IMG/VR virus record: IMGVR_UViG_3300020378_000034
Location: 1-28,435 of that record
Direction: 5' to 3' (one strand)
DNA length: 28,435 nucleotides
From: a virus
In this document: piece after piece, positions 1 to 28,435 of the stretch
How positions within the stretch are numbered: the first letter of the stretch is position 1
Layout: the number at the start of each line of letters is the position of its first letter
Position numbers and translations under genes: made by a program
Notes under the pieces: generated by a model
Told to the model about the DNA's origin: nothing
What the model saw: the letters and a program-made list of their open reading frames with translations, nothing else
The model's database searches: none

Positions 1-128
1 GCTTTCTTAGCCTCTTCTTGCATTTCCTTGATTTTGTCTTCCTGTTCGTCCAACTGCTCAAGGAGAGCCATATATTTTTCTAAATCAATTTCGACTTCGT
101 TTCTACTGTTATCTTTTTCTTCAGCCAT
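1..128 (-). CDS. N-terminus of an acidic coiled-coil protein, cut by the window edge
   Basis: Only the first 42 codons are inside the window; the gene runs off the left edge. It starts MAEEKDNSRNEVEIDLEKY and is very rich in Glu, Asp, Lys and Gln with heptad-like leucines, so it probably forms a helix or coiled coil. A good Shine-Dalgarno (AAGGA) lies about 6 bases before the ATG. It is the next gene downstream of gp26/gp51. In many tailed phages the gene after the tail assembly chaperones encodes the tape measure, so the start of a tape-measure or other tail protein is possible. That is a positional guess only. Confidence 0.6.
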   Translation of the reverse strand, partial: MAEEKDNSRNEVEIDLEKYMALLEQLDEQEDKIKEMQEEAKK

Positions 129-180
129 TTTTTATCCTTATATTAAAAATTAAAAAATCACTTCACGAAATCATAGTTTA

Positions 181-315
181 CTACATACTGTTATTTCTCT
201 GTTTTTGTCTTGCCTTTTCTTCCTCTAAATGGTTAAGCAATAAACCAATATAAATCTCTCTTTCCCAAGGCATCATATCCTCAATTTCAGTCAATGAGTA
301 CTTGTGATGTTGCAT
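181..315 (-). CDS. 51: gp51-like baseplate hub / tail assembly factor (small; likely made by frameshift from gp26)
   Basis: This open frame ends in TAG at 181-183. From the only in-frame ATG after the gp26 stop (313-315) it encodes 44 residues beginning MQHHKYSLTEIEDMMPWERE. The pattern of His-rich start, SLTEIE, MPWERE(I/V)Y and a charged helical tail matches what I know of gp51 of T4-like marine phages, an assembly factor for the baseplate hub. That ATG has no Shine-Dalgarno, and the same frame is open upstream through 372, past the end of gp26, adding about 19 residues. This suggests the protein is made mainly as a -1 extension of gp26. The gp51 assignment is from recognition of a short sequence, so moderate. 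Confidence 0.6.
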   Translation of the reverse strand: MQHHKYSLTEIEDMMPWEREIYIGLLLNHLEEEKARQKQRNNSM

Positions 316-368
316 TAACTGAAAATTGGTTTGGTAATAATTAACCAAATTTTCATGAGAAAGAGCTA

Positions 369-1070
369 CTAAAAAAAATTTTGTAATCCTTTTAGTATTG
401 ATTCGTTCTCAGTACCACAACTGTCACATTTATATTCTACTACTTTTTGAATAGTAGGCATACTTTCAAAGAACCTATTGATTTTATCAACTTGTTCTAA
501 AGTTAAACTTTCAACAAATTCAGTTAACTCACTGTCTTGAATATCGTTTGTATCATATACAGTTTCTTCATCAAAGATAGTGTGAATACCATGTTTAATT
601 AGAAATAAAAATCTATCACCTGAGTCTTCCATATCATCTGCTTTAGCAAGATTTTCTGAATCAGGATAACGTAATGTTACACCTAGTGTATCGGTTAACT
701 GAATTGTGTTTTCTATTTTTCCTTCAGGATAATGTAGTTCAACCTCTTCTATATTAACTGGTACTTTAGTGACTCCATCACAACTTTTACATTTAAACAT
801 CATATCTGACGTTTCACCAACTGATTTAGCTCTAGCTTTTAAAAACAAATATTCCAAATCAAACATTGGTAATTTGAAAGCATTAACTTTTTCTTCAGTA
901 ATACTTGTTATCAAGTTTCTAATAGCTAAAAGAACTTCTTCAGCACTCTTTCCTTCTTTCGCAAGTAACAAGTATTTTTGTTCCTTGACTAGAAATGGTC
1001 GGAATGTTACTTCCGTTCCATCACTAAGTTTGCACTTATGTTTAGGTGCTTTTTGGATTGGTAATCCCAT
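369..1070 (-). CDS. 26: T4 gp26-like baseplate hub subunit / tail assembly protein
   Basis: 233 residues. The N-terminus (GLPIQKAPKHKCKLSDGTEV) and overall pattern match the gp26 family of T4-like phages, annotated as baseplate hub subunit. Two CxxC pairs (Cys94/Cys97 and Cys215/Cys218) suggest a zinc-ribbon-like element that joins the middle and C-terminal parts. The start has a good Shine-Dalgarno (GGAG, 7 bases before ATG). It sits between a tube-initiator-like gene and gp51, close to the T4 order 26-51. It ends on a T-run that looks like a -1 slippery site, so a longer gp26-gp51 fusion is likely. Length is near T4 gp26 (about 208 aa). Confidence 0.75.
   Translation of the reverse strand: MGLPIQKAPKHKCKLSDGTEVTFRPFLVKEQKYLLLAKEGKSAEEVLLAIRNLITSITEEKVNAFKLPMFDLEYLFLKARAKSVGETSDMMFKCKSCDGVTKVPVNIEEVELHYPEGKIENTIQLTDTLGVTLRYPDSENLAKADDMEDSGDRFLFLIKHGIHTIFDEETVYDTNDIQDSELTEFVESLTLEQVDKINRFFESMPTIQKVVEYKCDSCGTENESILKGLQNFF
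372..378 (-). other. Predicted -1 ribosomal frameshift site (T TTT TTT) at the end of gp26
   Basis: On the minus strand gp26 ends CAA AAT TTT TTT TAG. The eight-T run contains the heptamer T_TTT_TTT placed exactly in the gp26 reading frame and followed at once by the stop codon. Slipping back one base continues as TTA GTA GCT CTT TCT CAT GAA and stays open to the gp51 stop at 181. A weak hairpin (TTGGT / ACCAA, 331-335 with 344-348) lies about 25 bases downstream. The slippery sequence and open -1 frame are seen directly. Use in vivo is inference, by analogy with the frameshifted tail assembly chaperones of lambda and P2. Confidence 0.55.
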
Positions 1071-1089
1071 AATTTACTCCATATTGTAA

Positions 1090-1956
1090 TTAACCAAAAA
1101 GATTTCTAATCTCTGTGGCTCTGTTATCAAGGTTTGTTAATCTGTCTCGAAGTTTTCCTTCTTTACCAAACCTACTTAATAGATTACTACCACCAAGTAG
1201 TGCATCTAATAAACCTCTTCCTTTATTTAGAAGACTTCTTTTAGGTGCTGGGATATATTTTGATTCCCAATACCTGTATGCGAGGGTACAAGAAAACCTC
1301 ATTATACCATTTGCATCCTGAGATAATCCCATTTCACTAAAACTAACTGGATACGCTTCATGCAACGTGTACTCTAATGCATTTCTTTTTGTATCTTCTG
1401 AATCTTTTCTATCAGTTCTATGTTGTATTATTTGAACTCGACCAATATAATCTTTATAAAATGCCATTTGAGGCATAAAATTAGTTCCCTTGATACTTCC
1501 ATCTATTGCATCTTGAGCCTCAGCAGCATCTGTAGCTTCTTGAGCAGGAACTGCCTGTTTATTATTTCCTGCTGTAAATATTACTTGTTGCCATGCTTCT
1601 ATAATTAATCTATCTGCAAAACTTTGGTCACATATAAAGGTAAAGTCTATTGTTCCACCATCGTTAACTGTTCCGTCAGGCATTTGTCTTTCCATTCCCT
1701 GTTCAGACCAACCTGTAGTTCCTATACTTCTTCCAGGCAGTGAACAGGATTCTACTCTTAGACCCATAACCCTTCCTGGCGAGGTAACCATTTCATCTAC
1801 AGCTTTATATGACTCACCTGTAGTTTCGTCTGTTTTTGCTTCTATGGTTTGTTTTGTTTTACCAAAGTATGCACCAGGCAAAAAGAAATTAACGTCAAAC
1901 CTGTTTCCTCTCGCACCTGAGTCAAAATTATATTTTAATTCGTCTATACTACTCAT
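1090..1956 (-). CDS. Baseplate tail-tube initiator/cap protein, gp54/gp48-like
   Basis: 288 residues. The central part has features of the T4 tail-tube fold family: a VESCSLPGRSIGTTGWSEQG segment near residues 68-88, a 'GTIDFTFICDQSFADRLIIE' strand/helix segment, and a C-terminal segment 'EAYPVSFSEMGLSQDANGIM' followed by an aromatic YRYWES strand, like the end of gp19/gp54 proteins. The protein would lie between baseplate and tube and nucleate tube assembly. The start overlaps the stop of the upstream gene by 4 bases (ATGA), so the two are coupled. I cannot tell gp48 from gp54 by eye. T4 gp54 is 320 and gp48 364 residues; this one is shorter than both. Confidence 0.6.
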   Translation of the reverse strand: MSSIDELKYNFDSGARGNRFDVNFFLPGAYFGKTKQTIEAKTDETTGESYKAVDEMVTSPGRVMGLRVESCSLPGRSIGTTGWSEQGMERQMPDGTVNDGGTIDFTFICDQSFADRLIIEAWQQVIFTAGNNKQAVPAQEATDAAEAQDAIDGSIKGTNFMPQMAFYKDYIGRVQIIQHRTDRKDSEDTKRNALEYTLHEAYPVSFSEMGLSQDANGIMRFSCTLAYRYWESKYIPAPKRSLLNKGRGLLDALLGGSNLLSRFGKEGKLRDRLTNLDNRATEIRNLFG

Positions 1957-2519
1957 ATTTGTTTCCTAGAATTTGCATATACTGTATTTGTGTTAACCTT
2001 ACCAAAATCTGCAGTTGGTAACATTGAAGCTACGTCCCAATATTCCTTTTGTACCTGTAATGGTGCTCTTCTAATATTACTATAAAGATACCTTTTTACA
2101 CATGGCATTGCAGAACGTAAAGCAGGAACTGCTTTAAAGTATTGGTAATCTATCATTACTCCTTCTTCAGTTGGATACTTATATAACTCTTCAAGTAATC
2201 CTTGTCTTGCCATTGGTGGAATGTAATGTAGGTTAATTGCTAAAAATCCGTCATCAACTGCCCTTTTATCAAAAGGAATTATTAAAGGAAATCTATCATA
2301 CCATGGAAGTGTTCTTTTCCACTTTGCATCATAGAACATCATATACATATTTCCTTCTACTATGGTTCCTACCTTAGTTCCATCAAAGTAAACCTTTTCA
2401 TTCATCCTTCTATCAAAGATTCTTCTGATATTTGTTCTAAACCATTCTAGTGCGAGTTGACTTTCTCTTGCATACTCTTGTGGTTTTAGTTTAGTTAAAT
2501 CTTCAAATATGTTGGACAT
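1953..2519 (-). CDS. Conserved T4-like late protein in the gp53 position; probable virion component
   Basis: 188 residues. It has strongly patterned motifs I associate with a protein conserved in marine T4-like phages: 'MYMMFYDAKWKRTLPWYDRF' then PLIIPFD, 'INLHYIPPMARQGLLEEL', and a C-terminal 'WDVASMLPTADFGK' followed by VYANSR. It lies between gp4 and the tube-initiator gene, where T4 keeps the baseplate wedge gene 53, but I see no clear residue similarity to T4 gp53, so the label is positional. It is preceded by a perfect T4 late promoter box (TATAAATA at 2525-2532) ending 5 bases before the ATG and has no Shine-Dalgarno. Function: unproven, likely structural. Confidence 0.6.
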   Translation of the reverse strand: MSNIFEDLTKLKPQEYARESQLALEWFRTNIRRIFDRRMNEKVYFDGTKVGTIVEGNMYMMFYDAKWKRTLPWYDRFPLIIPFDKRAVDDGFLAINLHYIPPMARQGLLEELYKYPTEEGVMIDYQYFKAVPALRSAMPCVKRYLYSNIRRAPLQVQKEYWDVASMLPTADFGKVNTNTVYANSRKQI

Positions 2520-2524
2520 ATTAC

Positions 2525-2532
2525 TATTTATA
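2525..2532 (-). promoter_or_regulatory. Late promoter box TATAAATA, 5 bases before an ATG
   Basis: Minus strand reads TATAAATA GTAAT ATG. TATAAATA is the exact T4 late (gp55/gp33) consensus. T4 late transcripts start about 6 bases past the box, which falls on the A of the ATG at 2519. No ribosome binding site is visible, so the transcript may be leaderless. Confidence 0.7.
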
Positions 2533-2533
2533 A

Positions 2534-2965
2534 CTAAGTTAGATGTTCTTCGGTTAATATCCTAAAATTATATTTTCTATTTTTACAGTATTCTTCTGCA
2601 GCTTTGAATTTTGCTTGATTTACTCCGTAGGTTGCAACCTCTCTTAGATACTTTTGAGTTTGTCTTTTGGGTTTCTTGGGTGGTTGACATTGTCGTTTAG
2701 GTTTAACTTCAATGATTTCATGTCTGACCTTACCTGATACGTTTCTTACTTTGATATAGAAGTCAGGGAAGTATCGGTGTATTTTATTGTCTAAAGGGGA
2801 AACGTATGGGATAATAATCTCTTCACTATTCCATTCTAGAATAGAAGGTGTAGTGTCACAATAATGCATAAACCTACGTTCCCATAGAGAACGATAGAAG
2901 ACCTTAGTGGGGTCTCCTTTATACTTCTTACTGTTTTTTGGACGGAATCTACCTTTGTACGACAT
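2534..2965 (-). CDS. 4: T4 gp4 (gp50)-like head completion protein with nuclease fold
   Basis: 143 residues, close to T4 gp4 (about 150). The start (MSYKGRFRPKNSKKYKGDPT) and 'YRSLWERRFMHYCDTTPSIL' followed by EWNSEE match the gp4 head-completion family, which joins the packaged capsid to the tail. The order HRYFPDFYI (Asp68) ... IIEVKPK (Glu86, Lys88) is a PD-(D/E)XK nuclease core, as noted for this family. It is followed by the gp53-position gene as in T4 (2-4-53-5). A late box (AATAAATA, 2971-2978) ends 5 bases before its ATG and there is no Shine-Dalgarno. Confidence 0.85.
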   Translation of the reverse strand: MSYKGRFRPKNSKKYKGDPTKVFYRSLWERRFMHYCDTTPSILEWNSEEIIIPYVSPLDNKIHRYFPDFYIKVRNVSGKVRHEIIEVKPKRQCQPPKKPKRQTQKYLREVATYGVNQAKFKAAEEYCKNRKYNFRILTEEHLT

Positions 2966-2970
2966 AAGAG

Positions 2971-2978
2971 TATTTATT
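2971..2978 (-). promoter_or_regulatory. Late promoter box AATAAATA, 5 bases before gp4 ATG
   Basis: Minus strand reads AATAAATA CTCTT ATG. It matches the T4 late box at 7 of 8 positions and has the same 5-base gap to the start codon as the box at 2525. It overlaps the last codons of the upstream 65-aa gene. GAGTAATAAATACTC is also an imperfect palindrome. Confidence 0.6.
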
Positions 2979-3174
2979 ACTCTTTTTCATATCCTTTTTT
3001 CCTGTCGTATTTGGTTTTGTCTTTATGAACTTTGGTAAGTCCATGTCTAGGGGTTTTCTTATGTTCTTTTATTTTAGGCTGAGGTTTACCGAAGATGCGT
3101 TCCCACTCATCTGCATATTTGTCTTCGTTTGAGTTCCGTCTCCGTGAACCCTTTCCACCGTGCCATTGTGTCAT
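2977..3174 (-). CDS. Small basic conserved phage protein (MTQWHGGKGSRRR...)
   Basis: 65 residues, very rich in Lys and Arg. The N-terminus MTQWHGGKGSRRR resembles small proteins next to gp4 in other marine T4-like phages; I know no function. A middle segment 'DKYADEWERIFGKPQPKIKE' could be a short helix. It starts 3 bases after the S21 gene stops and ends just before gp4, so it is probably co-transcribed with both. Its charge suggests nucleic acid or ribosome contact, but nothing in the sequence proves this. Confidence 0.7.
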   Translation of the reverse strand: MTQWHGGKGSRRRNSNEDKYADEWERIFGKPQPKIKEHKKTPRHGLTKVHKDKTKYDRKKGYEKE

Positions 3175-3177
3175 AAT

Positions 3178-3417
3178 TTATATCCATCGTTTTGGACGAC
3201 CTTGATTTTCTCTTTTGATTGCATCAAGTTTATTTCTTCGTGTTTGTTGTTGGTTCTTCTTATGTTTCTTTTCGTTAGGTTTAATATAGTATTGTCTATC
3301 TCTAACTTCCTGAACAATACCTGCGTTGTCACATTGTTTTTTAAATCGTCTAAGCATTTGGTCAAACGATTCTGTCTGTTTCTTTTTATGATTAAATCTT
3401 GGTGTTACACTAGGCAT
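3178..3417 (-). CDS. rpsU: Phage-encoded 30S ribosomal protein S21 homologue
   Basis: 79 residues. The core 'SFDQMLRRFKKQCDNAGIVQ' followed by EVRDRQYYIKP is the bacterial S21 signature (compare the host-type pattern FDxALRRFKRxCEKAGxxxExRRREFYEKP), followed by the usual Lys/Arg-rich tail ending RPKRWI. S21 sits on the 30S platform near the anti-Shine-Dalgarno region and is easily exchanged. S21 genes are known in some marine phages, where they are thought to compete for incorporation into host ribosomes. The start codon overlaps the stop of the upstream methyltransferase (…GCATAATG). It is the reading frame with family similarity; another open frame across 3171-3365 is a shadow. Confidence 0.9.
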   Translation of the reverse strand: MPSVTPRFNHKKKQTESFDQMLRRFKKQCDNAGIVQEVRDRQYYIKPNEKKHKKNQQQTRRNKLDAIKRENQGRPKRWI

Positions 3418-4304
3418 TATGCAAAAAACTTCTCTAGAGATTCCTCTTTATTTTTAATTTTATCTGAACTATATTCTAGTTCCCCTTCTTTTCTAAACAC
3501 TAAAATGAACTCATGAACTTTTGCAGTATATCTTTTACTCGCACATTTACCTGCTTGTAGAGCTGCAAATATAGTATCATTCTTCATTACAATTATATCA
3601 TGTAATTTGAGTCCTGATTTAGTGAACATATTTATCGTGTCTGAATGAAAAGGTTTGTACTCTCCGTCTCTTCTCCAATCACCACATACCCAAACACAAA
3701 ATCCGCCTGGTTTTAAAACTCTTTCTATGTTGTCTCCACAAACTTGTATCCTCTCACAAAAGTCTTCATACTTTCTTAGGTCTGATAATTGACCCTCTGC
3801 ACTTTCGTATCTTTCTATATCACCGTAAGGTGGACAAGTCATAACTAAGTTTGCACATTCGTCATCTGTATGAGACATTTCACAACCGTCACTTTCTATA
3901 ATATCGTAATGACCGTCAAAGGAATGTCTTCCCATTTCCTCTCTAACTTTTCCTACTGTTTCAGGAGATACGTCATACCCATAATAGTTTCTCCCTAAAC
4001 TTGCAGATACAAATGCACGAGTCATTCTTCCTGCAAATGGGTCAACGATTGTATCACCCACCATACTCCAATAATGAACAATGTTCTCACACAATCCTGC
4101 GTGGAATTCAGACATCATTAAACCGTTAGGAAGACGTGGACAAACTCCTCTCTTCTCTTCGTATGCAGTTAGATATGCATCGTCCCAGTTGTTCTTAGAT
4201 GATTTTGTAGGAGTGATAACTGATTGTGGGTTCCAACCGAACTGGTCGATAACCCTTTCATTTTCATTCCAAGGTAAAACGTTTTTGTAATATTCACTTT
4301 TCAT
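3417..4304 (-). CDS. DNA (N4-cytosine/N6-adenine) methyltransferase
   Basis: 295 residues. Motif I is GDTIVDPFAGRMTRAF (about 83-98), which binds S-adenosylmethionine together with GYDVSP (109-114). Motif IV is TCPPYGD (156-162), the catalytic (S/D/N)PP(Y/W) loop of amino-methyltransferases, here with Cys in the first position. Later 'LKPGGFCVWVCGDWRRDGEY' fits the following strand, and KVHEFILVFRK is the usual final strand. Motif I comes before motif IV, the reverse of the order in typical beta-class enzymes that use the DPFxG form. It probably modifies phage DNA. No restriction enzyme is adjacent, so a solitary enzyme is likely. Shine-Dalgarno TAGG precedes the ATG. Confidence 0.8.
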   Translation of the reverse strand: MKSEYYKNVLPWNENERVIDQFGWNPQSVITPTKSSKNNWDDAYLTAYEEKRGVCPRLPNGLMMSEFHAGLCENIVHYWSMVGDTIVDPFAGRMTRAFVSASLGRNYYGYDVSPETVGKVREEMGRHSFDGHYDIIESDGCEMSHTDDECANLVMTCPPYGDIERYESAEGQLSDLRKYEDFCERIQVCGDNIERVLKPGGFCVWVCGDWRRDGEYKPFHSDTINMFTKSGLKLHDIIVMKNDTIFAALQAGKCASKRYTAKVHEFILVFRKEGELEYSSDKIKNKEESLEKFFA

Positions 4305-4339
4305 AATAAACCTAAAAGGTGTGTCAGTCGCCCCTCGCC

Positions 4340-4462
4340 TTACAGCTTCCCGCTCTGCACCGATTGACCCGCTTTTTTGCTGTCAACCTTACCCTTACTG
4401 AGTACCCCCACGTTCTTTTTCCACGGTCTCAGTGAATGCATAGACTCGTCAATTATACTCAT
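4340..4462 (-). CDS. Possible 40-aa basic protein, unknown
   Basis: An ATG at 4460-4462 opens 40 codons (MSIIDESMHSLRPWKKN...) ending at TAA 4340-4342. It lies in the 187-base gap between gp32 and the methyltransferase. The protein is Lys/Ser/Gly-rich with no recognisable domain. No strong ribosome site is seen (only TAGG). The 4320-4420 stretch is clearly richer in G on the minus strand than its neighbours, so it could instead be part of a structured RNA or leader. Treat as a candidate. Confidence 0.4.
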   Translation of the reverse strand: MSIIDESMHSLRPWKKNVGVLSKGKVDSKKAGQSVQSGKL

Positions 4463-4491
4463 GATATAAACCTATGCACCCCAAACAGAAA

Positions 4492-5391
4492 TTAGTCTTG
4501 TGCTAACTTCTTGAAGTAATCCATTGCATCGTCTTCAGAAGAAGCAGATACTCCTGCAGATACCTCTGCAGATTCGATTACTGGTTCACTCGCTGTTGAA
4601 GCAGTGTTTACATTAGACCATGGAACTTCTTCTAAGTCTTCTGCAACTGATTCAGCAGTTGAGGTTGACCCTACTGTACCGAGAACTCTTTCAAGTTTCT
4701 CTTTGAGTTCTTCGTAAGACTTGAACTCTTCGGGTGCGATAACGGCTGATAAAGAATGAACTTGACTAAACACTGAGTTTATTTGTTCTTCATTATCGAA
4801 CAATGGTGCAGTCGCATCAAACTCAGATTTGTCGTAGTTCCAATAACCATCAACTTTTCTAATTTTGATTTTGAAGTTTGCACCTTCGTCTCTGAGGTCG
4901 AAAGGATTAATTGCTTTCTCATCTTCAAATGCAGGTGAGATTGCTTCTTTAAGTGCCTCAAAGATTTTTTTACCGTATCTGTATTTAAACACTTTCCCTT
5001 CGTTATCAGGATTTTTAGGGTCTGAAACAACATATACGTTAGAAACATAATGCAGTCTGCGTTTTTGTTTCCTCGCAATTTCTTTATTTGCTTCAATCCC
5101 AGTATTCCACAACGAAGTGTTGTATTCACTTACAGGGTCTTTCTTATTAAGAGTCGTTAAAGACTTCTCAATGTACCACCCGCCAGGGCCTTGAAAACCA
5201 TGGTCGAAGTATGATACCCAAGGCATCTCTTCTCCATCAGGGGTTGGTAAGAAACGAATCACTGCGTAACCATTACCAGTTTTATCTAGTTCAGGTTTCC
5301 ACATTGTGTCGTCTGAATAGGACTTTTTTGCACCTTCAGAAGGTGAAGCAGATTCCATAGCTGCTCTTAGTTTATCTAAACTACTCGACAT
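4492..5391 (-). CDS. 32: gp32-like single-stranded DNA binding protein
   Basis: 299 residues (T4 gp32 is 301). The core has the family pattern 'WKPELDKTGNGYAVIRFLPT', PWVSYFDHGFQGPGGWYIEKSLT (written here as two linked segments), then 'YVSNVYVVSDPKNPDNEGKV' and FKYRYGKKIFEALKEA. It coats ssDNA in replication, recombination and repair. The Cys/His zinc site of T4 gp32 is not present at the equivalent place (IARKQKRRLHYVS), as in many marine relatives. The C-terminus is acidic and ends AMDYFKKLAQD, the tail that docks partner proteins. The N-terminal SLDKLRAAMESASPSEG replaces the basic T4 LAST region. It has a strong Shine-Dalgarno (AGGAG). gp59 and gp33, its T4 partners, lie just upstream. 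Confidence 0.92.
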   Translation of the reverse strand: MSSSLDKLRAAMESASPSEGAKKSYSDDTMWKPELDKTGNGYAVIRFLPTPDGEEMPWVSYFDHGFQGPGGWYIEKSLTTLNKKDPVSEYNTSLWNTGIEANKEIARKQKRRLHYVSNVYVVSDPKNPDNEGKVFKYRYGKKIFEALKEAISPAFEDEKAINPFDLRDEGANFKIKIRKVDGYWNYDKSEFDATAPLFDNEEQINSVFSQVHSLSAVIAPEEFKSYEELKEKLERVLGTVGSTSTAESVAEDLEEVPWSNVNTASTASEPVIESAEVSAGVSASSEDDAMDYFKKLAQD

Positions 5392-5414
5392 TGTATTCTC
5401 CTATTTTATTAACA

Positions 5415-5445
5415 ATTATATCGCATTGTATTAGCATTGTATCAA
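5415..5445 (-). promoter_or_regulatory. Possible sigma70-type promoter for gp32
   Basis: Minus strand: TTGATA (5440-5445), a 19-base spacer, TATAAT (5415-5420), then the gp32 Shine-Dalgarno and ATG at 5391. The -10 is perfect and the -35 is 5 of 6, but the spacer is long. It would let gp32 be made apart from the upstream operon. Confidence 0.45.
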
Positions 5446-6149
5446 GACTCTAGACCTTCGCCTAGAATCCACCTCTCACTACTTTCATAATAAGATAATT
5501 CATTATACTTGATTTCGTCCTCTTTGTCTAGAGGGTTTTTCCAATATAATGAACCTTTTCCATAGAACCATTCTAATAGTGCTATGAACTGAGAACGTTG
5601 AACTTGTAGAACAGCGTCCTCAGTTGTATATTTAGTCGGATAGTTATCACTACCTTCGTAAATATTTGAAGGTTCCCCTTCAAATTCTAATCCATCGAAC
5701 CCAATCAAATTGATAGTTTTTACACCTAGTGTCATTGCATATCCTAATGCAGACATTCCCGTCATCAAGTTTTTTAATCTTGGTTCGTTGTATGTTGTTA
5801 TTAAATGTGGATTCTTCAATCCCAAAAAATCTGTTCTACTATCATTTCCTTGAATGATAAAATGTGAGTCGTCTTCCTTTATACTGATTACAGGGTTGTT
5901 AAAATCACCTGTAAACATATCTATTAGTTCTAAAGGTAATGGGTCTATGTCTGCGAATGCAACCTTATTGTCTCTGTAGTATCCTGATTCGACTATCTCT
6001 TTTTGTACAGGCATATCAACTGCAAAAACTAAATCGCATTCATCTGTATCTCTGTAAATTGCATTACAACCCCAAACAGGGTGGTCTGTATTAAATTCAA
6101 ATCCTAATCTACTTGGGCCGTTTCCTAGGATAGTTACTTCTTCTAACAT
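5442..6149 (-). CDS. Unknown protein with GNGPSR nucleotide-sugar-type motif
   Basis: 235 residues. It begins MLEEVTILGNGPSRLGFEF, and the GNGPS loop after a first beta strand, followed by VWGCNAIYRD and DLVFAVDMPVQKEIV, resembles the N-terminal region of the MptE-like/DUF115 group and of some sialyltransferases, which bind phosphorylated nucleotides or nucleotide sugars. A second block 'MTGMSALGYAMTLGVKTINL' followed by IGFDGLEFEGEPSN also fits that fold (helix, strand, GxD). I would call it a possible glycosyltransferase-like or pyrophosphokinase-like protein, with low certainty. It overlaps gp59 by 7 bases, so it is coupled to the replication block. Confidence 0.55.
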   Translation of the reverse strand: MLEEVTILGNGPSRLGFEFNTDHPVWGCNAIYRDTDECDLVFAVDMPVQKEIVESGYYRDNKVAFADIDPLPLELIDMFTGDFNNPVISIKEDDSHFIIQGNDSRTDFLGLKNPHLITTYNEPRLKNLMTGMSALGYAMTLGVKTINLIGFDGLEFEGEPSNIYEGSDNYPTKYTTEDAVLQVQRSQFIALLEWFYGKGSLYWKNPLDKEDEIKYNELSYYESSERWILGEGLES

Positions 6150-6733
6150 AAATCTATAAGTGTAGTTCTAAACTTTTGGTAATCATAAGTTAAAAATGTT
6201 TTATACTTTTTAATTAACCTATGCACTTCAGGATAAACTATCTGTTCCGATATTAGTGGTTTCCATTCTTGGTCACACATATTAATAATATCGTCCATGA
6301 TACAAAGTGTCTCTAACGAAATCTTTTTCGCAAGATACTGTTTGAGAAGAATAGGGTGTTGACCATTTTTACACTCCAACACTTTGTTGATATGTTTCTT
6401 TCTCAGTAGGTCGGACACTTCAGTCTCAAACATATATGTAAGTTTCTGATTCCTTTTCTTCCACTCTTTGTATCTCTTATCACACTCTTCATCTAACAGG
6501 TCACCTGCCCAATAATCTTTGTGTGATAAGTTTGCAACATAAAAATCTTGCAGGTCTTGTTTATACTTTTTAAACAACTTACCAAAATGATATTTGTCTT
6601 TTCTTTTTAGAAAAGAGTTTATATCTGATTTGACTTTACCATTATATTTTATAAAGTCATATGAGTCGGAATGGAAGTGAAGTTTTATACCAAGGTATAA
6701 AGTATATGCATCATATCCATCACGACTTGTCAT
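6143..6733 (-). CDS. 59: gp59-like loader of the replicative helicase
   Basis: 196 residues (T4 gp59 is 217). The N-terminal pattern 'YDAYTLYLGIKLHFHSDSYD' then FIKYNGKVK matches T4 gp59 (SVYKLYLMIKQHMNGKYDVIKYN), followed by KRKDKYHFGKLFKKYK (T4 KRRDKYFFQKLSEKYK), 'FYVANLSHKDYWAGDLLDEE' (T4 FISNLVANQDAWIGDISDAD) and KISLETLCIMDDIINM (T4 IISFETFILLDSFLNI). gp59 loads the gp41 helicase on gp32-coated forked DNA and links recombination to replication. Its stop overlaps the start of the next gene (ATG within 6143-6149) and its start shares a base with the stop of the 93-aa gene. Confidence 0.9.
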   Translation of the reverse strand: MTSRDGYDAYTLYLGIKLHFHSDSYDFIKYNGKVKSDINSFLKRKDKYHFGKLFKKYKQDLQDFYVANLSHKDYWAGDLLDEECDKRYKEWKKRNQKLTYMFETEVSDLLRKKHINKVLECKNGQHPILLKQYLAKKISLETLCIMDDIINMCDQEWKPLISEQIVYPEVHRLIKKYKTFLTYDYQKFRTTLIDLC

Positions 6734-7014
6734 TACCCTTTCACCAGTGTAAGACCACTAGTTGCTTCTAAGTGTGCATTTGCAACCTTCTCATTTGAAG
6801 GAACAACAAACACTACCTGTTGAAACACTGCACTAGTTGGACTCTCTTCACCAGTTGCGGCTAATCCTTTTGCAAATCCCATAGAACCGTCTTGGGGATT
6901 TGAAAGAATCATTCTTGGGTTTTCAAGTTCTACAGTTGCATCTTCCATAGAGACTAGTTTACCAACATACTCTCCACTGATTGCAACAACTGTTACTACG
7001 TCACCTTTTTCCAT
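6733..7014 (-). CDS. Small conserved phage protein with a beta-barrel (Sm/SH3-like) look
   Basis: 93 residues. The first half, MEKGDVVTVVAISGEYVGKLV then ATVELENPRMI, alternates strands and turns as in small Sm- or SH3-like barrels. The second half has 'EESPTSAVFQQVVFVVPSNE' and KVANAHLEATSG. A protein of this kind lies between gp33 and gp59 in other marine T4-like phages, as I recall, but its function is not known to me. Because gp33 and gp59 both act around the replication and late-transcription machinery, a role there is possible. The start has a Shine-Dalgarno (AGGAG) in TAGGAGTATATTATG. Confidence 0.7.
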   Translation of the reverse strand: MEKGDVVTVVAISGEYVGKLVSMEDATVELENPRMILSNPQDGSMGFAKGLAATGEESPTSAVFQQVVFVVPSNEKVANAHLEATSGLTLVKG

Positions 7015-7023
7015 AATATACTC

Positions 7024-7257
7024 CTATTCGAAAAAACTAGTTAAATTCGATTTACTTATTTTACCACGATTTACCATATTAAGACCAGTCGCTTCTGCTT
7101 CTAGTTTTTCTTTTAGTGGTTGTGAAATAAATCTCTTTGCAGACTCAGGTTCTAAATTGTTTTTCTCGCATACAGATATAATTGCATCCATGACATCTGT
7201 TTTTGATTTAAGTAAAACCTTTTCTACTTGTTCTGTAAATTCTTTTTTAGTAATCAT
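7024..7257 (-). CDS. 33: gp33-like late transcription coactivator
   Basis: 77 residues, like the short gp33 of marine T4-like phages (T4 gp33 is 112). The helices 'MDAIISVCEKNNLEPESAKR' and PLKEKLEAEATGLNMVN are the family pattern (MEA..WVCEENNIEPE...IKEKIEAEAMGLNL). The C-terminus ends hydrophobic-acidic (LTSFFE), suiting the clamp-binding tail that contacts the gp45 sliding clamp. gp33 bridges RNA polymerase and clamp so that late promoters with TATAAATA boxes fire; such boxes are present in this window. Shine-Dalgarno GGAG lies 6 bases before the ATG. Confidence 0.8.
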   Translation of the reverse strand: MITKKEFTEQVEKVLLKSKTDVMDAIISVCEKNNLEPESAKRFISQPLKEKLEAEATGLNMVNRGKISKSNLTSFFE

Positions 7258-7920
7258 TTAAACTCCATGTAAATTACGATATTGTTGTCTTAGACCATAA
7301 AGTTTATCGACATACTCTCTAGGGTCTGCTCCAAACACTTGACAAAAACCACCGTCAACAGCAACTACTGCTATGATTTGGTCTATAACTTCACCTGTAA
7401 GTTCTTCGACCATAATTGCATATGCAGTCATTTGGTGGAACCATGGTTCTGCCATATATTCCTCTTTGTGTTTTGCACTAGTCTTGAAATCTATAATACA
7501 AAGTTCATCGTCCCATATACCAACACAATCAACTTGTCCTGCCATTTCTAACGAATCACTGTACATACCTGCTTCAAGAGCGATAGGAAGAATACTGTCA
7601 AGTACGGGTACAACTGCTTCAAACATTGAAGATTCCATAATGTTATCAAAGAATACTGGTTCTTCTCCACGAAGATATGTTTCAAATATATTGTGCATTC
7701 TTGTACCACGTTTAGCTGCACCTGCAGAAATCTTATTTGCTTTTTCCTCACCAACTCGTTTTCTCCACAACTTAATGTGGTCTTTAGTGAGTAGACTTGT
7801 AACTGTAGTTACACTTGGATACTTATTACCTTCGGGTGTTTGATAATATCTTTTACCGTCTTCAGAAACACGAGTCATAGATTCTTGAAGTTTTTCTAAA
7901 TCATTTATTGAGAGATTCAT
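7258..7920 (-). CDS. PD-(D/E)XK exonuclease, RecB/Cas4/MGME1-like
   Basis: 220 residues. The nuclease core reads: KRGTRMHNIFE (His76), AGQVDCVGIWDDEL (Asp131), CIIDFKTSAK (Asp144, Lys146) and 'WFHQMTAYAIMVEELTGEVI' (Gln163, Tyr167). This is the RecB-family order H, GxxD, DxK, QxxxY found in DNA exonucleases. An upstream 'YPSVTTVTSLLTKDHIKLWR' is also usual for MGME1-like members. It probably trims DNA ends in recombination or repair. It lies in the replication block next to gp33, and its start codon overlaps the stop of the 103-aa gene by 4 bases. Confidence 0.8.
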   Translation of the reverse strand: MNLSINDLEKLQESMTRVSEDGKRYYQTPEGNKYPSVTTVTSLLTKDHIKLWRKRVGEEKANKISAGAAKRGTRMHNIFETYLRGEEPVFFDNIMESSMFEAVVPVLDSILPIALEAGMYSDSLEMAGQVDCVGIWDDELCIIDFKTSAKHKEEYMAEPWFHQMTAYAIMVEELTGEVIDQIIAVVAVDGGFCQVFGADPREYVDKLYGLRQQYRNLHGV

Positions 7921-8228
7921 TTCTTTCCCTTGGACTGTATGTCCATATGTTTTTTAATCACGTCAATACTTTTCTGTTTCTTTATATCAACACCGTTATA
8001 TCTTTTGTCCACTTCAGAGCCTGGATATGCTTTACCCACGTTAGATAACACTTCTTTAAATCCTGCATCTGTTTTGACACGGTCACCAACACCACCCACA
8101 ATTTTTGGTGCAGAAACTTGTTGTTTAAGATGGGGATTGTTTAGTTTGAAATCGTCAAGGTCTCGCCATGACATTGTGTATTCAACCAGTTCACCAGTCT
8201 CTTCATTATAAAAATCGTATCTAGGCAT
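7917..8228 (-). CDS. Small conserved protein with FmdB-like N-terminus
   Basis: 103 residues. It starts MPRYDFYNEETGELVEYTMS, which resembles the start of FmdB-type zinc-ribbon proteins (MPxYDYxCxxCG), but both cysteines are lost. The rest is 'LKQQVSAPKIVGGVGDRVKT' then DAGFKEVLSNVGKAYPGS and a basic tail, as in small proteins of other marine T4-like phages. Those are often labelled as regulatory FmdB-like, but with no metal ligands here the function is open. It overlaps both neighbours (4 and 8 bases), placing it in the same operon. Confidence 0.65.
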   Translation of the reverse strand: MPRYDFYNEETGELVEYTMSWRDLDDFKLNNPHLKQQVSAPKIVGGVGDRVKTDAGFKEVLSNVGKAYPGSEVDKRYNGVDIKKQKSIDVIKKHMDIQSKGKK

Positions 8229-8769
8229 ATGCTGTCATAAAGTTAGGGACGGGTCTTCCAGTCCATTTCGCAAAATCTTTCTTGTAGATTGCATAGTATT
8301 TATGGTATGCATTTATACTGTCTCCTTGGACTTTTACGTCTGCAGGCATACACTGAGGTGGTTCACTCCATTCACCTAGTGTAATATTCTTAGGTAATTG
8401 GTCTAGTGAATATCTGAGTTTTGAATCAGTCAAATGAATCTTTCCATAACGATAAGTGTATTCGTCACATAATGCAGTAAACATATCATATGCATACTGA
8501 TACTGAATTGCATTCTCACGAACCCATTGAGTAGAAGGGTGATTGATATGAGAAGCTTTGTATAACATATCTTCCATAGTGTAATCTTCTAATTTCCACC
8601 TTTTGATTCTACGACCACCTAAAGTTTGACTGATATATTCTTTACCATCCAGTATTCTATGTGCAGTAGATAACATTTGTGCATACTCGATAATCATTTT
8701 GACAACGTGTTTATCGCAATGCATTTCTGCAGATACTACTGGGTCATTGTGTAAATAAAATAAATTCAT
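8221..8769 (-). CDS. Conserved marine phage protein, unknown (MNLFYLHNDPVVSAEMHCDKH...)
   Basis: 182 residues. It begins MNLFYLHNDPVVSAEMHCDK followed by HVVKMIIEYAQMLSTAHRIL, a pattern I have seen widely in T4-like phages of cyanobacteria and SAR11. The centre has 'ASHINHPSTQWVRENAIQYQ' and the end has YHKYYAIYKKDFAKWTGRPV. Several conserved His, Asp, Cys and Trp residues suggest an enzyme. It has been suggested to be like a DNA glycosylase or endonuclease, but I cannot confirm that from the residues. It lies in a block of replication and repair genes. Confidence 0.7.
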   Translation of the reverse strand: MNLFYLHNDPVVSAEMHCDKHVVKMIIEYAQMLSTAHRILDGKEYISQTLGGRRIKRWKLEDYTMEDMLYKASHINHPSTQWVRENAIQYQYAYDMFTALCDEYTYRYGKIHLTDSKLRYSLDQLPKNITLGEWSEPPQCMPADVKVQGDSINAYHKYYAIYKKDFAKWTGRPVPNFMTAYA

Positions 8770-8778
8770 AGTTCTATT

Positions 8779-9012
8779 CTACCATTTATCTGTAACATCG
8801 GCAACCCCTTTTTCGTAATTCCATGGAACGGAAACTGAGTAAGGGTCACCCATTTGTTTTCCCACATAAGTGAAATTCTTTTGTACAACGAATGGTGCAA
8901 CGTGGTCAAGGTATCTATCTACGCAAGTGTCATTTTCATATGCGTAATCTTCGACCTCTTCATAAAGTCCATACACTAATTCACCGTTTTGCAATTTTGC
9001 AAGTTCAATCAT
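8779..9012 (-). CDS. Small acidic protein, unknown
   Basis: 77 residues with no family I recognise. It begins MIELAKLQNGELVYGLYEEV and contains YVGKQMGDPYSVSVPWNYEK. It is acidic and aromatic-rich, with short alternating strands. It starts in a 4-base overlap with the stop of the SleB-like hydrolase gene, so it is translated from the same message. Confidence 0.6.
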   Translation of the reverse strand: MIELAKLQNGELVYGLYEEVEDYAYENDTCVDRYLDHVAPFVVQKNFTYVGKQMGDPYSVSVPWNYEKGVADVTDKW

Positions 9013-9512
9013 TTATAAAATATATGTTCGTTAATAACTACAGTCTCATTGAGTGAGTCTGCCCAATATGGTAATACACTTGTCGCATGGTAATGTGTCG
9101 CACCTTCTGTAATATCAGGATACTTACCCATAAGAACATCTGATGCAATTACATAAGAATCAAAGAAAGTATCCGTATCTAAAGGTTCGTCTGATTTACC
9201 ATCACAAAACCAACTGAATTGACACTGGTTTCTGGCTGGAACCATATTACCTCTCCAATTCTCAATCCATTTTGCCTGATACACTACACCACAAACATCT
9301 TTTGGATAGGAACTATGTTCCATTCTGTTTAACACTACTTGTGCAACTGCGACTTTACCTGCGAGAGGTTGATTACCTGCTTCAAAGTAAATGTTTTTTG
9401 CAAGACAAACTGCATCACCATTTTCATCTGATGCGTTTACCTGCATTGATAACATACCTGTTAAAAATCCTAAGAATGCACCTAGGATAAAATAGATAAA
9501 CTTAGATTTCAT
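9009..9512 (-). CDS. SleB/CwlJ-type cell wall hydrolase (probable endolysin) with N-terminal membrane/signal segment
   Basis: 167 residues. Residues 5-27 form one hydrophobic helix (FIYFILGAFLGFLTGMLSMQ) ending VNA-S, which is a signal peptide or signal-arrest-release anchor. The rest is the SleB (Hydrolase_2) domain: LAKNIYFEAGNQPLAGKVAV with catalytic Glu44, AQVVLNRM, 'QCQFSWFCDGKSDEPLDTDT' and GATHYHATSVLPYW. The family cuts peptidoglycan. In a phage this is most simply the lysis enzyme, exported by the host and acting in the periplasm. Its start overlaps the stop of a 29-aa hydrophobic peptide gene (ATGA). Confidence 0.85.
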   Translation of the reverse strand: MKSKFIYFILGAFLGFLTGMLSMQVNASDENGDAVCLAKNIYFEAGNQPLAGKVAVAQVVLNRMEHSSYPKDVCGVVYQAKWIENWRGNMVPARNQCQFSWFCDGKSDEPLDTDTFFDSYVIASDVLMGKYPDITEGATHYHATSVLPYWADSLNETVVINEHIFYK

Positions 9513-9598
9513 AATAATCCCATTGCGATTAAACCGAGAATAATAAATTCATCGATTATCATCACTCCCATAAAAATTTTTATTAGTAAAAGTTTCAT
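9509..9598 (-). CDS. 29-aa hydrophobic peptide upstream of the lysis enzyme (possible holin-like or membrane peptide)
   Basis: ATG at 9596-9598 opens 29 codons (MKLLLIKIFMGVMIIDEFII then LGLIAMGLL) ending TGA, and that TGA overlaps the ATG of the SleB-like gene as ATGA. It begins 1 base after the stop of the gene upstream. The whole peptide is one long transmembrane helix with a central Asp-Glu. Tight coupling to a cell wall hydrolase gene makes a role in lysis worth considering, but it is smaller than known holins. The hydrolase's own signal segment might make a classical holin unnecessary. Confidence 0.5.
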   Translation of the reverse strand: MKLLLIKIFMGVMIIDEFIILGLIAMGLL

Positions 9599-9599
9599 T

Positions 9600-9800
9600 T
9601 TAGTACCCCGATGTATAACAAGAGTATTCTGTATCACAATTAATCGTTCCACAAATACACTCGTTTTCTTTTAGTGTTATTTCTTCTTCAGGTGCAAATT
9701 CCCTTGGGTGTTTAACACCATACTTTTCTAGATTGTAAACTTCTTCAGGTGTAAGTTTTCCACCACTTGTCTTAGACAAGATTTCATAATGCGTTGTCAT
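9600..9800 (-). CDS. Small Cys-rich protein, unknown
   Basis: 66 residues. The C-terminal part holds four cysteines in [20 protein letters not shown], which could bind zinc. The N-terminal part has [19 protein letters not shown]. No family recognised. It overlaps the upstream gene by 4 bases and is followed after 1 base by the 29-aa peptide gene. Confidence 0.55.
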
Positions 9801-10129
9801 AATAATCCCTCATCACATTGTGACTGATGTTCTTCTCCAAATTCCAATTCTAGTTGGTATTCGGAAATAGGTAACAGTTCACTTATTTCTTTTAAGACCT
9901 TTTCCACGTCCTCTTCTGTTTGATGTCCAATGACATCTTGTGTAACAGGTGTGTGATAAGTAATGTCTCCATTATTATCAAGAACTGCAATCTCCCAAAG
10001 GTTCTCGCAATCGTGTTTATAAGGCCCACCGTATGAACCGTCATGACACACTACACTTGCACCATAACCGTTCTCAAACTTATATTTTTTCTGTATACCA
10101 TTCATAAATGGTATTGCATCAACTAGCAT
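9797..10129 (-). CDS. Unknown acidic protein
   Basis: 110 residues: [20 protein letters not shown], then a glycine-rich turn region ([20 protein letters not shown]), a strand segment [19 protein letters not shown] and an acidic helical end ([15 protein letters not shown]). I do not recognise the family. The start overlaps the upstream coiled-coil gene by 11 bases and the stop overlaps the next gene by 4. It belongs to the run of small genes fed by the early promoter at 11033. Confidence 0.6.
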
Positions 10130-10454
10130 ATCTTAACTCCTCTAAGTCGCATTCTAGTTCTTCTTTCTCATTGTCGAAGTCCCTTTTCTTTTCTTCGAAG
10201 GGTTCAACTAAATCGTAAATTGCAGATTCCAATTTGTTTACACACTCACGGACTTCTTTGATTTTCCATTCCAAGTCTTCCATGTTAATACCGTTTTCTT
10301 CTGCAAGATTTTCTACTGCCATGTAGATATTACTAGGAACATCATTATACTTGATTTCCTTAGTTTTGTCATTGACCTTTCCAATAACCAAATCCATATC
10401 CCAAGATTTGTTATCTAACTCGTCAATCTTTTTATTCATTTCATTTATATTCAT
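10119..10454 (-). CDS. Coiled-coil protein, unknown
   Basis: 111 residues, highly charged. The N-terminus ([20 protein letters not shown]) and the C-terminal half ([20 protein letters not shown] then [20 protein letters not shown]) have heptad-like spacing, so a coiled coil is likely. No function is suggested. It has a strong Shine-Dalgarno (GGAGG) inside the end of the upstream gene and overlaps it as ATGA. Confidence 0.6.
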
Positions 10455-11002
10455 GCGGCCTCCTTGCCTTTAATATAATCCATTACATCTTTATCGTTGT
10501 TAAATTTCGCACCACACTTCATAGTGTAAGTTGGTGAATACTTGGTTATCTTACCAGTCTTGTCATGTAACCATGTCTTCTGAATAGACTTTATGTTGTA
10601 GTTCATGTATCCATACTCACCTTCGTTGTCCTCGAACTTACTGGTAATAAAACCAGTACCAATAATCTTAATGTAAGTTGGTGATTCCCACTCTGTTAGA
10701 TAGAGTTTCAATGATTCAGTATCATCAAAAAGTTCTTTAGAAATAACATACTCCTCTGAACCTTCATTAGAATAAGTAGTAATAGGTTCCACCATTTTAA
10801 TGATTTCATCAAAAGTAGGGCCTTCTGTATCATAGAGATTTACATTTTCTATGACATATTGAGAACCACCCTTGAACTTCCAATATGGTTCGTCAACACC
10901 ATGTTTATAATCCTCATTGTGAGCTGCATAGTTCTCACGATACTGAGTTGTGATTAAAACTGAAACGTTTGACTCGTTTTCTTTACCATATTTTGTTAAC
11001 AT
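10451..11002 (-). CDS. Unknown early-type protein
   Basis: 183 residues. It includes 'VSVLITTQYRENYAAHNEDY' then KHGVDEPYWKFKGGSQYVIE, and later YGYMNYNIKSIQKTWLHDKT and SPTYTMKCGAKF. I have a sense of similar hypothetical proteins in other phages but know no function. It is the first gene after the early promoter at 11033-11062 and has a clear Shine-Dalgarno (TTGGAG, 6 bases before ATG), so it is probably made early in infection. No signal peptide or membrane segment. Confidence 0.6.
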   Translation of the reverse strand: MLTKYGKENESNVSVLITTQYRENYAAHNEDYKHGVDEPYWKFKGGSQYVIENVNLYDTEGPTFDEIIKMVEPITTYSNEGSEEYVISKELFDDTESLKLYLTEWESPTYIKIIGTGFITSKFEDNEGEYGYMNYNIKSIQKTWLHDKTGKITKYSPTYTMKCGAKFNNDKDVMDYIKGKEAA

Positions 11003-11032
11003 ATTATCTCCAAGTTATTTTTCTACTCTTCC

Positions 11033-11062
11033 AGTATACTAAAAAAGTATACCCATTGTCAA
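11033..11062 (-). promoter_or_regulatory. Early sigma70 promoter (TTGACA-N18-TATACT)
   Basis: Minus strand: GCTTGACAATGGGTATACTT...AGTATACTGG. The -35 is TTGACA (11057-11062), the spacer 18 bases with a T6 run, and the -10 TATACT (11033-11038). It lies just before the 183-aa gene. The GCTTGACAATG block recurs at 11457, 25637 and 26000. Confidence 0.75.
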
Positions 11063-11069
11063 GCACTGA

Positions 11070-11408
11070 TTATATAAGATAATCAGGCCCGTACTTTCTC
11101 ATTCCATGGATTGCATATCCCTTGAAGAGATTGCCCCTTGGAGCATTTAATGCTGGGGTTGCCCAACCAGCTGCTTTGAGAACATCACCTTCTTTGAAAG
11201 TGATACCAGTATTTCCTTTTTGAAATTCGAAACGATTAATGAAACCCCAAACAGAACGTTGGTTTCCACTATTCATGATAATTTTAATGTACTTACGAGC
11301 AACTTTGTAAGTGTAAGAATACTCCGTAAGATTCGGGTATTGTTTTAAATGTTCAGACAGTAAGTCGTCACAAAGGTTTTGACATAGTTCATTAAGTTCT
11401 TTTTTCAT
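11070..11408 (-). CDS. Unknown early-type protein
   Basis: 112 residues from the ATG at 11408, chosen because a strong Shine-Dalgarno (GAGGAG) sits 8 bases before it. Another ATG lies 6 codons upstream (11426) without one. The sequence has 'YKVARKYIKIIMNSGNQRSV' then WGFINRFEFQKGNTGITFKE and a glycine-rich end (NLFKGYAIHGMRKYGPDYLI). It looks like a compact alpha/beta protein, perhaps DNA- or RNA-binding from its charge, but no family is recognised. Confidence 0.6.
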   Translation of the reverse strand: MKKELNELCQNLCDDLLSEHLKQYPNLTEYSYTYKVARKYIKIIMNSGNQRSVWGFINRFEFQKGNTGITFKEGDVLKAAGWATPALNAPRGNLFKGYAIHGMRKYGPDYLI

Positions 11409-11432
11409 AGATTTCTCCTCATTCATATTATA

Positions 11433-11462
11433 AGGCTAACAAAAAAGTGTACCCATTGTCAA
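11433..11462 (-). promoter_or_regulatory. Probable early sigma70 promoter
   Basis: Minus strand has the same GCTTGACAATGGGTA block and T6 run as the promoter at 11033. TTGACA is at 11457-11462. At the matching 18-base spacing the -10 is TAGCCT (11433-11438), a poor match; TATAAT occurs 6 bases further on (11427-11432). It lies just before the 112-aa gene. Confidence 0.55.
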
Positions 11463-11465
11463 GCT

Positions 11466-11543
11466 TTATAATACAAAAATTGCGTAAAAAGCGACTAAAA
11501 TAAAACCAATAATTGCAAGTTTTAACTCGTCATCATGCCTCAT
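11466..11543 (-). CDS. 25-aa membrane peptide
   Basis: ATG at 11541-11543, stop TAA at 11466-11468: MRHDDELKLAIIGFILVAFY then AIFVL. A short charged head and a single transmembrane helix. It starts inside the end of the 58-aa gene (10-base overlap) and has GAGAATGAGG context rather than a clean ribosome site. Possibly real as one of several tiny membrane peptides in this phage. Confidence 0.4.
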   Translation of the reverse strand: MRHDDELKLAIIGFILVAFYAIFVL

Positions 11544-11709
11544 TCTCATGTAATCTTGCCTCCACTAACTCTTTGACCTTGTCTAACTTATACCATAAAC
11601 CACTGAAAATCTCAGTGTGGTCTTTCCATTCTACGATATATCTTTTGTAACCAAATGTTCTTTCACTGAATATGCGAACATCACCATAACTTACTTCTAA
11701 TAATCTCAT
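11533..11709 (-). CDS. 58-aa protein, unknown
   Basis: ATG at 11707-11709, stop at 11533-11535: MRLLEVSYGDVRIFSERTFG, then YKRYIVEWKDHTEIFSGLWY and a helical end KLDKVKELVEARLHENEA. The pattern of strands followed by a helix looks like a genuine small domain. It begins in an ATGA overlap with the stop of the 87-aa gene, so it is coupled to it and driven by the promoter at 11998. Confidence 0.6.
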   Translation of the reverse strand: MRLLEVSYGDVRIFSERTFGYKRYIVEWKDHTEIFSGLWYKLDKVKELVEARLHENEA

Positions 11710-11969
11710 TTCTTTTTGTTGTTCAGATAATGCATAACTGCCTTCTTCTGAATCTTGTCTAGTTGTTCTAAAGATTTGAAGTTACTCCAAACCATACCAT
11801 ATGTGGTCATTCTATTACCTGCAGTGACAGCTGCATTCCATAGTTCATACGATTCGTCATCGTTGCCTGGAAATAACTCACCGTTCTCACACGCAGATAT
11901 AAGTTCTTGACCTAGTCGAACCACTTGCATGACCTTCGGGTCTTCTGCATAGTATTCTCCTGCTTTCAT
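11706..11969 (-). CDS. 87-aa early-type protein, unknown
   Basis: 87 residues: MKAGEYYAEDPKVMQVVRLG, then QELISACENGELFPGNDDES and a helical C-terminus SLEQLDKIQKKAVMHYLNNKKK. Predominantly helical and soluble. It has a strong Shine-Dalgarno (AAGGAG) and is the first gene after the early promoter at 11998-12027. No family recognised; small early proteins of this kind often act on the host. Confidence 0.65.
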   Translation of the reverse strand: MKAGEYYAEDPKVMQVVRLGQELISACENGELFPGNDDESYELWNAAVTAGNRMTTYGMVWSNFKSLEQLDKIQKKAVMHYLNNKKK

Positions 11970-11997
11970 AACATTCTCCTTATATTAAAGTAGATTC

Positions 11998-12027
11998 AGT
12001 ATACGAAAAAATGCACCCCATAGTCAA
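11998..12027 (-). promoter_or_regulatory. Early sigma70 promoter (TTGACT-N18-TATACT)
   Basis: Minus strand: TTGACT (12022-12027), 18-base spacer ending in TTTTTTCG, TATACT (11998-12003). Same architecture as the promoters at 11033 and 25976. It overlaps the 3' end of the methyltransferase gene and drives the 87-aa gene. Confidence 0.7.
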
Positions 12028-12722
12028 CCCCTTTTTGCAGAAACTAACCATGCGAGTTTTCTTGTTTGTTCGGTAATCTTTATATTTACAAAACCTGTTT
12101 GTTCTAAGTTACACTTGAACACTTCAATCTCCTTTTCGTCCATTGAAGATTCTACTTGTTGTTTGTGTCGAATCTTTTCAGTTCTGAAATCTTCTATCAA
12201 GTCTCCTGTTGAATCGAACTCCATAGTGTAATGAGTGCGAAGTTGTGATTTCCCAAATGCAGTCATACTTGATTCACTGTTGTGCATCATGAAGTGTATG
12301 TGTCCGTCCTTTTTGAGAGACTCGTAAACCATAGGTAAAGTTCTAAACATATGTGTGTATTCAATTCCATATATCGAAACAACATGGTCAAACCTTCCAA
12401 TAAAGGAAGTGTTTTCCAAGGGTGTTTGTTTGTGAAGTATAATGTCTAGATTGTGATTTTTTATTCTCTTTGAAACATCAGAAGACAAGTGTACTTTTGC
12501 AGAATCGACTCCTGTATAACTTTCACCTATTTTATTATCTAAAAGAAATGGGACAAGGGATGCGTTACCACACCCCACTTCGAGTATATCACCACCTAGT
12601 GATAAACCACTTAACCAATCGTATACAAATCCTTCAGTATATCCATTAGGAAATGTACGACCAAAGGTTGTGGAGAACGGAAGTCTATATTCCTTCTCCC
12701 AAAGATTGTCCCACTCATTCAT
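12024..12722 (-). CDS. Class I SAM-dependent methyltransferase
   Basis: 232 residues. Motif I is GGDILEVGCGNASLVPFLLD (43-62), followed by YTGVDSAKVHL (acidic residue that binds the SAM ribose), 'FIGRFDHVVSIYGIEYTHMF' (motif post-II/III) and LKKDGHIHFMMHN. This is the small-molecule or general Rossmann methyltransferase layout (methyltransf_11/25 type). The substrate is not visible. It shares one base with the stop of the ParB-like gene upstream, and lies near radical SAM and SDR genes, so it may belong to a modification pathway. Confidence 0.8.
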   Translation of the reverse strand: MNEWDNLWEKEYRLPFSTTFGRTFPNGYTEGFVYDWLSGLSLGGDILEVGCGNASLVPFLLDNKIGESYTGVDSAKVHLSSDVSKRIKNHNLDIILHKQTPLENTSFIGRFDHVVSIYGIEYTHMFRTLPMVYESLKKDGHIHFMMHNSESSMTAFGKSQLRTHYTMEFDSTGDLIEDFRTEKIRHKQQVESSMDEKEIEVFKCNLEQTGFVNIKITEQTRKLAWLVSAKRG

Positions 12723-13885
12723 TAGATTTCCAATCCCTTCATGTCGTTCATTAAAGTTTTTGGAACGAACCTAACTAACTTTTTGCACTTAGGGTCTTCC
12801 ACAAAATAAGTACCAACTGAAGGTACTGCACCAAATAATGATATTGGTGATTTTGTATATTTGGTATCGTTAAAGAATCCGAAACTTACCTCATCTAAAG
12901 ATGAATCGTAGAAGTCTCTGAATCCTATGACTCTGTCTTCCCAACACTTTTCCAAATCAAATCCAGTAAGTGTTCCAGTGTGAATAACTATTCTAATATC
13001 GTAATCAGGATTTTCTCTTGCAGTTGAAGCTGCTTCAATAATGGTTTTTGAACCCATTGAAGAAGAAACGACTAGATACATTATTCCTCTCTTAACACAA
13101 ACTTTTTTTCCTTTGTCGTCATTTTGATATTGAGGTTTAATATTTTTGTACCCGTTTTCCTTCATCCATTGTTGTGCAGAACCTTTTCCAGTCCAAGACC
13201 TGACAATAAAGTTTGGGTTGTGAGTGTTAAGTATTCTATACACTAGTTCATCTTTTTTACTTGGTGCAAAACAACCTTTACCACAAACTCTATTAACTCT
13301 TTCAGTAATGTCCTGAATAGTATCTTCAATCCACCCATTCTTGATTGCAAGTTGAACTTCACGATAAACGTCTTCTATCTGAAGGTCACCTGCAGGGTCT
13401 GAATAAGAGTTTGAAAGTAGTCCGAACTGACTACAATCGTTTTCTATTTGGTCTTCAGTAAATCCGTCTCTACCTTCAAAGATAATACAGATTACATTTG
13501 TGAATTTTAATTGATGAACTAAGATTTCAAATCTAGTTCTTCCATTAATAAGAATTAAACTTCCATCGGGTTTTCTGAATAAACAGATTGCAGGATTAGT
13601 TAATTTGAATCCAAAGTTCAAAATATCCTGAGATATTTGTTTAAACTTAGGGTTCTTTCCACCTACTCTTACAGTTTGTCCAGTTAAAATTTCTTGATAA
13701 TTAATATCAGAAACATTAACAATCGCTTCTGTGGAAGCAACTTTTAGTGCAGGTAATAAATCCTCACCAAACAACCAAGGGTGTGCTTTATGCACAATCA
13801 ATGATTTGTAAGTGTTGAGGTGGTCTTCTGTGAATGCCGTGAAGGCATTAATGTCTACGCTGATAGCGTCTTTCATATATGTCAT
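12722..13885 (-). CDS. ParB/sulfiredoxin-like domain protein
   Basis: 387 residues. Residues 72-122 have the ParB N-terminal pattern: a 'VRVGGKNPKFKQISQDILNF' helix, CLFRKPDGSLILINGRTRFE with the INGRTR loop (113-118) that corresponds to the NGxHR/GExR nucleotide-binding box of ParB, ParB-like nucleases and sulfiredoxin. The C-terminal two thirds have no domain I can name; 'MYLVVSSSMGSKTIIEAAST' looks like a Rossmann-type strand-loop-helix. Such proteins in phages include nucleases, CTPases and DNA-modification helpers. It is followed with one-base overlap by a methyltransferase. Promoter at 13947-13975; two copies of GGAGAGATACC lie in its leader. Confidence 0.65.
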   Translation of the reverse strand: MTYMKDAISVDINAFTAFTEDHLNTYKSLIVHKAHPWLFGEDLLPALKVASTEAIVNVSDINYQEILTGQTVRVGGKNPKFKQISQDILNFGFKLTNPAICLFRKPDGSLILINGRTRFEILVHQLKFTNVICIIFEGRDGFTEDQIENDCSQFGLLSNSYSDPAGDLQIEDVYREVQLAIKNGWIEDTIQDITERVNRVCGKGCFAPSKKDELVYRILNTHNPNFIVRSWTGKGSAQQWMKENGYKNIKPQYQNDDKGKKVCVKRGIMYLVVSSSMGSKTIIEAASTARENPDYDIRIVIHTGTLTGFDLEKCWEDRVIGFRDFYDSSLDEVSFGFFNDTKYTKSPISLFGAVPSVGTYFVEDPKCKKLVRFVPKTLMNDMKGLEI

Positions 13886-13924
13886 GGTATCTCTCCAAAT
13901 TTATGTTCTACAGGGTATCTCTCC
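13886..13924 (-). repeat. Duplicated GGAGAGATACC in the leader of the ParB-like gene
   Basis: The 11-base string GGAGAGATACC occurs at 13886-13896, where GGAG serves as Shine-Dalgarno before the ATG at 13885, and again at 13914-13924, 28 bases upstream. A duplicated ribosome site could be a translational operator. Confidence 0.5.
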
Positions 13925-13946
13925 CTTTCGAACGGTTTAAAATACT

Positions 13947-13975
13947 ATTATAACAAGTAACTCAGGAATCGTCTA
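13947..13975 (-). promoter_or_regulatory. Sigma70-like promoter (TAGACG-N17-TATAAT)
   Basis: Minus strand: TAGACG (13970-13975), 17-base spacer, TATAATAG (from 13952). The -10 is perfect. A near twin with the same TAGACG and TATAATAG at the same spacing lies at 25350-25378. It overlaps the end of the 82-aa gene and leads to the ParB-like gene. Confidence 0.6.
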
Positions 13976-14221
13976 GACGTTTTTTTGAATTTCGTCTAAT
14001 TCTCTGAGTTTTTTGTTTATAATATCTACTCTGTTAGGCCAGTAGATATAATCTTTGTCTGAATCTTTTGCAAGATTCTCTAACAGTGGTCTTACGAAAT
14101 TATCGAGTTTCTCTATTACTTCTGTTGCAGTAGTAGTCTTCTCTACAATCTTTGTATCTACGGTTGCAAGTTCCTCTGCATCCATAGCTGTAAAACCGAA
14201 ATCGTTGTATTCTATACTCAT
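13973..14221 (-). CDS. Small conserved phage protein (MSIEYNDFGFTAMDAEEL...)
   Basis: 82 residues. The start MSIEYNDFGFTAMDAEEL and the end 'DKDYIYWPNRVDIINKKLRE' match a small protein I recall from marine T4-like phages; function unknown. Between them is a helical stretch. An ACTAAATA late-type box ends exactly 5 bases before the ATG and no Shine-Dalgarno is present, so this is probably a late, leaderless message. Confidence 0.7.
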   Translation of the reverse strand: MSIEYNDFGFTAMDAEELATVDTKIVEKTTTATEVIEKLDNFVRPLLENLAKDSDKDYIYWPNRVDIINKKLRELDEIQKNV

Positions 14222-14225
14222 ACTA

Positions 14226-14804
14226 TTATTTAGTAAATCTTTCTATGTCTTTTAAAGATTCTTTGTCACTTTGCACTTCTTGGTAGTTTGCAAATGCTTG
14301 AATCGTTAATTCAGGAATTTCTATATCAGGATAACTGGTAATTAGATAATGAACTACACCCGATATACTTTGCCATGAAAGACTAGGTAAATCTTCGTGT
14401 TCTATGAGTCCTAGATTGATTGTAGTGAGTTTATATTGTTTATCTGAGTTGTAGGTCAAGTTATTAGATAAATGGTTTAGAGAGGACTTCTGAGACCCGT
14501 AGAGGTGTCCCTTAGATATGTTTGGTTGACTTGCACGACTAGAAAAATTTATTATCATTTTACTACTATCATGTTTCCACGCACGGTGACCTATTTCTAA
14601 AATCTTTGTTTGGTCAAAGTCCTGATGTGCAAAATTAATCAACACGTCAACCTTATCCCACATCCACCAGTTTAAGTCGTTGACTATAATATCTTCTATA
14701 CGACTTGGAAACACTTCAATAGAGTTTCCTTGATATGGACTTGCTTCTAGTGTATCTTTTATATTCTTTGCAAGACCACTACTTCCTGTTATTGCTACTT
14801 TCAT
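14226..14804 (-). CDS. NAD(P)-dependent short-chain dehydrogenase/epimerase-like protein
   Basis: 192 residues. MKVAITGSSGLAKNI (TGxxG(L/I)xxxI, 6-14) is the dinucleotide-binding loop of SDR proteins, 'DVLINFAHQDFDQTKILEIG' corresponds to the NNA/NFA segment, INFSSRAS carries the active-site serine, and YGSQK (Tyr102, Lys106) is the YxxxK catalytic pair. It is shorter than usual extended SDRs (about 300), so it may be a classical or trimmed form. The likely reaction is oxidation/reduction or epimerisation of a sugar nucleotide or base. It overlaps the radical SAM gene by 26 bases. Confidence 0.75.
   Translation of the reverse strand: MKVAITGSSGLAKNIKDTLEASPYQGNSIEVFPSRIEDIIVNDLNWWMWDKVDVLINFAHQDFDQTKILEIGHRAWKHDSSKMIINFSSRASQPNISKGHLYGSQKSSLNHLSNNLTYNSDKQYKLTTINLGLIEHEDLPSLSWQSISGVVHYLITSYPDIEIPELTIQAFANYQEVQSDKESLKDIERFTK
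14227..14234 (-). promoter_or_regulatory. Late promoter box ACTAAATA, 5 bases before an ATG
   Basis: Minus strand: ACTAAATA ATAGT ATG. Matches the T4 late consensus at 6 of 8 positions and has the same 5-base gap as the boxes at 2525, 2971, 21112 and 24188. It lies within the last codons of the SDR gene. Confidence 0.55.
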
Positions 14805-15705
14805 AATATTCCTTAACTATATCAAAAGACGGTTTTCCAAATAGTGAACCGTCTACACTACACTTATTACACGGTGAATGACTACGGTCTCCTCGCATAA
14901 GTTTTTTTCGTATCTTTGCCATAGGTTTACTAAACCAAACGTCATGTAGGGATTGTTGCAGTAAGTTTCCAACAACGTGTTCTCTTCCCCAGTCATTAGA
15001 ACAGAATAATACGTCTCCGTTCCAATCGACAAACATTTTGTAGAAGGGATAATGGCAAGGCTTACCCCTAAGACTAGTAATATCAGTTTCTTCAACACCG
15101 ACCCAATCAATGACACCACTCCTATTATTTAAAATCAATCCATGTTTCTCGAAGTCACCCCAGTGCATTCGATACTTGTAACTATCTTCTCTAATCCTCG
15201 CATTTGCCATTATAGTGTCGAAGTGTTCCATTTGTTCGATACCATCATACAAATTTATATACAACAAATCTAATCCTGCACGATACAATTTAACAACATA
15301 ATCTTCGTCTAACTTATCTCCGTTAGTATTACACTCAATGGTTGCTTGTGGTAATTCAAATCTAAATGCCTTTATAATCTCAGGGAACTTAGGATTGAGT
15401 AGATTCTCTCCAAATCCACTAAAAGATATTTTACCATCGTATCCAACTTCCCCTAACTGTTCTGCAATTCTTTCTGCACCTAAAACTGTTAAGTGTAAAT
15501 TCCTATTAGGAAAAACTGCAGGGTCATGTCTTGGACAAAACACACACGTCCTGTTACATAACTCTGTAGTGTTAACCTCGACTGTAAGAATCGAGTCTAA
15601 GGGTTTGAGTTTTTCTTTCTTTGACCAGTGTTTCTTTTCCTGTTCTTTTCTATGTTCTAAGAAGTCGTATTGGTCAACTGCAACTATTGGAATATTACGA
15701 GACAT
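14779..15705 (-). CDS. Radical SAM protein with SPASM-like C-terminal cluster domain
   Basis: 308 residues from the ATG at 15705 (a TTG lies two codons upstream). VEVNTTELCNRTCVFCPRHD carries the CxxxCxxC motif (Cys50, Cys54, Cys57) that binds the 4Fe-4S cluster for S-adenosylmethionine cleavage; ISFSGFGENLLNP is the GGE-like SAM site. The C-terminal part has GKPCHYPFYKMFVDWNGDVL, FCSNDWGRE and SPCNKCSVDG, the spaced cysteines of a SPASM/Twitch auxiliary cluster. Such enzymes modify peptides, sugars or cofactors. Neighbours are an SDR, a ParB-like protein and a methyltransferase; together they could be a small modification pathway, but the substrate cannot be read. Confidence 0.85.
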   Translation of the reverse strand: MSRNIPIVAVDQYDFLEHRKEQEKKHWSKKEKLKPLDSILTVEVNTTELCNRTCVFCPRHDPAVFPNRNLHLTVLGAERIAEQLGEVGYDGKISFSGFGENLLNPKFPEIIKAFRFELPQATIECNTNGDKLDEDYVVKLYRAGLDLLYINLYDGIEQMEHFDTIMANARIREDSYKYRMHWGDFEKHGLILNNRSGVIDWVGVEETDITSLRGKPCHYPFYKMFVDWNGDVLFCSNDWGREHVVGNLLQQSLHDVWFSKPMAKIRKKLMRGDRSHSPCNKCSVDGSLFGKPSFDIVKEYYESSNNRK

Positions 15706-16132
15706 GGTCAACTCTGATATGACGTTCCTCAGTCTCTGTTTCCTTTACATAGGTATAAACTATTTCGTCACCTTCTTTAAACTCAGTTTGGTCTTTTGGT
15801 ATACAGACGAATTGTGCATCGTCATTCACGTCCAACATATTAGACCTTGGGTCACCTTTTGGTTTCCAAAGAAAACAGGTTAGTTCACCTTGTGTATTTT
15901 CGTCACCAAAGGAACTGAATTTTATTGAACCATTTTTTTCGGAATAGAATACGGTCTCACCGTTATAGTGAGAACCTATTCTTAGTGTATGGTCTTGGGG
16001 TAAATCAAAACGAAGAACTGTATGTTCAGTTCCGTAAAAGAAATCTTTGAGATTGTAAGCTACTTCGTCTAATCGTAAAGGTCTTACTACGGATTTAAAA
16101 GTACCCGCCGTCTCTCCTATCGTCATCACCAT
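15695..16132 (-). CDS. Unknown beta-rich protein
   Basis: 145 residues. It begins MVMTIGETAGTFKSVVRPLR and has many alternating strand segments such as 'HTVLRFDLPQDHTLRIGSHY' and CFLWKPKGDPRSNML, ending 'EGDEIVYTYVKETETEERHI'. The pattern suggests a beta-sandwich, perhaps structural, but I do not recognise it. It overlaps the 471-aa acidic gene by 38 bases upstream and the radical SAM gene downstream. Confidence 0.55.
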   Translation of the reverse strand: MVMTIGETAGTFKSVVRPLRLDEVAYNLKDFFYGTEHTVLRFDLPQDHTLRIGSHYNGETVFYSEKNGSIKFSSFGDENTQGELTCFLWKPKGDPRSNMLDVNDDAQFVCIPKDQTEFKEGDEIVYTYVKETETEERHIRVDHVS

Positions 16133-17510
16133 CTATTTGTTCCTCTGTCGCAGATACAAAGTCATCTTCACCTGTCAACTCTTCAATGAGTGCATTTGCT
16201 TGTGTTTCGAATGTATCAATCATTCTAGGTTTAGTTAATTTACTGTCAACCTCAAAAGATAAATTAGATGCAGATTGTAGAATTTCCTTCTTAGTCATTT
16301 TTTCTAAATCTTGTCTATTAGGAATAACAACTTCTTCGAATTCTTCTTCTTGTTGTAGGTCTTCTTCTTCAGCGAAGGATTTAATGTTTTCTCTTTCTAT
16401 GAATACACCGTCTGCAAGATGTTCCTTAGTTACACTAGGTGCATTAGAAGATGTAATTACTGGTGCAGAACTTTCAACCTTTTCTACTCCTTCCATTTCT
16501 TCAATGGTTGGTTCAGATTTATCATAACCAATATCAAGTGTAGGTTCTTCCCACTCTTCTTCGAACTTCTCTTGTTCCTCTTCTTCAGTCATGTTGTCAA
16601 TCTCTTCAACTTCTGCAACTCTATCAACTTCTTCTAAGAATGATTCAGTGTCTGTTCCTGAGATTAACCCACCTGCAACTTGTGGTGGAATATCTTCTTC
16701 TTTTTCAGGGACGGGAATATAATTCTCTTCTTCCCATTCTTTGAATGACTTCTTAGTTTCGTCAATTTTTTTCTGAAGTTCTTCGTCATGGGTTACAACT
16801 TTTGGAAAGTCTTCTTCTTTAATACCATTCGAACCTTCATCGATTTCGTCAACTGGATTCATCATTCTCGCAAGTTTGAATGCACCACTTACGTCACCTT
16901 TTGGTTTTTCTTCTACTGGTGAACCGTTTGCATCCCAACCAACTGCCTCTCTAGATTCCTGCATAAGTCTGTTCACTTCTGCTTGTTCTGATGCACTTAG
17001 TGTATCTCTTGTCTGACCTTCTTTCAGTCCAACAATCCCGTCTCCGTCTAAGTCGATATTGATACCATGTGATTTAAGAACTGCTTCCATTTGTGCAGCT
17101 CTATTCATTTGGTGTTGTAGATTATCTTCAGTTCTCTTTCTCAATAATCTTTCGTCTTCAATCTGAGTATCTTTTTCTGCGAGGACTTGTTGTCTTTCTT
17201 GTTCTTGTTGAATCAATAAATTCTGTTGTGCAATCTCCATGTCCTTTTGTGCATTCGTAACTGTAGTTTGATAATCTATAAGTCCTTTGTTAACTTCTTC
17301 ACGAATAGAAATAATTGCATCTAGTTCTTCTAGTTTAATTAAACCTTTCGTCAAAAGTATCTGCATAGAAGCGACAACTGCTTCTGCACTCGCAGGAGTC
17401 AGTCCGACTTTAAAATCTTTTACTCTGTTTTGAATTCGTTCGATTTCTGTAGGTTCAGGAACAGAAAGTTCCTGCTCGAACGCAGTAGGTTGGTTGTCAT
17501 GGTTTTCCAT
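16095..17510 (-). CDS. Large acidic coiled-coil protein with DxDxDG loop and SAP/HeH-like end
   Basis: 471 residues, strongly acidic. Residues about 85-145 are a Gln/Glu-rich coiled coil (AQKDMEIAQQNLLIQQEQER). Residues 150-165 (HGINIDLDGDGIVGLKEG) carry a DxDxDG calcium-loop motif. The middle is low-complexity Glu-rich. Near residues 402-435, 'LEKMTKKEILQSASNLSFEV' then DSKLTKPRMIDTF looks like a HeH/SAP/LEM-type helix-turn-helix fold that often binds DNA or proteins. A late box lies about 105 bases upstream with a leader carrying a GAGAGG ribosome site. A virion-associated or scaffold-like role fits, but is not shown. Confidence 0.6.
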   Translation of the reverse strand: MENHDNQPTAFEQELSVPEPTEIERIQNRVKDFKVGLTPASAEAVVASMQILLTKGLIKLEELDAIISIREEVNKGLIDYQTTVTNAQKDMEIAQQNLLIQQEQERQQVLAEKDTQIEDERLLRKRTEDNLQHQMNRAAQMEAVLKSHGINIDLDGDGIVGLKEGQTRDTLSASEQAEVNRLMQESREAVGWDANGSPVEEKPKGDVSGAFKLARMMNPVDEIDEGSNGIKEEDFPKVVTHDEELQKKIDETKKSFKEWEEENYIPVPEKEEDIPPQVAGGLISGTDTESFLEEVDRVAEVEEIDNMTEEEEQEKFEEEWEEPTLDIGYDKSEPTIEEMEGVEKVESSAPVITSSNAPSVTKEHLADGVFIERENIKSFAEEEDLQQEEEFEEVVIPNRQDLEKMTKKEILQSASNLSFEVDSKLTKPRMIDTFETQANALIEELTGEDDFVSATEEQIDGDDDRRDGGYF

Positions 17511-17616
17511 ATTTTATATCCTCTCAACTCCATGGAGCGGGATGCGACTATTGAAGTTATTTGACCTTTAAAACTAAAGACCCAGTTGTCTATGTATAGT
17601 CTCGACCCACTAGAAG

Positions 17617-17624
17617 TATTTATT
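17617..17624 (-). promoter_or_regulatory. Late promoter box AATAAATA with a 100-base leader
   Basis: Minus strand: AATAAATACTTCT, overlapping the stop of the 171-aa gene. It matches the late box at 7 of 8 positions. Transcription would begin near 17611, leaving about 100 bases before the 471-aa gene, in contrast to the 5-base boxes elsewhere. The leader (17511-17611) ends in GAGAGGATATAAAATATG, which holds a normal ribosome site. Confidence 0.5.
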
Positions 17625-18138
17625 AAACGTTAATGTCTGAAAACGCATTTACAGCGATTTCTTTAGTGATATTTTTGAACGGCCACTTACCGTCTTTTAC
17701 TAGGTCAATTAGTTCTGCTTCCTTTTGAGGAATACCCTCTAACATACCTATCCACATATTCTCCCTCTTAACTACAGGGATTTGTTCTGTAACGAAATAC
17801 TTGAACAACTTGAACTCGAACCTTAAAGAAGTTTCTGCAAGGTCTGTTGCAGGTGCTTCGTTTTTACCATAAGGTGTTTTACCTTCAGGTAATGTCGAAT
17901 TAATGTTCTTATCAAATACCCATTGAAGAATTGGTTTTACTGCACCATTCTTTTCATTGAATACTTGTAGACCCTGCACTGCAAGTTCAGGTGTTTCTTC
18001 TGCAACAATGTTTGCTTGACAAAATATCTCATAAACATCTGCATTGTTCATTAGTTCCTTTCTTTCAGTCACTAATTCCATAAGTGGTTTATTAGGAGCT
18101 CCTTTTGGTCTCCCTCTCCCTCTTTTTTTCTCTGTCAT
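17623..18138 (-). CDS. Conserved phage protein with AT-hook-like N-terminus (DUF6433-type)
   Basis: 171 residues. The N-terminus MTEKKRGRGRPKGAPNKPLM holds an AT-hook-like GRGRPKG that may bind the minor groove of AT-rich DNA. The rest, VFNEKNGAVKPILQWVFDKN, TLPEGKTPYGKNEAPATDLA, 'ETSLRFEFKLFKYFVTEQIP' and KDGKWPFKNITKEIAVNAF, closely fits a family I recall as DUF6433 in cyanophages and other marine T4-like phages. Function unknown. It overlaps the RNase H gene by 4 bases. Confidence 0.75.
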   Translation of the reverse strand: MTEKKRGRGRPKGAPNKPLMELVTERKELMNNADVYEIFCQANIVAEETPELAVQGLQVFNEKNGAVKPILQWVFDKNINSTLPEGKTPYGKNEAPATDLAETSLRFEFKLFKYFVTEQIPVVKRENMWIGMLEGIPQKEAELIDLVKDGKWPFKNITKEIAVNAFSDINV

Positions 18139-18971
18139 AATGTAAAGTCCTCTACATGATTTAATAACTCGTTTAACCTATGTGTTCTTAGATAATCAAA
18201 TACTTTACCTTTTACAGGTATTGCATTTTCATACTCTTGTAGAATTATATCCTCTAAATCTTTAGGGATAAACTCTAGGTCAATTAGAGTTTGATTTCTT
18301 AAATAATTACGATAGTATTTATCGTCCTTTTCAATGGTCATTCTGAGATAAGATTCTTTGATACCTTTTCTCAAAGGTGTTTGTCTTATACCTTCTGCAA
18401 AACAATCATCATTAGACAATATGTTTGGTATACCATCTGACTTGTCCCCAGTTAATATATGTTCCTTTAAAAACATATCGGGGTCTTCACAAGTTATTAA
18501 TTTATTTAGGTTAGGACTCCACTGTTTCACATAATCATATTTGTGTAGTTGTTGAAAGTCCTTGTCTCCACTGATAATCATTACTGGTTCTGTTGCGTGT
18601 TTTACAAGTATCGCAATAATATCATCAGCTTCACACTTCTCTACATTCATATATCTGTAGGGAAAGTTTTCTTTAATTTCTTCTTTTACTTTATTGAGTG
18701 TTTGAAATAACATACCCCAATCTAAATCCGATGCATCTCTTGTCTTCTTACGATTTGCTTTATACAGAGGCATAAAGTCACGTCTCCAAGTGTTTGGTGC
18801 ATCAGTACATAAAACTATTTCACCATATTCAGGTGCATATCTCTTCTGATAGTTTCTTACTGAGTTGAGAATCATATGACGAAGTAAATCTTCCGATACT
18901 TCACCGTCATTCATTTTTAATTGTGCCATGAGACCTGCAATTATGGTCTGCGTAAAATCTATTAGTATCAT
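18135..18971 (-). CDS. rnh: T4 RNase H-like 5'-3' exonuclease (FEN family)
   Basis: 278 residues (T4 RNase H is 305). Acidic metal-binding residues are at the expected places: Asp5 (MILIDFTQT), Asp57 (VLCTDAPN), Glu114/Asp116/Asp117 (EKCEADDIIAIL), Asp136/Asp138 (ISGDKDFQQL) and the Asp176/Asp179 pair in the helix-hairpin-helix GDKSDGIPN. R63-R64-D and YKANRKKTR fit the substrate-gripping region. It removes RNA primers of lagging-strand fragments together with gp32, whose gene lies downstream. Overlaps of 4 bases on both sides show tight coupling. Confidence 0.9.
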   Translation of the reverse strand: MILIDFTQTIIAGLMAQLKMNDGEVSEDLLRHMILNSVRNYQKRYAPEYGEIVLCTDAPNTWRRDFMPLYKANRKKTRDASDLDWGMLFQTLNKVKEEIKENFPYRYMNVEKCEADDIIAILVKHATEPVMIISGDKDFQQLHKYDYVKQWSPNLNKLITCEDPDMFLKEHILTGDKSDGIPNILSNDDCFAEGIRQTPLRKGIKESYLRMTIEKDDKYYRNYLRNQTLIDLEFIPKDLEDIILQEYENAIPVKGKVFDYLRTHRLNELLNHVEDFTL

Positions 18972-19678
18972 TTAATCACTTTTATCAATAATGTATTTTT
19001 TGTCGGTAAATCGTTTCCTTCTTTTAATTTAGACCTTGGAATCTCGTCCATAAATTTAGAAGCAATTATATTACCACCTTCTACTAGTCTATCAAGTAAC
19101 TTCAAATCTGTCAAGGTCTTTTCTACACATTCGTCATATCCAGTAATGCGAGAACCTCTTGCAGATAAATGTCCTTCGAACTTTGTGAGTTTTTTACTTG
19201 AAGTGTTATAGGTGAATAACATTCTTGCACGAGGTATTTCTACAGGGTCTATTGATTTATATTTTTTCCATTCGTCCAAGTAAGTAATTTTCTTTACTAC
19301 TTGTGCAGGTGTTTTGATTCTAGGTTTACGCACTGGTTTATATTCGTCACAATATTTTTCAATATCCTTTTCTATTCCGTCTAGGAATTTAAGTGCGTAC
19401 TTCTTTTGAGTCTTGTTGAGAAATGAATATGCTTCTTCGAGTTGTTCACAACCTTCTTCATTCTTTATTTCATATTGCGTATCATGTGTCCAACCTTTCA
19501 TGTATTGAACCACACGACTACTGTAACCTAATTGTCGAAGATACTTGTACATGGAAAAAGGATTCTTCTTCCTATCCATAACTTTATCTATTTCAAGTTC
19601 AACAGGGTCTAAGGCATTTAGAGCCTTTAACCTCATTCTTTCTTGAATTGATATTTTTTGGGTACTAGTTTTATTCAT
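18968..19678 (-). CDS. Unknown protein next to RNase H
   Basis: 236 residues, basic. Segments: 'NPFSMYKYLRQLGYSSRVVQ' then YMKGWTHDTQYEIKN, a helical region with KKYALKFLDGIEKDIEKY, 'YLDEWKKYKSIDPVEIPRAR' and MLFTYNTSSKKLTKFEGHLS, ending LLIKVIK. The MLFTYNTSSKKLTKF strand pair is reminiscent of a conserved protein in marine T4-like phages, but I know no function. A sigma70 promoter (19686-19715) ends 7 bases before the ATG, and no Shine-Dalgarno is visible, so the early transcript may also be leaderless. Confidence 0.65.
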   Translation of the reverse strand: MNKTSTQKISIQERMRLKALNALDPVELEIDKVMDRKKNPFSMYKYLRQLGYSSRVVQYMKGWTHDTQYEIKNEEGCEQLEEAYSFLNKTQKKYALKFLDGIEKDIEKYCDEYKPVRKPRIKTPAQVVKKITYLDEWKKYKSIDPVEIPRARMLFTYNTSSKKLTKFEGHLSARGSRITGYDECVEKTLTDLKLLDRLVEGGNIIASKFMDEIPRSKLKEGNDLPTKNTLLIKVIK

Positions 19679-19685
19679 AACAAAG

Positions 19686-19715
19686 ATTATATATAAAAAT
19701 CTAGGTCACTGTCAA
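19686..19715 (-). promoter_or_regulatory. Early sigma70 promoter (TTGACA-N18-TATAAT), perfect boxes
   Basis: Minus strand: TTGACA (19710-19715), 18-base spacer, TATAAT (19686-19691), both perfect. The likely start point, 7 bases after the -10, is the A of the ATG at 19678. It overlaps the last codons of the RimK-like gene and opens the RNase H operon. Confidence 0.75.
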
Positions 19716-21106
19716 GAGTTTTCGTTAGTTTCGTCTGATTTATTTGTCAACATAAATTTTCGTTGAGGGTTAATCATGACATTTGCACGTCCCATTAAAT
19801 CACGATTCACTAGGAATGGAATTGCGATACGTTGGTCTAGTGACACTTCAACATCTTTATAAGTAGTGTTCAAGAATTCTACGTCAATCAAAACAACTGG
19901 TCTTGTCTCTGCAGGTTTCTTTAGTGTAACTTTTCTATGTAATGGTTTAGTATGTTTCTTACCATTGTAAGTCCATGATACAGATTTACCCTGAACCTTT
20001 ACGTCTTCTGCGTGAAGTGAACATACTGTAGTTGAGTTACCAGTATCTAACTTCCCAGTCATTTCTTGTCCGTCCACTGTAAACGTTTCTAACACTCCAC
20101 ATTGTTTAGGTTCCTTTCTCCATATCTCTCTATCGAAATAAAGTTTAAGAACCATTTTAGTAATGTCCTCTTCGATTGCCTCTGAGATTGCTTTACTTCC
20201 TGCACTATGATTCACCTCTAGAATATAAGGTGATTGTTTAACACGATTCTTTGCAGGAATAAAATCAACACCAACCCACTGACCGTTTACACCTTTTGCA
20301 GCCTTCAGACATTCTTCTTTTTCCAGTTCAGTCATTTCAATCAACTCAACCTTTGCACCTTGTGATGCATTACTTCTAAAGTCGTCTGTAATTTTATTAC
20401 GTTTCATTGCACCAACGATTTCACGATTTACGATTACACACCTTACGTCATAATCAGACTCAATATATTCTTGTAATAGAATATCGGTGTAAGGGTCAAT
20501 CTTATAAATCAGTGAGACCTGAGATTGTAGTGAACGTTCGGTTTCAATTAGAATCACACCAACACCTTTTGAACCACTAAGTGTTTTAAGTACCATTGGA
20601 AATTTGTTATCGAGTGCTTCGTGAGCATCGTCAACAGCTTCGGGTGAATCATTTGGAATCAAAACTGTACGAGGTTGGTTCATTCCGATTTCCTGTAGAC
20701 GGAGATAAGTTCGGAACTTATCACAGCACACTTCAATACACTCCCTAGTGTTATTACATGGAATACCGTATCTCTCAATCTGAGAAATCAAATCCATGTA
20801 AGAATCTTTTCTAGTAACGTCACCACGAATGAACACTATAGTGTCTTCGTCCATTTCAAATCCTTTCTCGTCACCTTCGTTGTGAATTGTAACAATCTGT
20901 TTGTCTTCGTCAAACTGAATGAATGCACCATTGATTCTACAGTTGTAAGTTGTGATACCTAACTTCTCTGCTTTCTGCGTGAGTTTAAATGAAGTTCCTG
21001 TCTTGGAAATTTTCTTTGGACGCTCAGCAAGTACGACCAGTCTGTACGGGTCTTCTCGTTTTGCAACGTCTTTTGCTTCTGTAATTATCTCGTTAAAGGA
21101 CTTCAT
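19712..21106 (-). CDS. RimK-like ATP-grasp ligase fused to a RimB-like aspartyl-protease-fold domain
   Basis: 464 residues from the ATG at 21106, just after the upstream gene's stop and 5 bases from a late box; an in-frame ATG at 21154 would overlap that gene. Residues about 120-330 are the ATP-grasp core: FPMVLKTLSGSKGVGVILIE (lysine and glycine loop), DILLQEYIESDYDVRCVIVN, 'WVGVDFIPAKNRVKQSPYIL' and EVNHSAGSKAISEA (metal-binding E and N). RimK adds glutamates to ribosomal protein S6. Residues about 345-455 hold KLDTGNSTTVCSLHA (Asp354-Thr-Gly) and end NPQRKFML, the RimK-associated protease-like domain (RimB/COG4067 type). The phage also encodes S21, so a ribosome target is attractive but unproven. 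Confidence 0.8.
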   Translation of the reverse strand: MKSFNEIITEAKDVAKREDPYRLVVLAERPKKISKTGTSFKLTQKAEKLGITTYNCRINGAFIQFDEDKQIVTIHNEGDEKGFEMDEDTIVFIRGDVTRKDSYMDLISQIERYGIPCNNTRECIEVCCDKFRTYLRLQEIGMNQPRTVLIPNDSPEAVDDAHEALDNKFPMVLKTLSGSKGVGVILIETERSLQSQVSLIYKIDPYTDILLQEYIESDYDVRCVIVNREIVGAMKRNKITDDFRSNASQGAKVELIEMTELEKEECLKAAKGVNGQWVGVDFIPAKNRVKQSPYILEVNHSAGSKAISEAIEEDITKMVLKLYFDREIWRKEPKQCGVLETFTVDGQEMTGKLDTGNSTTVCSLHAEDVKVQGKSVSWTYNGKKHTKPLHRKVTLKKPAETRPVVLIDVEFLNTTYKDVEVSLDQRIAIPFLVNRDLMGRANVMINPQRKFMLTNKSDETNENS

Positions 21107-21110
21107 TCTA

Positions 21111-21458
21111 CTATTTATGTTTTTCGTGCAATTTGACGAAATGTTCTGCATCAACTAACACGAGAGGTTTACTTCTATTACGTTTGATTACAACTAAAGG
21201 TTCATATCCTTTACAGTTGGATTCTGCTTGTTCATAGGCTTTCCAAACGTTAACTGCCTCTTGATTCTTGCATTCGATAGAGTAGGGGAACTGTTCTCTT
21301 GACTCACGTCCCATAATTATATCTTCACCCTGAGAACCCATAGGTCTTGATTCTAAATCGTCTTCGTTTAAATTAAGTCCTTCGATAAGAACTTTAGTAA
21401 ACCACTGTTGGAGTTTTCTTCCTTTTGCTTTTGCACTCGCAGTTTTCACTTTCTCCAA
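21111..21458 (-). CDS. PD-(D/E)XK endonuclease, Holliday-junction-resolvase-like
   Basis: 115 residues. KAKGRKLQQWFTKVLI is the N-terminal helix with the conserved Lys/Arg; RPMGSQGEDIIMG gives the first acidic pair (Glu45, Asp46); PYSIECKNQEAVNVWKAYEQ gives ExK (Glu62, Lys64) and a following Gln. The end PLVVIKRNRSKPLVLVDAEH is the last strand pair of small resolvase/VRR-type nucleases. It probably cuts branched DNA or nicks in recombination or packaging. It overlaps the IscA-like gene by 13 bases. Confidence 0.75.
   Translation of the reverse strand: MEKVKTASAKAKGRKLQQWFTKVLIEGLNLNEDDLESRPMGSQGEDIIMGRESREQFPYSIECKNQEAVNVWKAYEQAESNCKGYEPLVVIKRNRSKPLVLVDAEHFVKLHEKHK
21112..21119 (-). promoter_or_regulatory. 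Late promoter box CATAAATA, 5 bases before an ATG
   Basis: Minus strand: CATAAATA GTAGA ATG. Seven of eight match to TATAAATA. Same 5-base gap as at 2525, 2971, 14227 and 24188. It supports the ATG at 21106 as the start of the RimK-like gene. Confidence 0.6.
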
Positions 21459-22003
21459 TCCCTATATTTTTTTGATAAGTCGTTTGAAGAACTAGGGTCA
21501 TACTTTTTAACTTCAGATGGTTTAGGTTTAATCGTGATTGCATCGTCAAGGTGATGACTTATATCTATACCACCAAAATTTAATGTTTGTTCTTCTTCAC
21601 CTTCTGTCCATGGATTATTATATTCGTGGAAGAATCTAAAATTCATTTTAGGTTCCCAAACTTCTGCAGGGTCTTCATAAATCTCTTTAGGAAAATCAAG
21701 TGACTCACCACAACCACAAACGTCTTTGGTTTTACTATTATTAAATTGTATTTTCTGACCAATCCCTTCGTCAACTTCTATTAAGTCTATCTCACATTGG
21801 TCTAGATATTTTTTATCGTATTTTGAAATTAGAATAATGTACTTTCCATTTACTCTTATCTGATAATCTGTTTTTGCTGGTTCTCCCTTCTCCCAAATAT
21901 ATTCATAACCTGCACAACCTTTATTTGGTCTAACACCAAAACGAATCGTGTCAATTCCTGACTCTGCAATAAATTTATCAGCCTTCGGCGTTATGGTTAA
22001 CAT
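21446..22003 (-). CDS. IscA/HesB-type Fe-S carrier with extra C-terminal tail
   Basis: 185 residues. Residues 1-105 are the A-type carrier domain: FGVRPNKGCAGYEYIW with Cys30, 'IDLIEVDEGIGQKIQFNNSK' and DVCGCGESL with Cys96 and Cys98, the three cluster ligands of IscA/ErpA/HesB. These proteins hold and pass Fe-S clusters. HesB-like genes are known in marine T4-like phages. The last 80 residues ('EVWEPKMNFRFFHEYNNPWT' and the rest) are an addition not found in host IscA (about 107 aa). A radical SAM enzyme in the same window needs Fe-S clusters, so the two may be linked. Confidence 0.85.
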   Translation of the reverse strand: MLTITPKADKFIAESGIDTIRFGVRPNKGCAGYEYIWEKGEPAKTDYQIRVNGKYIILISKYDKKYLDQCEIDLIEVDEGIGQKIQFNNSKTKDVCGCGESLDFPKEIYEDPAEVWEPKMNFRFFHEYNNPWTEGEEEQTLNFGGIDISHHLDDAITIKPKPSEVKKYDPSSSNDLSKKYRDWRK

Positions 22004-22598
22004 TTACGTCCTCTAATTTTTTAATTTTAAATAGATATTCAGGTATATGTATATTTTGGTCTTCAGGAACATACAACCAATTTATTTCTGAACGATTACA
22101 AGTGTCGATTGCATCTTCGATTGTCTCGACTAGTGCTTCTCCACCCAAATTAAATGAAGTGTTAAAAATCATGGGTACACCTGTTCGGTCATAGAAACCT
22201 TTAATTAAATTATAATAGTTTTTATTCTGTTCTTCGGTAACAGTCTGAATACGACACGTTCCGTCTGAATGAACCAGTGTAGGAATCTTTTCGTACGCAA
22301 TATCTTTTGCCTGTATTGCAAAACTCATCCATGGTGATTCTTCTAACTGCAACATATGAAACCAATCATGTGCGTGTTCTTTTAAACAGGTTCCTGCAAA
22401 TGGTCGATAGTGTTCTCTCTTCTTTACGTTGTTGACAATTTGTTTTGCTTCTTTATGTCTTGGGTCAAATAATATTGAACGGTTTCCTAATGCTCTCGGC
22501 CCCCACTCTCCTTTACCCTGAAAGATTGCAACAATTTGTTCTTCGTCAATCAGTAAGTCTAAACACTCGTCTAAGTCTCGTACTATTCTTGTAATCAT
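21978..22598 (-). CDS. Carbamoyltransferase, C-terminal (NodU/CmcH-type) half as a separate gene
   Basis: 206 residues. GKGEWGPRALGNRSILFDPR is the hallmark of the carbamoyltransferase C-terminal domain, followed by REHYRPFAGTCLKEHA, HSDGTCRIQTVTEEQN and GVPMIFNTSFNLGGEALVET. In NodU, CmcH and TobZ this YrdC-like domain makes and passes the carbamoyl-adenylate. Here it is encoded apart from the N-terminal domain; its ATG overlaps that gene's stop as ATGA. Together they have 603 residues, the normal size of the one-piece enzyme, and no motif is missing, so this looks like a working split rather than decay. Confidence 0.85.
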   Translation of the reverse strand: MITRIVRDLDECLDLLIDEEQIVAIFQGKGEWGPRALGNRSILFDPRHKEAKQIVNNVKKREHYRPFAGTCLKEHAHDWFHMLQLEESPWMSFAIQAKDIAYEKIPTLVHSDGTCRIQTVTEEQNKNYYNLIKGFYDRTGVPMIFNTSFNLGGEALVETIEDAIDTCNRSEINWLYVPEDQNIHIPEYLFKIKKLEDVNVNHNAEG

Positions 22599-23788
22599 GA
22601 TTCACTCCATACACTAGGTTTACAATATGCAGGTTCTATTCCGTCAACCATTTGTTGATACATTTGTAGTGCAGCTCCAGCTGCAGTTCCACCGTCATGT
22701 GGAATCGGGTCAACAAATATTTGGTGATTCGGAAATCTTTGCAAGTACTTATAATTGTTTGTACAGTTCAATGCATATCCACCTGATAAAATAATATTCT
22801 TACAGTCGGGATTATAATCGATTGCCTTTTTAATGAGTTCCACCGTGTAATCATATGCGACCAGTTCTAATTCATGTGCAATATTAAATCGATTGAACAC
22901 TTGGGGTTGGTGGTGACCGTAACTTGCCATACCCATGACCTTACCAGCAGCACGACCCAACTTATCTGTTCCCAGTGCGTGAGAAGCATTACTGAAGTTC
23001 ATACCCATAGAAGGCCAACTGGTCAATTCATAATCGACTCCGTCAAGTGTTACTTTATCATTCAGTGGACACTCCAAGAATGAACTCAACTCATTTGGAA
23101 ACTGTTCTGAAATATCATGAATAAATCTGAGGTTCGAAAGTTTCTGATACTGAGGTTCAATATGCATTCCGTCTTCGTCTTTGTATCCATAGTAGATACT
23201 TTCGATTTCTTGGTGCGTAGGATACATATCCCACAACTTACGACACCCACCACCGTCCATGACAATAATAATTGCATTGTCCATATGAGGTGCAAGATTC
23301 AATCCACAATACGCATGGTGAATATGGTGGTCAACATTATACTGATACTCACCTCTAGGTAAACCTAACTGTTCGGTGATAATGTCGTCCATAATCGTTT
23401 CGTCCCCTGAATTAGGACAAAAGACAAAATTAAACTCTTCCCATTTCTCTGCAAGGTTTTCTAACTTCTCTCTTGTTAATTGTCTATGTGAGAAGTCCTC
23501 TTTGAACTCACGAGTACGAATTCGGTCTTGGGTCAATTCTTTATCGACATTGTAAGTGTAGTCCCGTCTATCGAAACTTGCAAACACCACTTCGTCTATT
23601 GCATCGACATTGATTTTCTGTTCAATGGATTGGAGTAGGGTTTGTTCGGTTTCTTTGGGTGACCAATACTTTTTACGTCTGCAACGTTCTTCTTCAAACA
23701 CGTCTACGAGTACACCGTTTTTAACGACTGCAATAGATGTGTCATGCGAGATATTCACACCAAGAATGGTGTTATTGAGTTTACTCAT
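22595..23788 (-). CDS. Carbamoyltransferase, N-terminal (Kae1-like) half as a separate gene
   Basis: 397 residues. ILGVNISHDTSIAVVKNGVL starts the actin/Kae1-like fold, FEEERCRRKKYWSPKETE follows, and VDHHIHHAYCGLNLAPH (His154, His155, His158) is the metal-binding HHxxH-type motif. IIIVMDGGG and 'KNIILSGGYALNCTNNYKYL' bind nucleotide; VDPIPHDGGTAAGAAL is the usual last motif. This domain moves the carbamoyl group to a hydroxyl of a sugar, antibiotic or nucleoside. The real acceptor is unknown; modified phage bases or cell-surface sugars are possible. It has its own ribosome site (AGGA). Confidence 0.85.
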   Translation of the reverse strand: MSKLNNTILGVNISHDTSIAVVKNGVLVDVFEEERCRRKKYWSPKETEQTLLQSIEQKINVDAIDEVVFASFDRRDYTYNVDKELTQDRIRTREFKEDFSHRQLTREKLENLAEKWEEFNFVFCPNSGDETIMDDIITEQLGLPRGEYQYNVDHHIHHAYCGLNLAPHMDNAIIIVMDGGGCRKLWDMYPTHQEIESIYYGYKDEDGMHIEPQYQKLSNLRFIHDISEQFPNELSSFLECPLNDKVTLDGVDYELTSWPSMGMNFSNASHALGTDKLGRAAGKVMGMASYGHHQPQVFNRFNIAHELELVAYDYTVELIKKAIDYNPDCKNIILSGGYALNCTNNYKYLQRFPNHQIFVDPIPHDGGTAAGAALQMYQQMVDGIEPAYCKPSVWSES

Positions 23789-23799
23789 AATAAAAAATC

Positions 23800-23973
23800 C
23801 TATTCTGTTTCTTTCGGTGCATAGTGTTCAATCAATTTCTTTGAAGTAACTAATTTTGCGTCTAATAGCTCCTCACAAAGTGCTTTTCGTCCTGATTTAT
23901 ATCCACTGCGAAAAACAAAGTACACTAATGCAACAATATAACCAATATGTATAAGAATTAACGTATCAGACAT
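23800..23973 (-). CDS. 57-aa single-pass membrane protein
   Basis: ATG at 23971-23973, stop TAG at 23800-23802: MSDTLILIHIGYIVALVYFV then FRSGYKSGRKALCEELLDAK and a charged C-terminus. Residues 4-21 are a transmembrane helix. Ribosome site GGGAG 8 bases before the ATG. It follows the 68-aa membrane gene by 2 bases and precedes the carbamoyltransferase gene. Confidence 0.6.
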   Translation of the reverse strand: MSDTLILIHIGYIVALVYFVFRSGYKSGRKALCEELLDAKLVTSKKLIEHYAPKETE

Positions 23974-23975
23974 AT

Positions 23976-24182
23976 TTACACTCCCGTATAGTTATCATCG
24001 TCATAATAATCATGTGTTTTATTCTTTTTGGGTTTAGGTTTCCAATAATCAATGATTTCGTCCCTATAATACCACACATACGCACCAATCGACCAATAAA
24101 TGATTATACCGAACATATAAATGAACGAATTCGATACAACCCACCATGGGAAGGTTAAAAAGTCTGAAATAAATTCTAACAT
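23976..24182 (-). CDS. 68-aa membrane protein
   Basis: MLEFISDFLTFPWWVVSNSF then IYMFGIIIYWSIGAYVWYYR: one long or two short membrane helices in residues 5-42, then a basic cytoplasmic tail (WKPKPKKNKTHDYYDDDN). No family recognised. A CATAAATA late box ends 5 bases before the ATG, with no ribosome site, so a leaderless late message is likely. Confidence 0.6.
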   Translation of the reverse strand: MLEFISDFLTFPWWVVSNSFIYMFGIIIYWSIGAYVWYYRDEIIDYWKPKPKKNKTHDYYDDDNYTGV

Positions 24183-24187
24183 ACGAT

Positions 24188-24195
24188 TATTTATG
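24188..24195 (-). promoter_or_regulatory. Late promoter box CATAAATA, 5 bases before an ATG
   Basis: Minus strand: CATAAATA ATCGT ATG. Seven of eight match to the T4 late box, with the recurrent 5-base gap. It overlaps the end of the 90-aa membrane gene. Confidence 0.55.
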
Positions 24196-24463
24196 CGATA
24201 AAAAAGTATTTAATTAATCCACTGAGTAAAATAAGAAAACCCACTGCATTTAATAATATCAATGCACGGTCTTCCCATATAATACTCACCACTAACCAAC
24301 CCGTGACACCTAGAAACGATAGGGACAAATCCAATATCTGCAATTCAGGTATACCACTACTGCGTACGGACATTCCCAATACCAGTAATATACTTGCACA
24401 CCACTTGATAATCCACGCAACTTTCTCACGTTTTATCTGCGACATCATAGCACTCTTAGCCAT
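24191..24463 (-). CDS. 90-aa membrane protein, three helices
   Basis: After a short basic head (MAKSAMMSQIKREKVAW) there are three hydrophobic helices: IIKWCASILLVLGMSVRSSG, LSLSFLGVTGWLVVSIIWED and LILLNAVGFLILLSGLIKYF. The spacing and the WxxSIxWxDRALILxNA pattern fit a small membrane family I recall from marine phages (DUF6552-like). Function unknown. It starts 1 base after the stop of the 28-aa peptide. Confidence 0.65.
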   Translation of the reverse strand: MAKSAMMSQIKREKVAWIIKWCASILLVLGMSVRSSGIPELQILDLSLSFLGVTGWLVVSIIWEDRALILLNAVGFLILLSGLIKYFFIA

Positions 24464-24464
24464 A

Positions 24465-24551
24465 TTATTTAATTCTCATGTCATACCACATAATGGCAAT
24501 AATTAACATACTCACGGTAATAAAACCTAACCAAATCAACGGTTCAATCAT
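24465..24551 (-). CDS. 28-aa membrane peptide
   Basis: ATG at 24549-24551, stop TAA at 24465-24467: MIEPLIWLGFITVSMLIIAI then MWYDMRIK, a single transmembrane helix with a charged end. It starts in an ATGA overlap with the stop of the 109-aa gene and ends 1 base before the next gene. The exact fit between two genes supports it. Confidence 0.5.
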   Translation of the reverse strand: MIEPLIWLGFITVSMLIIAIMWYDMRIK

Positions 24552-24877
24552 CTTCCTATATCCTTAATACATTTCTTGGGAATCACCTGATACGCACCTT
24601 TATTATATGCAGGTGCAACAGTATATTGTTTACTTATCTCTTTCTTATACGAATCGTCCTCTCTGACTCCCGTAGAACGATTCTGAGACACGTTTGACAC
24701 ATACGAGGGGTAACGTTCCCTATGTGCATTCATTTCGTCTATACGGTCTTTTATGTGCGACTCAACCCGTAGAGACTCCGTACGACACTTACGGGGTGCA
24801 GATTTCTTTCTCCACGCATTCGTCTTACGTTTCTTGCCACTGTAAGAATGAGTCATAGAACCATAAAACATACCCAT
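24548..24877 (-). CDS. Basic 109-aa protein, unknown
   Basis: 109 residues rich in Arg, Lys and Ser: MGMFYGSMTHSYSGKKRKTN, then AWRKKSAPRKCRTESLRVES and HRERYPSYVSNVSQNRSTGV. It would bind nucleic acid or be a small virion protein by charge, but has no recognised domain. Its ATG shares a base with the stop of the 64-aa gene. The opening with two ATGs (MGMF) leaves the exact start open by two codons. Confidence 0.55.
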   Translation of the reverse strand: MGMFYGSMTHSYSGKKRKTNAWRKKSAPRKCRTESLRVESHIKDRIDEMNAHRERYPSYVSNVSQNRSTGVREDDSYKKEISKQYTVAPAYNKGAYQVIPKKCIKDIGR

Positions 24878-25071
24878 TAGGTTAACCTCTCAGTGTCTGT
24901 TTCAATAATAGGTGAATCATAGTACATAGGTTCTTCGTCCTGACCCACCTCTTCCAGCCATATTGCGAATAACATAATAGTTATCCACATAATCATATGA
25001 AATGGTATAAAGAACTCACTAGAGGAACTCCAAGGTTTTTCGTCCAGTATCCTTTTTAGTATTTTACGCAT
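24877..25071 (-). CDS. 64-aa single-pass membrane protein
   Basis: MRKILKRILDEKPWSSSSEF, then FIPFHMIMWITIMLFAIWLE as one membrane helix and an acidic tail. No family recognised. A GGGG stretch 8 bases before the ATG may serve as ribosome site. A possible 11-codon ORF ends over its start (ATGCGTAA). Confidence 0.55.
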   Translation of the reverse strand: MRKILKRILDEKPWSSSSEFFIPFHMIMWITIMLFAIWLEEVGQDEEPMYYDSPIIETDTERLT

Positions 25072-25375
25072 ATTTGCCCCGAAAAAAATTTTTAATCATA
25101 ATAATATAAATCTCCAATAACTTTTAGGGTGGGGGTCTAGGTCATTCTCAAAAGACCATAGGAGTCCCATAATACTGTTTTTCGCAGTCCCTAAAAGGGG
25201 TGGGCGGTCTTCTCATTCCGCCCTGCTGATTGTCGGCATCAGAGCCCTAGAGTCTTAATGTTTTTATCAGAAAACTCACACGATTCCTCAATGGTATCAA
25301 TCATGCAATCCACGGTCTTATACTCTAGTCAATCCCAGTGAATACTTCTATTATATCATAGGTGGGTCTGTCCGT
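25072..25375 (-). other. 304-base leader region: promoter plus a chain of tiny ORFs, no clear gene
   Basis: Between the 64-aa and 75-aa genes. Downstream of the promoter at 25350 the minus strand holds small ORFs in a row: 21 codons (MIDTIEESCEFSDKNIKTLG), 8 codons (MPTISRAE) and 22 codons (MRRPPTPFRDCEKQYYGTPM), whose junctions are TGATG and ATGA, then 11 codons (MIKNFFRGKYA) whose stop overlaps the next ATG. The junctions look coupled, but the peptides show no family. A leader RNA is equally possible. Confidence 0.35.
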
Positions 25376-25378
25376 CTA
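25350..25378 (-). promoter_or_regulatory. Sigma70-like promoter (TAGACG-N17-TATAAT)
   Basis: Minus strand: TAGACG (25373-25378), 17 bases, TATAATAG. Same -35, -10 and spacing as the promoter at 13947. It overlaps the stop of the 75-aa gene and would start the operon of small membrane proteins. Confidence 0.55.
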
Positions 25379-25603
25379 GTGGAAAACCCTATCCTTTCCA
25401 TTCACTACTATGCAATCAATGTTTATATTCCCTCTTGGGTCTATGAAACCATTACTCACGCATATATCACACACGCAATCCCACGCCCAGTTCAGGTCAA
25501 CGTCCTTATTGAGTGCGAGTTGCATTTGTTTACTGTTGAATGGTATAGAGATAGGACTCCCGTCACTGACAAGACTCCCACGAATTCCATTTACAATTCT
25601 CAT
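25376..25603 (-). CDS. 75-aa early-type protein, unknown
   Basis: MRIVNGIRGSLVSDGSPISI, then PFNSKQMQLALNKDVDLNWA, WDCVCDICVSNGFIDPRGNI and a final strand. CxxCxxC-like cysteines (CVCDIC) may bind metal. It has an early promoter directly upstream (25613-25642), which supports the minus-strand reading. A plus-strand open frame across the same bases is a shadow. No function known. Confidence 0.55.
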   Translation of the reverse strand: MRIVNGIRGSLVSDGSPISIPFNSKQMQLALNKDVDLNWAWDCVCDICVSNGFIDPRGNINIDCIVVNGKDRVFH

Positions 25604-25612
25604 TATGCAGCT

Positions 25613-25642
25613 AGCTTACCATAAAACTGGGGGCATTGTCAA
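25613..25642 (-). promoter_or_regulatory. Early sigma70 promoter of the GCTTGACAATG type
   Basis: Minus strand: TTGACA (25637-25642) in GCTTGACAATG, 18-base spacer, TAAGCT (25613-25618). The -10 is weak, but the -35 context and spacing match the promoters at 11033 and 25976. It leads to the 75-aa gene. Confidence 0.6.
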
Positions 25643-25661
25643 GCATTTTCGATACCTCTGA

Positions 25662-25682
25662 AACCCCTTGCCAGCAGGGGTT
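25662..25682. other. GC-rich hairpin AACCCCT / AGGGGTT between divergent promoters
   Basis: A perfect 7-base stem (25662-25668 with 25676-25682) and a 7-base loop. It lies between the minus promoter at 25613 and the plus promoter at 25693. No T-run follows on either strand, so it is not a clear terminator. Confidence 0.5.
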
Positions 25683-25692
25683 GGCGAGGAGC

Positions 25693-25721
25693 TTGACAAC
25701 GCTGACAAAATATGGTATAAT
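25693..25721 (+). promoter_or_regulatory. Perfect sigma70 promoter on the plus strand (first of a tandem pair)
   Basis: TTGACA (25693-25698), exactly 17 bases, TATAAT (25716-25721). Both boxes are perfect. It faces right, against every gene in the window; no plus-strand protein gene follows. Predicted start near 25728. Confidence 0.8.
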
Positions 25722-25748
25722 GGAGGGCTGGGCAAACACTTAGTGCGC

Positions 25749-25777
25749 TTGACAATGGCTCGAAAATATGTTATAAT
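25749..25777 (+). promoter_or_regulatory. Perfect sigma70 promoter on the plus strand (second of a tandem pair)
   Basis: TTGACA (25749-25754), exactly 17 bases, TATAAT (25772-25777). The surrounding sequence resembles the first copy (CTTGACAA...AAAATATG(G)TATAAT...AGGGCT), so the pair arose by duplication. Predicted start near 25784. The transcript would be antisense to the sRNA candidate at 25836-25969. Confidence 0.8.
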
Positions 25778-25835
25778 ATAGGGCTACCCACCCCCTCTGA
25801 AACCCTTATGGCCACTGCGTTTCCGACACGCCCAT

Positions 25836-25894
25836 AAAAAAACCCCCCGACTAGGTAGGGTTGCGAACCACTTTCATATATTACCTTCGGGGGG
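25836..25894 (-). terminator. Strong Rho-independent terminator with branched stem
   Basis: Minus strand: CCCCCCGA (25894-25887) pairs with TCGGGGGG (25850-25843), then T7 (25842-25836). Inside, AGGTA pairs with TACCT (25882-25886 with 25853-25857), and a further small hairpin GGTT-GCG-AACC sits within. The GC-rich 8-bp stem followed by seven T is a textbook terminator for leftward transcription. Confidence 0.75.
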
Positions 25895-25969
25895 GTGAAT
25901 CTCTATCGACACATGAGTTAAGCCGTTACGTTATTACCTGAATATTCCTTCTCCTTTATTTCTCATCAT
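25836..25969 (-). ncRNA. Candidate small RNA of about 130 bases (own promoter and terminator)
   Basis: Bounded by the early promoter at 25976-26005 (start near 25969) and the terminator at 25836-25894. The only reading frame inside is about 10 codons (MRNKGEGIFR), so a noncoding RNA or a leader peptide RNA is likely. It is faced by two plus-strand promoters that would make its antisense. Existence is inferred from the paired signals only. Confidence 0.5.
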
Positions 25970-25975
25970 GGGGCT

Positions 25976-26005
25976 AGTATACGAAAAAAGTAGAGTCATT
26001 GTCAA
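25976..26005 (-). promoter_or_regulatory. Early sigma70 promoter (TTGACA-N18-TATACT)
   Basis: Minus strand: GCTTGACAATG with TTGACA at 26000-26005, 18-base spacer containing T6, TATACT at 25976-25981. Same build as the promoter at 11033. It would drive the small RNA candidate. Confidence 0.75.
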
Positions 26006-26013
26006 GCATTATA

Positions 26014-26169
26014 TTACAGACCCACCATAGGAAACACTAGGTGTTCACTACGCATATACACGGGCGCAAACTCCCATCCTATCCACGACTCACTCTCAGG
26101 TATCTGAAATCGCCTCTGAGGGCTTGACTCCCGACTAAAACTCGTGTTTGTATCCCCGAACAACACCAC
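26014..26169 (-). CDS. Candidate 51-aa protein with GTG start, unknown
   Basis: A frame of 51 codons opens at GTG 26167-26169 and ends TAA at 26014-26016: VLFGDTNTSFSRESSPQRRF, then QIPESESWIGWEFAPVYMRS and EHLVFPMVGL. The amino acid mix looks protein-like, but there is no ATG near the start and GAGGG lies too far (about 18 bases) to be a sure ribosome site. It is the only long frame in this gap. It may be real, a remnant, or chance. Confidence 0.3.
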   Translation of the reverse strand: MVLFGDTNTSFSRESSPQRRFQIPESESWIGWEFAPVYMRSEHLVFPMVGL

Positions 26170-26202
26170 CAAATCACGTTTTTTATACCCTCAGATATAT
26201 CT

Positions 26203-26289
26203 CTCAGAATTATATTATTTTGTGTGTAATAGTGTGACGTAGTGTGTAATTATATTCGAGGACATACGAAGTCCCTCAGAATTATATTA
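26203..26289 (-). repeat. 15-base direct repeat TAATATAATTCTGAG (promoter-like)
   Basis: On the minus strand TAATATAATTCTGAG occurs at 26289-26275 and again at 26217-26203, 72 bases apart, each followed by (G/A)GA. Each contains a perfect TATAAT; a third TATAAT (…TCGAATATAATTACAC) lies between. No TTGACA is at the right distance, so these may be extended or activator-dependent -10 elements, or regulator sites. The rest of 26170-26315 shows no convincing gene. Confidence 0.45.
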
Positions 26290-26315
26290 AAGTAACGTAT
26301 TATCAGTATCTTAGA

Positions 26316-26474
26316 CTAGTTCTTACACCGATTATGTGCATCTTGTATCTCATCACTTACCTTTGTCTCCCATATACAAGGTATTAACCCATGTATGAAT
26401 AGTATTGCACTCATTCTCCATGCGTGTATGAGGTGGGTAAAATAACCCATATTGATGTCTTTGAGGTGTTGCAT
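26316..26474 (-). CDS. 52-aa conserved protein (DUF6356-like)
   Basis: ATG at 26472-26474, stop TAG at 26316-26318. The sequence MQHLKDINMGYFTHLIHAWR, then MSAILFIHGLIPCIWETKVS and DEIQDAHNRC fits a small family I recall as DUF6356 (pattern ...L..A..LS..L...HG..P..WE..AS..I), common in phages and proteobacteria; function unknown. One hydrophobic helix. An alternative start is Met9 (26450). A TCTAAATA box lies 6 bases before the ATG. It follows the 2OG oxygenase gene by 9 bases. Confidence 0.65.
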   Translation of the reverse strand: MQHLKDINMGYFTHLIHAWRMSAILFIHGLIPCIWETKVSDEIQDAHNRCKN

Positions 26475-26480
26475 ATAGTG

Positions 26481-26488
26481 TATTTAGA
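26481..26488 (-). promoter_or_regulatory. Possible late promoter box TCTAAATA, 6 bases before an ATG
   Basis: Minus strand: TCTAAATA CACTAT ATG. A weaker match (6 of 8) than the others, with a 6-base rather than 5-base gap, but in the same position relative to the start. It overlaps the oxygenase stop codon. Confidence 0.4.
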
Positions 26489-27236
26489 ATACATTCTCTT
26501 GAAACGTGTCTTTTTCATCAGGATATTGTTTCTCGTATATATCTTTCAGTTTCTTCATATCATTATCAGTAACCCTACCGTGGCCGTGTAAGTGTCTAGG
26601 ATATTCGTGTTGTTCTCTTCTAAGTCTATCGGACGAGCGTTGTGAGTCTCTACGAATATGCAGGAATCTTTTAGTGTCTTCTGTATAGTGTGGGTCTTCT
26701 TCCCATATATCAAATGCAAGTGATATGCGTGGCGTGGTGTGTATGTTCCGTTTGACGTGGTGTCTATGTTCACGTCCGACTATGTGTAGTGTACCTCTAG
26801 TGTTTTGTTGTTTACCGTCTTCCCAATGCGTATAAGAGGGGTCGGCGCCGTCAAGGTATATACTACACGCATATATTTTTCTATTGGGGTCTTCGGGATA
26901 TTCATGTGCGTGTTCTTTTATTTCTTGTCCTTGGTGGAGTACATTTCCCCAACATTGCACCCATAATTCGTCATACCAGTTGTCTTTTCTTGGTTCAAAC
27001 AATGGTAAATTAAATATTCTATCGGGTATATTCAGTATGCGTATGTCGGGGTGAGTAAGGAAATTATAGACGTTAAATTGATGTGTCAGTCCTGTATAAA
27101 TGGTCTTGGGATATGAATTGGGTATTCCTAGTATCTTGGATTCGTCTCGTCTGAGGATAGATGCGACAAAGAGAGATTCCTCTTCCGTGAGAAACCCCTC
27201 ATATTCAACGTGTCCTTTTCGGTCTAGAGAAACCAT
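26484..27236 (-). CDS. 2-oxoglutarate/Fe(II)-dependent oxygenase-like protein
   Basis: 250 residues. The double-stranded beta-helix part runs from 'LWVQCWGNVLHQGQEIKEHA' with HAH (His109, His111) as the metal-binding HxH/HxE site, through IYACSIYLDGADPSYTHWED, GTLHIVGREHRHHVKRN with the distal His160, to TTPRISLAFDIWEE, where Arg170 would bind 2-oxoglutarate. This layout is common in the 2OG-FeII_Oxy_5 type oxygenases of marine T4-like phages, whose substrates are unknown. The C-terminal 70 residues are charged and His/Arg-rich. It overlaps the upstream gene by 13 bases. Confidence 0.7.
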   Translation of the reverse strand: MVSLDRKGHVEYEGFLTEEESLFVASILRRDESKILGIPNSYPKTIYTGLTHQFNVYNFLTHPDIRILNIPDRIFNLPLFEPRKDNWYDELWVQCWGNVLHQGQEIKEHAHEYPEDPNRKIYACSIYLDGADPSYTHWEDGKQQNTRGTLHIVGREHRHHVKRNIHTTPRISLAFDIWEEDPHYTEDTKRFLHIRRDSQRSSDRLRREQHEYPRHLHGHGRVTDNDMKKLKDIYEKQYPDEKDTFQENVF

Positions 27237-28072
27237 AATCGTGCATACATATCCGTTTTAGGGTCATCGTCTCCCTCTAGATATATGAATCGCACTTGTG
27301 GTGTTACGTCTCTCCATTCGTGACCGTATGAGAATAATGCAGCTTCCATCTCTTCTTCCATAGGTGGATACCATTCTTGTGGGAAGTAAGGTCTGATTTT
27401 CTCCTCATATTGTTGTACGAGGTCTTCATTCTTCTCTTGATTGTTTAGATAATACGGTGAGAATTGTGCAAGTTTGGTGGGTAACACGACTCCTTTAAAG
27501 TTATCTTCTACAAACTTCCAAGGATTAGCATATGTACTTGGGTCTTTATCTGCGAGGTCTGATATGTCTTTACCTATCCAACCAAAGAACCATTCACCTT
27601 TGTATTGTGTTTCTCCCTCGTCATTCCACCATGCCATTGGCATTTCAACGAAGGGTAATTCTTTATTTTGTACCGTTTCCATGGTTGCAACGTCCATTCC
27701 ATGTCCTGCAGGTAATTCGTTAACGTGTCCTTTGAGAGGGATATTACCTAGGATTGCACTTTGACATAAGTCCAGTGGAATAAGTTTTGGACTGAGTAAG
27801 ACATTCTTTTCGAACAATGGTTCTGATTGATAAGGTGGTGATTTGAACAGTTGTAGGAACTGCCAGTCCTCTGTAGGATATTCTCCTTCATAAGGTATAG
27901 GTGTTATTGAATCCAATAATCCTTCAGGTTCTTCTGTAAGACAAAAGAATTTGACCTTATTAAAATCTTTAGAGACAATATCGATTCGATATTTGAGTAG
28001 TCTTACGAAAGACTCGTTGATAACTTCTGAAGAAACTCCTTTCTTCTTGTGCATAATAATATTTGTTGCCAT
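27224..28072 (-). CDS. 282-aa protein, unknown
   Basis: MATNIIMHKKKGVSSEVINE, then 'LKYRIDIVSKDFNKVKFFCL' (an NAD- or sugar-nucleotide-enzyme-like strand-turn-helix), NIPLKGHVNELPAGHGMDVA, 'MPMAWWNDEGETQYKGEWFF' and YPPMEEEMEAALFSYGHEWR. Rich in Trp, Pro and acidic residues. I do not recognise the family. It has a normal ribosome site (AGGAAT) and an ACTAAATA late box about 24 bases upstream, and precedes the 2OG oxygenase in the same unit, so both are likely late or virion-linked. Confidence 0.55.
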   Translation of the reverse strand: MATNIIMHKKKGVSSEVINESFVRLLKYRIDIVSKDFNKVKFFCLTEEPEGLLDSITPIPYEGEYPTEDWQFLQLFKSPPYQSEPLFEKNVLLSPKLIPLDLCQSAILGNIPLKGHVNELPAGHGMDVATMETVQNKELPFVEMPMAWWNDEGETQYKGEWFFGWIGKDISDLADKDPSTYANPWKFVEDNFKGVVLPTKLAQFSPYYLNNQEKNEDLVQQYEEKIRPYFPQEWYPPMEEEMEAALFSYGHEWRDVTPQVRFIYLEGDDDPKTDMYARLWFL

Positions 28073-28096
28073 GATATTCCTATAATGTAATAATAA

Positions 28097-28104
28097 TATT
28101 TAGT
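28097..28104 (-). promoter_or_regulatory. Late-type promoter box ACTAAATA with ordinary leader
   Basis: Minus strand: ACTAAATA, then about 24 bases to the ATG at 28072, which include the ribosome site AGGAAT. This is the ordinary leader arrangement, in contrast to the 5-base boxes. Confidence 0.45.
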
Positions 28105-28112
28105 TTTTAAAT

Positions 28113-28138
28113 CATAGTCCTATTTTACTAGGACTATG
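28113..28138. other. Perfect inverted repeat CATAGTCCTA / TAGGACTATG
   Basis: A 10-base perfect stem (28113-28122 with 28129-28138) and a 6-base loop, downstream of the tRNA and the 39-aa gene. T-runs nearby are short (AGTTTT on the plus side, ATTTAAAAA on the minus side), so it is a weak terminator, a processing hairpin or an operator. Confidence 0.5.
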
Positions 28139-28154
28139 AGTTTTCCACAAGTGG

Positions 28155-28274
28155 TTATTCACAAATACCAGCGGCTTTTATCACCTTTGGTAGTCTTCCA
28201 CTCTTCATGAATTTATGTGTTTTGTCTGCGAATATCTTTATGTATAAGGCAGACAATGATGCATAATATCGCAT
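28155..28274 (-). CDS. 39-aa protein, unknown
   Basis: ATG at 28272-28274, stop TAA at 28155-28157: MRYYASLSALYIKIFADKTH, then KFMKSGRLPKVIKAAGICE. It has a strong Shine-Dalgarno (GGAG, 6 bases before the ATG). Small, basic and partly helical. No family recognised. It lies between the tRNA and the hairpin at 28113. Confidence 0.5.
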   Translation of the reverse strand: MRYYASLSALYIKIFADKTHKFMKSGRLPKVIKAAGICE

Positions 28275-28337
28275 TTTTATCTCCTATAATGTATGGTGAC
28301 TATCCGTGAATGACATTCAGATTTCTCCTACTCGTTC

Positions 28338-28358
28338 TTGTCACATAATTGTCACATA
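28338..28358. repeat. Tandem TTGTCACATA repeat beside the tRNA
   Basis: TTGTCACATA occurs at 28338-28347 and 28349-28358, an 11-base period (one helix turn), just downstream of the tRNA. It could be a regulator site. The 28275-28380 stretch otherwise holds only a possible 10-codon ORF with AGGAG. Confidence 0.4.
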
Positions 28359-28380
28359 TGTATATAGGTGCAAACAAAAC

Positions 28381-28435
28381 TGGTGGAGCTGATAGGAATC
28401 GAACCTACGACCTACTGGATGCAAACCAGTCGCTC
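28381..28435 (-). tRNA. tRNA-Ala (TGC), 5' part outside the window
   Basis: The minus strand gives the anticodon arm ACTGG-TTTGCAT-CCAGT with anticodon TGC, the T arm GTAGG-TTCGATT-CCTAT, acceptor strand CAGCTCC, discriminator A and encoded CCA. The variable loop and arms fit a normal tRNA. The D arm and 5' acceptor strand lie beyond the right edge. Phage tRNAs often serve codons used more by the phage than by the host. Confidence 0.85.

Follow-up and report, generated by a model that had tools for sequence, protein, structure and literature searches.

In this work we describe a probable tail assembly chaperone gene of a marine T4-like virus from an uncultivated lineage. The gene is read on the minus strand, close to position 1 of a 28,435-nt stretch of DNA (IMG/VR record IMGVR_UViG_3300020378_000034, positions 1 to 28,435; hereafter the window). 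Programmed −1 ribosomal frameshifting very probably (we put the probability at about 0.93) makes two nested predicted proteins from this single gene, gp26 alone (the short form, TAC-N) and gp26 joined to gp51 (the long form, TAC-NC). Most ribosomes would stop at the TAG at 371 and release a gp26 of 233 amino acids (AA), and a fraction of them would slip one base back on U_UUU_UUU and continue to the end of a gp26–gp51 fusion of about 296 AA. Slippage is probably aided by an internal Shine–Dalgarno (SD)-like sequence 8 nt upstream of the slip site and by a long-range mRNA stem that starts 6 nt downstream of it.

The gp26 gene, its −1 extension and its neighbours

The gp26 ORF (1070..369, minus strand) runs from ATG to TAG over 233 codons and is preceded by a GGAG ribosome site (1077..1080, minus strand) 6 nt 5′ of the ATG. 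It matches Pfam family PF12322 (T4_baseplate) over residues 9–233 with 200 bits, for a curated cut-off of 24.5, and phrog_150 with an E-value of 3e-59, and corresponds to the N domain of the chaperone. Its 3′ end reads CAA AAT TTT TTT TAG. The T8 run (378..371, minus strand) contains an in-frame T_TTT_TTT slippery heptamer (372..378, minus strand) that abuts the 0-frame TAG (369..371, minus strand), as the preliminary description of this DNA had read it. The −1 frame extension (TAC-C, or 'gp51'; 181..372, minus strand) consists of 63 codons (372..184) and a TAG stop (183..181); the same description was right that this frame is open to the gp51 stop, and its count of 64 codons is to be corrected to 63. 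The extension encodes LVALSHEN...RNNSM. The fusion would read ...LQNFF-LVALSHENLVNYY..., with LQNFFLVALSHENLVNYY... as the predicted junction peptide, and a −1 shift at the heptamer gives exactly the passage from LQNFF to LVALSHEN that had been proposed. The extension matches phrog_634, 'baseplate hub assembly catalyst' (E 1e-28), and also positions 236–277 of phrog_150, which suggests that some members of phrog_150 carry both parts in one chain.

The neighbour upstream of gp26 encodes a tail-tube-like protein (1090..1956, minus strand; phrog_45, E 8e-25). Downstream, only the start of the next gene is present (1..128, ATG at 128..126, minus strand), as the end of the window cuts it, and the tape measure gene itself lies beyond that end. 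In relatives (loci L002–L005 and others) the gp51 extension is followed by an ORF of about 126 AA and then by an ORF of 700–780 AA, which is likely to be the tape measure gene. The long ORF of L005 matches the tape measure family phrog_58 (E 1e-5), and the gene order is identical in phage phiM12, where a tape-measure-like gene is annotated. The gp26–gp51 gene is thus placed between a tail-tube-like gene and a tape-measure region, the latter seen in relatives.

A structural model is consistent with a chaperone. An AlphaFold2 model of gp26, built with 69 sequences (pLDDT 94.5), was compared with known structures using VIA-align, and its best match was the HK97 tail assembly chaperone (2ob9), with a Z of 6.8 and an rmsd of 4.0 over 83 of 104 residues (residues 1–89 of the gp26 model), the next match having a Z of 2.7; a Z below 8 can reflect a common arrangement. 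Foldseek alone returned nothing significant for this model in the PDB, and a sequence search of the PDB gave no relative of gp26. The resemblance to 2ob9 supports, as modelled evidence short of proof, a tail assembly chaperone fold for gp26. In phage lambda many copies of the short form gpG coat the tape measure protein and a few copies of the long form gpGT recruit the tail tube protein (PMC5009743). By analogy, gp26 and the fusion likely play the roles of gpG and gpGT, and the additional C-terminal domain of TAC-NC would be expected to form a bridge between the tape measure protein and the tail tube, as its counterpart in lambda does.

Conservation of the junction and alternatives to ribosomal slippage

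Scans of IMG/VR yielded 170 loci with both gp26 and the extension, the window itself and some cultured phages being counted among them; 150 of them, below 90% nucleotide identity, form the nonredundant set. The extension lies in the −1 frame in all 170 loci, and an in-frame T_TTT_TTN heptamer (TTTTTTN) is found near the gp26 stop in 169; such a heptamer occurs in only 5 of the 813 other ORFs (at least 150 AA long) of these loci, confirming that the slippery run at the end of gp26 occurs far beyond chance. The nonredundant loci carry TTTTTTC (77), TTTTTTT (62) or TTTTTTA (11), and the stop codon is 0 or 1 codon 3′ of the heptamer in 142 of the 150. The one exception, L120, has GTT TTC instead, in which a T_TTC tetramer remains available. 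In a hold-out of 82 contigs, sampled independently by means of the Syn33 and nt-1 proteins, 81 of 81 scorable loci had TTTTTTC one codon before the stop and a −1 extension. The same layout is present in the cultured phages Syn33, S-CAM1, Sf-FR1, Melnitz, phiM12, Cronobacter S13, Vibrio EniLVp02 and nt-1, and Rhizobium IC12. Alignment of the junctions of relatives had been suggested as a check of the frameshift, and its outcome bears the proposal out. In two other phages, Ackermannviridae SE14 of Salmonella (L179, near 2188) and Vibrio phage D507 (L178, near 3223), gp26 is followed by an open −1 extension and T_TTC stands in place of T6; judging from these sequences, these phages likely represent a further frameshift type.

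Three other explanations of this arrangement were considered. The first codons past the slip site bear on the reading in which gp51 would be a small protein of its own, with translation beginning at the internal ATG (313..315, minus strand), where 'gp51' is usually annotated to start in relatives. Over the first 18 of them the −1 frame is open in all 150 nonredundant loci, whereas a stop occurs in the 0 frame in 150 of 150 and in the +1 frame in 147. Before the internal ATG, variability is highest at the third positions of the −1 frame (0.57, versus 0.38 and 0.28), and therefore the approximately 19 codons that precede this ATG are translated in the −1 frame. Upstream of the slip, a −1-frame ATG occurs in only 4 of the 150 loci. 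Database annotations of Syn33 and Melnitz do place the start of gp51 at the internal ATG, which is present in 75 of 84 clusters, but this ATG lacks a ribosome site (mean anti-SD energy among relatives −0.6 kcal/mol, compared with −5.2 kcal/mol for gp26 starts), the codons upstream of it are conserved as protein, and in T4 gp51 the same segment is part of a longer chain whose N-terminal domain resembles gp26. The 63-codon extension has no start or ribosome site of its own, and in this it differs from a stand-alone gp51 such as that of T4. A separate gp51 is therefore very unlikely. The preliminary description rightly saw no SD sequence at the ATG at 315, but this is not the only later ATG, as it had stated, since further ATG codons lie downstream.

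That RNA polymerase inserts an extra base by slipping on the T8 run, so that a mixture of mRNAs would encode both proteins, is hardly more probable, in spite of the T8 present in the window and in many relatives and of the known slippage of the bacterial enzyme on runs of 9 A or T (PMC5009743). Only TTTTTTC is available in 77 of the nonredundant loci and in the entire hold-out, and the upstream SD-like sequence and the downstream stem, both under selection (see below), are signals directed to the ribosome; these observations favour ribosomal over RNA polymerase slippage, although the latter may occur at T8 in addition to the former. Least probable of all, to the point of being negligible, is an error of assembly or sequencing that hides a single gp26–gp51 ORF: homopolymers are error-prone and one extra T would fuse the two ORFs of the window, but three heptamers and three stop codons are used among the nonredundant loci, the layout recurs in cultured phages from many projects, and a fused frame was found in no locus. 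Programmed −1 frameshifting, presumably on the ribosome, is thus the reading that we retain.

RNA signals on both sides of the slip site

An SD-like element, AAAAGGA (387..393, minus strand), lies 8 nt 5′ of the heptamer in the window and is the proposed upstream stimulator. Among relatives the best anti-SD pairing is reached by 9-mers that end 7–9 nt before the first slip codon, with a mean of about −6 kcal/mol. Compared with a control in which each locus's own synonymous codons were resampled, the excess amounts to a z of −10.6 over the 150 loci and of −8.9 for 99 clusters with less than 60% amino-acid identity between them, values that, like the other z-values of the RNA-signal tests, overstate certainty somewhat, as clusters are phylogenetically dependent. 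No other position along the gene shows a peak of this kind (z about −7 at the element; the minimum elsewhere is −2.6). The glutamate before the invariant glycine is encoded by GAG and GAA in a ratio of 34:19, versus 616:1737 gene-wide (p 1e-8). These data show that the SD-like sequence, 8–10 nt upstream of the slip site, is under selection. In the hold-out, the Syn33 lineage, the signal is weak (z −2.4). Codon choice was also found to be biased at the third gp26 codon before the first slip codon, where, in relatives, leucine is encoded by CTA in 22 of 59 cases, versus 300 of 2071 gene-wide (p 2e-5).

On the downstream side, the first 90 nt of the extension are more stable than a control in which codons were permuted within the extension (mean z −1.45, se 0.15), with values of about 0 for windows further on. 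RNAalifold gave no consensus structure (0 kcal/mol) on slip-anchored alignments. A long-range stem was found by averaging base-pair probabilities and comparing them with codon-permuted controls: offsets 7–18 from the slip pair with offsets 103–114, with a core pair probability of about 0.68 versus about 0.17 in controls (84 clusters). In the window its 5′ arm (CUCUUUCUCAUG; 354..365, minus strand) starts 6 nt after the heptamer; the 3′ arm is CUUGGGAAAGAG (258..269, minus strand). In 87 of 98 clusters, versus 55 expected, a stem of 6 bp or more can form that opens 3–11 nt past the heptamer. When covariation between third codon positions was scored for 946 pairs over the 84 clusters, the top two pairs were stem partners (z 6.5 and 5.7; the next pair, 2.6); they kept the first two ranks in 98 and 97 of 100 half-samples, and the covariation of stem partners is in excess in each G+C tercile. 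A control with swapped arms forms 9.5 of 12 pairs versus 10.0 for native arms (z 9.0), only modestly fewer because protein conservation fixes many pairs, and the third-position covariation test is the stronger of the two. The stem thus shows the 5–8 nt distance from the heptamer characteristic of dnaX-type signals, with a 6-nt spacer, and its synonymous sites covary.

In the Syn33-lineage hold-out, the long-range stem of the window and its covariation are absent, though here, too, 122 nt of the region fold more strongly than expected (z −1.26, se 0.17). Other cultured phages, folded singly, have different stems near this place. From these sequences it looks as if stimulators are generally present across lineages and their form is variable. 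A pairing of upstream UACUAAAA with UUUUAGUA across the slip site is possible in the window; no general occurrence of it was seen among relatives.

The sequence around the slip site can be compared with the −1 cassettes of Escherichia coli dnaX and of IS elements, which also combine an upstream SD sequence, a heptamer and a downstream stem (PMC5009743, PMC4066793). The window differs from them by a stem that closes a loop of about 84 nt, by a U-rich heptamer, and by a shift that lengthens the product. We give even chances to the idea that frameshifting in this lineage uses a full dnaX-like cassette, composed of a selected internal SD, a U-rich heptamer and a long-range stem, the arms of which lie about 95 nt apart in codons of the extension, with other structures in other lineages. 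If this is true and undescribed, it would be the first conserved stimulator anatomy for frameshifting in phage tail chaperones. The lineage-wide pattern also provides a natural set of slip-site cassettes.

Relation to T4 gp26 and gp51 and to other tail chaperones

Compared by hhalign, the fusion matches the 249-AA T4 gp51 from one end to the other (E 4e-18, 236 columns), and this alignment includes NYYQTNFQLMQHHKYSLTEIEDMMPWERE against a 28-residue segment of T4 gp51. It also aligns with T4 gp26 (E 5e-16), the extension remaining unmatched, and the two T4 proteins align with each other (E 4e-10). Since the fusion matches T4 gp51 over its full length and T4 gp26 only up to the extension, the long form in T4 is gp51 and the short form is gp26. 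In T4 and 44RR, gp26 and gp51 come from two genes that are transcribed divergently and lack a slippery run, whereas the window has one putative frameshift gene, so that the same chaperone pair would be made in two ways, by a slip or from two genes. Cyanophage gp51 was noted to have only about 20% of the length of other gp51 proteins and to be similar to them at the C-terminus (Sullivan et al., 2010; PMC3037559). Because gp51 is the C-terminal part of the long form, it looked 80% truncated, and the missing part is gp26, to which it would be joined by the frameshift. Database records split the gp26–gp51 protein or omit part of it: in S-CAM1 (L009, 3214–3399) and Cronobacter phage S13 (L175, 3223–3387) the gp51 extension is unannotated though intact in the −1 frame.

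A study by Vladimirov, Gautam and Davidson (2022; Virology 566:9–15) reportedly identified the tail assembly chaperone genes of T4-like phages, and its abstract is said to name T4 genes 26 and 51, as separate short and long genes. According to papers that cite this work, poly-T −1 signals are known in the TAC-N genes of T4-like phages (PMC12846349), and some T4-like phages have a separate short gene and a long fused gene instead (PMC10885494). A −1 frameshift is classical in tail assembly chaperones, and a review of 2016 still excepted T4 (PMC5009743). As these citing papers present the 2022 study, the window matches the frameshift type and adds a lineage that is marine and uncultivated. A frameshift in a T4-like tail chaperone gene is thus not new in kind, and the preliminary description, which knew of no described gp26–gp51 case in these phages, has to be amended on this point. 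The dnaX-like stimulator anatomy around the slip site may be new, as far as the citing papers convey the content of that study.

The likeness to lambda G/GT and P2 E/E′ that the preliminary description had drawn holds in kind, given the conserved slippery run and −1 extension. As in lambda gpG/gpGT and P2 E/E′ (PMC5009743), a single gene that precedes the tape measure gene would give a short form and, by low-level slippage, a −1 extended form. The window differs from these systems by its U_UUU_UUN heptamer, by its SD-like and long-range stem signals, and by the ORF of about 126 AA that, from the gene order of relatives, separates gp51 from the presumed tape measure gene; the likeness is one of arrangement.

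Other genes of the window deserve mention. A carbamoyltransferase is encoded in two ORFs (22598..21978 and 23788..22595, minus strand) that overlap by 4 nt and account for an N-terminal PF02543 and a C-terminal PF16861 domain, and this pair could be a real split gene. Two small ORFs (3178..3417 and 3171..3365, minus strand) overlap in different frames. Finally, an ORF among the structural genes (2534..2965, minus strand) encodes a protein with a TnsA-like endonuclease domain (PF08722) and probably occupies the position that a gp4-like head completion gene has in relatives.

Follow-up and report, generated by a model that had tools for sequence, protein, structure and literature searches.

A predicted early transcription unit without a protein gene, next to a candidate RNA family, in an uncultured marine T4-like phage

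The DNA analyzed here, termed the window, is the whole of a 28.4-kb record (28,435 nucleotides) of an uncultured virus (IMG/VR record IMGVR_UViG_3300020378_000034). Nearly all of its genes are carried on the minus strand, and their products include a single-strand DNA-binding protein of the gp32 type, together with baseplate-hub and tail-tube proteins. The closest named relative of the gp32-type protein was that of Methylophilales phage Melnitz (55%), followed by those of Synechococcus and Pelagibacter T4-like phages. The window derives from an uncultured marine phage of the T4-like kind; lytic phages of this kind rank among the most common viruses in the sea. Named phages were searched with the window DNA and, separately, with the DNA of the region described below and with its small early gene, and no match was obtained for any of these; protein queries from the neighboring genes returned no viral or genome contigs. 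Syntenic sister contigs were identified by means of flanking genes and a conserved RNA, RNA-1, described below, the best being a contig (L247) whose flanking-gene proteins matched at 58% (27224-28072 and 26484-27236) and 54% (24548-24877). A 52-amino-acid ORF at 26316-26474 (minus strand) is conserved in L245 (72% DNA identity over 130 bp) and L239, where it occupies another position in the gene order. A partial tRNA gene, truncated by the end of the record, is present on the minus strand at 28384-28435 (Rfam tRNA, 39.4 bits).

The unit under study and its neighboring elements are as follows.

26105-26172, strand not assigned: conserved block common to L247 (91% over 70 bp)
25976-26005, minus strand: sigma-70-type early promoter, with TTGACA from 26005, an 18-nucleotide spacer and TATACT ending at 25976; 11 of 12 consensus positions; member of the CTTGACAATG cassette family of the window and its relatives
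25946-25969, minus strand: 5′ leader ATGATGAGAAATAAAGGAGAAGGA with a Shine-Dalgarno site; its match to L189 and L007 stops at the start codon
25836-25969, minus strand: predicted untranslated RNA of 134 nucleotides, from the positions of the promoter (predicted 5′ end, 25969) and terminator and the lack of an ORF preceded by a Shine-Dalgarno site
25836-25896, minus strand: intrinsic terminator, a CCCCCC..GGGGGG hairpin followed by TTTTTTT (located at 25842); −21.3 kcal/mol, top in the window
25747-25777, plus strand: opposing early promoter 2; 12 of 12 consensus positions, TG-extended
25691-25721, plus strand: opposing early promoter 1, TTGACA-17-TATAAT; 12 of 12 consensus positions, TG-extended
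25613-25645, minus strand: next early promoter, TTGACA-18-TAAGCT, driving ORF 25376-25603
25376-25603, minus strand: small early gene of 75 amino acids ending in RVFH; sister-contig homologues 29 to 50% identical

Neither opposing promoter is followed by a gene on the plus strand within the window, and the transcript of opposing promoter 2 would be antisense to the unit. Plus-strand genes follow in the sister contigs in the region of these tandem promoters (25691-25777). Several other sequence features were observed. The block of about 68 bp at 26105-26172 adjoins repeats of AGTGTGTAATTATATT, and similar sequence was seen by eye in G027, L274, L284 and L330. A hairpin, CCTCTGAAACCC..GGGTTTC.GAGG, at 25655-25690 (plus strand) recurs immediately upstream of early promoters, with other copies in L284 (4790-4825), L274 (4680-4715) and L247 (4280-4315); it resembles the stem-loop portion of PeSL-like elements (see below). 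The word GGGACTCCTA(G/T)GGT followed by a TTTTTTTTCGGGG tract, at 25155-25180 on the minus strand ahead of ORF 24877-25071, is common to G027, L274 and L247.

An earlier note on this DNA had described a minus-strand promoter followed about 130 bases later by a branched GC hairpin and seven T residues, with no real ORF between them. The promoter and the hairpin with its T tract were found as described, although the hairpin is not branched but a single long imperfect stem (8 bp, 5 bp and a small apical stem), and the interval contained no ORF of at least 25 amino acids with a Shine-Dalgarno start. The automated listing of promoters and genes required a Shine-Dalgarno site before an ORF, and leaderless ORFs were judged by eye. 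Six near-consensus promoters were present in the window, whereas 72 dinucleotide shuffles contained 0.8 on average and never more than 3. When terminator-like hairpins were ranked across the window, that of the unit stood out as first, and the next two scored −17.7. An equally strong terminator occurred anywhere in 2 of 72 shuffled windows; taken alone, this terminator is only moderately improbable by chance, and its coupling to a near-consensus promoter 130 nucleotides upstream is not due to chance. Early cassettes elsewhere in this phage have no terminators. This layout makes it plausible that the unit is a self-contained early transcription unit producing an independent early RNA of, by prediction, about 134 nucleotides.

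Sensitive blastn searches of the fetched loci detected matches to the unit in L189 (85% identity over 66 nucleotides) and L007 (80% over 69 nucleotides), with weaker matches in L038, L046 and L244. All of these were confined to the promoter and leader and ended at the start codon of the relatives; at the junction of the alignment the relatives read AAAGGAGAA-AATATG and the window reads AAAGGAGAAGGAATATTC. The early cassettes of four sister contigs (L189, L007, L038 and L046) share with the unit the promoter, a T-rich spacer and the ATGATGARAAATAAAGGAGA leader but differ in that a start codon and a gene of 70 to 180 amino acids follow and no strong terminator lies at the end. Two window genes (11070-11426 and 10451-11002) are driven by the same type of cassette. 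The L189 cassette most similar to that of the unit drives a gene whose product shares 75% identity with that of 11070-11426, a gene that sits behind a different cassette in the window, indicating that cassettes and genes have recombined. By homology, the promoter, 5′ leader and AAGGAG of the unit form the usual early-gene cassette of the phage group and are not specific to a small RNA, and AAGGAGAAGGA is the Shine-Dalgarno site of that cassette. The earlier suggestion that AAGGAGAAGGA could bind the anti-Shine-Dalgarno sequence was correct as to the presence of the sequence, but the site has this simpler cause, as in the early protein genes of the relatives.

A survey of 400 CTTGACA promoters, drawn from 327 loci that include many from unrelated phages, found no other member of the phage group with a promoter, a short gene-less stretch and a strong terminator. 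Pattern scans of viral contigs showed CTTGACAATG promoters to be common across many phages, while a narrower promoter-leader pattern scanned in viral contigs gave nothing. Two other phage contigs, at L164 1467 and L165 4765 (both minus strand), have a CTTGACAATG promoter, 183 nucleotides without an ORF preceded by a Shine-Dalgarno site and a strong terminator with different stems, a possible small RNA gene.

Relatives of the interior of the unit were sought in the fetched loci, by sensitive blastn, and in phage records, and none was found; hence, the covariance analysis proposed by the earlier note had no covariation to work on in the loci and records searched. The other proposed check, folding of 25836-25969, gave a z score of +0.64 relative to shuffles, so that the whole RNA folds no better than these, and only the terminator is structured within it. 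Complementarity of the predicted RNA to gene starts in the window was at chance level, with 112 of 200 shuffled RNAs as good. A search of Rfam with the window and the region gave no relevant match, and at the gathering score the unit belongs to no known family, and models of RNA-1 and RNA-2 (R1 and R2, respectively; see below) did not match at the unit. The layout of the unit is that of a small RNA gene, with its own promoter, no ORF and a defined 3′ end, in a phage with unterminated cassettes elsewhere, and to this extent the earlier proposal of an independent RNA gene is plausible; however, conservation, folding and targets all failed to lend it support, and the status of the unit as a functional small RNA is unsupported.

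The slot occupied by the unit lies immediately ahead of the small early gene at 25376-25603 and varies in content by lineage. It holds a promoter and a noncoding stretch, RNA-2, in five contigs (L327, L328, L330, L338 and L339), a promoter and a protein gene in three (L336, L337 and L341) and neither RNA-2 nor a protein gene in G027, L274 and L284; this comparison lacked very close relatives of the window, so that decay or loss could not appear in it. RNA-2 is a nearly invariant, early-promoter-driven noncoding stretch of about 100 nucleotides with two hairpins, one of which exhibits one compensatory pair change. Copies are located at L327 860-963 (minus strand), L328 9524-9627 (plus strand), L330 7150-7253 (minus strand) and L339 5825-5928 (plus strand). 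RNA-2 resembles the unit in its slot, promoter type, AUGAUGA start and absence of a gene but differs in having its own interior, two other hairpins and no T-tract terminator. Homology of the unit to RNA-2 was considered on the basis of one 19-nucleotide local match (shuffle P = 0.08) and rejected.

A second RNA, RNA-1, lies about 500 nucleotides downstream of the unit on the same strand. Its elements in the window are as follows.

25350-25378, minus strand: RNA-1 promoter, TAGACG-17-TATAAT, overlapping the end of ORF 25376-25603
25200-25343, minus strand: RNA-1, a conserved structured RNA directly after the small early gene
25328-25323 with 25252-25247, minus strand: helix P1
25242-25238 with 25230-25226, minus strand: helix P2, loop GCCGACA
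25223-25218 with 25207-25202, minus strand: helix P3, loop AATGAGAAGA

The −10 element of the RNA-1 promoter is conserved at the same position in relatives. The R1 model, built from three contigs, recovered G045 at 42.9 bits and matched all 19 loci of a pattern scan, which belong to uncultured marine T4-like phages and represent six distinct sequences. Changes on both sides with retention of pairing were observed in 8 of 16 pairs, compared with 0 to 4 in slid controls, and RNA-1 was 99 to 100% identical within one sister group in which the adjoining gene was 85 to 90% identical. The top R1 match across the 28 kb of the window was the syntenic site (25336-25240; 15.9 bits, E value of 0.037 with filters off). 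All three helices and the CCGA and AUGAGAA loops are present at 25343-25200, after the RVFH gene; any such arrangement of helices and loops occurred in only 1 of 200 shuffled windows, and the three-helix arrangement was not found in the unit. Three double changes (ACUGAG/CUCAGU to CUAGAG/CUCUAG) separate P1 of the window from that of the relatives, and the window copy has about 40 extra nucleotides within P1. No match to RNA-1 was detected in Rfam, and no relevant match was detected in named phages, the best (E value of 0.6) being in a tail gene. From its sequence and structure, RNA-1 is a stronger candidate for an RNA gene than the unit and is a candidate for a previously unreported RNA family.

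The best explanation for the unit, to which we attach about even confidence, is an early cassette that has no gene and ends in a terminator, with the RNA as a by-product and the terminator acting mainly in cis. Soon after infection, host RNA polymerase would transcribe a standard early cassette, consisting of a promoter, an A-rich 5′ leader and a Shine-Dalgarno site with no protein gene behind it; the product would be a short untranslated RNA, which the intrinsic terminator would end about 134 nucleotides after the start. The terminator would halt polymerase ahead of the strong opposing promoters (25693 and 25749) and would also shield the next early cassette, at 25642, from read-in, a cis role that we infer from the layout. 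The RNA would be the by-product of a cassette whose gene was lost or never received, in a slot where early genes, like early noncoding RNAs, are swapped between lineages. Against this explanation, an old relic would not be expected to retain an intact Shine-Dalgarno site and a clean terminator.

A tentative alternative is that the unit encodes a functional trans-acting small RNA of about 134 nucleotides, which would act early by pairing with host or phage mRNAs or by using its purine-rich 5′ end to titrate ribosomes or an RNA-binding protein. Such a role is consistent with a promoter of its own, the absence of an ORF and a strong terminator, as well as with the proximity of the early RNA-1, and the conserved RNA-2 found in the same slot in five sister contigs raises the chance that the RNA of the unit is functional too. 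Opposed to this are the interior without a homologue, a fold and a best duplex with gene starts that shuffled sequences equal, and a Shine-Dalgarno site accounted for by the cassette. A doubtful, if conceivable, reading treats the region as a locus for early RNAs: lineages of uncultured marine T4-like phages would swap whole noncoding RNA genes (that of the unit and RNA-2) in one slot, beside the strongly conserved RNA-1, via promoter-leader cassettes in the manner of protein genes, and the unit would be a lineage-specific functional early RNA.

Attenuation is improbable. Ribosomes on the MKVVRNPT frame, or a factor, would open the hairpin and permit read-through to ORF 25376-25603 and RNA-1; an SD-like GAAGG does lie six bases before the ATG of this frame (25878), and its stop codon lies within the inner stem, on the 3′ side, but the gene downstream is driven by a promoter of its own and the peptide has only eight residues, no regulatory codons and no homologue, with none in the relatives. 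There is similarly little probability that a gene was removed by assembly error or recent deletion: the unit is seen in a single metagenome contig and the match ends precisely at the start codon, but the flanking order agrees with that of the sister contigs and the terminator is complete and well formed. A micro-protein gene, encoding leaderless MMRNKGEGIFR (25969-25934) or some other very short frame, is very unlikely, for although an ATG is present at the predicted start site and other small early genes of the region begin at the transcript start, the frame is not conserved and the leader of the relatives is broken by stops or leads to a real start codon.

To our knowledge, few noncoding RNAs of lytic T4-like phages have been characterized. 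The unit, interpreted as a gene-less cassette, illustrates how a phage can carry an early cassette that lacks a gene, and it offers a short RNA that can be tested. Alone it is a modest finding; RNA-1, being more conserved than its adjoining gene, with compensatory changes and no counterpart in Rfam, and RNA-2 make the region worth specialist attention and are concrete targets for learning how early phage RNAs affect the host.

The unit resembles phage-encoded small regulatory RNAs (PMC12197685) in being a short untranslated RNA with an intrinsic terminator but differs in that the RNA is a prediction, with no target found among the gene starts of the window and no conservation found in the loci and records searched. 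Promoter early stem-loops (PeSLs) of T4-like phages are described as composite early promoter-terminator motifs mediating gene shuffling (PMC4503421, which cites as its references 36 and 37 Arbiol 2010 and Comeau 2014). As far as that description goes, the unit resembles them in combining an intergenic early host-type promoter and a stem-loop terminator within a small-gene shuffling region of a T4-like phage, and its promoter-leader part recurs at multiple sites; it differs in enclosing 130 gene-less nucleotides and in a terminator that occurs once and is not repeated with the promoter. Compared through this citing description, PeSLs are the closest published kind; their repeated composite form is not demonstrable for the unit, but the unit fits their list of parts.
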